DNA of 64,000 bases. Origin: Thermolongibacillus altinsuensis. Its GTDB lineage: Bacteria > Bacillota > Bacilli > Bacillales > Anoxybacillaceae. Shown here piece after piece: positions 1 through 64,000 of this stretch. Positions within the stretch are counted from its first letter, which is position 1; every line of letters starts with the position of its first letter. The position numbers and the translations under genes are program-made. The stretch lies in assembly GCF_004341205.1 (NCBI RefSeq), contig NZ_SLUL01000003.1:1-64000 (forward strand). Direction: 5' to 3'. The notes beneath the pieces are model-generated. The model ran no database searches. It was not told the origin of the DNA and saw only the letters and a list, made by a program, of their open reading frames with translations.

Positions 1-81
1 CTTTCCTATTGCCTTTTTTTGGTCATTAATAGGGTATCCAATTTGATTGTGGGGTATACCGCTTCAGCCATGGTTAATTGA
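1..81 (+). CDS. Possible 3' end of an upstream gene (partial)
   Basis: A frame open from base 1 ends at TGA 79-81 and would encode about 26 residues that are hydrophobic at first and end in SAMVN. A rho-independent terminator follows 10 bases later, which fits the tail of a gene running in from the left. The piece is too short to assign a family, and an untranslated tail cannot be excluded. Confidence 0.3.
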   Translation, partial: LSYCLFLVINRVSNLIVGYTASAMVN

Positions 82-90
82 TTTTCACAG

Positions 91-123
91 AAAAAGTACC
101 GTCTTTAGACGGTGCTTTTCTTA
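91..123 (+). terminator. Rho-independent terminator of the upstream unit
   Basis: A hairpin with arms around ACCGTC/GACGGT and a TTTA loop, flanked by A-rich and T-rich tracts. It lies inside the longest possible extension of the next reading frame, so that gene must start downstream of it. Confidence 0.75.
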
Positions 124-148
124 CTCTACAACGATATGGGGGATGGCA

Positions 149-1324
149 TTGAATAGAAGTAAATATGTATTTCAGGCGTTTTATTTTCTCATGTTTTTTA
201 GCTTTGGTTCGCTCTTTCCGCTCTTATCCGTATACTTAAAAGAAGTGGTTGGCTTATCAGGAACGGAAATCGGAATGATTATGTCCATTAGCCCAATTGT
301 GATGATTTTTATTCAGCCGCTTTGGGGAATGGTGAGCGATTATACGCAAAAGCCTGTGCTCATTTTATCGATTTCTTTAATTGGTACAGCGCTTTTCGGT
401 TTGTTGTATTCGTTCGCCCATTCCTATGTTCCGTTGCTTGTAATCGCGGCTTTGTTAGCGGTGATGCAAAGCGGCATTGTTCCGCTTTCTGATAGCATTA
501 CCCTTCATTATGTCCAAAAAGCGAATGAAAATTACGGTTCCATTCGTCTTTGGGGAGCGATTGGATTTGCTGTCGCGGTACCGATTGCTGGTCAGTTAGC
601 GGAATGGTTTCAACTTCGTTTCATCTTTTATCTCTTTTTCTTGCTTTTACTTGTTTCGAGTTTACTAGCATGGAAGTTGCCAAAGGAGCAGTCCAATACC
701 AAAGCGAATATTCGTCAGGGAATAAGAGAACTTGCTCGCATTCCTTCTTTTCTTTTATTTTTGTTCACAACCTTTCTCGTCTTCGGGCCTATTTATGCGA
801 ATAATTTTTATTTTGGTGTTCTTATTACGGATCTCGGCGGAACATTAGCAGGAGTCGGTTTTGCCTTTTTGCTGGCCGCAGGAAGCGAAGCGCCGTTTAT
901 GAAATTTGCTGATTCGATTATTCGGCGTTATGGAATGATGAATGTGCTGCTGATTGCGTCTATTCTTGCTTGTTTACGTTGGCTTCTTTACTTTTTTGAA
1001 CCGCCTCTTAGCGTTGTTTATGCGACAACAATTGTTCAAGGAGCTTCAGTCGGTTTATTTATTCCGGCCGCATTGCAATATGTGCGTGATTTGACTCCGG
1101 AGCATGTACGCACAACCGCCGTTTCGCTCTATTCGACAGTTGGAAACGGCCTTGGCAGTTGGTTTTGTACGTTTGTCGGCGGCTATATTTTTGAGCATTT
1201 TAGCATTGAGCACGTTTATTTATTTTTTGCTGTTTTAACATTGGTAGGCATTATAATATTCGCATGGCAAGCTCGAAAAAATCGTTGTCATGTTAAGATG
1301 AAATTTGATACAATTAGGAAATAA
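149..1324 (+). CDS. MFS transporter, HcaT/LacY-like (MFS_1_like)
   Basis: Integral membrane transporter of about 391 residues with roughly 12 hydrophobic segments. The N-terminal part, with FGSLFPLLSVYLKE and then WGMVSDYTQKP (the loop 2-3 signature), resembles the 3-phenylpropionate/nucleoside-proton symporter branch that includes B. subtilis YwbF. Substrate cannot be told from sequence. The start chosen is TTG 149, because the only good Shine-Dalgarno (GGGGG, 138-142) sits six bases before it; ATG 143 is in frame but too close to that site. A terminator at 91-123 rules out more upstream starts. thpR follows 28 bases later with no terminator between, so the two may be cotranscribed. Confidence 0.8.
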   Translation: MNRSKYVFQAFYFLMFFSFGSLFPLLSVYLKEVVGLSGTEIGMIMSISPIVMIFIQPLWGMVSDYTQKPVLILSISLIGTALFGLLYSFAHSYVPLLVIAALLAVMQSGIVPLSDSITLHYVQKANENYGSIRLWGAIGFAVAVPIAGQLAEWFQLRFIFYLFFLLLLVSSLLAWKLPKEQSNTKANIRQGIRELARIPSFLLFLFTTFLVFGPIYANNFYFGVLITDLGGTLAGVGFAFLLAAGSEAPFMKFADSIIRRYGMMNVLLIASILACLRWLLYFFEPPLSVVYATTIVQGASVGLFIPAALQYVRDLTPEHVRTTAVSLYSTVGNGLGSWFCTFVGGYIFEHFSIEHVYLFFAVLTLVGIIIFAWQARKNRCHVKMKFDTIRK

Positions 1325-1352
1325 TTTCTAATCCTTTGAGAGGATGGTGAGA

Positions 1353-1892
1353 ATGCTTAAGCGCCATTATTTTTTGGCGGTTTCCATACCCGATGATGTA
1401 AAAGAACGATTAGGGCAATTCGCTCGGCAACTTGAAGCGCCATTTAAAACATGGGTTTATCCGCAAGATTATCACATCACACTTGCTTTTTTAGGCAGTG
1501 CTTCGAAAGAGCAATTGCAACAGGTGAGTAAAAATGTTTCGGAAATCGTCAAAAGACATGAAAAGTTCTCGCTTGAGTTGAGCAACCTTCATTCGTTTGG
1601 TTCGCGTATTTTATGGTATGGGGTTCACCATGAAGAACGGCTTTTTCAACTTCAAAAAGATGTATATGAAGCTTGTAAAAAAGTTGGGTTTTCGTTAGAT
1701 GAGCGACCATTTACTCCTCATATTACATTGGCGCGAAAGTGGATGGGGGAGTCATCGATTGAAAACGATTTATTCAGAGAAAAAATAAGGGAAACGATTC
1801 GCTTTGCCGTAACAGAGGTTGTACTGTATGAAACCCATTTAGACAAATTGCCGAAGTACAAACCGCTCATACGTTTTTCTCTCTCAGATTAA
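1353..1892 (+). CDS. thpR: RNA 2',3'-cyclic 3'-phosphodiesterase (2'-5' RNA ligase family)
   Basis: Two-histidine phosphoesterase of about 179 residues, the YtlP/ThpR family. The two HxT motifs are visible: HITLAFLG at residue 41 and HITLAR at residue 123. They form the bipartite active site that opens 2',3'-cyclic phosphates on RNA; ligase activity has been described in vitro for relatives, but the physiological role is unclear. ATG 1353 is preferred because the Shine-Dalgarno GAGAGG (1338-1343) is nine bases upstream; ATG 1344 abuts it. Likely a soluble cytoplasmic protein. It matches the B. subtilis ytlP position, just before ytlQ. Confidence 0.88.
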   Translation: MLKRHYFLAVSIPDDVKERLGQFARQLEAPFKTWVYPQDYHITLAFLGSASKEQLQQVSKNVSEIVKRHEKFSLELSNLHSFGSRILWYGVHHEERLFQLQKDVYEACKKVGFSLDERPFTPHITLARKWMGESSIENDLFREKIRETIRFAVTEVVLYETHLDKLPKYKPLIRFSLSD

Positions 1893-1942
1893 AGTGAGGA
1901 AAACAGTGGGTGAAGAAATTCGTTTTCACGTTTTTGCAAATA

Positions 1943-2162
1943 TATAGATTCAAGTTGAGTTTCCGACATATCTCATCATGAATAGAAGACTACTTTTCTG
2001 CCATAGGCGGCAAGATTTTTCTTGCCGCCCCGGCATGCTAGAAGCATGCCGATTCCGAACGTAAAACGCATGACAGACAAATTCATTTGTCTGATGGCGT
2101 TTTCGTTCGGAGAAGTGGCAGAAAAGCTTGTTTATGTCGAAAAATTAAACTTATCATATATA
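1943..2162 (+). repeat. Palindromic structured repeat, copy 1 (full-length form)
   Basis: A 220-base element between thpR and ytlQ. Its ends (1941-1970 and 2133-2162) are imperfect inverted repeats, sharing TATA and TCGACATA or CCGACATA. Inside, CTTTTCTGCCA (1993-2003) pairs with TGGCAGAAAAG (2116-2126). That stem encloses three hairpins: GGCGGCAAG/CTTGCCGCC (2007-2029), CGGCATGC/GCATGCCG (2031-2051), and a long one from CCGAACG (2055) to CGTTCGG (2110) with an inner CAGACAAAT/ATTTGTCTG. Most of this recurs at 52315-52457, and part at 8936-9010. No transposase is encoded. It could be a MITE-like element or a repeated structured RNA. Confidence 0.85.
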
Positions 2163-2386
2163 GGAAGATTAGATCGGCACGGTCATTCAGCATTTTTGCT
2201 CGCTTATTGGTTGAACTTAGAACCGAGCGTCATCCGATCGCTCACTCCAAAGTGACATCCCCAGCGGCGATGACGTTAAGCGCTGTCTTTGCGGCGCTTC
2301 TTTGTCCGTTGTTGCTTCTATTGTAGAACGAAATTCAGTCGACTATTATTGAATGTGTACGGACTTGTGTTGTTGGAGGAATGCTT
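2163..2386. other. Non-coding stretch upstream of ytlQ
   Basis: Between the repeat and ytlQ. Short frames run through it (one ends at 2255, another at 2326), but they begin inside the repeat, lack ribosome binding sites and resemble no known protein. A minor hairpin AGCGC/GCGCT lies near 2280-2298. No promoter could be named with confidence. Confidence 0.4.
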
Positions 2387-3340
2387 GTGGGACAGCTCAT
2401 TAAACTTCAAGATTATATTTCGCGCTATGAATTAGACGTTTATCATTATCCGAGCGAGTTTATTCGATTAAAGAAAAAGCAATGGGAACGGGTGAAGCAA
2501 GCATGGGAAAGCAGTCAACTTTCCGCTTCCATGCAACAAGTCGATTCGTGGAAATGGATGGAACAAGAAACTTCGCTTTTTTCTAAAATCAAAAATTTAT
2601 GGAAAAGATCAAATGAAGAAATTGAAGAACAGAGCAATGAAGAAAAAGAGGGCGAATTTTCTTTTACTTTCACAACGGAGCCAAAGTCAATCGAAGATTT
2701 AAAATTTTTATTTCTAGAGAAATTGTTTCGTTTGCAAATTCGTTGGGCGAGTTCGACGTTGACGGAAGAATCGCTCGTCGATCAAAAATATTATTACGAT
2801 CCTTACTTAAAATACTTTTTGCAGCGCTTTCCTGATACGTATTTGTGCATGTATAAGCCAATTTTTTTATTAAAAAAGGCACCTGTAGAATTAGAAACGA
2901 TTTTAATTAGTCCGACGACGACATGGTGCTTAACCTTTGTCGAAGGGCGAAAGGATAACATTATTGTTGGTTCGGCGGATCGTTTTTGGACGGAAATGAT
3001 CAATGATCAAGAAAGGAAGATGTTGAATCCGCTTCTTGCTCTTAACCGAACAGAAAAAATTGTCAAAAAAATATACGAACATTTTGCGATTGATATGCCT
3101 GTAAAAAAGGTTATTATCAATCGTCAAGGGTACATTGAATATCGCTATGCACCAAGCGATTTGGAAATCATCGATCGGCGCAATTATGACATGTGGTTTT
3201 CTTCGCTTCGCCAGCTGACTTTGCCGCTGAAACATGTGCAATTAAAAGCGGCACAAGCGCTTTTGCACTATTGTGATGCTCACTATTATGACAGAATCGA
3301 ATGGGAAGAAGTTGAAGAGGAAGAAGAGGCTGATTCGTGA
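2387..3340 (+). CDS. ytlQ: Conserved protein YtlQ, function unknown
   Basis: Soluble, charged protein of about 317 residues beginning MGQLIKLQDYISRYELD and ending in a glutamate-rich tail (EEVEEEEEADS). It is placed as YtlQ by position between thpR (ytlP) and amyX and by its opening sequence. No catalytic motif, signal peptide or membrane segment is visible; residues about 65-90 are also highly acidic. GTG 2387 is chosen because GGAGGA (2375-2380) lies six bases upstream, whereas it touches ATG 2381. A terminator hairpin overlaps the last codons. Function is unknown. Confidence 0.8.
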   Translation: MGQLIKLQDYISRYELDVYHYPSEFIRLKKKQWERVKQAWESSQLSASMQQVDSWKWMEQETSLFSKIKNLWKRSNEEIEEQSNEEKEGEFSFTFTTEPKSIEDLKFLFLEKLFRLQIRWASSTLTEESLVDQKYYYDPYLKYFLQRFPDTYLCMYKPIFLLKKAPVELETILISPTTTWCLTFVEGRKDNIIVGSADRFWTEMINDQERKMLNPLLALNRTEKIVKKIYEHFAIDMPVKKVIINRQGYIEYRYAPSDLEIIDRRNYDMWFSSLRQLTLPLKHVQLKAAQALLHYCDAHYYDRIEWEEVEEEEEADS

Positions 3341-3363
3341 AAAGAGGAATCAGCCCTTTTTTT
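3328..3363 (+). terminator. Rho-independent terminator after ytlQ
   Basis: Stem GGCTGATTC/GAATCAGCC followed by seven T. It overlaps the ytlQ stop codon. Confidence 0.9.
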
Positions 3364-3481
3364 ACATCATGTTTTGTTTTTGAGTTTGATGGCATAATAA
3401 ATAACCAATGAATGAAGGCGAAGGGGGATACATTTTACATTGAGCAACATCGACAATCCTGTCTAAGGTGGTGAAAAATAC

Positions 3482-5635
3482 ATGCTGCAAGTGAAGCGCA
3501 CATTTGAAGCCTATTTAGATGAAATGGATCTTATTACCATTTTATTGCCGAAAAAGGCGTTTCAAGAAGAGGTCAGTACGTTTACATTGGAAGATGAAGA
3601 AAAAAACATATATCATTTAACAATTTGTGCTCAAAACGAGTTTTCGCAGTTTATCAAATATCAATGTCCCGTACCGTTTATGATCGATATTGGCAAAAAG
3701 CATATCGTGTATGAACCGGGGGGAAAACAAACGGATTTGCAAATTGGTGCGGTCATGCGCACGGAGCTTTTTGATCAACTTTATTATTACGATGGGAACG
3801 ATTTAGGTGCGATTTATCGACCTGAGTGTACGATATTTAAACTTTGGGCACCAACAGCAACCGAAGTGTATGTAAAAATCATAGATCCGCATGCAAAAGC
3901 CGAAACGAAACATGCGATGCACCGAAAGGAAAAGGGGATTTGGGAACTTTCGGTTCAAGGCGATTTGGAGCGAATGTATTACACGTATCTTGTTTGTGTA
4001 AACCTTGTGTGGCGTGAAGCGGTTGATCCTTACGCTAAAGCAGTGTCGATCAATGGAGAATACGGTGTCATTGTCGATTTAGAAAAAACAAAAATAAACA
4101 AACCAACGATGCCCCTGCTCACTTCCCCGACCGATGCGATTATTTACGAAATGCATATACGCGATTTTACAATTCATCCCGAGAGTGGTGTGCACAAGAA
4201 AGGAAAATATTTAGGTCTTACTGAGGAAGGAACGATCGGAGCGAATGGAACGACGACAGGACTCGCTTATTTAAAGCAATTAGGAGTGACGCATGTTCAG
4301 TTGATGCCGGTTCAAGATTTTGGAGGTGTCGATGAACAACAGCCGGAAACTGCATACAATTGGGGCTATAATCCGATTCATTATCATGTTCCAGAAGGAA
4401 GCTATGCAACCGATCCCGATGATCCATACGCACGCATCATCGAATTAAAAAAAGCGATTCATACATTGCAAAAGCAAGGAATTCGCGTCATTTTGGATGT
4501 TGTGTATAACCATGTGTATATTCGCGAAATGTCTTCGTTTGAAAAGATTGTCCCTGGTTATTATTTTCGTTATGATGCTCACGGAATGCCAGCCAATGGT
4601 ACAGGAGTGGGGAATGATATCGCTTCAGAGCGAAAAATGGTTCGGAAGTTCATTGTGGATTCCATTCGTTTTTGGCTGACGGAATACGGTGTGGATGGTT
4701 TCCGATTTGATTTAATGGGAATTTTAGATATTGAAACAATGAATAGCATTCGCCGTGCCGTTGATGCGATCGATTCGTCCGTTCTTTTATTCGGAGAAGG
4801 ATGGGACTTGCCGACCCCGCTTCCGCATGAACAAAAAGCAACGATCACGAATGCGACATTCATGCCGCGCATCGCCCATTTTAATGATCGATTTCGCGAT
4901 AGTGTGAAAGGGAATACGTTTCAACCGCTCGACCGTGGCTTTGCGCTTGGGGGCGATCAATACAATGAAATTGTAAAACAGGTCATTATCGGAAGTGTCT
5001 ACATCGATGAAACGAGAAAAGGTTGGTTTGATGAACCGATTCAAACGATTAACTATGTTGAGTGTCATGATAATCATACGTTTTGGGATAAAATGAAGAT
5101 CGCCAATGCCGATGAAAGCGAAGAAATAAGAAAAAAGAGACAAAAGTTAGCGACGTCTATTGTTTTATTGGCGCAAGGGATTCCTTTTTTGCATAGCGGT
5201 CAAGAATTTTATCGCACAAAACGTGGCATTGAAAATAGCTATAATGCTCCAGATGAGATTAATCGAATCGATTGGCAGCGAAAAAGCGAATGTGAAGAAG
5301 ATGTGTGCTATATAGCTGGATTGATTGCCTTAAGAAAAAAGCATGGCGCTTTTCGTTTTCGTACGGCTGGTGAGATTCGCCGGCATGTAAATTTTTTTGA
5401 TGATGTCCCTCGTTCCATGATTGCCTATCAACTTGCCGATATTGATGCATACGGCCCTTGGAAACAGATCATTGTCATCCATCATAATAAAGAAGAAAAA
5501 AGAATGTTTTCTCTCCCTGATGGTCAATGGAGTGTTGTGTGTGATTCTCAACAAAGCGGCGTAGACGAACGGTATTCACTGTCTCAATTTATTGAAATAA
5601 ATGGAATTGGTACATGGGTGTTAATTCGAGGTTGA
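3482..5635 (+). CDS. amyX: Type I pullulanase, cytoplasmic
   Basis: Debranching enzyme of 717 residues that hydrolyses alpha-1,6 links in pullulan, glycogen- or starch-derived dextrins. There is no signal peptide, so it acts inside the cell. An N-terminal region is followed by a CBM48-like module (about 110-200) and the GH13 barrel. The pullulanase motif YNWGYNP starts at residue 292, followed by VILDVVYNHV. The catalytic set is visible: nucleophile D410 in GFRFDLMG, acid/base E439 in FGEGWDL and D530 in ECHDNHTF. The Shine-Dalgarno AAGGTGGTG is well placed before ATG 3482. Terminators on both sides suggest a single-gene unit. Confidence 0.96.
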   Translation: MLQVKRTFEAYLDEMDLITILLPKKAFQEEVSTFTLEDEEKNIYHLTICAQNEFSQFIKYQCPVPFMIDIGKKHIVYEPGGKQTDLQIGAVMRTELFDQLYYYDGNDLGAIYRPECTIFKLWAPTATEVYVKIIDPHAKAETKHAMHRKEKGIWELSVQGDLERMYYTYLVCVNLVWREAVDPYAKAVSINGEYGVIVDLEKTKINKPTMPLLTSPTDAIIYEMHIRDFTIHPESGVHKKGKYLGLTEEGTIGANGTTTGLAYLKQLGVTHVQLMPVQDFGGVDEQQPETAYNWGYNPIHYHVPEGSYATDPDDPYARIIELKKAIHTLQKQGIRVILDVVYNHVYIREMSSFEKIVPGYYFRYDAHGMPANGTGVGNDIASERKMVRKFIVDSIRFWLTEYGVDGFRFDLMGILDIETMNSIRRAVDAIDSSVLLFGEGWDLPTPLPHEQKATITNATFMPRIAHFNDRFRDSVKGNTFQPLDRGFALGGDQYNEIVKQVIIGSVYIDETRKGWFDEPIQTINYVECHDNHTFWDKMKIANADESEEIRKKRQKLATSIVLLAQGIPFLHSGQEFYRTKRGIENSYNAPDEINRIDWQRKSECEEDVCYIAGLIALRKKHGAFRFRTAGEIRRHVNFFDDVPRSMIAYQLADIDAYGPWKQIIVIHHNKEEKRMFSLPDGQWSVVCDSQQSGVDERYSLSQFIEINGIGTWVLIRG

Positions 5636-5665
5636 CGAAGAAACGATGAGAAAGATAAAATCTAG

Positions 5666-5716
5666 TAAGACAGCAATTGTCTGAAATAAAAATTCAGGGG
5701 GAGCTGTCTTTTTATT
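5666..5716 (+). terminator. Terminator after amyX
   Basis: Stem AAGACAGC (5667-5674) / GCTGTCTT (5703-5710) with a long loop and a T-rich tail (TTTTTATTTT). Confidence 0.7.
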
Positions 5717-5742
5717 TTGACTAAGTCGAAAGGTGAGCTCAC

Positions 5743-6522
5743 TTGGAACAGTTACTAGGTAAGGAGTGGGAAATAATCCCTGCTGGCGGTGCCACTGGGG
5801 ATGCATATATTGCACGTCATGAAGGGAAAAAGCTGTTTTTGAAGCGAAATTCATCTCCGTTTCTTGCCGTTTTATCGGCCGAAGGAATTGTTCCAAAATT
5901 GATTTGGACGAAGCGAATGGAAAACGGTGATGTCATTACAGCGCAGCAATGGTTAAACGCCCGGGAACTAAAACCGCATGATATGAACAGTGAGCGAGTG
6001 GCGCAATTGTTGCGAAAAATTCATGAGTCAAATGAGCTTTTGGCGATGATGAAACGGTTAGGAAAGAAACCGCTTTTGCCAGAAGCGATGCTTGATGAGT
6101 TAAAAAGAAAAATTTCGAATGATTTATTGCATCTTCCACTTATTTCGCAAGCGTTCGATTTTTTAGAGCGATATGTATCACATATTTCATTTGATCGTAA
6201 AGTTGTTTGTCATTGTGACATTAATCATAATAATTGGCTCTTAACGGATGATGAACAGCTCTATTTAATTGATTGGGATGGAGCCATGATTGCCGATCCT
6301 GCGATTGATATCGGGATGTTGCTTTATGCCTACATTCCGCGCGAACAGTGGGGACAATGGTTAGAATTGTACGGATTACAGCTTGATGAACAGCTTCACT
6401 TGCGCATGAAGTGGTATGCGATTGCGCAAACGATTACGTTGCTCATTTGGTATGAGCAGCGCAACGTAGAAAAGGAAATGAAGCAATCGCTACATTTCCT
6501 TGAAAAAGTGCTGACGGAATAA
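5743..6522 (+). CDS. ytmP: Aminoglycoside/choline kinase-like phosphotransferase YtmP
   Basis: Protein-kinase-fold phosphotransferase of 259 residues (APH/ChoK family). The catalytic loop HCDINHNNW carries D159, and the metal-binding DWDG starts at D177. The N-terminal glycine-rich stretch PAGGATGDAY is the likely nucleotide loop, followed by a lysine in KKLFLKR. The natural substrate of YtmP is not known; there is no sign that it is a resistance enzyme. TTG 5743 follows AAAGGTGAG at suitable spacing. It converges tail-to-tail with ytzH, one base apart. Confidence 0.85.
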   Translation: MEQLLGKEWEIIPAGGATGDAYIARHEGKKLFLKRNSSPFLAVLSAEGIVPKLIWTKRMENGDVITAQQWLNARELKPHDMNSERVAQLLRKIHESNELLAMMKRLGKKPLLPEAMLDELKRKISNDLLHLPLISQAFDFLERYVSHISFDRKVVCHCDINHNNWLLTDDEQLYLIDWDGAMIADPAIDIGMLLYAYIPREQWGQWLELYGLQLDEQLHLRMKWYAIAQTITLLIWYEQRNVEKEMKQSLHFLEKVLTE

Positions 6523-6523
6523 C

Positions 6524-6793
6524 TTATGTCAGTTCATTCATCCATTCTGCTAATTGCTGTTCGTGTTCTTCAATGTGTGACGACAGATCGGTTGCATTTT
6601 TTCCGTTTTGGCTATAGGTATAGATGTCAGATAGCGTGTTTTTCAAGCGGGAATGAACAGCATCATTGGCCAGCAATGATTTAGCAAGCCGTCCAATTTG
6701 CTCGCATTCTGATACAGTTCCTAACCGATCGGCTTGATGATCAGATAACAGATCCTTTAAAACAATTAGTTGATGTTCGTGGTTAATCGTCAT
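6524..6793 (-). CDS. ytzH: Small conserved protein YtzH
   Basis: Protein of about 89 residues beginning MTINHEHQLIVLKDLLSDHQ, helical and soluble, with no catalytic motif. It matches YtzH by size and by its position between ytmP and trmB on the opposite strand. The start at 6793 is preferred over 6829 because GGGGAG lies six bases upstream. It is divergent from trmB. Function unknown. Confidence 0.8.
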   Translation of the reverse strand: MTINHEHQLIVLKDLLSDHQADRLGTVSECEQIGRLAKSLLANDAVHSRLKNTLSDIYTYSQNGKNATDLSSHIEEHEQQLAEWMNELT

Positions 6794-6867
6794 GTGCTTC
6801 TCCCCTTTTTTTATTATTAATATAAGCATTGAAGCCCTTTTTATACGAGAGAAATGGAGGTAGAGAC

Positions 6868-7518
6868 GTGCGTCTTAGAAATAAGCCGTGGGCTAAAGAT
6901 AAGATTGCTGCTTATCCGCAATACGTCATTCCGAATCCGGAGCAATATAAAGGAAGATGGAATGAATTATTCGGAAACGATCATCCGATTCATATTGAAA
7001 TCGGAACAGGAAAAGGAAGATTTATTACCGAAATGGCAAAAGCTCATCCTGACGTGAACTACATCGGGATTGAGCTGTATAAAAGCGTGATTGTTTCAGC
7101 GTTAGATAAATTAATTGAAAACGATTTGCCGAATTTACGTTTGTTAAATGTGAATGCGAAAGATTTGATGAATATTTTTGCTAAAGGGGAAGTGGAGCGC
7201 ATTTACTTAAACTTCTCTGATCCATGGCCAAAAAAACGCCATGAAAAGCGGCGCTTGACGTATAAAACGTTTTTAGAACTATATGAAAACATCCTTGTTG
7301 ATGAAGGAGAAATCCATTTTAAAACGGATAATCAAGGATTGTTTGAGTATTCATTAGTGAGCTTTTCGCAATATGGACTCGTTTTGCAAAACGTAAGCCT
7401 TGATTTGCACAATAGCGATTTTGAAGGAAATATTATGACAGAATACGAACAAAAGTTTGCAGAGAAAGGAAATCGCATTTATCGCTGTGAAGCGAAGTAC
7501 CGTAAACCCATGCAATAA
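6868..7518 (+). CDS. trmB: tRNA (guanine-N7-)-methyltransferase
   Basis: SAM-dependent enzyme of about 216 residues that methylates G46 in the tRNA variable loop. The SAM-binding motif [12 protein letters not shown], the following acidic strand YIGIELYKS, and the family signature [16 protein letters not shown] are all present. GTG 6868 is chosen because ATGGAGG (6854-6860) lies seven bases upstream, and the resulting length agrees with B. subtilis TrmB; upstream ATG 6829 lacks a site. A terminator follows directly. Confidence 0.96.
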
Positions 7519-7540
7519 TGGAGCATGGGTTATTTTTCTT
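7506..7540 (+). terminator. Terminator after trmB
   Basis: Stem CCCATGC/GCATGGG, overlapping the stop codon, followed by TTATTTTTCTTTT. Confidence 0.85.
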
Positions 7541-7598
7541 TTCTGAATATTCTTGAAATGTTACAATATACGTGATGACGGAGATGGGGGAGAGAGAA

Positions 7599-8438
7599 GT
7601 GGAGCAATTAAAAATTGGCGATGTAACGGTTACATGGTTAAACGGAGGGGAGATCCATTTAGATGGAGGAGCCATGTTTGGAGTCGTCCCCAAGATGCTT
7701 TGGTCAAAAAAATATCCTTGCAACGAAAACAATCAAATTAAGTTGCGGACCGATCCTCTGCTTGTACAAGTGGATGGAAAAAATATATTGATTGAGTCAG
7801 GGATTGGACGTGGAAAGTTAAACGAGAAACAAAAGCGAAACTTTGGAGTGACAGAAGAAGCAGAGCTGGACCGATCGCTTTCACAGCTTGGTTTAACAGT
7901 GAATGATATTGATTTTGTGTTAATGACACACCTTCATTTTGATCATGCATGCGGATTAACAAAATGGGAGAATGACAAGCTGGTCTCGGCGTTTCCAAAT
8001 GCTCACATCATCGCGTCCGAAATCGAGTGGAATGAAATGCGCAATCCGAACATTCGCTCGCGCAACACGTATTGGAGGGAAAACTGGGAGCCAATCGTCG
8101 AGCAAGTCAAAACGTTTACGGAAGAAATGGAAGTCATTTCAGGCGTGAAAATGGTTCATACGGGCGGACATAGCGATGGGCATGCGATTGCCGTGATTGA
8201 ATCAGCCGGGGAAACGCTTCTTCATTTAGGAGATTTACTGCCGACGCATGCACATCAAAACGTGCTATGGGTAATGGCGTATGACGACTATCCGATGACA
8301 TCGATTTTTGCCAAGCAAAAATGGTTAGCTTACGGAATTGAGCAGCAAGCTTGGTTTACGTTTTATCACGATGCATATGATCGAGCGATTAAATGGAATG
8401 AGCGATGGGAAATAGTCGATATCGTGAAAAAGCAATGA
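7599..8438 (+). CDS. ytnP: MBL-fold lactonase YtnP
   Basis: Metallo-beta-lactamase-fold hydrolase of about 279 residues, related to AiiA-type lactonases; B. subtilis YtnP opens N-acyl-homoserine lactones and affects Streptomyces signalling. Zinc ligands are visible: HLHFDH at residues 111-116, the His of GHSDGH, and the Asp/His of [14 protein letters not shown] 7599 is chosen because the GGGGGAG track sits about six bases before it, and the product then starts [17 protein letters not shown] like the family; upstream ATG codons lack a site. A terminator shared with ytzB follows. The physiological substrate here is inferred only from the family. Confidence 0.88.
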
Positions 8439-8466
8439 AAAAAGCCCTGAGTCGGGCTTTTTTATA
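8439..8466. terminator. Bidirectional terminator between ytnP and ytzB
   Basis: Stem AAAGCCC/GGGCTTT with A and T tracts on both sides, placed between two convergent genes. Confidence 0.9.
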
Positions 8467-8770
8467 ATTTGCGGGTTTCAATGATCGTTCCTGTATAAGC
8501 GTCCATAATGAATTCGTGCGCTTCTGTTTCCGAGTTGTTTGTTTTTGTAATTCCGCCTCGATACACTTGATATGATAAACCATCTTTGTCGAATGAGTCG
8601 ACGTTCGTTTGAATCCACGAACCGCTAATGTTTCCGCTTTTTTTAAATGCTTCTTTCGCGATTTGGAGCGCTTGGTCTGATGGAATGACTGTCTGCTTTC
8701 GCCACTGTTCTAGCGCATAAGCGGCCGCAAAGCCGACAGCGATGCCTGTGATAAATTTTTTCCAACTCAT
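8462..8770 (-). CDS. ytzB: PepSY-like membrane-anchored protein YtzB
   Basis: Protein of 102 residues with an N-terminal hydrophobic segment (FITGIAVGFAAAYALEQW, about 6-22) and a PepSY-type domain (IAKEAFKKSG, then YQVYRGG and the terminal FIMDAYTGTIIE). PepSY domains are often inhibitors of secreted peptidases or sensor modules; no partner peptidase adjoins it. The domain probably faces outward. Shine-Dalgarno CGGAGGAATC lies just before the start. Confidence 0.82.
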   Translation of the reverse strand: MSWKKFITGIAVGFAAAYALEQWRKQTVIPSDQALQIAKEAFKKSGNISGSWIQTNVDSFDKDGLSYQVYRGGITKTNNSETEAHEFIMDAYTGTIIETRKL

Positions 8771-8935
8771 TTTGATTCCTCCGCTTTTTCTTTATAGTAT
8801 ACCTAATTGTCGGAGTGGAAACCATGAGTAAAATTCGATAAAATGACAAATAGCACACGAGTGTTGATGATCCATTATTTTACTACTAAAGGACGAATGA
8901 TGGCGATAAAATAAGCTTGTGCAGGAATATATATT

Positions 8936-9010
8936 CATGCTTTTTTGCCGTGCGTATCGCATGCCAGGGGCGGCAAGCAAATGCTTGCCGACTTCGGCAG
9001 AAAAGCGATG
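8936..9010 (+). repeat. Degenerate copy 3 of the palindromic repeat
   Basis: Upstream of ytoP. Outer arms CATGCTTTTTTGCCG (8936-8950) and CGGCAGAAAAGCGATG (8995-9010) pair with few mismatches. They enclose TGCGTATCGCA and a perfect CGGCAAGC/GCTTGCCG hairpin (8971-8990). It shares GGCGGCAAG, CTTGCCG and GGCAGAAAAGC with copy 1, in the same order. The outer inverted ends of copies 1 and 2 are missing. Homology is likely but not certain. The rest of 8771-9067 holds no gene. Confidence 0.6.
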
Positions 9011-9067
9011 TTTTTTATTGGTTAATCAACGCGCCTGCTAATAGCGAACGGGAAAGGGGTATAAAAG

Positions 9068-10144
9068 ATGAATCAAGAAACGTTGCAGCTGTTTAAGACG
9101 TTAACGGAGCTTCCAGGAGCGCCAGGAAATGAACATGCTGTTCGGCATTTTATGCGTCAAGAGCTTTCAAAATATGCCGATGAAGTCGTGCAAGATCGAC
9201 TTGGCAGCATTTTTGGAGTGAAGCGTGGAAAAGAAGATGGACCTGTTGTCATGGTTGCTGGTCATATGGATGAAGTCGGTTTTATGGTCACAGCGATTAC
9301 CGACAATGGCATGATTCGCTTTCAACCGCTTGGGGGATGGTGGAGCCAAGTATTATTGGCGCAACGTGTACAAATTATAACGGACAATGGTCCGATTGTT
9401 GGCGTTATTGGCTCGATTCCGCCGCATTTATTGCAAGAAGAGCAACGAAATAAGCCGATGGAGATCAAAAATATGCTGATTGATGTCGGAGCAGATGACC
9501 GGGAAGATGCAGAACGAATGGGCATTAAACCTGGGCAACAAATCGTGCCGATTTGTCCGTTTACTCCAATGGCGAACGAGAAGAAAATTTTAGCAAAAGC
9601 ATGGGATAACCGCTACGGTTGCGGATTAGCCATTGAATTGTTGAAAGAGTTAAAAGATGAGACGTTGCCGAACATTTTATATTCCGGTGCAACGGTGCAA
9701 GAAGAAGTTGGGCTTCGCGGGGCACAAACGGCGGCAAACATGATTCAGCCAGATATCTTTTTCGCGTTAGATGCAAGTCCAGCTAACGATATGACAGGCG
9801 ATCAAAAAGAATTTGGCCATCTTGGCAAAGGTGCGCTCGTTCGCATTTATGACCGGACGATGGTGACACATCGCGGCATGCGCGAATTTATTTTAGATAC
9901 GGCTGAAACGCACGGCATTCCATATCAATATTTTGTTTCGCCTGGCGGGGGAACAGATGCCGGAAAAGTACATATTGCCAACAGCGGTGTGCCATCAGCG
10001 GTCATCGGTATTTGTGCTCGCTATATTCATACGCATGCATCGATCATTCATGTGGATGATTATGCGGCAGCAAAGCAGCTGTTGGTTGAACTTGTGAAAC
10101 AATGTGATCGCTCAACAGTCGATGCCATTCGTGCCAACAGTTGA
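9068..10144 (+). CDS. ytoP: M42-family glutamyl aminopeptidase YtoP
   Basis: Cytosolic metallo-aminopeptidase of 358 residues (PepA/FrvX, M42), which trims N-terminal residues from peptides. Metal and catalytic motifs are seen: [21 protein letters not shown], the general base pair in [19 protein letters not shown] and the C-terminal His in [11 protein letters not shown]. The family forms tetrahedral dodecamers. ATG 9068 follows AAAGGGG. It opens a probable operon with the DUF84 gene, ytpP, ytpQ and ytpR, spacing 20 bases or less or overlapping, ending at the 12430 terminator. Confidence 0.93.
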
Positions 10145-10164
10145 TCTGTGGAGGACGGAAAAAG

Positions 10165-10707
10165 ATGAAAAAAATTGCGATCGGTACACGCAATCAAACG
10201 AAAATCGCCGCTGTACAAGCCGTTTTTCCAAAAGAAGCGTATGAATTTGTTTTTAGTAATGTCCCTTCCGGTGTTTCCAATCAACCATTTTCGGATGAAG
10301 AAACATTGCAAGGAGCTATCAATCGAGCTAAAAATATAGTAATAAAAGAAGATGCTGATATCGGCATCGGCTTAGAAGGCGGCGTTGTCGTCGACCAAAA
10401 TAAAACGATGTGGCTTTGCAATTGGGGAGCGCTTGTTGATCGCTCCGGTATTGTCGTCGTTGCAAGCGGTGCGCGCATTCCGCTTCCTTCCGAAGTCGCA
10501 GACGAATTGATGAATGGAAAAGAATTAGCGGAAGTGATGGATGAATATACAGGAAAACGAAACATTCGCACGAACGAAGGGGCGATCGGTGTTTTTACAA
10601 ACGGATTTGTCAATCGGACGGAAATGTATGTGCACATCGTTAAGCTTTTAGCAGGCCAGTACGAATTTCTCATACGAAAGGATGAAAAGGAATATGAAAA
10701 CAATTGA
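10165..10707 (+). CDS. DUF84/YjjX-type inosine/xanthosine triphosphatase
   Basis: Protein of about 180 residues beginning MKKIAIGTRNQTKIAAVQ, the nucleotide-loop signature of the ITPase-like NTP-pyrophosphatase fold. Other marks are GIGLEGGVV, NEGAIGVFTNG and the YVHIVKLL tail. Relatives hydrolyse non-canonical ITP/XTP to protect nucleic acids. ATG 10165 is preferred to 10141 because GGAGG (10150-10154) is ten bases upstream and the family begins there. It overlaps ytpP by 14 bases, supporting cotranscription. Confidence 0.85.
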   Translation: MKKIAIGTRNQTKIAAVQAVFPKEAYEFVFSNVPSGVSNQPFSDEETLQGAINRAKNIVIKEDADIGIGLEGGVVVDQNKTMWLCNWGALVDRSGIVVVASGARIPLPSEVADELMNGKELAEVMDEYTGKRNIRTNEGAIGVFTNGFVNRTEMYVHIVKLLAGQYEFLIRKDEKEYENN

Positions 10708-11005
10708 AACGATTGAGCAGTATAATGAAGTGATTCAAAACGGGAAAGTCATTATGATGTTTACAGCGGATTGGTGCCCTGATTGCCAAGTATTAAAACC
10801 GGTTTTACCAGAAATTGAAGCGGAGTTTTCTGACTATCAGTTTTATGCGGTTGATCGGGATCGATTGCTAGATCTATTTACGGAGCATAACGTATTCGGA
10901 ATTCCGAGCTTTATTGCTTATGAAAACGGCAAAGAACTCGGCCGTTTTGTCAGCAAAGATCGAAAAACGAAAGAAGAAATTGCTGAATTTATCCGCGGTT
11001 TATGA
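10694..11005 (+). CDS. ytpP: Thioredoxin-like protein YtpP
   Basis: Thioredoxin-fold protein of 103 residues with a WCPDC active site (FTADWCPDCQVLKP) and the cis-proline in FGIPSF. The CPDC dipeptide differs from the CGPC of housekeeping thioredoxin and suggests a more oxidising redox partner. It starts inside the end of the DUF84 gene; ATG 10682 is also in frame, but the AAAGG before 10694 and the usual length favour 10694. It belongs to the ytoP-ytpR unit. Its substrate is unknown. Confidence 0.85.
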   Translation: MKTIETIEQYNEVIQNGKVIMMFTADWCPDCQVLKPVLPEIEAEFSDYQFYAVDRDRLLDLFTEHNVFGIPSFIAYENGKELGRFVSKDRKTKEEIAEFIRGL

Positions 11006-11020
11006 TGCGAGGGCGATGAG

Positions 11021-11833
11021 ATGAAAATGAACAGCAGGCAAATGAGCGAACGAATTAAGGAACGGCTGGCGAATCGTTCGTGGCATTTCCATTTTGATCC
11101 GAAAAAAGATACGTTGCGCGTTGAAGATGCAGAAACAAAAAAAGGGGTCACCATTTCATTGCCAAGCATTATTGCTAAATGGGAAACAGAGAAGGAAGCG
11201 GCCATTGATGAGGTCGTCTATTACGTTGAGCAAACATTAACAGCCTTTCAACAACAATGGACGTTATCTGGAAAAGAAAAGGATATTTATCCTGTTATTC
11301 GTTCAACGTCATTTCCTCTTGAAACGAGTGAGGGAATTCCGCTTATTTACGATGAGCATACAGCTGAAACGCGCATTTATTATGCCTTAGATTTAGGCAA
11401 AACTTATCGGTTGATTGATCAGAAAATGGTGGAAAAAGAACAATGGGACGTTCAACGTTTAAAAGAAATCGCCCGTTTTAATGTGCGCTCGTTAGACGTT
11501 CCTGTGAAAGAGGATCATGTAGCGGGAAATACGTTTTATTTTGTAAACACAAACGATGGCTATGATGCGAGCCGTATTTTAAATGATGCGTTTTTAAAAA
11601 ATTTTTCTGAAAAAATAAAAGGAACGATGGTCTTAGCTGTTCCGCATCAAGATGTGCTCATCATTGCTGACATTGAAAATGAAATCGGCTATGATGTACT
11701 TGCGCAGCTGACAATGAGTTTTTTTGCAAGCGGCCGCGTGCCGATTACGGCTCTTTCGTTTCTATATGAAAATGGAGAACTTGAACCGATCTTTATTCTC
11801 GGAAAAAATCGCAGAAAGGATGTTGACAGATGA
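11021..11833 (+). CDS. ytpQ: DUF1444 protein YtpQ
   Basis: Protein of 270 residues, [16 protein letters not shown] to the basic end KNRRKDVDR. The DUF1444 pattern is recognised by order and by segments such as [13 protein letters not shown] and [15 protein letters not shown]. Soluble, with no catalytic motif. The stop overlaps the ytpR start by four bases (ATGA at 11830), so translation of the two is probably coupled. Function unknown. Confidence 0.85.
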
Positions 11834-12435
11834 ACGTATTTTATAATCGTGAAGGCATTGGTGATACGCTGTTAGTAGTATTGAAAAGCGTAAGTCCTGA
11901 AAAGCGTGCATTTGAAAAAAAGGGAGATGTTGCCCGCATTTTTAACGAAGAAACAGGTGAAACAGTCGGTTATAACATCTTCAATGCATCGACGTATTAT
12001 CCGTTTGAAGGCAATGGAGTTGTTGAATTAAATAAAGAGGTTGTTGACGCGATTAATGATATTTTGGCGAAAAACGGCTTCTCAGAAAAAGTGAAGGCTG
12101 ATTTTTCACCGAAATTTGTTGTCGGTTATGTAAAAGAAAAAGTGAAGCATCCGAATGCGGATAAATTAAGTGTTTGCCAAGTTGATGTCGGAACTGAAAC
12201 ATTGCAAATTGTTTGTGGAGCACCAAACGTTGAGGCTGGTCAAAAAGTTGTTGTTGCTAAAATTGGGGCAGTTATGCCGAGCGGTCTTGTCATTCAAGAA
12301 GCGGAGCTGCGCGGCGTTCCGTCTTATGGAATGATTTGCTCTGCTCGCGAATTAAACTTGCCGAATGCTCCACAAGAAAAGGGCATTCTTGTTTTAGGTG
12401 ACGAATACGAAGTAGGTCAACCATTTTTTAGCTGA
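11830..12435 (+). CDS. ytpR: tRNA-binding-domain protein YtpR
   Basis: Protein of 201 residues. The C-terminal half is an EMAPII-like OB-fold tRNA-binding domain of the type attached to Phe[35 protein letters not shown] and [16 protein letters not shown]. The N-terminal 90 residues form a separate DUF4479-type domain. A stand-alone tRNA-binding protein may act as a tRNA chaperone; this is inference. Last gene of the ytoP operon, followed by a terminator. Confidence 0.88.
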
Positions 12436-12463
12436 CTTCCATTGCGGCAGTCAGCTTTTTTTG
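12430..12463 (+). terminator. Terminator of the ytoP-ytpR operon
   Basis: Stem AGCTGAC/GTCAGCT with seven T; the 5' arm overlaps the ytpR stop. Confidence 0.9.
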
Positions 12464-12510
12464 TGATACAATAGAAGAGTTGTAATGTAAAACGAAAGAG
12501 TGAGGGAACG

Positions 12511-14988
12511 ATGGGTTGGTTTAAAAAATTGATTCGGTATTTGCTTGGGGAGGATTTACAACGAAAACAGACGATGAATGAAACAGAAAAAGAAAACGAA
12601 TATAGAGAAGTCGAAACGAAAGTCGTTTATCAGTACCCGACTGGAAAGTTCCGTTTTCCGCTTATCCCAGATGAGCCGAAGCGGCCATCATCGCAGCAGA
12701 TTCGGAAGATGGACAGCGATGAACGATATGAGCGACGATATGAACAACGATATGAACAACCATATGAACAACGATACGAGCCGATTTCGCCGAAGCGAAA
12801 ATCAACGGTTTTACCGAGAGAAAGAAAAGAAGAAAAGCGGCCGTTTCGTCCTTCTGACGTTCCATCGCCGATTTACGGTTATAAGCGCCGCGTTCGTGAA
12901 CAAACGAAAGAAACGGTTGAGTTTGAATTGCCATCGACATTGCCATTGACGCAACAAGAAGATACGCTCAAGCATGACGTTGATGAAAACAAGCATGTGG
13001 ATATGGAACACCCAAATGAAGAGACGGCAGTGACACTTGAACCAATAGTAGAAACGGATGAGCAAGCAGAGCAAGGGAACGAACATGACGACGAGCAACC
13101 AATGGAAGAACGCAAGGAAGAAGTAGTTCGCTTCAACGATGATGAGAATGATCGAAATCCAATCGAAGCACAAGAAGTACAAGAAGTACAACAAGAACAG
13201 GATGATCGAAAGCCGATCGAAGTACAAGAAGTACAACAAGAACAGAATGATCGAACACAGGCCGAAGTGCAACAAGAACAGAATGATCCAAAGCAAACGG
13301 AAGTACAACAAGAGCAAAGTAAACAAAAGCAACCAATCGTCTCATCTATTCAAAGCGAACGAATCCATGACGAAGGGGAACGAGAACGTCGCCGAACGGG
13401 AATTCCATACAACGTCATGATGCTCAAACAAGATTGGCAAAAATTGAGAGAAAAGCAAGAACGACAGCAAAAACATCAAGAACATCAAGAACAACATCAA
13501 GAACATCAAGAACAACATCAAGAACATCAAGAACAACATCAAGAACATCAAGAACAACATCATTATCAGTTTCCTTCTTTATCACTGTTACAAATGCCAA
13601 CGTTTTTCGCTGAAGATGATGAAGAATGGCTGGAACAACAAAAGGAACTTTTAAATCAAACATTTAAAAACTTTAATGTTGGTGCAACGGTCGTTCGTGT
13701 GACGAAAGGACCGACAGTGACGCGCTTTGAAGTTCAGCCAGAACTCGGAGTAAAAGTGAATAAAATCACAAGTTTAGCGGATGATATTAAATTAAATTTA
13801 GCGGCTGTTGATATTCGCATCGAAGCACCGATTCCAGGGAAAAACACAATCGGAATCGAAGTGCCAAATCGAAAAAGCCGTCCTGTCTTCATTCGTGAAA
13901 TTTTACAAAGTGAAGCCTTTCAACGTTCATCTTCTCCGCTGACCGTTGCTTTAGGGTTAGATATTTCTGGAAAACCGATTGTGACGGATTTAAAAAAGAT
14001 GCCGCACGGGTTAATTGCAGGAGCGACGGGATCAGGAAAAAGCGTATGTATTAATGCGATGCTGATCAGTCTTTTATACAAAGCAGCACCGCATGAGGTG
14101 AAGTTGTTACTCATTGATCCAAAGATGGTTGAGCTTGCTCCATACAACCATATTCCGCATCTTGTCAGTCCGGTTATTACGGATGTCAAAGCGGCAACAG
14201 CGGCGCTCAAATGGGCGGTAGAAGAGATGGAGCGAAGATATGAACTTTTCGTTCATGCAGGGGTTCGTGATATTACGAAATATAATGAACTTGTTCAAAA
14301 AACGCAAAAACGTGAACATCATTTGCCTTATATCGTTATTGTCATTGATGAGCTAGCGGATTTAATGATGGTTGCCCCTGCCGATATTGAAGAAGCGATT
14401 TGTCGCATTGCGCAAAAGGCGCGAGCATGTGGCATTCATTTGCTTGTGGCAACGCAACGTCCTTCTGTTGATGTGATTACGGGACTCATTAAAGCGAACA
14501 TTCCAACGCGGATTGCTTTTTCGGTTTCTTCACAAATCGATTCACGCACGATTATTGATACAAATGGAGCTGAAAAATTGCTCGGTCGGGGCGATATGCT
14601 GTTTCTTGAAAATGGAACAGCTAAACCGATTCGTTTACAAGGGAATTTCGTTTCCGATGAGGAAATTGAACGAGTAGTTTCTCATGTCCGGAAACAGATG
14701 GAGCCGACGTATTTGTTTAATCAAGAGGATCTGTTACAGCAACATTCTTCAACCGAGGAAGAAGACGAACTATTTTATGAAGCATGCGAATTTGTCGTTC
14801 AACAAGGCGGCGCTTCGACGTCGAGTTTACAGCGTCGTTTTCGAATTGGCTACAACCGTGCAGCAAGATTAATTGAAATGATGGAACAAAGAGGAATTGT
14901 GTCGGCTGCGCGTGGCAGCAAGCCTCGGGATGTGCTCATTAGTGAAGAAGAGTTAGTGAAACTGCAAGATACTAGTCCATCTTCGTGA
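12511..14988 (+). CDS. sftA: DNA translocase SftA (FtsK/SpoIIIE family)
   Basis: Septum-associated motor of 825 residues that moves DNA away from the closing septum. There is no hydrophobic N-terminus, matching soluble SftA rather than membrane-bound SpoIIIE. Residues about 70-350 are a charged linker with RYEQ-type, VQEVQQEQ-type and four perfect HQEHQEQ repeats (322-349). The motor follows: Walker [10 protein letters not shown] from residue 504, Walker [14 protein letters not shown], and the C-terminal winged-helix gamma domain ([18 protein letters not shown]). Start ATG 12511 follows GAGGG. Its length is below the 952 residues of B. subtilis SftA, the difference being mostly in the linker. 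Confidence 0.94.
12730..12780 (+). repeat. Short in-frame repeat in sftA (RYEQ units)
   Basis: Imperfect 12-base units CGATATGAACAA encode R/P-YEQ or RYER steps in the SftA linker. Together with the later arrays it suggests slippage-driven growth of the linker. Confidence 0.7.
13151..13320 (+). repeat. Imperfect Gln/Glu/Val repeat in sftA
   Basis: Three to four imperfect units built on GAAGTACAACAAGAACAG followed by a degenerate linker encoding NDR or DDRKPIE. They make an acidic, glutamine-rich segment in the protein. Confidence 0.75.
13474..13557 (+). repeat. Perfect 21-base tandem repeat, four units, in sftA
   Basis: Four identical 21-base units, each encoding HQEHQEQ, run without interruption in frame. 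Perfect identity at synonymous sites points to recent expansion. Confidence 0.95.
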
Positions 14989-15041
14989 AACGTGCTATTC
15001 TTAAATGATGAAGAAACAATGTGGTGAGGGAGCTTTTAAGG

Positions 15042-16151
15042 ATGAAGGAGATTGAATTAAAGCTACAAGGGAAGATTAAACGGTTGACGAATAAAACGTT
15101 TAAATTTGATGAACGAGTTCGAGATGGTTGGTTTTCGGCTGTATATTTTTTAAAGACGCGAGAAATTGTGAAAGAGTTTCGACCAGATAATATCGTGACG
15201 ATGCAGTTTTTCCAAAAGCACCATGCCGTTCTTTGCGGAACGGATGAAGTGATCGCTCTTTTGCATACGTTTGCGGATGAGCCGGAAAAACTGGAGATTT
15301 ATTCATTGAAAGATGGCGATAAAATCAGTCCGTTTGAAACGGTGTTAACCATTACAGGTCCTTATCAAAACTTTGGCTTTTTAGAAGGAATTATCGATGG
15401 AATTTTAGCCCGCCGTACATCGGTGGCGACAAACGTATATAACGTTGTGAAAGCAGCAGCCTTATCCGGCGTACAAAAGCCGATTATTTTCATGGGAGAT
15501 CGTGATGATCATTTTATGATGCAAGCCGGAGATGGATACGCTGCGTTTATCGGTGGCTCGACAGCGCAAGCAACGCACGCGATGAATGAATGGTGGGGAA
15601 AAGCAGGAATGGGAACGATGCCGCATGCGCTCATTCAATTGTTCGATGGTGATGTTGTCGCAGCGGCGAAGGCGTATCACGAGAAATATCCAGATGATGA
15701 TTTAATCGTGTTAGTCGATTATAACAACGATTGTATTACCGATGCTCTTAAAGTAGCGCGTGAGTTTGGCGAAAAATTAAAAGGAGTGCGCGTTGATACG
15801 TCACGGACGATGATCGACCAGTACTTCATTCGCAATCCTGAAATTCTCGGTACGTTCGATCCGCGCGGAGTCAATCCACCGCTTATTTTTGCGTTGCGTG
15901 AAGCACTTGATCGCGAAGGATTCCATCACGTCAAAATTGTTGTTAGCGGCGGATTTGATGAACAGCGCATCATTGAATTTGAAAAGCAAGGGGTTCCTGT
16001 CGATATGTATGGAGTCGGCAGCAGCCTTTTAAAAGTGCATATTGGCTTTACGGGTGACAATGTTTTGCTAAATGGAAAACATCAAGCAAAAGCAGGTCGA
16101 CGATATCGTCCAAATCCACGCTTAGAAAAAGTGGAGTATACTGGAGAGTAA
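15042..16151 (+). CDS. Nicotinate phosphoribosyltransferase
   Basis: NAD salvage enzyme of about 369 residues that joins nicotinate and PRPP to give nicotinate mononucleotide. Family marks are an N-terminal FDERVRDGWFSAVYFLKT, RRTSVATN, the phosphate-site segment FIGGSTAQATHAMNEWWGKAG, and VSGGFDEQRI followed by YGVGSSLL. It is the short bacterial form rather than the longer PncB. ATG 15042 has only a weak Shine-Dalgarno; GTG 15024 is possible. It lies 53 bases after sftA. The gene is not part of the B. subtilis order here. Confidence 0.9.
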   Translation: MKEIELKLQGKIKRLTNKTFKFDERVRDGWFSAVYFLKTREIVKEFRPDNIVTMQFFQKHHAVLCGTDEVIALLHTFADEPEKLEIYSLKDGDKISPFETVLTITGPYQNFGFLEGIIDGILARRTSVATNVYNVVKAAALSGVQKPIIFMGDRDDHFMMQAGDGYAAFIGGSTAQATHAMNEWWGKAGMGTMPHALIQLFDGDVVAAAKAYHEKYPDDDLIVLVDYNNDCITDALKVAREFGEKLKGVRVDTSRTMIDQYFIRNPEILGTFDPRGVNPPLIFALREALDREGFHHVKIVVSGGFDEQRIIEFEKQGVPVDMYGVGSSLLKVHIGFTGDNVLLNGKHQAKAGRRYRPNPRLEKVEYTGE

Positions 16152-16157
16152 CAGGGG

Positions 16158-16195
16158 AAACTGATAGAAGGGGCTTCTATCAGTTTTCCTTTTCT
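16158..16195 (+). terminator. Terminator after the nicotinate phosphoribosyltransferase gene
   Basis: Perfect 13-base stem AAACTGATAGAAG/CTTCTATCAGTTT with a GGG loop and a T-rich tail. Confidence 0.93.
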
Positions 16196-16202
16196 AAATT
16201 TC

Positions 16203-16231
16203 TTATCATGATTCGCAAACAATGGTATAAT
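16203..16231 (+). promoter_or_regulatory. Candidate sigma-A promoter of murC
   Basis: TTATCA, 17 bases, then a perfect TATAAT (16226-16231), about 90 bases before the murC start and just after a terminator. Confidence 0.6.
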
Positions 16232-16320
16232 GGACCTTGTTACATAGCTTGACGATGGCAAAAATAGATGAGTTTCATATACTGTGTTACAGATCAACGA
16301 TTGTTGGTGGAGGTTTTTTT

Positions 16321-17622
16321 ATGACTATTTACCATTTTGTTGGAATTAAAGGGACAGGAATGAGTGCGCTCGCGCAAGTTCTTCATGACATGAAATATAC
16401 GGTGCAAGGATCTGATGTTGAAAAACGTTTTTTTACGCAAGCAGCGTTAGAAGAACGTGGAATTCCGATTTTACCATTTAATAAAGAAAATATAAAGCCA
16501 GGGTATGTCGTAATTGCAGGAAATGCTTTTCCGGATACTCATGAAGAGATTGAAGCAGCTCATCAGCTCGGTGTTCCTGTCATCCGCTATCATCGCTTTT
16601 TAGGAGAGTTTTTGCAAAAGTTTACAAGCATTGCGGTTACGGGATCGCACGGAAAAACGTCGACAACAGGGATGTTGGCGCATGTGATGCAAGGGGCATA
16701 TCCAACTTCATATTTAATTGGTGACGGCTCTGGAAAAGGAGTAGAGGGAAGCAAATATTTCGTATTTGAAGCATGTGAATATCGTCGCCATTTTCTTTCT
16801 TATTACCCAGATTATGCGATTATGACGAACATCGATTTTGACCATCCTGATTATTTTGCAAATATTGAAGATGTTTTTTCTGCCTTTCAACAAATGGCGC
16901 TTCAAGTGAAAAAAGGAATTATCGCCTGTGGAGATGATGAGTATCTACAAAAAATTCAAGCAAAAGTGCCTGTTTTATTTTATGGATTTGGCGAAGATAA
17001 TGATTTTCAAGCGCGCAATATCGTAAAAACAACGGAAGGAACGTCGTTTGACGTATTTGTCCGCAACACGTTTTTTGCTTCGTTCGAAATTCCGCGCCAC
17101 GGCGATCACAACGTATTGAATGCGCTTGCGGTTATTGCTCTTTGCCATTATGAGGAAATCGATGTTGCGGTTATTCAAGAACGTCTTAAAACATTCCAAG
17201 GTGTGAAACGTCGTTTTAGTGAAAAACAACTTGGTAATCAAATCTTAATTGATGATTACGCGCATCATCCGACGGAAATTCGGGCAACGATTGATGCGGC
17301 AAGACAAAAATATCCGGATCGTCCAATTGTGGCTATTTTTCAGCCGCATACGTATACGCGTACGCAAGCATTTTTAAACGAATTTGCGGAAAGTTTGCAG
17401 ACAGCGGATCAAGTATATTTATGCGATATTTTTGGTTCAGCGCGCGAACATCATGGCAAATTATCCATTGAAGATTTACGTGCCAAAATTGCCAACGCAC
17501 GCTTAATTGATGAAGAAAATATTGCGATGCTAAAAGAGCATGAAGGTGCGGTTCTTATTTTTATGGGAGCAGGAGATATCCAAAAATTTCAAGAGGCGTA
17601 TGAACAAACGGTTCATGCATAA
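16321..17622 (+). CDS. murC: UDP-N-acetylmuramate--L-alanine ligase
   Basis: Cytoplasmic ATP-dependent ligase of 433 residues that adds the first amino acid to UDP-MurNAc. It opens with the dinucleotide-fold [18 protein letters not shown]; the ATP loop [10 protein letters not shown] starts at G108; HHPTEI and FQPHTYTRT mark the central and C-terminal Mur ligase domains. ATG 16321 is chosen for GGTGGAGG at 16307-16313. Upstream in-frame ATG codons (16237) precede this site and would add residues absent from the family. It ends in a terminator shared with the convergent peptidase gene. Confidence 0.96.
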
Positions 17623-17625
17623 AAC

Positions 17626-17655
17626 AATGAGGCAGGAACATCTCCTGCCTCATTT
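17626..17655. terminator. Bidirectional terminator, murC / M29 peptidase
   Basis: Stem AATGAGGCAGGA/TCCTGCCTCATT with a short loop between two convergent genes. Confidence 0.85.
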
Positions 17656-17677
17656 CAGTTTGTTGATTTATGTTATT

Positions 17678-18796
17678 TTATTTTAAGTTTTCTGGATTTA
17701 ATGGCTCTAGCTCTGGAATGACGAAGCGTCCGTCTTTGCGGATCAGCACGCCGTCAAAGTAAATTTCACCGCCGCCGTATTCAGGGCGTTGAATCATTAC
17801 CATATCCCAATGGATATTGGAGTGGTTGCCGTTGTAAGCTTCATCGTAGCATTGGCCAGGAGTGAAATGGAAGCTGCCGTCAATTTTCTCGTCAAATAAA
17901 ATATCTTGCATCGGGTATTGAATATATGGATTCACGCCGATTGCAAATTCACCGATGTAACGTGCGCCTTCGTCCGTATCCAAAATTTTGTTAAGGCGTT
18001 CTGTATCGTTTGCAGTGGCTTCAATAATTTTTCCATCTTTAAATGTCAGTTTGACGTTTTCAAACGTAAATCCTTGGTATGGAGATGGCGTGTTAAACGT
18101 AATCGTACCGTTAACCGAATCGCGAACAGGAGCCGTGTATACTTCTCCATCTGGAATGTTCATTTGGCCAGAACATTTAATCGCTGGAATGCCTTTGATG
18201 GAGAAAGTTAAATCGGTTCCCGGACCGGTGATGCGCACTTGATCTGTTTTGTTCATTAGTTCAACAAGCGGGTCCATCGCTTTATCCATTTTACTGTAGT
18301 CAAGGTTGCAAACGTTAAAGTAAAAATCTTCAAATGCTTCCGTGCTCATTTTCGCCAATTGTGCCATCGATGGGTTCGGATAGCGAAGAACAACCCATTT
18401 CGTTTTTGGCACGCGAATCTCGCGGTGCACTTTTTGGCCGATCGTTTTGCCGTGAATTTTCATTTTATCGTCTGGAACGTCAGCGAATTCATTAATGTTA
18501 TCCCCTGAGCGCAAGCCGATATACGCATCCATTTGTTTCATGACATTCGCTTCAAACTCTGCCATCATCTCGAATTGTTCTTCTTGTGCGCCGAGAAGAA
18601 GAGCGCGGTCCACTTGATGATCTTTTAGCAAAACGAATGGATACGCTCCAACTGCATATGCTTCGCGGACGAGAGCGATGACGAGTTCTCGCTGCAATCC
18701 AAAATTTTCGATTAACACTTTCTCGCCTTTTTGCAGGCGAAGAGAGTAGTTAATTAAATTTTTTGCAAGTTTTTCAATGCGTGGATCTTTCACCAT
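17678..18796 (-). CDS. M29-family (thermophilic) aminopeptidase
   Basis: Metallo-aminopeptidase of about 372 residues. M29 marks are the metal-site Glu in GEFAIGVNP, then DEKIDGSFHF and NGNHSNIHWDMV near the C-terminus. The members known from Bacillus stearothermophilus and Thermus release N-terminal residues and act in the cytosol. It is shorter than B. subtilis AmpS (about 410), so a different subgroup is likely and no symbol is given. The start at 18796 follows TGGAGGAATC; an ATG four codons earlier lacks spacing. Confidence 0.88.
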   Translation of the reverse strand: MVKDPRIEKLAKNLINYSLRLQKGEKVLIENFGLQRELVIALVREAYAVGAYPFVLLKDHQVDRALLLGAQEEQFEMMAEFEANVMKQMDAYIGLRSGDNINEFADVPDDKMKIHGKTIGQKVHREIRVPKTKWVVLRYPNPSMAQLAKMSTEAFEDFYFNVCNLDYSKMDKAMDPLVELMNKTDQVRITGPGTDLTFSIKGIPAIKCSGQMNIPDGEVYTAPVRDSVNGTITFNTPSPYQGFTFENVKLTFKDGKIIEATANDTERLNKILDTDEGARYIGEFAIGVNPYIQYPMQDILFDEKIDGSFHFTPGQCYDEAYNGNHSNIHWDMVMIQRPEYGGGEIYFDGVLIRKDGRFVIPELEPLNPENLK

Positions 18797-18883
18797 CGAT
18801 TCCTCCATTCAAAAGTATGTACGTTTTTATTGTAACCGATTCGAAGGAGTTTGTTGAATGGTTTATTGATGAGTGCATTTTTT

Positions 18884-18912
18884 GCAGGATTTTTTCGTTT
18901 TTTGTCGAATGT
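18884..18912 (+). promoter_or_regulatory. Sigma-H promoter of ytxGHJ
   Basis: GCAGGATTT, an 11-base spacer, then GTCGAATGT. This fits the sigma-H consensus RnAGGAwWW-N11/12-RnnGAATww in every fixed position. The B. subtilis ytxGHJ (csb40) operon is known to be transcribed by both sigma-H and sigma-B. No convincing sigma-B site (GTTT...GGGTAT) was found here. Confidence 0.8.
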
Positions 18913-18944
18913 TACATTGAATGTGGCAGAAAGGAGTTACATAC

Positions 18945-19340
18945 ATGAACGTCATTTTATATTTAAGCGTAGCTCTCATTGCGATCGCCTTTTTTATTTT
19001 AGTGATTTATCTCGTCAAAACATTAAAAACGGTACAAGGGATGCTGCAAAGTTTAACAAAAACGATTGAGGGAATTGAAAAACAAATGAATGAAATCGGA
19101 ACGGAAACGACACAATTATTACATAAGACAAACGCCGTTGCCGATGATGTGCAGAAAAAAGTCGAGAGCCTCAATGCTGTATTTGATGCTGTTAAGCAAG
19201 TAGGGGCAACCGTTCAAACATTCAATGACTCATTGACAAAAAAATTAACGGCAAATGAACAAAAAGTGGCCCAAGTGGTGCAATGGGGAAATGCATTATT
19301 AGAAATATGGGAAAAATGGAAGGAAAAGAAGAATAAATAA
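18945..19340 (+). CDS. ytxG: General stress protein YtxG (DUF948)
   Basis: Protein of 131 residues with one N-terminal membrane helix (VILYLSVALIAIAFFILVIYL) and a long coiled-coil tail with heptad-like Leu/Ile/Val, as in DUF948. It is probably anchored with the coil in the cytoplasm. Start ATG 18945 follows AAAGGAGTT. First gene of ytxGHJ, behind the sigma-H site at 18884; ytxH starts 12 bases after its stop. Role in stress or early sporulation is known only at the level of regulation. Confidence 0.9.
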   Translation: MNVILYLSVALIAIAFFILVIYLVKTLKTVQGMLQSLTKTIEGIEKQMNEIGTETTQLLHKTNAVADDVQKKVESLNAVFDAVKQVGATVQTFNDSLTKKLTANEQKVAQVVQWGNALLEIWEKWKEKKNK

Positions 19341-19352
19341 GGGGGGCTATTC

Positions 19353-19685
19353 ATGGCGAAAAATGGTTCTTTTCTATTCGGAGCTATTGTTGGCGGAATC
19401 GCGGGAGCGGCAGCAGCGCTCTTTTTATCAAGTGAACGCGGAAAGCAATGGTTGGATGAAATAAAACGAACAGATCTAAAAAATATGCAAGAAGCAGTGA
19501 GGCAAAAAGTAACAACCTTATTCGAGAATGAAAAACAGGAAGAGGAAGCGTCTTCCTCGCCGAGCATTTCCATTCCGATTCCGAATGTCAATGATGTTGA
19601 ACAATTATTAAAGGAAACGGAACAAGCGGTCGCTGATGCTGAACAGCTTTTTGAACAGCGAGGTGACGAACGTGCAAAAGCTTGA
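19353..19685 (+). CDS. ytxH: General stress protein YtxH
   Basis: Protein of 110 residues with a glycine/alanine-rich membrane segment (FLFGAIVGGIAGAAAALFL) followed by a basic SSERGKQW, typical of the YtxH/gas vesicle-associated family, then a charged helical tail. AAGGGGGG precedes the start. It overlaps ytxJ by 14 bases, so translation of the two is probably coupled. Confidence 0.9.
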   Translation: MAKNGSFLFGAIVGGIAGAAAALFLSSERGKQWLDEIKRTDLKNMQEAVRQKVTTLFENEKQEEEASSSPSISIPIPNVNDVEQLLKETEQAVADAEQLFEQRGDERAKA

Positions 19686-20001
19686 AACGATTGAACAATT
19701 TGAGAGCATTCAGAAGCAAAATCGTCCGTTTTTGCTCATGAAGCATAGCTTAACGTGTCCGATTAGCCAAAATGCATGGGGTGAATTTGAACGCTTTGCC
19801 AAAGATCATTCAGACATCGAGACGTATTATTTATATGTCCAAGAAGCGCGCCCGTTATCGAATTATATTGCGGAAACATTTCAAATTAAACATGAGTCTC
19901 CGCAAGTGCTTTTTATTGCTGATGATCGCGTTCAATGGCACGCTTCCCATTGGAATATCACATACGGACAAATGAAAAAAGCAGCTATGAATGAATCATA
20001 G
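19672..20001 (+). CDS. ytxJ: Bacilliredoxin-like monothiol protein YtxJ
   Basis: Thioredoxin-fold protein of about 109 residues (DUF2847). The active-site segment is LTCPISQNAW, a single Cys in a CPIS motif. The family is proposed as a monothiol bacilliredoxin that removes bacillithiol from proteins. GTG 19672 is chosen because GCGAGGTG lies six bases upstream. Last gene of ytxGHJ; a terminator hairpin follows inside the end of the opposing gene. Confidence 0.88.
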   Translation: MQKLETIEQFESIQKQNRPFLLMKHSLTCPISQNAWGEFERFAKDHSDIETYYLYVQEARPLSNYIAETFQIKHESPQVLFIADDRVQWHASHWNITYGQMKKAAMNES

Positions 20002-20012
20002 CTGCTTTTTTT
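19980..20012 (+). terminator. Terminator after ytxJ
   Basis: Stem AGCAGCTATGA/TCATAGCTGCT and seven T. The T run is also the last codons of the opposing FtsA-like gene. Confidence 0.92.
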
Positions 20013-22143
20013 CATCCCAAACAATTTCTAGTCGATCTCCTGGAGCAAGAGGGTCGTAAAAGGTAGTCGGTTCTCCGTTTTTTAAAAGAGTAAATTTCAT
20101 TGACGATGTTGCAGGGATGTCTACTTGCACATATTTAAACACATCTTGAAAAATAAATGGCTCGATCTTATGTTCAATCAGTTCTAATTCATCGCCGTGA
20201 TGAATGAGATCATCTTCATGCAATGGCTGTCCGTCACGGTGCAGTTCGGCGACGGGTTTGGTTAAGGAAAGCATTTTGCCGTTAAATAGAATTGGGATGG
20301 TATAGTAAAGTTGAATTTGCTTTGCCTCAGCAAATTGTTTAACGGTTGGTTCAGTTGCGTTTATAATTTCAATGTTGTCGCCATCATCAAAGGAAGAATA
20401 CGGCTTGCACTCGATTCCGTTACGATAAACTTTCCCTGCCCATTCATGTAATTCGATTGTTTTCCCATTTAGTTGAAAGGTAAACGGCTGCAGTGCATGA
20501 AGCAAATGAATATTGTTTGTCGCTTTAAGAAGCTGTTCGATCGTCTCAGGCATATGGACGACGATTTCATCACGATCGTTCACTTTTGCATCTAAGGATG
20601 CAGGTTGCCCATTTTGATAAACAGTTGCTTGAACAGTATACTCTTTTTGATTGATGATGACACGTTTCGTCGGCAAAGATTCGAGTAAATCGCTTAAGCA
20701 AATCGATGAAGGGGAACCGTCTTTTCCTTTTTCGACCGTGATCCGATCGCCGTCCACGATTTCGGTATCGAACGATGCAGGTACCCCGTTTTTCAAAATA
20801 AGCGGTGGTTCACCATATGTTCCTGGCAAGGTGATGACTTTGCCGTTTAGTGTGACAACACAAGCCATCCCAGGTTTGCCGTATAACTTATTGATTTGAA
20901 TGCCGGCGGCTAGCAAACAGTCACCAATGGTTAGTTTTTTCATGTCAAATAGACGAATGACTTGTTCGTTGACATGGACGGTAATGTACTGAATCGGCGA
21001 CTGTTTAGCGGCGATCGCAATGCCGATTGGTGTGACGAGTTCTGGACGATTTTTCATTTCCTCTTTGTCGATGGATAATCTTTGAATAGCATCAATGCCG
21101 CGAATAGCGACACGGTTTTCAGGAAGTCCTAATTTTTCAGCTAATCGTTTTGGCAGCTCTGGCGTTAAGCTTCCACCGCCGACGAGCATGACGGCCTTCG
21201 GAGCTTTTTGATTGTTTAATCTTAAAATTTCTTCGCTAATTGCACTGGCAAGACGATCAATCGCATCAGAAATGGCCGCAATCATTTCTTCGCGCGGCAC
21301 TTCCGTTTCAAATCCGAGAATATCGGTAATGGTGACCGTTTCGTTTGTATGTAATGCGCGTTTGGCTTGTTCGGCAAGCGGAAAATCAAGCAAATAATGG
21401 TCAGAAATCGCTTCGGTAATTTCGTCACCAGCCATTGGCACCATTCCGTAAGCGACGACCGTACCAAGATCCGTAATGGCAATATCGGATGTACCAGCTC
21501 CGATATCGACAAGGGCGACATTTAAGCGACGCATCGTCGGTGGAATTAAAACATTCATGGCGGCAATCGGTTCAAGCGTTAACGCTTCCATTTCAAGTCC
21601 AGCACGCTGCAAGGAAGCCATTAGCGACTCGACGACAAGCTTCGGTAAAAACGTCGCAATGACTTCCACGCTTGCCTCTTCTCCTTGTTGGTCAATGAGA
21701 CTGCCGATTTCTTCACCGTCAATTTCATAACGAACGACTGAGTAGCCGACGCAATAATAATGATGGCTTTTTTCTGTTGTCGACTGAGCGGCAAGGGAAG
21801 CTTGTGCTTGCTGTACAGCGGCTAATTCCAAATAAGTGACATCTTCTTTTGTAAGCAGCGGCTTTCCAACAATCGAAATGGATATTTTTGCTTTTTCTGT
21901 TTTTAACGCTCGTCCTGCTGCGGCAACGCATACTCGCTTAAGCGGGCCATGTTTTTCTTCTAATGTTTGTTTAATGTCAGTGATGACTTGGGCGACGGCT
22001 AGCACGTCATGAATTTGCCCATCTAGCATGGCGCGTTCCTCATGTTCTTTGATGACGATATCTATTACTTGATAATGTCCCTCTTCTTCCTTTAAAATAA
22101 TTCCAACTACTGAGCGAGTACCGATGTCTAATGCGAAAATCAA
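19996..22143 (-). CDS. FtsA-like actin-fold protein with repeated C-terminal region
   Basis: Large protein of 715 residues. Residues 1-380 are an FtsA/PilM-type actin ATPase: phosphate-1 ALDIGTRSVVG (4-14), an SHS2-like insert, phosphate-2 VALVDIGAGTSDIA (209-222) and adenosine motif VMLVGGGSLTPEL (318-330). Residues 380-715 hold about five repeats of one pattern, strand-NG-turn then GDxIxI (for example KNGVPASFDTEIVDGDRITV, VYRNGIE..DDGDNIEI, LHRDGQP..HHGDELEL, LLKNGEP..APGDRLEI). This looks like beta-grasp/ThiS-type modules. The amphipathic membrane-targeting end of true FtsA is absent. Usually annotated as FtsA in Geobacillus-type genomes; true role unknown. Confidence 0.82.
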   Translation of the reverse strand: MIFALDIGTRSVVGIILKEEEGHYQVIDIVIKEHEERAMLDGQIHDVLAVAQVITDIKQTLEEKHGPLKRVCVAAAGRALKTEKAKISISIVGKPLLTKEDVTYLELAAVQQAQASLAAQSTTEKSHHYYCVGYSVVRYEIDGEEIGSLIDQQGEEASVEVIATFLPKLVVESLMASLQRAGLEMEALTLEPIAAMNVLIPPTMRRLNVALVDIGAGTSDIAITDLGTVVAYGMVPMAGDEITEAISDHYLLDFPLAEQAKRALHTNETVTITDILGFETEVPREEMIAAISDAIDRLASAISEEILRLNNQKAPKAVMLVGGGSLTPELPKRLAEKLGLPENRVAIRGIDAIQRLSIDKEEMKNRPELVTPIGIAIAAKQSPIQYITVHVNEQVIRLFDMKKLTIGDCLLAAGIQINKLYGKPGMACVVTLNGKVITLPGTYGEPPLILKNGVPASFDTEIVDGDRITVEKGKDGSPSSICLSDLLESLPTKRVIINQKEYTVQATVYQNGQPASLDAKVNDRDEIVVHMPETIEQLLKATNNIHLLHALQPFTFQLNGKTIELHEWAGKVYRNGIECKPYSSFDDGDNIEIINATEPTVKQFAEAKQIQLYYTIPILFNGKMLSLTKPVAELHRDGQPLHEDDLIHHGDELELIEHKIEPFIFQDVFKYVQVDIPATSSMKFTLLKNGEPTTFYDPLAPGDRLEIVWDEKKQL

Positions 22144-22214
22144 GAACGCCTCACCTTCTTTTTTAAAGAATCATAAAATGCTTTATCGCTTAAAAGCGTT
22201 TAATAAATAAAGGG

Positions 22215-22243
22215 GTGACAAGTTTATCCATTTCGTTTATAAT
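22215..22243 (+). promoter_or_regulatory. Sigma-A promoter of aroA(G)
   Basis: GTGACA, a 17-base spacer and a perfect TATAAT (22238-22243), about 60 bases before the gene. Confidence 0.8.
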
Positions 22244-22305
22244 AATCTCTAATTATATAGAAATGTACCATATTTTTCAGCATATATAAAGAAAGGATGA
22301 GATCG

Positions 22306-23388
22306 ATGAGCAACGAACGATTAGATGAATTGAGGGCAAAGATTGACGAGTTGAACTTGCAGTTGTTAAAACTGATTAACGAGCGCGGTCGACTTGTCCA
22401 AGAAATCGGAAAAATTAAAGATGCGCAAGGGACGTATTTTTATGATCCGGTTCGCGAAAGAAAAATGCTTGATTTAATTCTTGAACATAATGATGGGCCG
22501 TTTGAAACGGCGACATTAAAACATATTTTTAAAGAGATTTTCAAGGCAGGATTAGAGTTGCAAGAAGATGACCATCGTAAAGCGCTGCTCGTTTCACGCA
22601 AGAAAAAACCAGAAAATACGATTGTTGATGTAAAAGGCGAAAAAATCGGTGATGGCAAGCAATATTTTATCATGGGGCCATGCGCCGTTGAAAGCTACGA
22701 GCAAGTGGCTGAGGTAGCGAAAGCAATCAAACAGCATGGATTAAAGTTGTTGCGTGGGGGAGCATATAAACCGCGTACATCTCCTTACGATTTCCAAGGA
22801 TTAGGGCTAGAAGGGTTAAAAATTTTAAAACGAATTGCCGATGAATTTGATTTAGCGGTTATTAGTGAAATTGTCACTCCAGCCGATATTGAAAAAGCGT
22901 TAGATTATATTGACGTGATCCAAATCGGAGCACGCAACATGCAAAACTTCGAGCTGTTAAAAGCAGCAGGTCAAGTGAATAAACCTGTGCTATTGAAACG
23001 CGGTTTAGCGGCAACGATTGAAGAGCTTATCAATGCGGCCGAGTACATTATGTCACAAGGAAATGGTCAAATTATTTTGTGCGAACGCGGCATTCGCACA
23101 TATGAAAAAGCGACGCGCAATACGCTTGACATTTCCGCTGTTCCAATTTTGAAAAAAGAAACGCATTTACCTGTTGTGGTGGATGTAACGCATTCGACAG
23201 GAAGAAGAGATTTATTATTGCCGTGCGCAAAAGCAGCATTGGCCATCGGTGCGGACGGCGTCATGGCTGAAGTGCATCCTGATCCAGCTGTTGCACTATC
23301 CGACTCCGCTCAGCAGATGGATATTGAACAGTTCCATGAATTTATGGAGGAATTAAAAGCTTTTCAAAAACAAATGGTAAGAGCATAA
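22306..23388 (+). CDS. aroA: Chorismate mutase - DAHP synthase, AroA(G)
   Basis: Bifunctional enzyme of 360 residues. An AroQ-type chorismate mutase domain (about 1-85, [18 protein letters not shown] and RGRLVQEIG) is fused to a KDOP/DAHP synthase barrel that condenses PEP and erythrose-4-phosphate to open the shikimate pathway. Barrel marks are [25 protein letters not shown] and [14 protein letters not shown]. In Bacillus the mutase domain senses chorismate/prephenate for feedback control. ATG 22306 is eight bases after GAAAGGA; ATG 22297 overlaps that site. Confidence 0.96.
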
Positions 23389-23400
23389 ATGAATCAAAGG

Positions 23401-23451
23401 AAGCTGACTGAGCTCATTGCTGTCATGTAATCGAGCTAGTCAGCTTTTTTC
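23401..23451 (+). terminator. Terminator after aroA(G)
   Basis: Outer stem AAGCTGACT/AGTCAGCTT plus inner GAGCT pairing, followed by a run of T. Confidence 0.85.
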
Positions 23452-23603
23452 ATCTAAATTTATGAAAACATTTGCAAATTATTTGTGAAAACGTTGCTTA
23501 TTGCCTATAATGTATCGTATCATATTTCTACATAAATTTGTTGTATATGCGAATCGCCGATTGATAATAGATGAAAAATAAGAAAAAAAGGAGTGTACAT
23601 ACG

Positions 23604-24602
23604 ATGAATGTAACGATCTATGATGTGGCACGTGAAGCCAATGTGTCAATGGCAACGGTTTCGCGAGTGGTGAATGGCAATCCAAACGTCAAACCATCAA
23701 CGCGAAAAAAGGTATTGGAAGTTATTGAACGATTAGGTTATCGTCCAAATGCGGTTGCGAGAGGGCTTGCGAGCAAAAAAACGACAACTGTTGGTGTCAT
23801 CATTCCTGATATTTCGAGCATCTTCTTTGCCGAAATGGCTCGAGGAATCGAAGATATCGCTACGATGTACAAATATAACATTATTTTAAGCAACTCCGAC
23901 CAAAATAAAGACAAGGAATTGCACTTATTAAACACAATGCTCGCAAAACAAGTAGATGGTATTTTATTTATGGGCGGAGATATTACCGAGGAGCATGTGG
24001 AAGAATTTAAAAAATCGCCTGTTCCGATCGTATTAGCGGCGACAATCGAAAAAAATAACATCATTCCGTCTGTGAATATTGATTATGAACAAGCAGCATA
24101 CGATGCGGTAAAAATGTTGATTGATAAAGGACATAAACGAATTGCCTACGTAACAGGGCCATTGAACGATCCGATCAATGGTTTGAAAAAACTGGCTGGT
24201 TATCGCCGGGCATTAGAAGAAGCAGGAATTGTTTACGATGAACAATTGATTGTCGAAGGAGACTACACATACGATTCTGGAATAGAGGCTTATGAAAAGA
24301 TTGCGGAATTAGCTGAACAGCCAACTGCCATTTTTGTTGGTACAGATGAAATGGCGCTCGGAGTCATTCATGGTGCGCAAGATCGTGGTGTAAATATTCC
24401 AGAACAGCTAGAAGTGGTCGGATTTGATAATACGCGTTTAGCGACGATGGTTCGTCCAAAGTTAACGACGGTTGTTCAACCAATGTATGATATTGGAGCT
24501 GTCGCGATGCGCCTTCTTACAAAATATATGAATAAAGAACGTGTCGATAACCACATCGTTGTTTTGCCACACCGAATTGAATACCGTGAATCGACGAAGT
24601 AA
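23604..24602 (+). CDS. ccpA: Catabolite control protein A
   Basis: LacI-family regulator of 332 residues. The N-terminal helix-turn-helix ([20 protein letters not shown]) and hinge ([13 protein letters not shown]) precede a periplasmic-binding-like core. With HPr-Ser46-P it binds cre sites to repress or activate carbon genes. Two likely targets lie in this window (acsA/acuA at 27161 and ackA at 50604). ATG 23604 follows AAAGGAG at ten bases; upstream ATG 23571 lacks support. It lies directly before acuC in the opposite direction; the motPS pair found here in B. subtilis is missing. Confidence 0.97.
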
Positions 24603-24606
24603 AAGT

Positions 24607-24637
24607 AAAAAGAGGCTTTCAAAAAGCCTCTTTTGTT
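24607..24637. terminator. Bidirectional terminator, ccpA / acuC
   Basis: AAAAAGAGGCTT/AAGCCTCTTTT stem between convergent genes, with A and T tracts on both sides. Confidence 0.9.
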
Positions 24638-25813
24638 TTACAATAAATTCAGCTTTTGTTTGTTGATTCGAATTGGTTGAAGTGCTTTCATCACAGTTTG
24701 CGCATTTTTTTCCGTAATTTCAGCTTTACGTGGAATAGGCGGATATAAATCATCTGGATCGTCCCATTCCGTTGGGAGCGGAACTGGAGAATGCTTTTGC
24801 CACTCATCAATCCATTCTTTCGGTAAAGGTCCAGAAATGTTTGATTGTTCAGTCATTTCAAGCCAGAGCAACGCCCAAGCGCGCGGAACGACCCGCCAAA
24901 TGTCGTACCCGCCACCACCGACGGCAATCCAACGTCCGTCGCAATATTGATGAGCGATTTCATGCGCAAGTTTTGGAATTTCGCGATAGATGCGCATTGT
25001 GGTTGATAAGTGAGTAAGCGGATCGTAATAATGAGCGTCTACACCGTTTTGGGTTAAGATGACATCTGGTCTGAAGAAATCGGCAATTTCGCGCAACGCC
25101 TGCGTATAAGCATCGAGCCATGATTCATCTTCAGTAAAAGCGTCGACAGGAATGTTAAAAGAATAACCGTATCCTTTTCCTTGTCCGCGTTCATTAACGT
25201 TTCCTGTTCCAGGAAATAAATAACGGCCTGTTTCGTGAATGGAAAATGTACAGACGTTTGGATCATCATAAAACGTCCACTGAACGCCATCGCCATGATG
25301 GGCATCTGTATCCACGTAGAGGACGCGAAGCTGATATTTTTCTTGAATATACTTAATCGCGACAGAACTGTCGTTGTAGATGCAAAATCCTGAGGCTTTG
25401 CCTCGAAAACCGTGATGAAGTCCGCCGCCTAAACTTAACGCATGCTTCGCTTTTCCAGATAACACATAATCGACCGCTGTAAGCGTTCCGCCAACGAGCA
25501 AAGCGCTCGCTTCGTGCATATTTGGAAAAATGGGTGTATCCTCTGTACCGAGGCCGTAATTTAAGGCGACTTCTTCAGAGAGTTTCCCCTTTCCTGCCAT
25601 TTTTACAGCTTCGATATAATCGCGATCGTGCACAAGAGCTAGTTCTTCATCGGTTGCCATGCGCGGTTCAACAATTTGCGCATCGTCAAGCGCGTTTATT
25701 TTTCGCAATAAATCGTATGTCAATTTGACACGTAATTGATTAAAGGGATGGCGATCGTGGAATTTATATGTTTGAAATGCATCAGAGTAGACGAATACGC
25801 TGTTTTTGCTCAT
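24638..25813 (-). CDS. acuC: Protein deacetylase AcuC
   Basis: Zn-dependent histone-deacetylase-fold enzyme of 391 residues. The active-site motif [14 protein letters not shown] and the upstream GGGLHHG are clear. In B. subtilis it removes the acetyl group that AcuA places on acetyl-CoA synthetase, restoring activity. The start (25813) overlaps the acuB stop by four bases (ATGA), giving translational coupling in acuA-acuB-acuC. A longer frame reaching 25840 lacks a ribosome binding site. Confidence 0.95.
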
Positions 25814-26454
25814 GATGAAACCCCCGGCAGGTTCGGCCATAAAACGTGGTAACCTTCTGTTCGTAAATCAGAAATAATCGCCATCGGGTTCATCGTTTGA
25901 ATGCGGAAAACGAGAATTTTGTAACGTTCGTCTTGATCAGGATAAACGAGCACGCTCGAAATGTTGATATTTCTTTTTTGAAAAACAGAGGCAACTTCAC
26001 TAAGCATTCCTGCTCGATTCGGCACTTTTACTTCAATTTGTGATCCCGGCTGATGAGCGCCAGTTAATTGTACGAGCGTGTACAACAAGTCGGTTTCTGT
26101 CACGATGCCAACGAGTTTTTGTTCTTTCACAATGGGCAAACAGCTAATGCGGTGCTCGTAAAAGAGTGCAGCAATTTCTTCGACAAAGTCAAGCGGATGT
26201 CCAGTGATGACATTTGTTTTCATAATGGTGCTAAGCGGTTTTTGCAAGTCTTCTAAATGTTCATTTGCATGGAAAATGGACGGACTTGCATCGCGGAGAT
26301 CACGATCGGTTACAATGCCAATGACATGGTTTTCATCATCGATGATTGGAAGATGACGAATTTTTTTTTGCTTTACGATGTTCATTGCATCGGCGATTGT
26401 ATTCCATGCTTTTAATGTAATGACATTCGTTTTCATAATTTGCTCAACAATCAT
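25810..26454 (-). CDS. acuB: CBS-ACT domain protein AcuB
   Basis: Protein of 214 residues with two CBS domains (about 1-135; [20 protein letters not shown], then [20 protein letters not shown]) and a C-terminal ACT domain ([19 protein letters not shown]). CBS pairs bind adenine nucleotides, so it may sense energy charge for acetate use; the mechanism is not established. It lies in the acuABC operon opposite acsA. AAGGGGGATG precedes the start. Confidence 0.92.
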
Positions 26455-26474
26455 TTTCCCATCCCCCTTGTCTG

Positions 26475-27107
26475 TTAATACATAAACCGATTCATAAAGC
26501 GAAGTCGGTCAAACTTTTGAATGGATTCTTGATCGACACGTTTGCCGATTCGAGCCATTAAACAATTGGCTGGATGCGAACAAATTTCTGGGTCATCCGT
26601 CGCATACCAAACAAGTCCCCCTGCATTCATCATTTTCTCCATTACTTTTCGATACTCCCATACATTTAGCCCTGTTCTTTTTAGGTCCCAATGCCAGTAA
26701 TATTCCGTTGTAATAATGATATAGTCTTCCATCGCATCATCCATCATCGCTACGATTAGTAAGTTTTTCCCGACGCCATATCCGCGGAAATCGGGGATGA
26801 CTTCAATGGCGCCTAGCTCAATTAAATTGTCCATATTTCCTTGCGACCATCTTTCAAGAGGATCTGGATATAAAAAGGTAACATATCCAACAATGGTTTG
26901 ACCGTGTCGAGCAATGATGATTCTTCCTTCAGGAAGAGCTGCGATTTCAATGAGCGCTTTATGCTGTTGTTCTGGCTGGCGAAAGGCGGTTAAGTCATGA
27001 TGAAATTCGTAGCTCGCTAATTTTTCTGGCGGAATGGGACCTTCAATAATGAGCGTTCCTTTCGGTGTTTTTAACTGTTTGGCGTTATATGTTTTTTTAT
27101 GTTCCAT
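26475..27107 (-). CDS. acuA: Protein acetyltransferase AcuA
   Basis: GNAT enzyme of 210 residues that acetylates the catalytic lysine of AcsA and switches it off. The acetyl-CoA loop is in the segment [15 protein letters not shown] (RxxGxG/A type), preceded by IELGAIEV. First gene of acuA-acuB-acuC; GGTGGTGAATG precedes the start. It diverges from acsA, with a shared cre site between. Confidence 0.95.
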
Positions 27108-27160
27108 TCATTCACCACCTACATATGATCTTATTTCCATTATACATAAAAAAATAAAAT

Positions 27161-27174
27161 TTAAAGCGTTTTCA
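27161..27174. promoter_or_regulatory. cre site between acuA and acsA
   Basis: TTAAAGCGTTTTCA matches the CcpA operator TGWAANCGNTNWCA at all fixed positions but the second. It sits just upstream of the acuA -10 element and about 65 bases upstream of the acsA start point, as in B. subtilis, where CcpA controls both. Confidence 0.85.
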
Positions 27175-27204
27175 CAATATATACAAATTTAAATTTTTTA
27201 AAAA

Positions 27205-27233
27205 TTGAGAAATTGACAATGTTATAATATAAT
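27205..27233 (+). promoter_or_regulatory. Sigma-A promoter of acsA
   Basis: TTGAGA, 17 bases, TATAAT (27228-27233). A second TATAAT overlaps it at 27223. Confidence 0.7.
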
Positions 27234-27270
27234 ACAAATGTAAAGACTTTACACAAGGGGGAGTTTGGGA

Positions 27271-28992
27271 ATGATAAAAGTGGAAGCGCTACCAGTCATT
27301 CAAGGGGATTTCAATTTGAAAAACTACGAAGAGACGTACAAAACATTTGATTGGTCAGAAGCAGAAAAAAATTTTTCTTGGTATGAAACAGGAAAAGTGA
27401 ACATGGCATATGAAGCGATCGACCGCCATGTCGAAACGTTTCGCAAAAACAAAGTGGCGCTTTATTACCGTGATGCAACAAGGGAAGAAAAGTATACGTT
27501 TAAAGAAATGAAAGAGTTTTCGAATAAAGTAGCAAACGTATTAAAAGAAGTAGCGAATGTTGAAAAAGGAGATCGTGTTTTTATTTTTATGCCGCGTTCT
27601 CCAGAACTATACTTTTCTGTGTTAGGGACCATTAAACTAGGTGCGATTGTCGGTCCGCTTTTTGAAGCGTTTATGGAAGTAGCGGTGCGCGATCGTCTGG
27701 AGGATAGCGAAGCGAAAGTGCTTATTACGACCCCTGAGCTTCTTCCGCGCGTTCCTGTTGATGAATTGCCAGCGTTAAAATATGTGTTTTTAGTCGGCGA
27801 AGACATTAAGGAAGAAGGGCCGTTTTTTGATTTGAAAAAGCGGATGCAGGCGGCAAGCAAACATTTTGATATTGAATGGGTGGACCGTGAAGACGGTTTG
27901 ATTTTGCATTACACTTCTGGTTCCACTGGAAAGCCAAAAGGGGTATTGCATGTCCACAATGCGATGATTCAACATTATCAGACAGCAAAATGGGTATTAG
28001 ACTTAAAAGAAGATGACGTATACTGGTGCACGGCAGACCCAGGTTGGGTAACAGGAACATCCTACGGCATTTTTGGTCCGTGGCTTTGCGGAGCGTCGAA
28101 CGTCATTCTTGGCGGTCGCTTTAATCCAGAAACGTGGTATAAAACGATTGAAGACTACGGTGTTACCGTATGGTATAGCGCTCCAACGGCGTTTCGTATG
28201 TTGATGGGTGCAGGGGACGAGCTTGTCAAGAAATTTGATTTAAGTTCGTTGCGCCATATTTTAAGCGTCGGTGAACCATTGAATCCAGAAGTTGTGCGCT
28301 GGGGAATGAAAGTGTTTAATTGTCGCATTCATGATACGTGGTGGATGACAGAAACAGGAGCCCAACTGATTTGTAACTATCCGTGTATGGAAATTAAGCC
28401 GGGATCGATGGGGAAACCGATTCCAGGCGTTAAAGCAGCAATTGTCGATGATCAAGGAAATGAGCTTCCGCCATATCGAATGGGAAACTTAGCAATCAAA
28501 AAAGGCTGGCCATCAATGATGCGCGCGATTTGGAACAATCCGCAAAAATATGAGTCGTATTTCTTGCCAGGTGACTGGTATGTGTCTGGGGATTCTGCCT
28601 ATATGGATGAAGATGGATATTTCTGGTTCCAAGGGCGAGTCGATGATGTCATTATGACAGCGGGTGAACGCGTCGGTCCGTTTGAAGTGGAAAGTAAACT
28701 AGTCGAACATCCTGCCGTTGCCGAAGCAGGGGTAATCGGAAAGCCAGATCCGGTGCGCGGTGAGATTATTAAAGCGTTCATTTCTCTTCGCGATGGGTAC
28801 GAGCCTTCCGAAGAATTAATTGAAGATATTCGAAACTTCGTCAAAAAAGGATTGGCTGCACATGCTGCGCCGCGTGAAATTGAATTTCGCGACAAGTTAC
28901 CGAAAACGCGAAGCGGAAAGATTATGCGCCGCGTCTTAAAAGCGTGGGAGTTGAACTTGCCAACAGGGGATTTATCGACTATGGAGGATTAA
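27271..28992 (+). CDS. acsA: Acetyl-coenzyme A synthetase
   Basis: AMP-forming ligase of 573 residues that activates acetate to acetyl-CoA through acetyl-AMP. Adenylation motifs are YTSGSTGKPKG, DTWWMTETG and the hinge/A10 loop KTRSGKIMRR with K550, the lysine equivalent to the K549 acetylated by AcuA in B. subtilis. ATG 27271 is seven bases after AAGGGGGAG. It diverges from acuABC, its own regulators, and ends in a terminator. Expected to be repressed by CcpA in glucose. Confidence 0.96.
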   Translation: MIKVEALPVIQGDFNLKNYEETYKTFDWSEAEKNFSWYETGKVNMAYEAIDRHVETFRKNKVALYYRDATREEKYTFKEMKEFSNKVANVLKEVANVEKGDRVFIFMPRSPELYFSVLGTIKLGAIVGPLFEAFMEVAVRDRLEDSEAKVLITTPELLPRVPVDELPALKYVFLVGEDIKEEGPFFDLKKRMQAASKHFDIEWVDREDGLILHYTSGSTGKPKGVLHVHNAMIQHYQTAKWVLDLKEDDVYWCTADPGWVTGTSYGIFGPWLCGASNVILGGRFNPETWYKTIEDYGVTVWYSAPTAFRMLMGAGDELVKKFDLSSLRHILSVGEPLNPEVVRWGMKVFNCRIHDTWWMTETGAQLICNYPCMEIKPGSMGKPIPGVKAAIVDDQGNELPPYRMGNLAIKKGWPSMMRAIWNNPQKYESYFLPGDWYVSGDSAYMDEDGYFWFQGRVDDVIMTAGERVGPFEVESKLVEHPAVAEAGVIGKPDPVRGEIIKAFISLRDGYEPSEELIEDIRNFVKKGLAAHAAPREIEFRDKLPKTRSGKIMRRVLKAWELNLPTGDLSTMED

Positions 28993-28996
28993 TGTG

Positions 28997-29029
28997 AAAA
29001 GGGATTTGCGCTTGGCAAATCCCTTTATT
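28997..29029. terminator. Terminator between acsA and the PBP gene
   Basis: Stem AAAGGGATTTG/CAAATCCCTTT with A- and T-rich flanks; genes on both sides converge. Confidence 0.88.
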
Positions 29030-31838
29030 GCTGCTCAGATTCTTGTTGTTCAGGATTTTGTTGCTGTTTGGGCTCTTTTTGTGGTTCGACAGGTTCTGGT
29101 AAAGGAATGGTGCTCGATTGTTGGGTTTTCCGTACAATGTTTGATGGATTCGATTCTAATCCCCCAATATCGACAGCGGTTACATAGTAAATTCCGTTTA
29201 GAGATGAGTCGGTAAACGATAAAGATTGGCCTGCTTGAATGGAAGCAATAACACGGAATGGAGCACCATCAAAATCAGCGCGATACAAACGATAGCCAAT
29301 GACGTCTTGCTCATCATGTTGATTCCAACTAAGAGTGTTTCCTTTCAGCTTTAACGAAAGGGGATCCGGTTTCTTTCCGTTTTCTTCTAATTTTTTAGCG
29401 ACAAGCACTTGCCCCCATTGTTCGCGTTGCGGAATGAGCTTGCTAAAATCGTTTAAGTGTTGAATTCCCCATTCTTCCAATAGCGTTTCGTCAATCATCA
29501 CTCCTTCCTTTGTAAACTCTTTTGGTGTTGAAGGAAGTGCGATATAACGTTTTCCATTTATTTCAACAAACGTACTGCTTAACAAATAGGAATCTACTTT
29601 TCTTGGAACGAATTTTGCATTGTATAAATCGTTTTTAACTAATCCGTGTTTTACGCATAAATCGGATGGAAGCAATCCTGAAATAGCACAATAAGAACGG
29701 CGAACAATTCCACCTGGCATGTTAAATCGTTCTTTTGGAGCGATGAGTTCTGGGCGAACATCGTACGCAGCGTTCATCAATTGCGCCCAAAGAAGCAAGT
29801 TGCGCTGTCCGTATGTTAATCCTTTATAGCGGTTTTCTAAAGGTTTTGGTGTATCATACCCCATCCAAATGCCAAATGTCACATTTGGATTTGTAGCGAC
29901 AAACCAAGCGTCTTTTGTATCTTGTCCCGTTCCTGTTTTTCCCGCCCAATCGGCGGAAAATTTTAATTTCCCTTTCAAGTAAGACGCCGTTCCGTTACGA
30001 ATGACATCGCGCATCATATCGATCGTTAAATAAGCGGTTTGCGGTGAAAACACGTCGACAGGTTGACTTTTATGTTCGTAGACGATGTTTCCATTTTTAT
30101 CGACAATTTTTTCGATCAAGTAGGCGTCAATAAATGTTCCGCCATTTGCAAAAGTAGCGTAAGCGTTCACATTTTCTTCAACGGTCACACCTTTTGTTAA
30201 CGCTCCAAGCGCCAATGATGGAATTGTCGCATCCTCTTGGGTTAAACTTGTAAAGCCCATTTTCTCTAAATACGAGACAGGGCGTTGGTCAATAATGCGC
30301 ATGTACGTGCGAATAGCCGGGATGTTATATGACCTTTGCAACGCATAGCGAATCGACGTTAACCCATGTGTTTTGCCATCTGCGTTTTTCGGTCTATACA
30401 CGTCTTTTGATGTACGAATTTCCAGATCAATATCCGGAACGACTGACCCAGGTTGGACAACTCCCATTTCCATCGCTGGGGCATAAACGAGTAACGGCTT
30501 CATCGTTGAACCATTTGAGCGGTACGCTTGTGTTGCGTGATTTAACTGTTGACGTTTATAATCTCTTCCGCCGACAAAACTAATAATTTTCCCAGTCTTA
30601 TTTTCGATGAGCATCGCTCCAACCTCGACAGGTTCGCGTACAGATATGAACTGTCCTGTCTTTTCATCCCTTTTACGAACGGTAATATCGCTGCCGAAAT
30701 AAGGATATTTTTCAACGACCGCTTGCATTCGCTCGTAAATATCTTTGTCGATGGTTGTATAGATGGTATAACCGTTTTGTCGCAACTGTTTTTCTGCCTT
30801 TTTGACATATTCGTTATATAAATTTTGATTGGACAATAAATCTTTTTTTTCATAACCGTCTTTTTTGGCAAGAAGATCGATAAAAATGTTCTTTGCTCGG
30901 CGTTCAATTTCGAATGTAAGCCAAGGATATTTTTCAATTGGTGAAGGAGAAGAAGAAATGAAATCCTTGGTAATATCATATTGCAATGCTTCTTTATATT
31001 CTTTGTCTGAAATGTAGCCTGCTTTTTTCATTCGTGTTAATACCGTTTTCATTCGGTTGAGAGCAGGAGACAGATCATCTTTTACTTCTCCATCGCTTGT
31101 AAAAGGCGTGTAGCGGAATGGGCTTTGTGGCAACCCAGCTAAAAAAGCAGCCTGCGGCAACGTTAAATCTTTCGCATTGACACCAAAAATTCCTTTTGCT
31201 GCTGCTTGAATGCCAGCAATATTCCGCCCGGATGCGTTTCTCCCAAACGGAACAACGTTTAAGTACGCTTCTAAAATTTCTTCTTTAGAGAAAAACTTTT
31301 CAAGCCGCAATGCCAGCAATACTTCTTTTGCTTTTCGTTCAAAGGACACTTCGTTCGTTAAAATTTGATTTTTTACAAGTTGCTGTGTTAATGTGCTTCC
31401 GCCGCTTCGCATAGCGGAGTTGGTCGCTTCTTGATATAATGCACGAATAATTGCTTTGGGAACAACCCCTTTATGTTCATAAAAATGTTCATCCTCTGTA
31501 GCGATGACGGCATGAACGAGGTGAGGCGAAACTTCGTCTAGTTTGACTTCATCTCGCTCTAAATCTGAACGAAAATGACCGAGATATTGATTGTTGGCAA
31601 AATAAATATGAGTTGTCTCCTCATAGTTGTAAATGTCTCTTTTCATTTCTTTGTAAGGGAGGGGCTTCTCATCTTTCACAAGCGAAGCAAAATAGCCTGC
31701 TCCCACGCCGAAGGCAAAACTAAAGAGACAAATTCCGACAACGATAAAAATTAAAAATAAATTCCAAAAAACTTCGTATGTAATGCGTAAATGATGTATT
31801 ATTTTCTGAAGGGAAGGTCGATTCCATTTTTTATTCAT
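29025..31838 (-). CDS. Class A penicillin-binding protein (PBP1A family) with FN3-like tail
   Basis: Bifunctional wall synthase of 937 residues. A basic N-terminus is followed by one membrane helix (FWNLFLIFIVVGICLFSFAF). The glycosyltransferase domain has EDEHFYEHKGV, GGSTLTQQLVKNQ and AYLNVVPFGRNASG. The transpeptidase has the active serine S444 in STMK, SYN and KTGTGQ. A C-terminal fibronectin-III-like segment (GYRLYRADFDGAPFRVIA) and a Gln/Glu/Pro tail follow, as in PonA-type proteins. GGAGG precedes the start. It lies 31 bases after an acyltransferase gene on the same strand, probably cotranscribed. B. subtilis has no such gene at this locus. Confidence 0.92.
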   Translation of the reverse strand: MNKKWNRPSLQKIIHHLRITYEVFWNLFLIFIVVGICLFSFAFGVGAGYFASLVKDEKPLPYKEMKRDIYNYEETTHIYFANNQYLGHFRSDLERDEVKLDEVSPHLVHAVIATEDEHFYEHKGVVPKAIIRALYQEATNSAMRSGGSTLTQQLVKNQILTNEVSFERKAKEVLLALRLEKFFSKEEILEAYLNVVPFGRNASGRNIAGIQAAAKGIFGVNAKDLTLPQAAFLAGLPQSPFRYTPFTSDGEVKDDLSPALNRMKTVLTRMKKAGYISDKEYKEALQYDITKDFISSSPSPIEKYPWLTFEIERRAKNIFIDLLAKKDGYEKKDLLSNQNLYNEYVKKAEKQLRQNGYTIYTTIDKDIYERMQAVVEKYPYFGSDITVRKRDEKTGQFISVREPVEVGAMLIENKTGKIISFVGGRDYKRQQLNHATQAYRSNGSTMKPLLVYAPAMEMGVVQPGSVVPDIDLEIRTSKDVYRPKNADGKTHGLTSIRYALQRSYNIPAIRTYMRIIDQRPVSYLEKMGFTSLTQEDATIPSLALGALTKGVTVEENVNAYATFANGGTFIDAYLIEKIVDKNGNIVYEHKSQPVDVFSPQTAYLTIDMMRDVIRNGTASYLKGKLKFSADWAGKTGTGQDTKDAWFVATNPNVTFGIWMGYDTPKPLENRYKGLTYGQRNLLLWAQLMNAAYDVRPELIAPKERFNMPGGIVRRSYCAISGLLPSDLCVKHGLVKNDLYNAKFVPRKVDSYLLSSTFVEINGKRYIALPSTPKEFTKEGVMIDETLLEEWGIQHLNDFSKLIPQREQWGQVLVAKKLEENGKKPDPLSLKLKGNTLSWNQHDEQDVIGYRLYRADFDGAPFRVIASIQAGQSLSFTDSSLNGIYYVTAVDIGGLESNPSNIVRKTQQSSTIPLPEPVEPQKEPKQQQNPEQQESEQQ

Positions 31839-31869
31839 AGCATCCTCCGATCAGCAACAAAAATGGTTT

Positions 31870-32985
31870 TTAATGATGAATGAGCATGTTTTTTAACGAG
31901 CTTTTTCCAAATAAAATCCATGAATGTGGCACATAAAGTAAAATCCATTTTACAATATAATAACTTGCAAAATACATGACGACAGCCGAAATGATTTGCC
32001 AAGAATGGAAAACGAAAGGAGATCCGCTTGATAATAGTTGTCTCATGACTAATAAAATGAGAGGATGGATCATGAAAATACCGAATGATAACTCCCCTAA
32101 TTCTAAGAAATGTTTTTTCGACTTGGATGAAATCTGTTCATATGATAAGATAGATAATGTCAAAATAAAAGTTGCACTGATCAATCCAAATCCACTCCAA
32201 AATACTTCATGAACCAACGATGAAACGATTAGACGTTTTGTTTGAATGTCATAAATGAGAAAAGAGTAAATTCCCCAAACAAACCCAAATAAAATAAAGT
32301 TCACAACAATATAGTGAATGCTTCTCTTGATATCTTTTATCCAATTGTAGATTCTTTCGTAATAAATGGCTAAATACGCGCCAGTCAAACAGAACGAGGC
32401 ATACGAAAAGAGAATACTCGCTTTTCTTGGGGTTTGCAAATAATTCATGTTTGTATAAACCCAAAGAAACTGAACAAGAATTCCGATCCAAATCGCATGT
32501 TTTCTAAAAAAGGGATAACGTTGAAATAACCAAAGCAAAAACGGAAAAATGAGATAGAACTGAAGAAGGATGACAATAAAATACAAATGAGTATAAGCCG
32601 TTCCGAATGCAATCGATTTGCTTAATTGAATGATGAAATCGTTAAAAGAAACTGGTGCATGATCGAGAAAAAATTTAACAAAAAAATAAATCACAGAAAA
32701 GGATAGATAAGGTACAAGAATATACAATAAGCGATTTTTATAAAATTTTTGTATAGTAACTCGGTTGATTGGCTTTTCATAGTATGTGTAAAATAAAACA
32801 AGACTACTTAATAAAAGGAATGTAGGGACTCCGATTTTTCCTAATACATTGAGCAGTACATAAAAGGGAAAAACAAATGAATCTGGCGATGTTTTGGCAA
32901 AACCAAGTGAAGTAACATGAACAAATAACACCGCAAACATCGCATATACTCTAGCCATCTGAATTTCCTCTAGATATCTTTTCAT
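31870..32985 (-). CDS. Acyltransferase family 3 membrane protein
   Basis: Integral membrane protein of 371 residues with about ten hydrophobic segments, the acyltransferase-3 (OafA/OatA membrane half) family. The N-terminal MARVYAMFAVLFVHVTS carries the conserved R and the H of the first helices, and FGIFMIHPLIL near the end is typical. There is no SGNH domain. The family O-acylates sugars of wall or surface polymers; the substrate here is unknown. The DNA is visibly AT-richer than its neighbours, suggesting later acquisition. GAGGGGC precedes the start. It is upstream of, and probably in one unit with, the PBP gene. Confidence 0.85.
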   Translation of the reverse strand: MKRYLEEIQMARVYAMFAVLFVHVTSLGFAKTSPDSFVFPFYVLLNVLGKIGVPTFLLLSSLVLFYTYYEKPINRVTIQKFYKNRLLYILVPYLSFSVIYFFVKFFLDHAPVSFNDFIIQLSKSIAFGTAYTHLYFIVILLQFYLIFPFLLWLFQRYPFFRKHAIWIGILVQFLWVYTNMNYLQTPRKASILFSYASFCLTGAYLAIYYERIYNWIKDIKRSIHYIVVNFILFGFVWGIYSFLIYDIQTKRLIVSSLVHEVFWSGFGLISATFILTLSILSYEQISSKSKKHFLELGELSFGIFMIHPLILLVMRQLLSSGSPFVFHSWQIISAVVMYFASYYIVKWILLYVPHSWILFGKSSLKNMLIHH

Positions 32986-33075
32986 CTTGCCCCTCTTTTC
33001 GTTAACATGTTTAAACCATATTATACCATAAATTTGTCTAATAAAATGGGATTTTGTTTATTTTTGTTGAAAGGT

Positions 33076-33103
33076 TTGACAATGGATAGGAATTTATGAT
33101 AAA
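33076..33103 (+). promoter_or_regulatory. Promoter of the tyrS leader
   Basis: Perfect TTGACA (33076-33081), a 16-base spacer and GATAAA. It precedes the T-box leader directly. Confidence 0.6.
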
Positions 33104-33124
33104 AGATGTTATATCGACATATGA

Positions 33125-33367
33125 ATAAATGGGCGATGAAGGGAAGAAGTAGTGTTTATCTCCCTGCTTTCAGAGAGCTGATGGTTGGTGCGAATCAGCG
33201 CAAAGATAAACATGAATTACGTCCTGGAGCATCTTTTGTGAACGGCTTGGCCAAGTAGCAAAAGACGGTGAAAACCGTTATCTCAATGAGTGAGAGAACG
33301 TCTTGTTCTCTAAGTAGGGTGGTACCGCGATTACAACTCGTCCCTTCGTATTGGGGCGAGTTTTTTT
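33125..33367 (+). promoter_or_regulatory. Tyrosine T-box riboswitch of tyrS
   Basis: Leader with the invariant T-box AGGGTGGTACCGCG (33316-33329) that pairs with the uncharged tRNA end. The probable specifier codon is TAC (33218-33220, in GAATTAC), read by tRNA-Tyr. A GGTTGGTG loop lies in stem I. The terminator AACTCGTCCC/GGGGCGAGTT with seven T (33335-33367) competes with the antiterminator. Tyrosine starvation should raise tyrS expression. Confidence 0.95.
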
Positions 33368-33373
33368 ATTTAA

Positions 33374-34650
<1,277 letters not shown>

Positions 34651-34651
<1 letters not shown>

Positions 34652-34688
34652 AAAACATCCCCTCTCCATCGCGAGAGGGGATGTTTTT
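34651..34688. terminator. Bidirectional terminator, tyrS / rpsD
   Basis: Perfect stem AAAACATCCCCTCTC/GAGAGGGGATGTTTT with T and A runs on both sides. Confidence 0.95.
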
Positions 34689-34690
34689 GA

Positions 34691-35293
34691 TTAACGAGAA
34701 TAGAACTCAACGATTAATGCTTCGTTGATTTCCGCAGGTAATTCAGAGCGTTCAGGTAAACGAGTGTACGTACCTTCTAATTTTTCAGCGTCAAGAGTTA
34801 AATAGTCAGGCACGAAATTATTTAGTTCAAGAGCTTCTTTAATCACTTGAAGATTGCGAGATTTTTCGCGAACAGAGATTGTTTGACCAGGTTTTACGCG
34901 ATAAGATGGGATGTCAACGCGATTGCCATCAACTAAAATATGGCCATGGTTTACCAATTGACGAGCTTGACGGCGAGTGCGAGCAAAGCCTAAACGGTAA
35001 ACAAGGTTATCTAAACGAGACTCAAGAAGAATCATGAAGTTTTCGCCGTGTTTACCAGGCATTTTGCCAGCTTCTTCGAACGTTTTGCGGAATTGACGTT
35101 CGTTTACTCCGTACATATGGCGAAGTTTTTGTTTTTCTTGTAATTGTAAACCGTACTCAGAAAGTTTTCTGCGTTGACCTGGACCATGTTGACCTGGTGG
35201 GTAAGGACGTTTTTGAAGCTCTTTACCTGTACCGCTTAGAGAAATACCAAGGCGGCGTGAAATTTTCCACATTGGACCTGTATAACGAGCCAT
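34691..35293 (-). CDS. rpsD: Ribosomal protein S4
   Basis: Primary 16S rRNA-binding protein of 200 residues, [20 protein letters not shown] to the C-terminus. The S4 RNA-binding domain is visible ([30 protein letters not shown]). The start at 35293 follows AAAGGAGGAG; a longer frame to 35350 has no site and no family support. It is monocistronic behind a leader of about 200 bases; in B. subtilis S4 represses its own synthesis through such a leader. Confidence 0.97.
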
Positions 35294-35490
35294 GAATGCT
35301 CCTCCTTTGTTTTTATTTTTGGTAAAATAAAAACAGTCGTGCTTCACCAATTATAGCCATTTTGTTTTCATGTATCCTCGCTCTAGCAGCAGAGAGTTAC
35401 ACGATACACCGCCATTTAGAAGAAAACACTTCTAAAGGGGAACAAAATGAGCATATAAATGTGAGCACAAAGGCTGCAATATTTTACACA
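35294..35490 (-). promoter_or_regulatory. Probable autoregulatory leader of rpsD
   Basis: The transcribed, untranslated stretch between the rpsD promoter and gene, about 197 bases. It contains a stable hairpin TTTAGAAG/CTTCTAAA (35413-35435) and further GC-rich segments. B. subtilis rpsD has a leader that S4 binds to block translation; conservation of the fold was not computed. A 68-codon plus-strand frame here is taken as chance. Confidence 0.6.
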
Positions 35491-35496
35491 AAGGGT

Positions 35497-35525
35497 ATTA
35501 TAGTTTTTTTTAACGTCATAGTCAA
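35497..35525 (-). promoter_or_regulatory. Sigma-A promoter of rpsD
   Basis: On the minus strand, TTGACT (35520-35525), exactly 17 bases, TATAAT (35497-35502). Confidence 0.88.
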
Positions 35526-35565
35526 CATTTTTTTATATATAGTATTTAGGCAAGAGAATGTGATA

Positions 35566-35574
35566 TGATATAAT
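35566..35574 (+). promoter_or_regulatory. Extended -10 promoter of dgcP
   Basis: TGATATAAT fits TGnTATAAT about 100 bases before the gene; the -35 region is weak. It is divergent from the rpsD promoter. Confidence 0.6.
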
Positions 35575-35672
35575 GAGATAGGTCATCTGATTTATAAATA
35601 TGACAAAAAATATCATTTTTTTATGTATATAGTCATAAAAAGAGAGGAATTATGTGCGGGTGAGTGGAAAAA

Positions 35673-37520
35673 ATGAATGTTCAAGAGCACGATATGTATG
35701 CATCTTTTAAGCAAAAGCTTTTTGATTGGTTTTTAGGTGAAAAAGATTTTAGTGACCTTTCTCGCGTGATGCAAGCAGTGATTGTTCTTTTAAAAGAAGA
35801 GTTTAAGCTCCTTGAAGTCACATTTTATTTATTAAATCCGCTAAAAAAGATCTTTCACCCAGAAGCGACAACCAATCGTTCCATTCAGTCAAATCCTGAA
35901 CGATATGGAATCCCTTTTGACGAACGACTGAAAAAGGGGTTAGATGAAGTGCTCGTTACGGAGAATGGAGATGGAACAAAAACGGTTCAGTTCAGTTTGT
36001 ATTTTTCAGAAGATTCTTTAGGATTAATCCGCTTTCAATTTCCTGAAGATTGGTTCATTAGGGATGAGTTTATTGGAAAAATCCAAAAAGATTTTTCGAA
36101 AATTTTCAACAAAATCAGAAAAATTTCACAAATTTTAAATGAAGAGAAACGATATGAACAATTGCATCGAGCGGCAACAAAGATTCACTCATCCATGAAC
36201 ATTGACGACGTGCTTGAAGAAATTGTTCGCACGTTAAAAGAAGTGTATCCGTCGTTTACTTGCCATTTATTTCTTTCACACGATAGCAGCACTCATCGCG
36301 ATTTGCCGATTAAGCTTCTTTCATATGAAAATGAAGATGAACATATGGGAGCCATGCAGGCATACGTGACAGGGCAAATTCAGCTAGAAGATTCCTTGGC
36401 AAGCAAGAAGTCTATTATTTATGCGCCGATTAAAGGAGCGCAAGGGATTTACGGAGTCATTGAAATGATTGCTCCAACGATTATGGTTTTGCCAAAAAGT
36501 GAAATTCGTTTTATTTCTTTGCTGGCCAATACGGCAGGAAGTGCTTTAGAAAACGCAAAGTTATATGAACAATCAAAGCGATTAGTCGCTGATTTGCAAC
36601 TTATTAATGAAACGATTCATCACTTAAATACGAATTTGCGTTTCCAAGATGCATTGCAGTTTATGGTTGAAAAAATTAAAACTTCTTTTGCAGCTGAAGA
36701 AGTCGGCTTTGTGATGATTCAAGGGAACGAACGAAAGATATTGCCTGGAAGTACACCGTTTTTTCATTCTCGAGATGCCAAAGCATACATTGATTTTGTA
36801 TTGCATCGAATTCAATGTTCGCGTGATACACTGTTTTTAGGCGATGCAAAAATTAATGTGCAAAGTGGAGTCGTTTTTCGTTCACTGATGGCTGTTCCGA
36901 TGATGCGCGGAATGATGAAAGGAGTGGCCATTGTTCTTCATCGCGAGGCGTACCATTTTTCTTTTGATATGTTTAAGTTGCTTCAATCATTAATTCATCA
37001 TTCTACCCTTGCGTTTACAAACGCAGTGCTTCGCGAAGAGCTTGAGAGAATGGTCATCACCGATCGTCTGACAAATTTATATGCACGGCATTACTTGGAT
37101 GAGCGTATTAAACGGTCGATGGAAGAAGATGGATTGGGGACGTTTATTTTAATTGATATTGATAATTTTAAAAAGATCAATGATACGTACGGACATCAGA
37201 TCGGAGATGAAATTATTATTCAAGTTGCCAATATCATTAAAGCGAATATTCGTGAAAATGATATTGGTGCGCGCTGGGGAGGAGAAGAGCTCGCTGTTTA
37301 CTTGCCGAAAGTATCGTTAAATGCAGGGATTTCCATTGCCAATCGTCTCGTTCAAAAAGTAAGAGAGCAAACAAACCCGCCTGTCACGATTTCGTGTGGT
37401 GTTTCATATTGGAAAAAGAATCGTTCAGATTCGGTCAAAGAGTTATTTAATCGTGCTGATGAGGCGTTGTATACAGCGAAAAGAACAGGAAAAAATCGCG
37501 TGGTTGTTCAAGAGTATTAA
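35673..37520 (+). CDS. dgcP: GAF-GGDEF diguanylate cyclase DgcP (YtrP)
   Basis: Cytoplasmic c-di-GMP synthase of about 615 residues. Residues 1-450 hold GAF-like sensory domains (for example FISLLANTAGSALENAKLYE). The C-terminal GGDEF domain has an intact active loop GGEEL at 536-540 and, five residues before it, the product-inhibition I-site RxxD (REND, 527-530). It should thus be active and feedback-inhibited. ATG 35673 follows GGGTGAG; the GTG three codons earlier is possible. Sits divergent from rpsD as ytrP does in B. subtilis. The GAF ligand is unknown. Confidence 0.93.
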   Translation: MNVQEHDMYASFKQKLFDWFLGEKDFSDLSRVMQAVIVLLKEEFKLLEVTFYLLNPLKKIFHPEATTNRSIQSNPERYGIPFDERLKKGLDEVLVTENGDGTKTVQFSLYFSEDSLGLIRFQFPEDWFIRDEFIGKIQKDFSKIFNKIRKISQILNEEKRYEQLHRAATKIHSSMNIDDVLEEIVRTLKEVYPSFTCHLFLSHDSSTHRDLPIKLLSYENEDEHMGAMQAYVTGQIQLEDSLASKKSIIYAPIKGAQGIYGVIEMIAPTIMVLPKSEIRFISLLANTAGSALENAKLYEQSKRLVADLQLINETIHHLNTNLRFQDALQFMVEKIKTSFAAEEVGFVMIQGNERKILPGSTPFFHSRDAKAYIDFVLHRIQCSRDTLFLGDAKINVQSGVVFRSLMAVPMMRGMMKGVAIVLHREAYHFSFDMFKLLQSLIHHSTLAFTNAVLREELERMVITDRLTNLYARHYLDERIKRSMEEDGLGTFILIDIDNFKKINDTYGHQIGDEIIIQVANIIKANIRENDIGARWGGEELAVYLPKVSLNAGISIANRLVQKVREQTNPPVTISCGVSYWKKNRSDSVKELFNRADEALYTAKRTGKNRVVVQEY

Positions 37521-37551
37521 AAAGGAGGCGGTTATGACCAGCCTCTTTTTT
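37519..37551. terminator. Bidirectional terminator, dgcP / ytsP
   Basis: AAAAAGGAGGC/GCCTCTTTTTT stem with an inner GGT/ACC pairing, between convergent genes. Confidence 0.88.
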
Positions 37552-38035
37552 ATATGTAAAGATGATGGACTAACGTTTTTACGAATTTTTCTAAATACTG
37601 CTCGTCGATTTCATCAAAGCGATTTTTTATAGGACTATCGATATCAAGCACGCCGATGACTGTGTCGTCCTTGAGCATCGGAACAACGATTTCAGATTGT
37701 GAAGCAGCATCGCAGGCAATATGTCCAGGAAACAAGTGTACGTCCGCTACTCGCTCAGTTCGTTTGTTTTGCGCAGCGGTGCCGCATACCCCTTTTCCAA
37801 ATGGGATTCGGACGCAAGCGGGGAGCCCTTGAAACGGTCCTAAAACAAGTTCATCCCCTTCTGTCAAATAAAAACCGACCCAGTTGATATTGTCTAGAAA
37901 CTGATTGAGTAAGGCGGCAGCATTGGCCAAGTTGGCAATGATGTTCTTTTCCCCTGAAATTAAGGCTTCAAGCTGTTTAATGACAAGTTCATAATTTTCT
38001 TCTTTTGTCCCTGTATAAGCTTGAACATGAAACAA
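37550..38035 (-). CDS. ytsP: Free methionine-(R)-sulfoxide reductase (fRMsr)
   Basis: GAF-domain enzyme of 161 residues that reduces free Met-R-O in the cytosol. The three redox cysteines of the family are at 74 (LPACVRIP), 84 (KGVCGTAA) and 108 (HIACDAAS), spaced as in E. coli MsrC. The N-terminal NWVGFYL and VLDIDSP are further family marks. It is a single gene convergent with dgcP. Confidence 0.94.
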   Translation of the reverse strand: MFHVQAYTGTKEENYELVIKQLEALISGEKNIIANLANAAALLNQFLDNINWVGFYLTEGDELVLGPFQGLPACVRIPFGKGVCGTAAQNKRTERVADVHLFPGHIACDAASQSEIVVPMLKDDTVIGVLDIDSPIKNRFDEIDEQYLEKFVKTLVHHLYI

Positions 38036-38092
38036 GAAACATCGCTCCTTTATTCATGAAATGTTAGAAATTATTGTAAAAGCATCATTGGA

Positions 38093-38887
38093 TTATGTCA
38101 AATCAATCATCTTTTCGATTCCTTGGTGTAAGTCGCAAGCGCGGTGAGCATCCGATCCATAGACGAGCGGAATGTTCCGTTTTTTCGCTTCGACGATAAC
38201 CCAATTTGGCGGATAAGGTTCTTGACAAAGCGGTTTATTGACACCTGCGCCATTATAGTCAAGTTCTAATTGCCGCCTTTTCATTTCATCAAGAATAAGC
38301 AAAATTTTTTCGCGCATCGGTTTGGCGCAAGGGTATTTTTTTTGAAATTTATGAACGAGCGTGATATGACCGATTCGCTTCGGTTTATAAGCGCCGAGAT
38401 CGGTTTGAATCGACGTTAGCACGGTATCATAATAAGCTTCGTACACGTTTTCTACCGATCCAAATAGATTGATGATTTCTCCAAACATTTGCGCGCTGTA
38501 ATCAAGGCAAAAATAACGGTTGTCTTTTTTTAAAAAATGGACGGATAAAATGCTGTCATCGAGATACGGACCAAATTCGTCTAAAAATTTTTTGGTTTTT
38601 TCTTCATAACCGACAATAAAATCGATCTCTAGACCAATATGGATTTGAATGTTGGAATGGTAGTTCTTTTTTAACGTGTTCAAAATTGATAAGTACGACT
38701 CTAGTTCACTTCTTCGCATTGCGCTATCTTGATAAGGGGTGGGATCTATGAATCCTTCCGGGAGAGGTGCGTGTTCGGTAAAAGAAATTTCTGTATATCC
38801 GAGCTCAATGGCACGTTCAATGTATTGTTCAAACGAATCTTGGCTCCCATGAGGACAAAAAGGCGTATGGATATGACCGTCTCTCAT
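38093..38887 (-). CDS. hisJ: Histidinol-phosphatase, PHP family
   Basis: Metal-dependent phosphatase of 264 residues in histidine synthesis. PHP motifs: DGHIHTPFCPHG at the N-terminus, SFTEHAP, HIGLEIDF, and PLVYGSDAH near the C-terminus. AAGGAGG precedes the start. It is far from the other his genes, as in B. subtilis. Confidence 0.94.
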   Translation of the reverse strand: MRDGHIHTPFCPHGSQDSFEQYIERAIELGYTEISFTEHAPLPEGFIDPTPYQDSAMRRSELESYLSILNTLKKNYHSNIQIHIGLEIDFIVGYEEKTKKFLDEFGPYLDDSILSVHFLKKDNRYFCLDYSAQMFGEIINLFGSVENVYEAYYDTVLTSIQTDLGAYKPKRIGHITLVHKFQKKYPCAKPMREKILLILDEMKRRQLELDYNGAGVNKPLCQEPYPPNWVIVEAKKRNIPLVYGSDAHRACDLHQGIEKMIDLT

Positions 38888-39087
38888 TTGAAAACCTCCT
38901 TATATTGCGCGAAGGGATGGGGATATTCGATAAAAAAAGATGAAATACGACAAAAATCAAGTTTTTTTGGAAAAAAAATTAAAATTTTTGCTCAAAAAAT
39001 GTTGTTAACATGGTATCATAAAATCATTGAAAAGAAAAATGCCTTCTCATATTGAATTTTATGAACAGGACAGCAAGGAGGCTTATT

Positions 39088-40779
39088 ATGAAATTGGTGA
39101 TTATGATCTTGCTCCTGATTGCTGGAGTAATTACATATAGCTACATTTATCGAAAGCGGTTGTATAAACAAATTGATCGGTTAGAAGAATGGAAGATTGC
39201 GTTGATGAATCGCCCAGTCCCTGAAGAATTGTCAAAAGTAAAATCGTTAAACTTGATGGGAGAAACGGAGCAATTATTTGAACGATGGCGCAACGAGTGG
39301 GATGAAATTGTAGCCGTAAAGTTGCCGGACATTGAGGAAAAATTGATCGACATTGAAGAAGAAATTGTCAAATATCGTTTTGTGAAAGCGAAAGCCGAAC
39401 TTTTAAAAACGGAACAGCAGTTAAGGAAAATCGAAGAGGAAATCCAGCAAATTCTTGTTGAGCTTCAAGAATTGATCGGCAGCGAGGAAAAAAACCGCAC
39501 GGAAATTGAACAATTGAAGGAACTGTATCGACAAGTAAAAAAAGCGTTGCTCACCCATCGTCATTCATTTGGCAATGCAGAAATGTCGTTGGAACAGCGC
39601 GTAAACGAATTGCAGGAGAAATTTCATGAGTTTACAGAGTTAACAAAAGAGGGAAACTATTTAGCTGCTCGTGAAGTTGTGCTTTACATAAATAACGAGT
39701 TAAATGAATTGAACGAGCTAATTGAACAAATTCCGCTTCTTCTAAGCGATTGTCAAGTAGAAATTCCAGCGCAATTAGACAATATTTTAGACGGTTACCG
39801 TGAAATGTTGGAAAAAGGATATATTTTAGACCATCTTCCGATCGAAAAAGAAGTGGAAGAAATTCGTCAAAAATTAGAGCATTGTATGATGCTTATTGAA
39901 ACGTTAGCGTTGCATGAAGCGCAAAAAGAGCTTGCCGAAATAAAAGATGATATAGACACGTTGTACGACTTGCTTGAAAAGGAAGTGCTCGCTCAACAAT
40001 TCGTCCAAAACGAAATCGGAAACATTGAGCAAACGCTTTATCAATTAGAAGAAGAAACGAAAGAAACGCGAGATGAAACGTTATTTGTGCAGCAAAGCTA
40101 CCAGCTTTCGCAAAGCGACCTTGAAAAATATCGCCAAATCGAAAAACAAGTTCAGCAATTAATGAAGCGATTTATGCTCATTCAAACGAAACTGTTAGAA
40201 GAACGATTGGCACATTCATTCGTTCAAGAAGAGTTAGAAGAAATATTGGCACAAATCCAAGCGGTGAAAGAACAGCATAAGCAGTTTCGCGATCTATTGT
40301 ATGCACTGCGTAAAGATGAATTAGCTGCTCGTGAAAAGTTAGCTGAAATGAAAAAAAGATTATCTGAAGCATTGCGTCTTGTTAAAAAGAGCAAGCTGCC
40401 AGGATTGCCGCAATCGTATACGCTTCAATTAGGTGAAGCGCGTGAAAGTTTGACTCGCGTTTCGTTAAAGTTAGATGAGAAGCCGTTGAACATGGAAGCG
40501 GTCAATCAAACGTTAGATGAAGCGACGATACTCGTACAAAAAATATGCGAGCAAACGAAAGAAATGATTGAACAAGCTGAATTAGTGGAAAAAGTGATCC
40601 AGTATGGCAATCGCTATCGTAGCCGCTATCCAGAGGTGACGGAAGAATTAGAAGAAGCCGAACAGTTATTCCGAAATTATGAGTACGAACTTGCATTACA
40701 GAAAGCGATTGCCGCGGTTGAACAAGTTGAACGTGGCGCTTTTGAACGCATTCAAGCGCTGCTAAAAGAAAACGAGTGA
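39088..40779 (+). CDS. ezrA: Septation ring formation regulator EzrA
   Basis: Membrane-anchored spectrin-like protein of 563 residues that restrains FtsZ ring assembly and recruits wall synthases. One N-terminal helix (LVIMILLLIAGVITYSYIY) is followed by long coiled coils. The usual C-terminal region (YRSRYPEVTEELEEAEQLFRNYEYELAL) is present. ATG 39088 follows AAGGAGG. The 200 bases upstream hold a weak promoter (TATCAT at 39014) only. Confidence 0.95.
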   Translation: MKLVIMILLLIAGVITYSYIYRKRLYKQIDRLEEWKIALMNRPVPEELSKVKSLNLMGETEQLFERWRNEWDEIVAVKLPDIEEKLIDIEEEIVKYRFVKAKAELLKTEQQLRKIEEEIQQILVELQELIGSEEKNRTEIEQLKELYRQVKKALLTHRHSFGNAEMSLEQRVNELQEKFHEFTELTKEGNYLAAREVVLYINNELNELNELIEQIPLLLSDCQVEIPAQLDNILDGYREMLEKGYILDHLPIEKEVEEIRQKLEHCMMLIETLALHEAQKELAEIKDDIDTLYDLLEKEVLAQQFVQNEIGNIEQTLYQLEEETKETRDETLFVQQSYQLSQSDLEKYRQIEKQVQQLMKRFMLIQTKLLEERLAHSFVQEELEEILAQIQAVKEQHKQFRDLLYALRKDELAAREKLAEMKKRLSEALRLVKKSKLPGLPQSYTLQLGEARESLTRVSLKLDEKPLNMEAVNQTLDEATILVQKICEQTKEMIEQAELVEKVIQYGNRYRSRYPEVTEELEEAEQLFRNYEYELALQKAIAAVEQVERGAFERIQALLKENE

Positions 40780-40805
40780 AGGGGAGAACCTTTCACTCGT
40801 TTTTT
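40770..40805. terminator. Bidirectional terminator, ezrA / braB
   Basis: AACGAGTGAA/TTCACTCGTT stem with T and A runs, overlapping the ezrA stop. Confidence 0.9.
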
Positions 40806-42150
40806 ATCCGATTTTTCGTTGTTGCTGAGGTGTTGATTTCATTCGCAACTGCGCAATCGCAAAGCCGATTAAACCACCGATGATTGCAGGAATGAACCAA
40901 CCAACTCCTTGTTCAAATAACGGCAAAACGGCTTTGTATATACGTAAAATAAACGTGACATCGATGCCGGCTGCGTTGAATCCTTCAACGATACTAATGA
41001 TGAATGTGCTAAACAACGCTCCGATATACACCTCTTGTCTGCCGTGAAAATGCTCATGTAAAAATGAAAGAGCAACAAGAACGATCGATAGTGGATAAAG
41101 GGTAATCAACACAGGGATCGAAAGTTTAATCAATTGTGTTAAGCCAACATTAGCAATCAGTGCGCTAAAGATGCTTATCAATATGACAAGTTTTTTATAA
41201 TTTAGTTTTGGCGAAATTTTCGAAAAATAACTCGCGCATGAAGATAAAAGACCCACTGACGTTGTGAGACATGCGAGCATAATGACAATGGATAGTATGA
41301 CGGTTCCGGCTTGTCCAAACAAATGAGTAGCCGCTTGACTAATAATTTCTCCGCCATTTTGTTTATATCCGATGGCTTCCACGCTTGAAGCCCCAATAAA
41401 TGCAAGTGAGAAATAAACGAATATTAAACCGATCGCTGCCACTATTCCTGATTGAATGCAAAGTTTTGCCACCGTTTTATGATTGGAAACGCCTTTTTCT
41501 TTAATGGCGTTAACGACGATAATCCCAAATACTAATGCGGCAATCGCATCCATTGTTAAATATCCCTCAATGAACCCTTTGAAAAAAGGAGCGTCTGCAT
41601 ACGCTTTGGTTGGAGCTTGAAAAGGTCCCATCGGCGTCCATATGCTTTTCATAAAAAATAAAACAAGTCCAATCAATAAAAGCGGTGTCAATAGTTTTCC
41701 GATGCGATCAACCAATTTGGATGGATTGAGAGCGAGCCAAAGCGACAAGGCAAAGTAGGCGATGGTATAAATCGCCATCATCGCTGATCGATCGACGGTT
41801 TCTGGAAGAAAAGGTGTAATTCCAATCTCGAAAGAAACCGTTCCCGTGCGTGGAATGCCGAAAAAAGGCCCGATGGCTAAATACGTGGTTGCGGTAAGAA
41901 TAACCCCAAATAATGGATGGGCGCGACTTGCAAGGGATTGTAAGTCGCTTCCAGATCGAGCGATTGCACTAACGGCTAAAATCGGTAGTCCTACTCCTGT
42001 GGTAATAAATCCAGCAATGGCGCTCCAAACGTTTTCTCCTGCAGCTTGGCCAAGAGCGGTTGGGAAAATCAAATTGCCGGCGCCGAAAAATAGAGCAAAT
42101 AACATAAAACCAATGGCAACGACTTCTTTTAAAGATAATGTTCGATTCAT
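40804..42150 (-). CDS. braB: Branched-chain amino acid carrier (LIVCS family)
   Basis: Transporter of 448 residues with about 12 membrane segments, Na+/H+-coupled uptake of Leu, Ile and Val. The N-terminus, KEVVAIGFMLFALFFGAGNL, is the LIVCS signature, followed by FPTALGQAAG. AGGAGG precedes the start. In B. subtilis braB lies at this position between ezrA and nifZ. Confidence 0.94.
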   Translation of the reverse strand: MNRTLSLKEVVAIGFMLFALFFGAGNLIFPTALGQAAGENVWSAIAGFITTGVGLPILAVSAIARSGSDLQSLASRAHPLFGVILTATTYLAIGPFFGIPRTGTVSFEIGITPFLPETVDRSAMMAIYTIAYFALSLWLALNPSKLVDRIGKLLTPLLLIGLVLFFMKSIWTPMGPFQAPTKAYADAPFFKGFIEGYLTMDAIAALVFGIIVVNAIKEKGVSNHKTVAKLCIQSGIVAAIGLIFVYFSLAFIGASSVEAIGYKQNGGEIISQAATHLFGQAGTVILSIVIMLACLTTSVGLLSSCASYFSKISPKLNYKKLVILISIFSALIANVGLTQLIKLSIPVLITLYPLSIVLVALSFLHEHFHGRQEVYIGALFSTFIISIVEGFNAAGIDVTFILRIYKAVLPLFEQGVGWFIPAIIGGLIGFAIAQLRMKSTPQQQRKIG

Positions 42151-42267
42151 GTTCTACCTCCTGCGATGTCTTTTTGACATTATCTATACTATCATACAAA
42201 ATAGGAATTTTGTTGTTTTTACAAAAAGTTTAACTTTTTTAAATATTCTTTGATTATTTCTTTTTTT

Positions 42268-42313
42268 GCAAAATGTGTGATAATATAAGTTCGCAAAAAA
42301 TGTGATAATATTA
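42268..42313 (+). repeat. Short direct repeat upstream of nifZ
   Basis: Two 21-base copies (42268-42288, 42293-42313) that differ at three positions, 25 bases apart, each containing TGTGATAAT. TGTGATAAT resembles an extended -10 element, so the duplication may give tandem promoters. Confidence 0.65.
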
Positions 42314-42361
42314 AGAAGGCTATTTCTATATGACCATTGTTTTTAATGGAGGCTTGCAATC

Positions 42362-43510
42362 ATGATTTATTTAGACAATAGTGCCACAACAAAAGTTTTC
42401 CCAGAAGCGCTTGAATCATTTACAGCGGTTGCGACGAATTATTTTGGCAATCCATCTTCGTTACATGAATTAGGAATGCAAGCAGAGCGATTATTGATCC
42501 AAGCACGTGAGCAAATTGCACGTTTGCTGCATGTGAAAGCAACGGAAATCATTTTCACATCAGGCGGAACGGAAAGCAACAATATGGCGATTAAAGGAAT
42601 TGCATGGCAACATCGTCATCGCGGTCGCCATATCATCACAACGAGCATTGAGCATCCATCTGTGGCAGAAGCATGCAAACAGCTTGAACAGCTCGGATTT
42701 GAAGTGACGTACTTGCCTGTCGACGAACGAGGAATTGTTTCTGTTGAGGATGTTGAAAAAGCGATTCGCGAGGATACCATTCTCGTTTCGATCATGCACG
42801 TAAACAATGAAATTGGTTCCATTCAACCAATTGAGCAAATCGGAGCGACATTAAAAAAGTATCCTAAAATTTTCTTTCATGTAGATCATGTTCAAGGGGT
42901 AACGAAAGTTCCGCTCGATTTTAAGAAAGCGAATATTGATTTATGTACGATGTCAGCTCATAAATTTCATGGCTTAAAAGGTGCAGGAATTTTATATGTG
43001 CGTGAAGGCGTTAAGTTATCGCCTCTTTTAGCAGGTGGCGCTCAAGAAATGCAGCTTCGTTCTGGTACGGAGAATGTGGCTGGAATTGTGGCGATGGCGA
43101 AAGCATTGCGACTCGCTTTTGAAAAGTATGAAAAAGCGCGTCAAGAATTGAATGAAATGAAACGTCTTTTAATTGCCGAACTATCTAAAATTGAAGGGAT
43201 TCAAGTGAACACACCAGTGGATCATTCAGCGCCGCATATTGTTAATTTTTCTATAAATGGTCTAAAATCAGAAGTGTTTGTTCATGAATTAGAAAAGCAA
43301 CAAATTTATGTTTCAACCACATCAGCTTGCTCTTCGCGCAAAAAGGCACCGAGCAAGACGTTATTAGCGATGGGAGCAGACCAGAAACGGGCTGAAAGTT
43401 CAATACGAATCAGCTTGTCGTATGAAAATCATCGTGGACAATTATCACTTATTATTGAAGCAATAAAACATGCACTAAAAAAATTACAAGAAGTAGCGAG
43501 GGAAATGTGA
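42362..43510 (+). CDS. nifZ: Cysteine desulfurase NifZ
   Basis: PLP enzyme of 382 residues that takes sulfur from cysteine as a persulfide. The PLP lysine is K201 in SAHKFHG; the catalytic cysteine is C323 in TSACSSRKK. It overlaps thiI by one base, and in B. subtilis NifZ passes sulfur directly to ThiI for 4-thiouridine in tRNA, so it is called nifZ rather than iscS. GGAGG precedes ATG 42362. An upstream direct repeat may affect its promoter. Confidence 0.93.
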   Translation: MIYLDNSATTKVFPEALESFTAVATNYFGNPSSLHELGMQAERLLIQAREQIARLLHVKATEIIFTSGGTESNNMAIKGIAWQHRHRGRHIITTSIEHPSVAEACKQLEQLGFEVTYLPVDERGIVSVEDVEKAIREDTILVSIMHVNNEIGSIQPIEQIGATLKKYPKIFFHVDHVQGVTKVPLDFKKANIDLCTMSAHKFHGLKGAGILYVREGVKLSPLLAGGAQEMQLRSGTENVAGIVAMAKALRLAFEKYEKARQELNEMKRLLIAELSKIEGIQVNTPVDHSAPHIVNFSINGLKSEVFVHELEKQQIYVSTTSACSSRKKAPSKTLLAMGADQKRAESSIRISLSYENHRGQLSLIIEAIKHALKKLQEVAREM

Positions 43511-44715
43511 TGAAGTACGACCGTATTTTAATTCGTTATGGTGAGATGTCAACAAAAGGAAAAAACCGTAAACAATTTATTTATCGTTTGAAGCGAAACA
43601 TCGCAAAAAAGCTTAAAGATTTTCCAACGATTCGCATTGAAGAAACGCGCGATCGCATGTATATTCGTTTAAATGATGCACCTCATGAACCAATTATAGA
43701 ACGGTTAAAGGACGTTTTTGGTATTCAGTCATTTAGTTTAGCGTTAAAAACGGAAAGTGATTTAGAAAAAATAAAAGAAGCGACACTTTCTTTTGTTAAG
43801 GAACTCCCGTATGAAGGAAAGACATTCAAAATATCGGCAAGACGCGCAGATAAGCGATTCCCGCTTAACAGCAATGAATTAAATTATGAACTTGGCAGCC
43901 ATATTTTACGAAATACGGACAATTTAACAGTGGACGTTCATAATCCGGATATTGACGTTCGGGTGGAAGTGAGAGAAGAAGGAACGTATATTACGTGTGC
44001 CGATGTAGCAGGTGCAGGTGGATTGCCTGTTGGAACGAGCGGGAAAGCAATGCTTATGCTTTCAGGTGGAATCGACAGCCCCGTTGCCGGATATTTAGCG
44101 ATGAAGCGGGGATTAGAAATTGAAGCCGTTCATTTTTTCAGTCCTCCATTTACGAGTGAACGGGCAAAGCAAAAAGTCATTGACTTAGTGAAGCGATTGA
44201 CAACATTCGGTGGAACGATTCGTTTGCATATTGTTCCGTTTACCGATATTCAGCAAGAGATTTATAGAAAAGTGCCTGAAAATTATTCACTTATTTCGAC
44301 AAGAAGAGCGATGTTGAGAATTACGGATGAAATTCGCAAAAAGGAACAGGGATTGGCGATTGTAACAGGTGAAAGTTTAGGACAAGTGGCAAGCCAAACG
44401 CTTGAAAGCATGTATGTCATTAATGATGTGACAACAACCCCAATTATTCGTCCGCTGGTTGCGATGGATAAGACGGAAATTATTGATATATCCAAACGCA
44501 TCGGAACGCATGAAATTTCGATTCGACCTTATGAAGATTGTTGTACAATTTTCACGCCAAAAGCTCCAAAGACGAGACCGAAAAAAGAAAAGGTCATCCA
44601 GTACGAAAAGGTTTTGACGCTTGATGACATGATTGCTGAAGCTGTTCAAAAAACAGAAACGATCACAATAACAGAAAATGATTTGGTTCATGAAGAGTTG
44701 AATGATTTATTTTGA
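43510..44715 (+). CDS. thiI: tRNA 4-thiouridine synthase ThiI
   Basis: Protein of 401 residues that thiolates U8 of tRNA. An N-terminal ferredoxin-like region and THUMP domain (about 60-165) precede the PP-loop pyrophosphatase domain LMLSGGIDSPVAGYLAMKRG. There is no C-terminal rhodanese domain, as usual in Bacillus, so sulfur must come straight from NifZ. ATG 43510 shares a base with the nifZ stop and follows GAGGG. Confidence 0.95.
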   Translation: MKYDRILIRYGEMSTKGKNRKQFIYRLKRNIAKKLKDFPTIRIEETRDRMYIRLNDAPHEPIIERLKDVFGIQSFSLALKTESDLEKIKEATLSFVKELPYEGKTFKISARRADKRFPLNSNELNYELGSHILRNTDNLTVDVHNPDIDVRVEVREEGTYITCADVAGAGGLPVGTSGKAMLMLSGGIDSPVAGYLAMKRGLEIEAVHFFSPPFTSERAKQKVIDLVKRLTTFGGTIRLHIVPFTDIQQEIYRKVPENYSLISTRRAMLRITDEIRKKEQGLAIVTGESLGQVASQTLESMYVINDVTTTPIIRPLVAMDKTEIIDISKRIGTHEISIRPYEDCCTIFTPKAPKTRPKKEKVIQYEKVLTLDDMIAEAVQKTETITITENDLVHEELNDLF

Positions 44716-44740
44716 TCGTAAAAATTACCACATTCCTTTA

Positions 44741-44771
44741 TGCATGTTGCCATGTTGTTTGACACACTCTA
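44741..44771 (+). promoter_or_regulatory. Sigma-G promoter of sspA
   Basis: TGCATG, 18 bases, CACTCTA. This fits TGHATR and all but one base of CATWMTA, as expected for forespore expression of an SASP gene. Confidence 0.75.
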
Positions 44772-44795
44772 TAGGCACAAGGGGGTGAAAAACAC

Positions 44796-44993
44796 ATGGC
44801 AAATCAAAATCAATTACTCGTCCCTGGCGTGCAACAAGCTCTTGATCAAATGAAGTATGAGATCGCTCAAGAGTTCGGTGTACAACTTGGTCCAGATGCA
44901 ACTGCGCGAGCAAATGGTTCTGTCGGCGGTGAGATTACAAAGCGTCTTGTTCAAATGGCGGAACAACAATTAGGCGGAACATTTCAAAGATAA
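44796..44993 (+). CDS. sspA: Small acid-soluble spore protein, alpha/beta type
   Basis: DNA-binding spore protein of 65 residues that coats forespore DNA and protects it from UV and heat. The germination-protease site is in [11 protein letters not shown], and the second conserved block is [29 protein letters not shown] precedes ATG. A sigma-G promoter lies just upstream and a terminator after. The symbol among alpha/beta paralogues is by position. Confidence 0.93.
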
Positions 44994-45013
44994 CAAATAG
45001 ATCAATGGATTTT

Positions 45014-45042
45014 GCCGGCGGGTCGATCCCGTCGGTTTTTCT
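45014..45042 (+). terminator. Terminator after sspA
   Basis: CCGGCGGG/CCCGTCGG stem (one G-T pair) with TTTTTCTTT. Confidence 0.88.
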
Positions 45043-45140
45043 TTATTTTAATAATTTTTTTAAATTTCTTATAAAATTATACAAAAAATTTAGACTTTTT
45101 TGTATAATTTTTATGAAAAGATTACAAGGGGGAGAGAATG

Positions 45141-46724
45141 ATGCGCCGAGAAGATTTAATTGCACCAGAAGTGTATAATTTGACAAGCGAGATTGAAAAG
45201 TATGCCCATGACCCAAACCGGATTGCGCTGAAATGGGAAAATGAGGTTGGGGAAACGAAAGAAATTACATATGAACAATTGATCAAAAACGCAAACAAAA
45301 TTGGAAACGCTTTCGTGTCAGCGGGATTAGCGAAAGGTGACAAAGTTCTTGTTATGCTTCCGCGTTTAATTGAAGCGTATGAAGTTTATTTAGGAGCTCT
45401 TAAGGCCGGCTTAGTCATCATTCCAAGCTCTGAAATGCTGCGAACGAAAGATTTGCAATATCGCATCTCGCATGGAGATGTGAAGGGTGTTATTGCTTAT
45501 TTTCCGTATATCGAGCAATTTTCTCAAATTGAAGGGATGGAACGAATTGTAAAGTTTTCGATTGGCGGCCATTCTGAACAGTGGATTGATTTGCAAGATG
45601 AAATGGAAAACAAAAGCGAAGAGTTTGAAGCGGTAAAAACCAATCGTGATGATATGGCATTTTTGTCTTACACATCAGGAACAACAGGAAATCCAAAAGG
45701 AGTGATCCATACGCATGGATGGGCATATGCGCATTTGCGTACAGCAGCTAAAAATTGGCTTTGCATCGAAGAAGGAGATATCGTCTGGGCGACGGCAAGT
45801 CCAGGATGGCAAAAGTGGGTATGGAGTCCGTTTTTATCCACGCTTGGTTCAGGTGCCACCGGTTTTGTGTATCACGGACGCTTTGAGCCTGAGAAGTATT
45901 TACAACTATTAAGTAAACATAATATTAACGTTCTTTGTTGCACGCCGACTGAATATCGTCTAATGGCAAAAGTTCCAAATATAGGGGAATATAAACTTCC
46001 GCATTTACACAGTGCTGTTTCGGCTGGTGAGCCGTTAAACCGCGAAGTTATCGATACATTTGAACGATATTTTCACGTTCAAGTTCGTGACGGATATGGA
46101 CAAACTGAAAATACGCTTCTCGTTGGTGTCGTGAAAGGAATGAAAATTAAACCGGGATCGATGGGCAAGCCAACGCCAGGAAATCGCGTTGAAATTATTA
46201 ACGAATTCGGCGAACCTTGCGCTGTTGGTGAAGTCGGAGATATCGCTGTTCATGTCGAAACGCCGGCTTTATTCAAAGGTTATTACAAAGATCCGGAGCG
46301 TACAGCGATGCAATTCCGTGGCGATTATTATATTACAGGAGATAAGGCTAAGAAAGATGAAGATGGCTATTTTTGGTTTGAAGGTCGCGGCGATGATATT
46401 ATTATTAGCTCGGGGTATACGATTGGACCGTTTGAAGTGGAAGATGCGCTCGTCAAGCACCCATACGTGAAAGAATGTGCTGTTGTCGCAAGCCCGGATG
46501 AAATTCGTGGTCATGTTGTAAAAGCGTTTATCGTTTTGCGCGAGGGAGTCGATGCGAACGATCCAGATTTGATTCCGCAGCTGCAAGAACACGTGAAACA
46601 ACTAACAGCGCCATATAAATATCCGCGTAAAATTGAGTTTGTCAGTGAACTTCCAAAAACGACATCTGGAAAAATTCGTCGGGTTGAATTGCGTGAACGA
46701 GAAATGAGAGCGATGCAAAAATAG
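45141..46724 (+). CDS. ytcI: Acyl-CoA synthetase YtcI (AMP-forming)
   Basis: ANL-family ligase of 527 residues, related to acetyl- and medium-chain acyl-CoA synthetases. Motifs: YTSGTTGNPKG, DGYGQTEN, YYITGDKA and the A10 loop PKTTSGKIRR. Its substrate is not fixed by sequence; shorter-chain acids are likely. It is a second such enzyme in the window besides AcsA and could be another acetylation target, but that is inference. ATG 45141 is six bases after GGGGGAG; ATG 45138 is closer. Confidence 0.9.
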   Translation: MRREDLIAPEVYNLTSEIEKYAHDPNRIALKWENEVGETKEITYEQLIKNANKIGNAFVSAGLAKGDKVLVMLPRLIEAYEVYLGALKAGLVIIPSSEMLRTKDLQYRISHGDVKGVIAYFPYIEQFSQIEGMERIVKFSIGGHSEQWIDLQDEMENKSEEFEAVKTNRDDMAFLSYTSGTTGNPKGVIHTHGWAYAHLRTAAKNWLCIEEGDIVWATASPGWQKWVWSPFLSTLGSGATGFVYHGRFEPEKYLQLLSKHNINVLCCTPTEYRLMAKVPNIGEYKLPHLHSAVSAGEPLNREVIDTFERYFHVQVRDGYGQTENTLLVGVVKGMKIKPGSMGKPTPGNRVEIINEFGEPCAVGEVGDIAVHVETPALFKGYYKDPERTAMQFRGDYYITGDKAKKDEDGYFWFEGRGDDIIISSGYTIGPFEVEDALVKHPYVKECAVVASPDEIRGHVVKAFIVLREGVDANDPDLIPQLQEHVKQLTAPYKYPRKIEFVSELPKTTSGKIRRVELREREMRAMQK

Positions 46725-46729
46725 TGGGG

Positions 46730-46763
46730 AAAGAGCTGTCCAAATTTTTTGGACAGCTTTTTT
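46730..46763 (+). terminator. Terminator after ytcI
   Basis: AGCTGTCCAAA/TTTGGACAGCT stem and a run of T. Confidence 0.92.
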
Positions 46764-46798
46764 CATTAGTCAAAAAACTGCTGAATGTGATGATGATA

Positions 46799-46825
46799 GA
46801 AAAGAGGCGGATGGAGCCTCTTTTC
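46799..46825. terminator. Terminator after nadK2
   Basis: GAAAAGAGGC/GCCTCTTTTC stem between convergent genes, next to the ytcI terminator. Confidence 0.8.
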
Positions 46826-46826
46826 T

Positions 46827-47630
46827 TTATAAAAATGTTCGTTTGACTTTTTCCCAGAAAGAATTGTCTTTTAATTTAACGGTTTTAATGACTTTGCCGC
46901 TTAATGTAATTTCGATTTTTTCAATATGTTGAATGCTTAATGCTTCGTTGTCCATTCCAATAATTGGATAGTCATTTCCGTCTTGAGCGAGTTTTAATGT
47001 AAGCTTTCGCTGACCGCTTAAAATGAATGAAGATCCAAGCGTACGGTAACGGTTATTGTTTAATGACGCAAGCTCGCTTACTTGGAAACACGGAAGCATC
47101 GGATCAACGACCGCTCCATTCACGGATTTGTTGTAAGCAGTGCTCCCTGTCGGTGTAGCGATAATCATTCCATCGCCGCGAAACGTTTCAAAATGAAGAT
47201 CGTCAATGAACACATCCATGACGAATGTTTTGATAATGCTTGAGCGAATCGAACATTCGTTTAAGCAATAAAATGAAATCGAATCGTTAACGGATACTTG
47301 AATGGTCGGGTATTTTCGAACTTCAATTTGCTCATTTGTCATTGCTTCGATCATTTTCTCGGTATCATGAATGTGAAAATCACAATACATACTTAAAGAA
47401 CCAAGAGTGGATACGCCGGCGTACAAACAATCATCGCGGAAACCGGTTTTACGGACGGCTTGTAAAAACGTTCCGTCTCCGCCAACGCTGACGATAATGT
47501 TTGCTTTTTTGTAGTCATCAACCACATTAAAATCATACTGTTTGGCTAGTTGAATAAGAGGCTGAACTTGCTTCGTTGTTTCATCGTCGTGTTTGTGAAA
47601 AAAATAAATTTTGTTGCGGCGCTCGGTCAT
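46827..47630 (-). CDS. nadK2: NAD kinase 2
   Basis: ATP-dependent kinase of 267 residues that makes NADP. It has the GGDGTFLQAV loop and TPTGSTAYNKSVNGAVV. This is the second Bacillus NAD kinase (YtdI/PpnKB). The start at 47630 is six bases after GGAGGTG and gives the same length as the B. subtilis protein; GTG 47639 overlaps that site. Confidence 0.94.
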   Translation of the reverse strand: MTERRNKIYFFHKHDDETTKQVQPLIQLAKQYDFNVVDDYKKANIIVSVGGDGTFLQAVRKTGFRDDCLYAGVSTLGSLSMYCDFHIHDTEKMIEAMTNEQIEVRKYPTIQVSVNDSISFYCLNECSIRSSIIKTFVMDVFIDDLHFETFRGDGMIIATPTGSTAYNKSVNGAVVDPMLPCFQVSELASLNNNRYRTLGSSFILSGQRKLTLKLAQDGNDYPIIGMDNEALSIQHIEKIEITLSGKVIKTVKLKDNSFWEKVKRTFL

Positions 47631-47758
47631 ATTCGACACCTCCGTGAAAGTCTAATCATTTCTTATTTTACCATCTATTTTCAATTGGTTGCGAGTTGAT
47701 TCGTTTATTTTTCTTTATTTTTGTCGAAAATGGCATGAGGAAGGAGCGTGTAACGTTT

Positions 47759-48406
47759 GTGAAGACGATTTTGATCGTAATACTTTCTTTACTCGTTTTT
47801 ATTGTTATGATTTCATTCATGAATATACGAATTACGATTCAATTTCGACATGAAAACGATGATGATCAATTACGGATAACATTTCGAACATTTTTCGGTC
47901 TTATTCGCTATCGAGTAAGCGTTCCGCTTATTCAGCTTTCTTCACAAACCGTTGGCGTTGTGACGGAACAAAAACAAAGCGGTGGAAAAGATAAAAAGAA
48001 AACATATACGCCTAAAGATACGATCAAAATGCTAAAAAAAGTAAAAGAAAAAATCGAACAAATTGTTCATTTGAATGTGACCATCAAAAAATTTCTCTCC
48101 AATGTATCGGTGACACAATTTCAATGGCATACTCATGTGGGTACGGGAGATGCCGCGAAAACAGGAATGTTGGTCGGGTTAGGTTGGTCATTAAAATATG
48201 GAATCATTGGAATCATCAGCAAGTATATGAGATTAGAAGCTTCCCCCTCCATTGAGCTTATTCCGCACTTTCAAGCGGCGATATCACGCACAGAGTTTAT
48301 ATGTATGATTCGCTTTCGAATCGGATATGCTATATTAGCAGGACTACGAATCGTAAAACATTGGAAAATACGCTCATGGTCAGCGAATAAAGTCGAAAGC
48401 TATTAG
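47759..48406 (+). CDS. ytfI: Membrane protein YtfI (DUF2953)
   Basis: Protein of about 215 residues with an N-terminal membrane helix (TILIVILSLLVFIVMISF), a middle region rich in lysine, and a second hydrophobic patch near TGMLVGLGWSLKYGIIGII. GTG 47759 follows AAGGAGC at ten bases. ytfJ follows 11 bases later. The pair is conserved in spore formers; sporulation use is inferred from that and from GerW. Confidence 0.82.
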   Translation: MKTILIVILSLLVFIVMISFMNIRITIQFRHENDDDQLRITFRTFFGLIRYRVSVPLIQLSSQTVGVVTEQKQSGGKDKKKTYTPKDTIKMLKKVKEKIEQIVHLNVTIKKFLSNVSVTQFQWHTHVGTGDAAKTGMLVGLGWSLKYGIIGIISKYMRLEASPSIELIPHFQAAISRTEFICMIRFRIGYAILAGLRIVKHWKIRSWSANKVESY

Positions 48407-48417
48407 GAGGGAGTCCG

Positions 48418-48852
48418 ATGAGTGAGCATCCAATTCAAGGGCTAATGACAACAGCAATGGAAAATTTAAAACAAATGATCGATGTCAATACCATTATTGG
48501 TGATCCGGTTGAAACGCCAGACGGAAGCGTGATTTTAACTGTTTCAAAAGTTGGATTTGGCTTTGCGGCGGGCGGTACGGAATTTATGCCAGCAACTGTA
48601 AAAGAAAATGAGAAAGACAATCATCCGTTTGGTGGAGGGAGTGGCGGAGGTGTATCGATTACACCAATCGCTTTTTTAATTGTCAACGCTTCAGGTGTGA
48701 AACTTCTTCATGTCGATGAAAGCACACACTTATATGAAAAAATTCTTGACCTTGCTCCGCAGGCAATTGAAAAAATTCAACAGATGTTTAACAAAAAAGA
48801 GAAGCAAGAAGCAAAGCTAAAAGAAAAGCAAGAGATTGATTTTGATATTTAG
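48418..48852 (+). CDS. gerW: Sporulation protein YtfJ/GerW
   Basis: Protein of 144 residues of the YtfJ family (GerW in B. subtilis, needed for L-alanine germination). The opening HPIQGLMTTAMENLKQMID and the glycine-rich FAAGGTEF and FGGGSGGGVSI segments are typical. It shares a unit with ytfI; AGGAGGGAG precedes the start. Confidence 0.9.
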   Translation: MSEHPIQGLMTTAMENLKQMIDVNTIIGDPVETPDGSVILTVSKVGFGFAAGGTEFMPATVKENEKDNHPFGGGSGGGVSITPIAFLIVNASGVKLLHVDESTHLYEKILDLAPQAIEKIQQMFNKKEKQEAKLKEKQEIDFDI

Positions 48853-48867
48853 TTTCATTATAAATAA

Positions 48868-48896
48868 TTGAATTTTTTTGATATTAACGTTATGAT
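48868..48896 (+). promoter_or_regulatory. Sigma-A promoter of tpx
   Basis: TTGAAT, 17 bases, TATGAT (48891-48896). It puts the start point at the edge of the 16-base tandem repeat. Confidence 0.75.
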
Positions 48897-48900
48897 GGGT

Positions 48901-48932
48901 CTATACATAATTTTATCTATACATAATTTTAT
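48901..48932 (+). repeat. Perfect 16-base tandem duplication in the tpx leader
   Basis: CTATACATAATTTTAT occurs twice in a row. It fills the predicted 5' untranslated region right up to the ribosome binding site. Confidence 0.95.
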
Positions 48933-48946
48933 GAGGAGGCTTATTC

Positions 48947-49453
48947 ATGGCGAATGTTACATTCAAAGGAAATGCTGTTACGTTAGTTGGAAATGAAGTG
49001 AAAGTAGGAGATGTTGCTCCTGACTTTACAGTATTGGCAAACGATTTATCTGAAGTAACGTTGGCTGATACAAAAGGGTTTGTCCGTTTAATTAGCGTTG
49101 TGCCATCCATCGATACAGGAGTATGCGATGCGCAAACACGGCGTTTTAACGAAGAAGCCGCTAAACTAGATGGCGTGAAAGTGTTAACGATTAGCGTTGA
49201 TTTGCCATTTGCGCAAAAGCGTTGGTGCGCAGCGAATGGAATTGAAAATGTACAAACGTTGTCCGACCATCGCGACGTATCGTTTGGGCAAGCGTACGGC
49301 GTTCTTATAAAAGAATTGCGTTTGCTTGCGCGTGCGGTCTTTGTCGTTGATCGCAACGATCGCATTACTTACGTTGAATACGTTCCAGAAGTGACGAACC
49401 ATCCAAACTACGAAGCGGCAATTGAAGCAGCGAAAGCAGCAAGCGGGCAATAA
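48947..49453 (+). CDS. tpx: Thiol peroxidase
   Basis: Atypical 2-Cys peroxiredoxin of 168 residues that reduces peroxides with thioredoxin. The peroxidatic cysteine is C60 in DTGVCDAQT and the resolving one C94 in KRWCAANG, the usual pair. GAGGAGG precedes ATG. It is a single-gene unit with its own promoter and terminator. Confidence 0.96.
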
Positions 49454-49470
49454 ACGCCATATTGGATAGT

Positions 49471-49502
49471 AGGCTATCTCGAAAAAAGGGATAGCCTTTT
49501 TC
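49471..49502 (+). terminator. Terminator after tpx
   Basis: AGGCTATC/GATAGCCT stem followed by TTTTT. Confidence 0.88.
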
Positions 49503-49558
49503 GTTGAAATTCAATAAAATAAAGTTTCGGACATGTTGTCAAGAAAGGAGAGAAACTG

Positions 49559-50542
49559 GTGAGTTCTCCAATTGAACGATTATTTACCGTTTTTGATCAT
49601 ACAGCGTTAGTGTTGCAAGAAGAATTAAAGTGTTCTTATTTAGAAGCGGTAGCTGAAACAGGAGAAAATTTGTTTCACGGAGACGTGTTGCAAGAAGAAG
49701 TAAGCGAACTTTCAAAAAAACGTCTAAAAAAAGAGTATGAATCCATTCAGCTAGAAAGCTTTACAAACGAGCAAATTCGCAAGGCATTTCAGTTAGCGGT
49801 TTTAAAAGGCATGAAAGAACATACACAACCGCATCACCAAATGACGCCGGATGCGGTCGCTTTATTCATTGGATATTTAGTTGATAAGTTTACAAAAACA
49901 TATTTTACGTTATCCATTCTTGACCCTGCAGTCGGAACAGCGAATTTATTAACCGCTGTCATCAATCAATTATCGGGAAAACAGGTAAAAAGCTATGGTG
50001 TCGATGTGGATGATTTATTGTTGCAGCTTGCTTATGTGAACGCGAATCTACAAAAACATCCGATTCAATTGTTTCATCAAGATAGCTTGCGGCCGCTGTT
50101 TGTCGATCCCGCCGATGTCATCGTATGTGATTTGCCTGTTGGGTACTATCCAAATGATGAACAAGCTTCTCATTTCCGGCTAAAAGCGGAGAAAGGTCAT
50201 TCGTATGCTCATTACTTATTTATTGAACAAAGCATTCGCTATGCGAAAGAAGGGGCTTATTTATTTTTCCTTATTCCGAACTCATTATTTACAACTGACC
50301 AATCGGGGAAATTGCACGAACTGATCAAGGAAGAAACGTTCATTCAAGGTTTATTGCAGCTTCCGCTGTCGTTATTTAAAAATGAAAAAGCGGCAAAAAG
50401 CATTTTTATTTTACAGAAAAAAGGAGAACACGCAAAAGCACCGAAAAAAGCGTTGCTTGCTGAGCTTCCGCGCTTTTCAAACAAAGAAGCGATGCAAGCG
50501 ATGATGCATAAAATCGATCAATGGTTTAGCGAAGAACGGTAA
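49559..50542 (+). CDS. ytxK: N6-adenine methylase-like protein YtxK
   Basis: Protein of 327 residues with the Rossmann fold of type I N6-adenine methylases. SAM motif I reads LDPAVGTANLL. The catalytic NPPY position reads CDLPVGYYP, so classic DNA methylation is doubtful. Streptococcal ComYH, also next to ackA, is the same family. GTG 49559 follows AAAGGAG. A terminator separates it from ackA. No restriction partner is near. Confidence 0.9.
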   Translation: MSSPIERLFTVFDHTALVLQEELKCSYLEAVAETGENLFHGDVLQEEVSELSKKRLKKEYESIQLESFTNEQIRKAFQLAVLKGMKEHTQPHHQMTPDAVALFIGYLVDKFTKTYFTLSILDPAVGTANLLTAVINQLSGKQVKSYGVDVDDLLLQLAYVNANLQKHPIQLFHQDSLRPLFVDPADVIVCDLPVGYYPNDEQASHFRLKAEKGHSYAHYLFIEQSIRYAKEGAYLFFLIPNSLFTTDQSGKLHELIKEETFIQGLLQLPLSLFKNEKAAKSIFILQKKGEHAKAPKKALLAELPRFSNKEAMQAMMHKIDQWFSEER

Positions 50543-50575
50543 AACAAGCTGGCTTTATGACCAGCTTGTTTTTTT
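50543..50575 (+). terminator. Terminator after ytxK
   Basis: AACAAGCTGG/CCAGCTTGTT stem and seven T. Confidence 0.93.
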
Positions 50576-50603
50576 AAAACTTCAGAATATAACGAATATG
50601 TAA

Positions 50604-50617
50604 AGAAAGCGTTTTCT
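50604..50617 (+). promoter_or_regulatory. cre site upstream of ackA
   Basis: AGAAAGCGTTTTCT, nearly palindromic, matches the core of the CcpA operator and departs only at the two end positions. It lies about 120 bases before ackA, where B. subtilis CcpA activates ackA. Confidence 0.8.
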
Positions 50618-50737
50618 TAAGGTCGATGCACTTGAAAATGACAATAAACGACCCGTAAAATGAGAAAGGTACAGATGAATTTTGATTATTTGCATACAAT
50701 ATAAACGTGAAGGATTTTAAAGGAGCTGTTTTAAACG

Positions 50738-51931
50738 ATGCCAAAAGTCATTGCCATTAATGCGGGTAGTTCTTCGCTAAAATTTCAATTGTTTGACATG
50801 CCAAGTGAAGAAGTGTTAACAAAAGGATTGGTTGAGCGCATCGGTTTTGAAGATGCTATTTTTAATATCACGGTGAACGGCGAAAAAATTCAAGAAGTAA
50901 CACCGATTCGCAATCACGCAGTAGCGGTCAAAATGCTGCTTGACAAACTGATTAAATTAGGAATTATTCAGTCGTTTGATGAAATTGAAGGAATTGGCCA
51001 TCGCGTCGTTCACGGTGGAGAAAAGTTTAGCGACTCTGTTTTAATTACAGATGAAACGTTAAAAGAAATCGAGGAGCTTTCTGATTTAGCACCGTTGCAC
51101 AACCCAGCGAATGTGGTTGGAATTAAAGCGTTTCGCGAAGTATTGCCAAACGTTCCAGCGGTAGCGGTGTTTGATACGGCATTCCATCAAACAATGCCAG
51201 AGAAGTCGTTTTTATATAGCTTGCCATACGAGTACTATACAAAATACGGTATTCGCAAGTACGGTTTCCATGGAACGTCACATAAATATGTAACGCAGCG
51301 CGCTGCTGAACTTCTCGGGCGCCCAATTGAACAGCTTCGCTTAATTTCTTGCCACTTAGGAAACGGAGCGAGCATCGCAGCTGTTGAAGGCGGAAAATCA
51401 ATTGACACGTCAATGGGCTTTACGCCGCTTGCAGGTGTAGCGATGGGAACGCGCTCTGGTAACATCGACCCTGCATTAATTCCGTATATTATGCGAAAAA
51501 CAGGAAAAACAGCTGAAGAAGTCATTGATATTTTAAATAAAAAGAGCGGAATGCTTGGTATTTCTGGCTTGTCTAGCGATTTACGCGACATTGAGAAAGC
51601 GGCGGCAGAAGGAAATGAACGAGCGGAGTTAGCGCTTGAAGTATTTGCAGGCCGCATCCATAAATACATCGGTTCTTATGCAGCGCGCATGTGCGGTGTC
51701 GATGCGATTATTTTCACTGCCGGAATTGGTGAAAACAGCGAAGTTGTTCGTGCGAAAGTATTGCGCGGACTTGAGTTTATGGGCGTTTACTGGGATCCAG
51801 CTTTAAACAAAGTGCGCGGCAAAGAAGCGTTCATTAGCTATCCGCACTCTCCTGTAAAAGTGCTTGTCATCCCAACGAATGAAGAAGTCATGATTGCACG
51901 CGACGTCGTAAGATTAGCGAATTTAGTGTAA
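50738..51931 (+). CDS. ackA: Acetate kinase
   Basis: ASKHA-fold kinase of 397 residues that turns acetyl phosphate and ADP into acetate and ATP during carbon overflow. Motifs: [38 protein letters not shown] and [14 protein letters not shown] precedes the start with long spacing. A cre site upstream suggests activation by CcpA, opposite to acsA. A strong terminator follows. Confidence 0.97.
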
Positions 51932-51933
51932 GG

Positions 51934-51966
51934 AAAAGCTCTTCCGTTTTTGGAAGAGCTTTTTCT
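51934..51966. terminator. Bidirectional terminator after ackA
   Basis: AAAAGCTCTTCC/GGAAGAGCTTTTT stem between convergent genes. Confidence 0.92.
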
Positions 51967-51967
51967 T

Positions 51968-52282
51968 TTATTGATGTATCCGCCCTGAAACGGTTTGATT
52001 CATCCGATACCAAATCCATAAATCGTTGATGATCGAAGCGAGTTCAGCGATTTCGGAATTTAATGCGCACGAACGAATAAAATCGCTTTCTTCGCCTAAT
52101 TGTGCTTGTTTTTTATTAATTAACTTTTCTAGTTCAACAATTCGATCAGGAATTTTCCCGCGAATCGTCTCCCACTCTAGTAAAATTTCTTCTTGTTCTT
52201 GCTTGGAATATGTTTCCCACTCTTTCTCCAATTTTGGCAAACGGATTCCTAAACGTTCATCGTATATAAAGCAGCCTTTCAT
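51968..52282 (-). CDS. Unassigned conserved-looking protein, 104 residues
   Basis: Small helical, charged protein (KEWETYSKQEQEEILLEWE, then RIVELEKLINKKQAQL) with no membrane segment. It has a proper Shine-Dalgarno (GGGGGAAAC) before the start, a terminator at its end and normal codon use, so it is likely real. Leucine/isoleucine spacing suggests coiled coil. I do not recognise the family. It lies between ackA and the repeat copy at 52315. Confidence 0.65.
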   Translation of the reverse strand: MKGCFIYDERLGIRLPKLEKEWETYSKQEQEEILLEWETIRGKIPDRIVELEKLINKKQAQLGEESDFIRSCALNSEIAELASIINDLWIWYRMNQTVSGRIHQ

Positions 52283-52314
52283 CTAGGTTTCCCCCATTTT
52301 TGCTTTGGTTACTT

Positions 52315-52457
52315 TATAGATTCAAGTTGAGTCCGACATATCTCATCATGAATAGAAGACCGCTTTTCTGCCATAGGTGGCAAGAAAAATTTTGCCGCCC
52401 CGGCATGCTAGAAGCAGAAAAGCTTGTTCATGTCGGAAAATTAAGCTTATCATATAT
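52315..52457 (+). repeat. Palindromic structured repeat, copy 2 (internally deleted)
   Basis: Closely matches copy 1 at 1943-2162, including CCGACATATCTCATCATG, CTTTTCTGCCATAGG, CCCCGGCATGCTAGAAG and the right end GAAAAGCTTGTT. It lacks the 74 bases equivalent to 2047-2120, with GCA at both edges of the missing part, consistent with deletion between short repeats. The TIRs and the CTTTTCTGC/GCAGAAAAG stem remain; the third hairpin is lost. It lies 155 bases before argG. Confidence 0.9.
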
Positions 52458-52560
52458 TCACTATTTTACTAAAAAGAAAGAAAATAAGCCAATTTTAAAA
52501 TTTTTTATCATAACTATTGAAAAAAAAGAAAATAGCTGATAAATTGGTAATATATTTAAA

Positions 52561-52593
52561 TGAATAATTATTAATTATTAAGTATTTTTATTC
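52561..52593 (+). promoter_or_regulatory. ARG boxes (AhrC/ArgR operator) of argGH
   Basis: TGAATAATTATTAA (52561-52574) is a perfect palindromic ARG box of the TnAATwwwwATTnA type. A second, weaker box, GAATAAAAATAC on the minus strand (52582-52593), follows. Both lie just before the ribosome binding site of argG, so arginine-dependent repression is expected. Confidence 0.75.
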
Positions 52594-52611
52594 TTTAAGG
52601 AGGAAAGAAAC

Positions 52612-53820
52612 ATGGCAAATCCAAAAATTGTGTTAGCCTATTCTGGCGGTTTAGATACATCGGTGGCGATCAAGTGGCTGCAAGAGAGAGGATACGATGT
52701 TGTCGCTTGTTGTTTGGATGTTGGTGAAGGAAAAGATCTTGAATTTATTAAAGAAAAAGCGCTAAAAGTCGGAGCGGTAAAATCGTATGTCATTGACGCT
52801 AAAGAAGAGTTTGCGAATGAATATGCGCTCGTTGCCCTTCAAGCGCACACGCTTTACGAAGGAAAATATCCTCTTGTTTCCGCGTTGTCCCGCCCGCTCA
52901 TTGCTAAAAAATTAGTAGAAGTGGCTGAATTGGAAGGAGCTGTGGCGGTTGCGCACGGTTGTACAGGAAAAGGAAATGACCAAGTGCGTTTTGAAGTCTC
53001 GATTCAAGCGTTGAATCCAAATTTAGAGGTGATTGCTCCTGTACGTGAGTGGAGCTGGTCGCGCGAAGAAGAAATTGAGTATGCAAAGAAACATGGAATT
53101 CCAATTCCTGTTGATTTGGATAGCCCGTTTTCGATTGACCAAAACTTGTGGGGAAGAAGCAACGAATGCGGCATTTTAGAGGATCCATGGGCGGCTCCTC
53201 CGGAAGAAGCATATGAATTAACGGCTGCGCTTGAGAATACACCAGATGTGCCGGAAATCATTGAAATCGGCTTCGAGCAAGGTGTACCAAAAACATTGAA
53301 TGGAAAGGAATATTCGCTCGCTCAGCTTATTCTTGAGTTGAACGCGATCGCTGGAAAGCACGGTGTTGGGCGCATTGATCATGTCGAAAATCGCCTTGTC
53401 GGCATTAAATCGCGTGAAGTGTATGAATGTCCTGGAGCGATTACATTAATAAAAGCACATAAAGAGTTGGAGGACTTAACGCTTGTAAAAGAAGTGGCGC
53501 ACTTCAAACCGCTTATTGAGCAGAAGTTAGCAGAAGTGATCTATAACGGTCTTTGGTTCTCGCCGTTAAAAGATGCGTTGGTAGCATTTTTGAAAGAAAC
53601 GCAAAAGAACGTGACAGGCGTTGTGCGTGTGAAATTGTTTAAAGGACACGCCATTGTTGAAGGACGTAAATCTGAGTTTTCGTTGTATGATGAGAAATTG
53701 GCGACTTATACGGCAGAAGATGAGTTTGACCATCAAGCGGCTGTCGGGTTTATTTCTCTATTTGGCTTACCGACAAAAGTGTATAGCATCGTGAACAATA
53801 AAAAGAAGGTGAACGCGTGA
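52612..53820 (+). CDS. argG: Argininosuccinate synthase
   Basis: Enzyme of 402 residues that joins citrulline and aspartate with ATP. The N-terminal PP-loop [17 protein letters not shown] and [14 protein letters not shown] are family hallmarks. AAGGAGG precedes ATG 52612. The argH start overlaps its end (GTGA), so the pair is coupled. No other arg genes are near, as in B. subtilis. Confidence 0.97.
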
Positions 53821-55196
53821 AAAAGCTTTGGGGAGGACGATTTACGAAAACGGCAGAGGAATGGGTCGATGAATTTGGTGCATCGATTCATTTTGATCAA
53901 CAATTAGTCGAAGAAGATATCGAAGGAAGCATTGCTCATGTGACGATGCTTGGAAAATGCGGCATTTTGCCGAAGGAAGATGTCGAAAAAATTAAAGCAG
54001 GATTGCTCACGCTTTTGGAAAAAGCGAAAAAACAACAACTCGAGTTTTCGGTTGCTTATGAGGATATTCATTTAAATATTGAAAAAATGCTCATTGACGA
54101 AATCGGTCCGGTTGGTGGAAAGCTGCATACAGCGAGAAGCCGCAACGATCAAGTGGCAACCGATATGCATTTATATTTGCGTAAGCGAGTGAACGAAATC
54201 ATTGAATTGATTAAACAATTGCAAACGGTCATTATTGAAAAAGCAGAGGAGCATGTGGAAACGATTCTTCCCGGCTATACGCATCTGCAGCGGGCTCAGC
54301 CAATTTCGTTTGCTCATCATTTAATGGCATATTTTTGGATGTTGGAGCGAGATCGCGAGCGATTTACGGAGTCTTTAAAGCGAATTAACAAATCACCGCT
54401 TGGTGCTGGAGCGTTAGCGGGTACGACATTTCCGATTGATCGCCATCTCACTGCTGAACTTCTCGGGTTTGATGGCATTTATGAAAACAGCATCGATGCG
54501 GTGAGTGATCGTGATTTTATCATTGAATTTCTAAGCAATAGTTCGATACTCATGATGCACTTATCGCGATTTTGTGAGGAGCTCATTCTTTGGTCAAGTC
54601 AAGAATTTCAGTTTATCGAAATCGATGATGCATTTGCAACGGGAAGCAGCATTATGCCGCAAAAGAAAAACCCGGATATGGCGGAACTCATTCGCGGCAA
54701 AACAGGAAGAGTGTATGGAAACTTATTTGCTTTATTGACCGTCATGAAAGGAATGCCGCTTGCTTATAACAAAGACATGCAAGAAGATAAAGAAGGAATG
54801 TTTGATACCGTTCAAACAGTAATCGGCTCCCTTAAAATTTTTTCCGGTATGATCGCGACCATGAAAGTAAATACAGACGTCATGGAAAAAGCGACAAAAC
54901 AAGATTTTTCGAACGCGACAGAATTAGCAGATTATTTAGCGAAAAAAGGAGTACCGTTCCGCGAGGCTCATGAAATCGTTGGAAAATTGGTGCTAACGTG
55001 CATTGAAAAAGGGGGATTTTTAGCAGATTTACCGCTTTCCGTTTATAAAGAAGCATCACCGCTGTTTGAAGAAGATATTTATGAAGCGCTCCGTCCATAT
55101 ACGGCTGTCAATCGCCGCAATAGCGCAGGGGGCACCGGTTTTGCCGAAGTGCGTCAAGCGATTGAAAAAGCGAAGCAAAAATTAAAAACTCCGTAG
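53817..55196 (+). CDS. argH: Argininosuccinate lyase
   Basis: Fumarase-superfamily lyase of 459 residues that releases arginine and fumarate. Signature [12 protein letters not shown] is present, along with [12 protein letters not shown] and the catalytic segment [12 protein letters not shown]. The GTG start overlaps the argG stop by four bases, with AAGAAGGTG before it. A terminator overlaps its last codons. Confidence 0.97.
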
Positions 55197-55216
55197 CATC
55201 AACTACGGAGTTTTTT
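55187..55216 (+). terminator. Terminator of argGH
   Basis: AACTCCGTAG/CTACGGAGTT stem and six T; the 5' arm overlaps the argH stop. Confidence 0.93.
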
Positions 55217-55220
55217 CATT

Positions 55221-55676
55221 TTATTCTTCAAATTCTTTTGGCGTGCGTACAACAAGAACGTCGCATTTGGCGTAGCGCGTAATATGTTCGGAAACGCTTC
55301 CAATGAGGAAACGTTCAACAGCACTCATTCCCGTTGCACCGCAAACGATTAAATCAACTTCGTATTTTGGTGCCACTTCTTTTGCGATTTTTACTTTTGG
55401 TGAACCGTATTCAATATCTGTAACAACTTCTTTGACTCCGGATGAAAGCGCTTGCTTTTTGTACTCTTCTAACAGCTCTTTGGCAAATTTTTCTGCTCTC
55501 TCGGCAATTGAGCGATCATATGCTTCAATGGTTGCAAAGGAACGGACATCAATAATATGAGAAAGAACTAAGCTTGCATCATTTCGTTTGCAAATTTCGA
55601 TCGCTTTTTTGAACGCCCATTCCGCTTCTTTTGAACCGTCAACAGCGACTAAAATTTTTTTGTACTTTGTATTCAT
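55221..55676 (-). CDS. Universal stress protein (UspA family, ATP-binding type)
   Basis: Protein of about 151 residues. It begins YKKILVAVDGSKEAEWAFKKA and ends with the nucleotide motif G-x2-G-x9-GS (GATGMSAVERFLIGSVS), so it probably binds ATP. Such proteins dimerise and are induced by stress or starvation. The start at 55676 is ten bases from GGGGGAG; GTG 55685 is too close. Confidence 0.9.
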   Translation of the reverse strand: MNTKYKKILVAVDGSKEAEWAFKKAIEICKRNDASLVLSHIIDVRSFATIEAYDRSIAERAEKFAKELLEEYKKQALSSGVKEVVTDIEYGSPKVKIAKEVAPKYEVDLIVCGATGMSAVERFLIGSVSEHITRYAKCDVLVVRTPKEFEE

Positions 55677-55785
55677 TGTTTCCACACTCCCCCAAGAAAA
55701 AAATTTTTCCCCAATTTAAGTATATCATTTTGATCAAAACAAAAACTACTGATTGTCGAAAATTTTCTGGAAAAGGAGAAAAAAC

Positions 55786-55923
55786 ATGCGTGAAAAAGAA
55801 GAGAAGGAAATATTGTATTACGACGAAGAAGGAGTAGCTGAAATTAACGAACAAATTACAAATGCTTACGCAAGCGGAGTAATCGAGCAAAGAACGGATG
55901 ATGGCGAGGAAAAGAGGCGATAA
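55786..55923 (+). CDS. Small acidic protein, 45 residues
   Basis: ATG 55786 follows AAAGGAG at good spacing and the frame ends at TAA 55921-55923 inside a terminator. The product is MREKEEKEILYYDEEGVAEI followed by about 25 residues ending GEEKRR. It is strongly charged, with no membrane segment. Ribosome site plus terminator make it a likely real gene; family not recognised. Confidence 0.65.
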   Translation: MREKEEKEILYYDEEGVAEINEQITNAYASGVIEQRTDDGEEKRR

Positions 55924-55936
55924 AGCCTCTTTTTTC
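55910..55936 (+). terminator. Terminator after the small acidic protein gene
   Basis: AAAAGAGGC/GCCTCTTTTTT hairpin around the stop codon. Confidence 0.88.
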
Positions 55937-56022
55937 ATTTATAAAGTAGAGCGTGAAACGTGTTTTCCTGAGCCATTTTGTAGTACGATAAAAAATAATG
56001 ATGTTGTATGGGGGGATCACTT

Positions 56023-56781
56023 GTGCGACATGCCCTTATTACGGCTGGAACGAAGGGGCTTGGTAGGAAGGTAACAGAACGGTTGCTTGAAAAAGGATAT
56101 TCGGTAACCGTCAACTATCGAAGTGATGAAAATGCGGTAAAGTCATTAAAAGAAGCTTATCGGCATGCGGAAGATCGGCTTCAATTTGTTCAAGGGGATG
56201 TGACAAAAAAGGAAGATTTAATTCGCCTTGTCGATGAAGCGGTTCAACGTTTTGGCCGAATTGATTTTTTAATTAATAACGCAGGTCCGTATATTTTTGA
56301 AAGAAAAAAGTTAGCGGATTATACAGATGAAGAATGGTATGAGATGATTGAAGGGAATTTAAGCGCAGTGTTTCATCTTTTTAAACGAGCCATTCCGATT
56401 ATGCGTAAACAACGTTTCGGACGTATTATTACATACGGTTTTCAAGGAGCCGAACATGCTCCTGGATGGGTCACTCGCGCAGCTTTTAGTGCAGCAAAGG
56501 TAGGCCTTGTTTCGCTGACAAAAACGATTGCGCTTGAAGAGGCGGAATATGGAATTACCGCAAATATGATTTGTCCGGGAAATATTTTAGGAGACATGAA
56601 AGAGGCAACGATTGCCTATTCGCGCCAATTTAAAGATGCCGCTACTCCTGTTGGCCGTTCAGGAACAGGAGAAGATATTGCGCGTGTGATCGATTTTTTA
56701 TGCGAAGAAGATTCGGATATGATTACAGGAGCGATCATTGAAGTGACAGGGGGAGTTGACGTTATTCACCGTTATCGATAG
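56023..56781 (+). CDS. ytkK: Short-chain dehydrogenase/reductase homologue YtkK
   Basis: SDR-fold protein of about 252 residues. The cofactor motif TAGTKGLG, the adenine-site aspartate in GDVTKKED and INNAGPYIF are normal. The catalytic tetrad is not: the YxxxK position reads FSAAK (F155, K159), and the Ser expected 13 residues earlier is Gly142. Oxidoreductase activity is therefore doubtful, and a binding or regulatory role is possible. GTG 56023 is seven bases after GGGGGG. B. subtilis ytkK has the same place. Confidence 0.85.
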   Translation: MRHALITAGTKGLGRKVTERLLEKGYSVTVNYRSDENAVKSLKEAYRHAEDRLQFVQGDVTKKEDLIRLVDEAVQRFGRIDFLINNAGPYIFERKKLADYTDEEWYEMIEGNLSAVFHLFKRAIPIMRKQRFGRIITYGFQGAEHAPGWVTRAAFSAAKVGLVSLTKTIALEEAEYGITANMICPGNILGDMKEATIAYSRQFKDAATPVGRSGTGEDIARVIDFLCEEDSDMITGAIIEVTGGVDVIHRYR

Positions 56782-56804
56782 GAGAAGGCTGTCGTTCAGA
56801 CAGC

Positions 56805-57896
56805 CTAAATAATTTGTAGTTCTTTTGGATAATTAGTCAAAATCATCGGACCATTTTCAGTCATATAAATATCATCTTCGATTCGCACGCCGCCAATAGA
56901 AGGAACGTAAATGCCCGGCTCAATGGTGAATACCATCCCTTTTTCAAGCGTCATTTCGTTCGTTTCGTTCATAGAAGGATATTCATGGACATCGATTCCT
57001 AACCCATGGCCGACGCGGTGCGGGAAGTATGCGCCATATCCGGCTTGTTCAATGATTGTTCGCGCTGCCTTATCGATTTGGCCAATTTTTTGACCGATTT
57101 GACAAGCGTGAATGGCAGCCAGTTGCGCTTTTAAAACGGTTTCGTATATTTCCTTTTGTTGTGCAGTTGCTGAACCGAATGCGACCGTTCTTGTAATATC
57201 GGAGCAATACCCATCAAGCACAACGCCAAGATCGAATAAAACAAAATGGCCGCGCTCAATGGTTTTTGTTCCAGGAACGCCGTGAGGAGCCGCGCTATTT
57301 TCTCCTGTGAGAACCATTGTCGCAAACGACATGGAGCGAACTCCTTTTTTCTTAAGTTCGTATTCGATTGCCGCTACAATTTCTAATTCCGTTTTGCCTT
57401 CTGCTAATGAACGAACGCCGATTTCGACGCCAAGATCTGCTAATTCAGCGGCTTGGCGCAAAATCCGAAGCTCGTTTTCATCTTTAATCATTCGAATGGA
57501 TCGAACCTTTTCGGTTATATCGATAAACGATGCGTTTGAAAAACGCGCTTGCAATTGTTCTAATCGAGCAATGGTCATGTGTTCTTTTTCAATCGCAATC
57601 CGTTCGGTGACGATCTCTCGTTTAGCAATGCGCTTTTGTAAAAGATCCCACGGGTTTTCAGTATCGTCATAACCGATGATTTCATAAGCCCATCCTGCTT
57701 GTTTGGCTTGAGCGACTTCCATTTGCGGACAAATTAAAATCGGTTCTTCTTCTTGAAAAATGGCGATGGCTAATAAACGTTCGTGAGGATCGCTGTAAAA
57801 ATGGCTGAAATAAAAGACGTTTGGAGTTGATGTAATAAAAGCCCATGAAATATCATTTTCTTTTAACCAATGTTGAATTTTTTTAACTCTCTCCAT
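56805..57896 (-). CDS. M24 peptidase, Xaa-Pro dipeptidase/aminopeptidase type
   Basis: Pita-bread metallopeptidase of about 363 residues. An N-terminal creatinase-like domain precedes the dinuclear metal site: first ligand Asp in LFDLGVVLDGYCSDITR, the His in HRVGHGLGIDVHEYP, Glu in TIEPGIYVP and GGVRIEDD. It cleaves Xaa-Pro peptides in the cytosol. The start at 57896 is ten bases from AAAGGA; GTG 57905 is a near alternative. It converges with ytkK. Confidence 0.9.
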   Translation of the reverse strand: MERVKKIQHWLKENDISWAFITSTPNVFYFSHFYSDPHERLLAIAIFQEEEPILICPQMEVAQAKQAGWAYEIIGYDDTENPWDLLQKRIAKREIVTERIAIEKEHMTIARLEQLQARFSNASFIDITEKVRSIRMIKDENELRILRQAAELADLGVEIGVRSLAEGKTELEIVAAIEYELKKKGVRSMSFATMVLTGENSAAPHGVPGTKTIERGHFVLFDLGVVLDGYCSDITRTVAFGSATAQQKEIYETVLKAQLAAIHACQIGQKIGQIDKAARTIIEQAGYGAYFPHRVGHGLGIDVHEYPSMNETNEMTLEKGMVFTIEPGIYVPSIGGVRIEDDIYMTENGPMILTNYPKELQII

Positions 57897-58005
57897 TTTA
57901 TTCACATCCTTTCTTTATCAAGATTACCACGCAACAAGAAAGAAGGAAATAGAAAACAAATGAAGAAACGTTATATAATAAAAACAAAATGAGGAGGTTT
58001 TTGCA

Positions 58006-58683
58006 ATGAAGTTAACGTATCACGGCCATTCTGTTGTCAAAATCGAAACAAATGGAAAAACGATCTTGATCGATCCGTTTATTACAGGAAATCCGAAAAC
58101 GGATTTAAAAGCAGAAGATGTGAAAGTGGACGTTATTTTGCTTACCCATGGTCATAACGATCATGTTGGGGATACTGTCAATCTCGCTCTGCGCAATAAT
58201 GCATTAGTTGTCGCACCTTATGAATTAGCGACGTATTTAAGCTGGCAAGGCGTTAACGTTCATCCAATGCATATAGGCGGTTCATTTGCCTTTGAATTCG
58301 GAAAGGTGAAATTAACACAAGCGTTTCACGGCTCAAGTTATGTGGAAGAAAATAAGCAAATTGTGTATACAGGCATGCCAAGCGGCATCATGTTTACAGC
58401 GGAAGGAAAAACGATTTATCACGCAGGGGACACAGCCTTGTTTTCTGATATGAAATTGCTTGGTGAATTGCATGACATTGATGTGGCGTTTTTACCGATT
58501 GGGGATAATTTTACGATGGGGCCTGAAGAAGCAGCGATTGCGGCAAAATGGTTAAAAGCAAAAACGGTTGTTCCGATTCACTATAATACGTTCCCAGTCA
58601 TCGAGCAAGACCCGCATCGTTTTGTAGCGATGCTCGAAGGCGTTGGAAAAGTATTGAATGTCGGTGAAAGCATCGAGCTATAA
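58006..58683 (+). CDS. ytkL: Metal-dependent hydrolase YtkL (UPF0173)
   Basis: MBL-fold protein of 225 residues. Zinc ligands are in [29 protein letters not shown] and VPIHYNTFP. It resembles UlaG-like lactonases; substrate unknown. GAGGAGG precedes ATG. A TATAAT at 57975 may be its promoter, without a clear -35. Confidence 0.9.
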
Positions 58684-58707
58684 AGCATAAAATTGTGCAA
58701 TGCTTCA

Positions 58708-58736
58708 TTGAATGGGCGAATCGACACCCTTATAAT
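58708..58736 (+). promoter_or_regulatory. Sigma-A promoter of ytoI
   Basis: TTGAAT, exactly 17 bases, perfect TATAAT. It lies inside a longer open frame, which supports the downstream TTG start. Confidence 0.88.
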
Positions 58737-58772
58737 GAAAGTAGTAAATCATCGATTAAAGGGTGGATAAAC

Positions 58773-60080
58773 TTGACGATTACAAAACATGAACAAATTT
58801 TGCAATATATTCAAAGCCTTCCTGTAGGAGAGAAAATATCGGTACGTCAACTTGCGAAAGAGATGGGCGTGAGCGAAGGAACGGCATATCGCGCGATTAA
58901 GGATGCAGAGAATAAAGGATACGTCAGCACCATTGAACGTGTGGGAACGATTCGCATCGAGCAAAAGAAAAAAGAAAACATCGAAAAATTGACGTATGCA
59001 GAAGTGGTCAACATCGTTGATGGACAAGTGCTTGGAGGGCGTGAAGGGTTACATAAAACGCTCAACAAATTTGTCATTGGCGCGATGAAGCTAGAAGCGA
59101 TGATGCGCTATACAGGCGCAGGAAACTTATTGATCGTCGGGAACCGGACAAAAGCGCATGAACTAGCTCTTGAAGCAGGAGCAGGCGTACTAATTACGGG
59201 CGGTTTTGATACGGAAGAGCATGTGAAGAGATTAGCCGATGAACGGCAACTTCCGATCATTTCAACGAGCTATGATACGTTTACGGTTGCAACGATGATC
59301 AATCGCGCCATCTACGACCAATTAATTAAAAAGGAAATCGTTCTTGTTGAAGATATTTTGACGCCGTTTGAAAAAACAGCTTATTTATATATTACCGATT
59401 GTGTTCAGCGCTGGTATGAACTGAATCAACAAACAAAACATAGCCGCTTTCCAGTCATCGATGAGCAATTAAAAGTGCAAGGAATCGTCACGGCAAAAGA
59501 TATTATGGGATATGAGCGCGATGTGCCGATTGATAAAGTGATGACGAAAAACCCCATTACCGTTAGCGGAAAAACATCGGTTGCTTCGGCCTCTCACATG
59601 ATGGTATGGGAAGGAATTGAAATATTGCCGGTTGTCGATGAGTACAATCGATTGCAAGGGATTATTAGTCGTCAAGATGTGTTAAAGGCGCTTCAAATGA
59701 CGCAAAGACAGCCGCAAGTCGGTGAAACAATCGACGATATTGTCACGAGTCAATTTTTAAACCAAACAAACGAAGAAGTTTTCCGTTGCAATATTACGCC
59801 GCAAATGACCAATTATTTAGGGACGTTATCGTACGGAGTTTTTACGACGATCGTGACAGAAGCAGCGACGCGCGCATTGCGCTTGCATAAGCGGGGAGAT
59901 TTAGTCGTCGAGAATATTACCATTTATTTCATTAAGCCTGTACAAATTGATAGCGTGATTGAAATAAAGCCGAAGTTGTTAGAGATTGGTCGCAAATTTG
60001 GAAAAGTGGATGTTGAAGTATATAACGAAGGAACCGTTGTTGGAAAAGCGTTAATGATGTGTCAACTTCTTGAAAGATAA
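58773..60080 (+). CDS. ytoI: Multi-domain regulator YtoI (HTH-DRTGG-CBS-HotDog)
   Basis: Protein of 435 residues. A winged-helix N-terminus (ISVRQLAKEMGVSEGTAYRA) is followed by a DRTGG domain (about 80-170), two CBS domains (about 195-310) and a C-terminal hot-dog thioesterase-like domain. The CBS pair suggests adenine-nucleotide sensing; target genes are unknown. TTG 58773 is chosen because AAAGGGTGG lies six bases upstream, and an ideal promoter at 58708 excludes earlier starts. Confidence 0.92.
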   Translation: MTITKHEQILQYIQSLPVGEKISVRQLAKEMGVSEGTAYRAIKDAENKGYVSTIERVGTIRIEQKKKENIEKLTYAEVVNIVDGQVLGGREGLHKTLNKFVIGAMKLEAMMRYTGAGNLLIVGNRTKAHELALEAGAGVLITGGFDTEEHVKRLADERQLPIISTSYDTFTVATMINRAIYDQLIKKEIVLVEDILTPFEKTAYLYITDCVQRWYELNQQTKHSRFPVIDEQLKVQGIVTAKDIMGYERDVPIDKVMTKNPITVSGKTSVASASHMMVWEGIEILPVVDEYNRLQGIISRQDVLKALQMTQRQPQVGETIDDIVTSQFLNQTNEEVFRCNITPQMTNYLGTLSYGVFTTIVTEAATRALRLHKRGDLVVENITIYFIKPVQIDSVIEIKPKLLEIGRKFGKVDVEVYNEGTVVGKALMMCQLLER

Positions 60081-60081
60081 A

Positions 60082-60112
60082 AAGGCTGCCTGATCGCAGC
60101 CTCATTTTGTTT
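60082..60112. terminator. Terminator between ytoI and ytpI
   Basis: AAGGCTGC/GCAGCCT stem followed by CATTTTG; serves convergent genes. The T run is short. Confidence 0.65.
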
Positions 60113-60407
60113 GAGCTTCTTCCGCCTCTTTAATGGCGAGAGGAAGGTAATGTTTGTAAGCGCGATAGCCGGCCCAAATACTTCCGCCGCCGACAAGTAA
60201 GAAAACGATCCCAACAATAAAAGAAACCGTTGTTCGATGTAAGAAAAATTGATTCAACGCAAAGAAAAAGACAAATGAGCCAAGTGCGATGCTTGATTTG
60301 GCTGAAATCCACTGCCGTTCAATTGGCCGTCTGCTGCGAAAATATTTGATTTTATAATAAACGTAGAAAGAAAGAGAAAAAATAATCAAAATAACAAGAA
60401 CAGGCAT
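60102..60407 (-). CDS. ytpI: Membrane protein YtpI
   Basis: Protein of about 101 residues with three hydrophobic segments (PVLVILIIFSLSFYVYY, SIALGSFVFFFALNQFF, VSFIVGIVFLLVGGGSIWAG). The start at 60407 is ten bases after GGAGG; the ATG at 60416 touches that site. It lies between ytoI and nrnA, as in B. subtilis. Function unknown. Confidence 0.85.
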   Translation of the reverse strand: MPVLVILIIFSLSFYVYYKIKYFRSRRPIERQWISAKSSIALGSFVFFFALNQFFLHRTTVSFIVGIVFLLVGGGSIWAGYRAYKHYLPLAIKEAEEAQTK

Positions 60408-60508
60408 AATCAACATTCCTCCGCGTCAAAAAATGTCCATGTATCATTTTACATCTTTTCTACGCATAAAAAAATATGTTTTAATTGAATAAAAAAGGGA
60501 GAATTGGA

Positions 60509-61459
60509 ATGGAAAGAAAAGTATTGGAAATTATTGAAACGATTAAACAATTTGAAACGATTATTATTCATCGTCACGTTCGCCCAGATCCAGATGCGTA
60601 CGGATCACAAGGAGGGCTTGCGGAAATTTTAAAAGCGTCATTTCCTGATAAAAACGTCTATACGGTCGGTAAAGACGAAGAATCGTTACTATTTTTACGC
60701 AAAATGGACGTGATTCCAGATGAAACGTATGAAAATGCTCTTGTCATTGTATGTGATACAGCAAACCAAGAGCGCATTTGTGATGAACGTTATCGACTTG
60801 GCAAAAAATTGATTAAAATTGATCATCATCCGAATGAAGATCCGTATGGAGACATTTTGTGGGTAGATACAAGTGCGAGTTCAGTAAGTGAAATGATTTA
60901 TGAATTTTACTTAATCGGAAAAGAGCACGGGCTTGTTTTAACGAAAGAGGCGGCTCGGCTCATTTACGCAGGGATCGTTGGAGATACAGGGCGTTTTCTT
61001 TTTCCAAGCACGAATCCGAAAACATTTAAATACGCAAGTGAATTAATTGAGTACGGCTTCTCGTTTGTCGATTTATACGAAAACATGTATCGTACAAAAT
61101 TAAATATTGCTCATTTAAGCGGGTATGTGCTGCAAAATTTCAAGCTTTCACCAAGCGGAGTCGCTCATATGGTGCTTTCAAAAAGCATTTTGCAACAATA
61201 TGGCGCATCAGCTTCCGAAGCATCGCAGCTCGTGAGCATACTTGGAAATATTGAAGGAATTAAAGCGTGGGTGTTTTTCGTCGAAGAAGATGATCAAATT
61301 CGTGTTCGTCTTCGTTCGAAAGGCCCAGTTATCAATGAAGTAGCGAAGAAATATCGCGGTGGCGGGCATCCGCTTGCGGCAGGGGCATCCATTTATTCAT
61401 GGGATGAAGTGGAACAAGTTCTCGCGGATTTAGAAGCGGTTTGCAAAGCGGAACAATAG
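60509..61459 (+). CDS. nrnA: Bifunctional oligoribonuclease / pAp phosphatase NrnA
   Basis: DHH-DHHA1 phosphoesterase of 316 residues that finishes RNA decay by degrading nano-RNAs and removes 3'-phosphoadenosine 5'-phosphate. Motifs: RHVRPDPDAYGS, VCDTANQERI, KIDHHPNED and the DHHA1 loop GGGHPLAAGAS. ATG 60509 follows GGGAG at eight bases. A hairpin after the stop separates it from ytrI. Confidence 0.95.
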   Translation: MERKVLEIIETIKQFETIIIHRHVRPDPDAYGSQGGLAEILKASFPDKNVYTVGKDEESLLFLRKMDVIPDETYENALVIVCDTANQERICDERYRLGKKLIKIDHHPNEDPYGDILWVDTSASSVSEMIYEFYLIGKEHGLVLTKEAARLIYAGIVGDTGRFLFPSTNPKTFKYASELIEYGFSFVDLYENMYRTKLNIAHLSGYVLQNFKLSPSGVAHMVLSKSILQQYGASASEASQLVSILGNIEGIKAWVFFVEEDDQIRVRLRSKGPVINEVAKKYRGGGHPLAAGASIYSWDEVEQVLADLEAVCKAEQ

Positions 61460-61500
61460 GCGTGCCTTGCTTCTGCAAGGAGCCTATTGTTGCTTTATTT
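61454..61500. terminator. Hairpin between nrnA and ytrI
   Basis: CAATAGGC/GCCTATTG outer stem with an inner CCTTGC/GCAAGG stem, followed by TTGCTTTATTTTT. Confidence 0.7.
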
Positions 61501-61984
61501 TTAATTCAATCGAAAGCGTTGTGAAAAATAAAATCGTTTCAATTTCAATACGGTAATTGCGATCGTCAATGATGTATGTTTTATTTTCGATGGCTTTTTT
61601 CAGCAATTCTTTACTTTTGTAAACTGTTTCAATATCCTTGGCAATTAAGTAGTGAATATCTTTTTTTATGCTCTCTTCGATACGAAAACGGGTGTAAGAA
61701 TCAAGCGCATATTGTTCGTGGTTCATAATATGCACGTTAATCGTTTGGATCGTCAACTTTTTCTTGTTTTCTTTGTTCAGTTGCACATAATCTTGTTGCC
61801 AAATTTTTAAATCGTTTTGCAAATCACTGATTAAATCTTGTTGTTTCGCCAATTCTCGCACTTGTTCTTCTTGCAGAATTCCGAATATTTGCAAAAAAAC
61901 AAACCAACTGATGACGGCACCGATCGCCAACCCAACGAAAAAACGTTGCCAATTGCGGTCGCGATAGTATGGCGGAATTCTCAT
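61484..61984 (-). CDS. ytrI: Sporulation membrane protein YtrI
   Basis: Protein of 166 residues with one membrane helix (FFVGLAIGAVISWFVFLQIFG) after a basic N-terminus, then a coiled-coil and soluble domain. In B. subtilis ytrH-ytrI is a mother-cell (sigma-E) operon that affects spore resistance. The start overlaps the ytrH stop by four bases. No firm sigma-E promoter was identified here. Confidence 0.88.
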   Translation of the reverse strand: MRIPPYYRDRNWQRFFVGLAIGAVISWFVFLQIFGILQEEQVRELAKQQDLISDLQNDLKIWQQDYVQLNKENKKKLTIQTINVHIMNHEQYALDSYTRFRIEESIKKDIHYLIAKDIETVYKSKELLKKAIENKTYIIDDRNYRIEIETILFFTTLSIELKIKQQ

Positions 61985-62322
61985 GAAGATACGTGCTCCT
62001 GTGTAAACCAGCGAATGATCGTCATTCCTGTTTGCGCACCCCCTGTAGCGGATAAAATAAGTAAAAATTGCTTAATGACGTCTCTTGTTTCGCCTTGAAA
62101 GAATCCGCGCTCGACGCTGTAAAATGTATCAAACGTGCCGCCAATCGCCGAAATGAGCGCCCAAATTTTTAAGCTGTTTGCAAAACGGTAGATCATTGTC
62201 AAAGGAGGTTCACCGGATAAGAACGCCCCGAATCCTCCGATCAATGCGCCTCCGATTAATACTCCCAACGCGATAAAATAACTTTGAATGAACGCGGGCA
62301 AAAACGCGGTTTTTATCTCCAT
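61981..62322 (-). CDS. ytrH: Sporulation membrane protein YtrH
   Basis: Protein of 113 residues starting MEIKTAFLPAFIQSYFIALG with two to three membrane segments (ALGVLIGGALIGGFGAFL; IWALISAIGGTFDTFY). Length equals B. subtilis YtrH when the start at 62322 (AAAGGGGATG upstream) is used. Overlaps ytrI; divergent from dnaE. Confidence 0.9.
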   Translation of the reverse strand: MEIKTAFLPAFIQSYFIALGVLIGGALIGGFGAFLSGEPPLTMIYRFANSLKIWALISAIGGTFDTFYSVERGFFQGETRDVIKQFLLILSATGGAQTGMTIIRWFTQEHVSS

Positions 62323-62373
62323 TGTCTCATCCCCTTTTGTATTATGTATATGGACGAAAAGAACAAGTATGTT

Positions 62374-62403
62374 TTGCTTTCGTGTTTTGTTGTTGACTAT
62401 AAT
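62374..62403 (+). promoter_or_regulatory. Candidate sigma-A promoter of dnaE
   Basis: TTGCTT, 18 bases, perfect TATAAT (62398-62403), about 30 bases before the gene. Confidence 0.65.
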
Positions 62404-62435
62404 GAAGAAAATTGGAGAAAAAGGTGGGAAGAACG

Positions 62436-64000
62436 TTGGCTTTTGTCCATCTTCAAGTTCGGAGCGGCTACAGCTTGTTAACAAGCACAGTCAAAGTGGA
62501 TGAATTAGTAAAACGAGCAAAAGAACTTGGCTTTCCTGCATTAGCGCTGACAGATGAGAACGTTCTATACGGAGCGATTGCTTTTTATAAGGAATGTAAA
62601 AAACATCAATTGAAACCGATTATCGGGATGATTGCTGATCTATTCGATGAAGAAGGAGAAAACGATCAGCTTATTTTGCTGGCGAAAAATAACGAAGGAT
62701 ACAAGAATCTGCTAAAAATTTCAAGCCTCATTCAAACGAATGAAAAATCGGCTATTTCGCATGAACAGCTTGCTCATTATACAAACGGGTTAATTGCCGT
62801 TACATCGGGATGGAAAGGTCGAATCGAAACGCTGGTTCTTGGCGGTTATTTTGAAGAGGCAAAAAAATTGGTTCATCTGTACACAGAATTATTTCAACGT
62901 GAAAATTTCTATCTTGGTGTACAAAACCACGGACTTCCGCAAGAACTTCAGTTGTTTGAATTGTTGCCATCATTTAGCGTCGAATGCGGCATCCCGCTTG
63001 TCGCAACGAATAATGTATACTATCTCGATCGTGAAGATGCATTTGCCCACGACTGCTTGCTGGCAATGAAGCACGGAAAAAAAGTGAACGATCCTGATCG
63101 TCCGCGTTTAGCTAATGACGAATACTATTTAAAGTCGATTCAAGAAATGGAACGGTTGTTTGAGCGCATTCCATCAGCGTTAGAAAATACAATCAAAATT
63201 GCGGAACAGTGTGACGTAGAACTAAATTTAGGGACAATGATGTTGCCGCGTTATCCGGTTCCGAATGGGAAAACAGCGGATGATTATTTGGCTGAATGGT
63301 GTTGGGAAGGATTAAAAAAACGGCTCTCTCAGCCGTCCGAACGCTATATAAAACGAATGGAGCACGAGCTGCAAATCATAAAAAGAATGAAATTTAGCGA
63401 CTATTTTTTAATTGTTGCCGATTTTATGAAGTTTGCGCGCGAGCAGGGAATTTTAACGGGGCCAGGCCGCGGTTCAGCGGCAGGTTCACTTGTTGCGTAT
63501 GCGCTTGAAATTACACAAATCGATCCGCTTGAATACGACCTTTTATTTGAACGGTTTTTAAATCCAGCCCGCATCTCTTTCCCTGATATTGATATTGATT
63601 TTCCAGATCATCGGCGTGAAGAGGTGATTCGTTACATTCAAAATAAGTACGGTGAGCAGCATGTCGCCCAAATTATTACGTTTGGGACATTCGGTGCCCG
63701 CTCAGCGCTTCGCGACGTCGGACGGGTTTTGGACGTTTCATTAGAAGAAATTCAAGGTTTGTTAAAAAAAATCCCCGAGAGCGATGGTTCATTGAAATCA
63801 TTTGCGCATGCGTTACCAAAAAATAAATTCATTGAAACGGCTATGAAACTTGAGGGATTGCCGCGCCATACTTCCATCCATGCGGCTGGCATTGTGATTA
63901 GTGCTCAACCGCTTGTTGAAGCTGTTCCTGTGCAAAGCGGACAAGTGACGATGTATGTCACTCAATATGCGATGGATGATCTTGAAGAAATTGGATTGTT
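62436..64000 (+). CDS. dnaE: DNA polymerase III alpha subunit DnaE (partial, runs off the end)
   Basis: Lagging-strand/primer-extending polymerase; 521 residues are seen before the window ends. An N-terminal PHP domain (AFVHLQVRSGYSLLTS) is followed by the polymerase palm: FSDYFLIVADFM, GPGRGSAAGSLVAYAL and the catalytic aspartates in FPDIDIDFPDHRRE. The PHP metal-site HxH reads H5-x3-R9 (VRSGYS), suggesting the PHP site is inactive. TTG 62436 is the only start that fits AAAGGTGGG and the family N-terminus. Divergent from ytrH. Confidence 0.95.
   Translation, partial: MAFVHLQVRSGYSLLTSTVKVDELVKRAKELGFPALALTDENVLYGAIAFYKECKKHQLKPIIGMIADLFDEEGENDQLILLAKNNEGYKNLLKISSLIQTNEKSAISHEQLAHYTNGLIAVTSGWKGRIETLVLGGYFEEAKKLVHLYTELFQRENFYLGVQNHGLPQELQLFELLPSFSVECGIPLVATNNVYYLDREDAFAHDCLLAMKHGKKVNDPDRPRLANDEYYLKSIQEMERLFERIPSALENTIKIAEQCDVELNLGTMMLPRYPVPNGKTADDYLAEWCWEGLKKRLSQPSERYIKRMEHELQIIKRMKFSDYFLIVADFMKFAREQGILTGPGRGSAAGSLVAYALEITQIDPLEYDLLFERFLNPARISFPDIDIDFPDHRREEVIRYIQNKYGEQHVAQIITFGTFGARSALRDVGRVLDVSLEEIQGLLKKIPESDGSLKSFAHALPKNKFIETAMKLEGLPRHTSIHAAGIVISAQPLVEAVPVQSGQVTMYVTQYAMDDLEEIGL

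What the first reader, a model, noticed from the sequence alone, without database searches (positions are those of the whole stretch)
1943..2162. Dispersed palindromic element with nested hairpins (full-length copy)
Seen directly: imperfect terminal inverted repeats of about 30 bases, an inner CTTTTCTGCCA/TGGCAGAAAAG stem, and three side hairpins. A close relative lies 50 kb away and a degenerate one at 8.9 kb. No open frame or transposase fits. The branched fold, rather than only the ends, appears conserved. Inference: either a MITE mobilised in trans or a repeated structured RNA or DNA element. Known Bacillus repeats such as bcr are of similar size, but I cannot equate them.
Basis: partly seen in the sequence, partly recalled or inferred. 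Interest (0 to 1): 0.7.

Follow-up and report, generated by a model that had tools for sequence, protein, structure and literature searches.

The report
Hairpin-filled IS630-type mini-transposon (MITE)
The repeat is a short, gene-less "jumping" DNA element present about 70 times in this bacterium's genome, apparently moved by an IS630-family transposase, and it carries a three-hairpin core that also turns up inside mini-transposons with quite different ends, with hairpin loops that have repeatedly been flipped in place.

Summary
Window 1943-2162 is a full-length copy of a 222-bp repeat (69 core hits in the 2.9-Mb genome, 40 near-full-length at 90-100% identity) with a very stable branched fold (z = -11 as RNA, -13 as DNA). 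It is best read as a MITE. Its ends match the right ends of the genome's own IS630-family elements, both ends abut TA, all 38 copies whose two flanking genes could be called are intergenic, and one copy is absent at the orthologous site in a related species. What exceeds an ordinary MITE is the ~135-nt three-hairpin core. It occurs in 28 of 41 genomes of the bacterial family (8 of 9 genera), inside three chassis with different ends: IS630 type A (here), IS630 type C (with a diverged core 2), and a 9-bp-duplication type B whose transposase I could not find. The window's "degenerate copy" at 8.9 kb is a type-B chassis, so one genome holds both. Stems show compensatory changes (13 of 48 pairs). 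The loops of all three hairpins occur in both orientations: the signature of template switching at DNA hairpins, which can produce covariation without RNA function. No Rfam match; no description found in the searchable literature.

The parts
1941..1942 (.). TA, left copy of the presumed TA target duplication (within TATATA)
   Evidence: left 6-mer before GATTC is TATATA in 25 of 38 scored copies; fits IS630 TA targets (established knowledge)
1943..2160 (+). MITE body, chassis A: TATAGATTCAAGTTGAGTTTCCGACAT ... ATGTCGAAAAATTAAACTTATCATATA
   Evidence: homology of 40 near-full-length genomic copies starts and stops here
1947..1971 (+). left terminal repeat; 19/24 identical to the right end of a decayed IS630 (L129) in the same genome
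1993..2126 (+). conserved core (outer stem + three hairpins)
   Evidence: CM R1 142.5 bits; core shared by 28 of 41 family genomes
1993..2004 (+). outer stem 5' arm CTTTTCTGCCAT; its first 8 pairs (CTTTTCTG/CAGAAAAG) invariant in the 21 cores of A1
2006..2029 (+). hairpin 1 (GGCGGCAAGA-TTTT-TCTTGCCGCC); loop found flipped to AAAA in 7 own copies
2031..2051 (+). hairpin 2 (CGGCATGCTAGAAGCATGCCG); loop found flipped to TTCTA in 7-8 own copies
2054..2111 (+). hairpin 3 (long, TCCGAACG...CGTTCGGA, tip CAGACAAATTCATTTGTCTG)
2115..2126 (+). outer stem 3' arm GTGGCAGAAAAG
2134..2160 (+). right terminal repeat; the copies' consensus right end also matches the IS630 right end (16/19 to L129)
2161..2162 (.). 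TA, right copy of the presumed TA target duplication
52318..52458 (+). second chassis-A copy, core internally deleted
8856..9037 (-). chassis-B copy (CAGGCG/CACGAG ends) with internally deleted core
   Evidence: approximate 9-bp duplication AAATAGCA / CTAATAGCG (2 mismatches)

Best explanation
It is a non-autonomous transposable element (MITE) mobilised in trans by IS630-family (Tc1/mariner-like, HTH_33 + DDE_3) transposases that recognise its imperfect terminal repeats and insert it at TA. Inside it is an older three-hairpin palindromic core that has been shared or exchanged among several MITE chassis with different ends. The hairpins form as DNA on single strands, for example the lagging strand. 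Polymerase template switching between the arms keeps the arms complementary and flips the loops, so the fold stays intact without necessarily acting as RNA. Shown here: repeat number, matching ends, TA flanks, core sharing between chassis, compensatory changes, loops in both orientations. Inferred: transposition in trans, template switching as the cause, the route of core exchange.
For: About 70 copies. Ends match IS630 right ends L127/L129 (p 0.0005-0.005 by shuffling), while a second IS630 subgroup (L128) matches chassis C instead. Transposase domains identified. TATATA flanks at both ends of most copies. All 38 copies with two callable neighbours are intergenic. Orthologous site in G016 lacks the element. 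Core in 28/41 family genomes with other ends; chassis B with perfect 9-bp duplications; both chassis in this window. Compensatory pairs 13/48, 0 of 500 shuffles reach it. Loops of all three hairpins in both orientations, all four hp1 x hp2 combinations in one genome, at least 6 and 7 changes on the tree of own copies. Template switching is known to give both loop inversions and compensatory changes (PMC8794818).
Against: No intact IS630 with exactly these ends was found in the genome: L127 lacks the MILDNARIHHA segment with a catalytic Asp, L129 is decayed, and the A. pushchinoensis copy has a stop in orfA. The TA duplication rests on flanking sequence, not on an exact empty site, because the orthologous site in G016 has diverged at the junction. 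Within the genome most stem changes are single-sided (96 broken, 50 wobble, 11 double), so arm repair is not fast. Flip counts come from a poorly resolved tree of similar short sequences, and exchange between copies could inflate them.
Confidence: 0.8

Rival explanations
1. The core is a selected structured RNA (for example a regulatory or protein-binding RNA) that has been picked up by several transposon chassis; the covariation reflects RNA function.
For: Fold conserved across 8 genera with compensatory changes, an outer stem whose first 8 pairs never vary in the aligned cores, and the same hairpin order in core 1 and core 2.
Against: No promoter-like site and one weak terminator-like site; no clear orientation bias relative to co-directional genes (9 same, 14 opposite); loops occur flipped, which an RNA with loop contacts would hardly tolerate; many copies have the core partly deleted; no Rfam match.
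Confidence: 0.15
2. The core is itself the mobile unit (a palindromic element with CTTTTCTGCC/GGCAGAAAAG ends) that inserted into different MITE chassis.
For: Same core in chassis with different ends, and core-like sequence without recognisable chassis ends beside siderophore-transport genes in G004 and G008.
Against: Bases just outside the core (CTTGT on the 3' side) are shared by chassis A and many chassis-B copies, so the boundary is not sharp at the stem; no partner enzyme for a core-only move was sought or found; in chassis B the whole ~249-bp unit moves with 9-bp duplications.
Confidence: 0.08
3. It is a REP/BIME-like palindrome kept for a structural role in the host (supercoiling, mRNA ends).
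For: High copy number, intergenic, palindromic.
Against: 222 bp with terminal repeats and TA flanks; no enrichment between convergent genes (5 of 38); recent near-identical copies.
Confidence: 0.04

Closest known systems
RUP of Streptococcus pneumoniae (107 bp, ends like IS630-Spn1)
   Same: Many copies of a short palindromic repeat with ends matching an IS630 element of the same genome; stable predicted fold (PMC3049150)
   Different: RUP is about half the size; here a three-hairpin core is shared with chassis of other end types
bcr1 of the Bacillus cereus group
   Same: Similar size, stem-loop rich, dispersed in a Bacillales genome (PMC2267715)
   Different: No sequence comparison was made; bcr1 is described as specific to the B. 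cereus group (title of its 2004 description, cited in PMC2267715)
IS630 family (HTH_33 + DDE_3, TA target)
   Same: Terminal sequences and TA flanks
   Different: No transposase in the element; the matching IS copies seen here are defective
BOX / EFAR modular repeats
   Same: Short repeats built of stem-loop modules (BOX: PMC3049150; EFAR modularity recalled from memory)
   Different: Here the internal module stays and the ends change

Membership tests
MITE mobilised by IS630 | short, no open frame, many near-identical copies | tested here: met
   222 bp, 40 copies at 90-100%
MITE mobilised by IS630 | terminal repeats matching an IS630 of the genome | tested here: met
   19/24 and 16/19 identities to L129, p 0.0005
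MITE mobilised by IS630 | TA target duplication | tested here: inconclusive
   TA at both ends in most copies but no exact empty site
MITE mobilised by IS630 | intact partner transposase | tested here: inconclusive
   L127 and the A. pushchinoensis copy are defective, L129 decayed; only end-mismatched L128 looks intact by eye; the search used one 50-aa query
MITE mobilised by IS630 | transposition observed | not testable with these tools
   needs bench work
any Rfam 15 RNA family | score above gathering threshold | tested here: not met
bcr1 (B. cereus group) | sequence homology | not tested
   no bcr1 sequence was fetched
ISfinder entry | match to a named entry | not testable with these tools
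   ISfinder not held

The most novel reading that the evidence does not exclude
A structured three-hairpin core behaves as an exchangeable module that moves between transposon chassis served by different transposases, kept in shape by template switching or by an RNA/DNA function of its own, across a whole bacterial family.
Probability: 0.3. Interest if true: 0.75.

Novelty: new variant of a known kind. Interest (0 to 1): 0.5.

Why it matters
MITEs are normally defined by their ends; here the inside is what is conserved while the ends have been replaced. The many copies with flipped loops look like a natural record of template switching at DNA hairpins in one genome, and a warning that compensatory base changes in repeated palindromes are not by themselves proof of a functional RNA.

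Tried and rejected
IS200/IS605-type mobilisation (suggested by the asymmetric ends) was dropped when the IS630 ends were found. ISL3-like elements with GGCTCTTC ends inside chassis-B copies of G019 were first taken for the partner, then recognised as guests that inserted into the MITE (family assignment from the ends and ORF by eye, not by an HMM search). A search for a non-MITE carrier of the B ends in 41 genomes found three matches, none examined further and at least one a MITE already in hand. Two viral-contig pattern hits (L125, L126) are chance matches. No match of the B element in phages. A terminator role: no orientation or convergent-gene bias. A single-copy look-alike in another family (L142, G152; 46 bits) is not repeated there and stays unassigned.

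Full report
OBSERVATION. The structure described at 1943-2162 is present. The strand folds at -98.5 kcal/mol as RNA (z -11.1) and -62.3 as DNA (z -12.9), with the outer arms, an inner CTTTTCTGCCA/TGGCAGAAAAG stem and three hairpins. No Rfam family matches.

COPIES. The genome (2.9 Mb, 39 contigs) holds 40 near-full-length copies at 90-100% identity, 70 left ends with up to 3 mismatches and 69 covariance-model hits to the core. Boundaries are sharp: TATATA|GATTC on the left, CATATATA on the right. All 38 copies for which a gene could be called on both sides (a crude ORF call) lie between genes: 23 co-directional (9 in the gene direction, 14 against), 10 divergent, 5 convergent. One copy (L017) is missing at the orthologous place in G016, though the exact junction has diverged. 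Many copies are truncated or internally deleted; the 52-kb window copy and L121 have the same deletion junction.

MOBILISER. In Anoxybacillus pushchinoensis K1 an IS630-type transposase gene abuts a truncated copy. The window's genome has a related IS630 (L127), a decayed one (L129) and a second subgroup (L128); Pfam gives HTH_33 for the L127 and L128 first frames and DDE_3 for the A. pushchinoensis second frame. The right ends of L127 and L129 match both ends of the element (19/24 and 16/19 identities to L129; p 0.0005 to 0.005), whereas L128 matches the ends of a different MITE chassis, C, and not these. L127 has lost a segment with a catalytic aspartate and the A. pushchinoensis copy has a stop in orfA, so no intact partner with these ends was seen. 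A TA target and a two-frame transposase fit IS630 as generally described (established knowledge).

CORE AND CHASSIS. In relatives mostly only the inner ~135 bases match. There the ends are CAGGCGTGTTGATTAACCA...TGGATAATCAACACTCGTG (chassis B), flanked by perfect 9-bp duplications in 60 of 106 strand-rows, most elements being listed on both strands. The window's 8.9-kb 'degenerate copy' is chassis B, so this genome holds A and B. A third chassis, C (TATATAGATGCAA ends), carries core 2 with another outer stem (TTTTCGACTGTCG) but the same three hairpins in the same order. The core is in 28 of 41 genomes and 8 of 9 genera of the family; in 300 genomes of the class only this family and one weak single-copy hit matched. 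Named carriers on plasmids are Anoxybacillus amylolyticus, Geobacillus stearothermophilus and G. kaustophilus HTA426. The transposase of chassis B was not found.

WHY THE FOLD PERSISTS. Across 21 cores 13 of 48 pairs show changes on both sides, reached by 0 of 500 shuffles (such shuffles do not correct for relatedness). But the loops of all three hairpins occur as exact reverse complements of each other (for example AAGATTTTTCTT and AAGAAAAATCTT; GCATGCTAGAAGCATGC and GCATGCTTCTAGCATGC), all four hp1 x hp2 combinations exist in one genome, and the flips need at least 6 and 7 changes on a tree of own copies and 8, 3 and 5 in the relatives (short, similar sequences, and exchange between copies could inflate this). 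Template switching between hairpin arms is known to produce loop inversions and compensatory changes (PMC8794818). So covariation here does not by itself show RNA function. Within the genome, paired positions differ from the consensus at 2.6%, other unpaired positions at 4.2% and the two flipping loops at 15.8%.

COMPARISON AND VERDICT. The nearest described kind is RUP of pneumococcus, a short repeat with ends like an IS630 element (PMC3049150). Seven literature searches found no description of this element in Anoxybacillus or Geobacillus; most subscription journals are not held, so it may be known. Best reading: an IS630-type MITE (0.8) carrying an old, shared three-hairpin core; a functional RNA core is possible (0.15).

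Noticed in passing
window 33127-33348: T-box leader (Rfam RF00230, 166 bits).
   Followed up: no
window 1344-1892: Gene just upstream of the element encodes a LigT/2'-5' RNA ligase-like protein; the downstream gene (2381-3340) has no Pfam match.
   Followed up: partly
L186, L190 (G019): ISL3-like elements (GGCTCTTC ends, 424-aa ORF) inserted inside chassis-B MITEs; L190 also has a chassis-C-type element nested in a chassis-B MITE.
   Followed up: partly
L051, L101 (G004, G008): Core-like remnants without recognisable chassis ends, at the same place downstream of a siderophore-binding-protein-like gene.
   Followed up: partly
L130 (G000:C9:115967-116056): IS630 fragment directly next to a truncated element left end near a contig end, as in A. 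pushchinoensis; possibly an insertion hot spot.
   Followed up: no
L142 (G152): Single-copy three-hairpin look-alike outside the family, tip GAGCAAATGAATTTGCTC, no repeat copies in that genome.
   Followed up: partly
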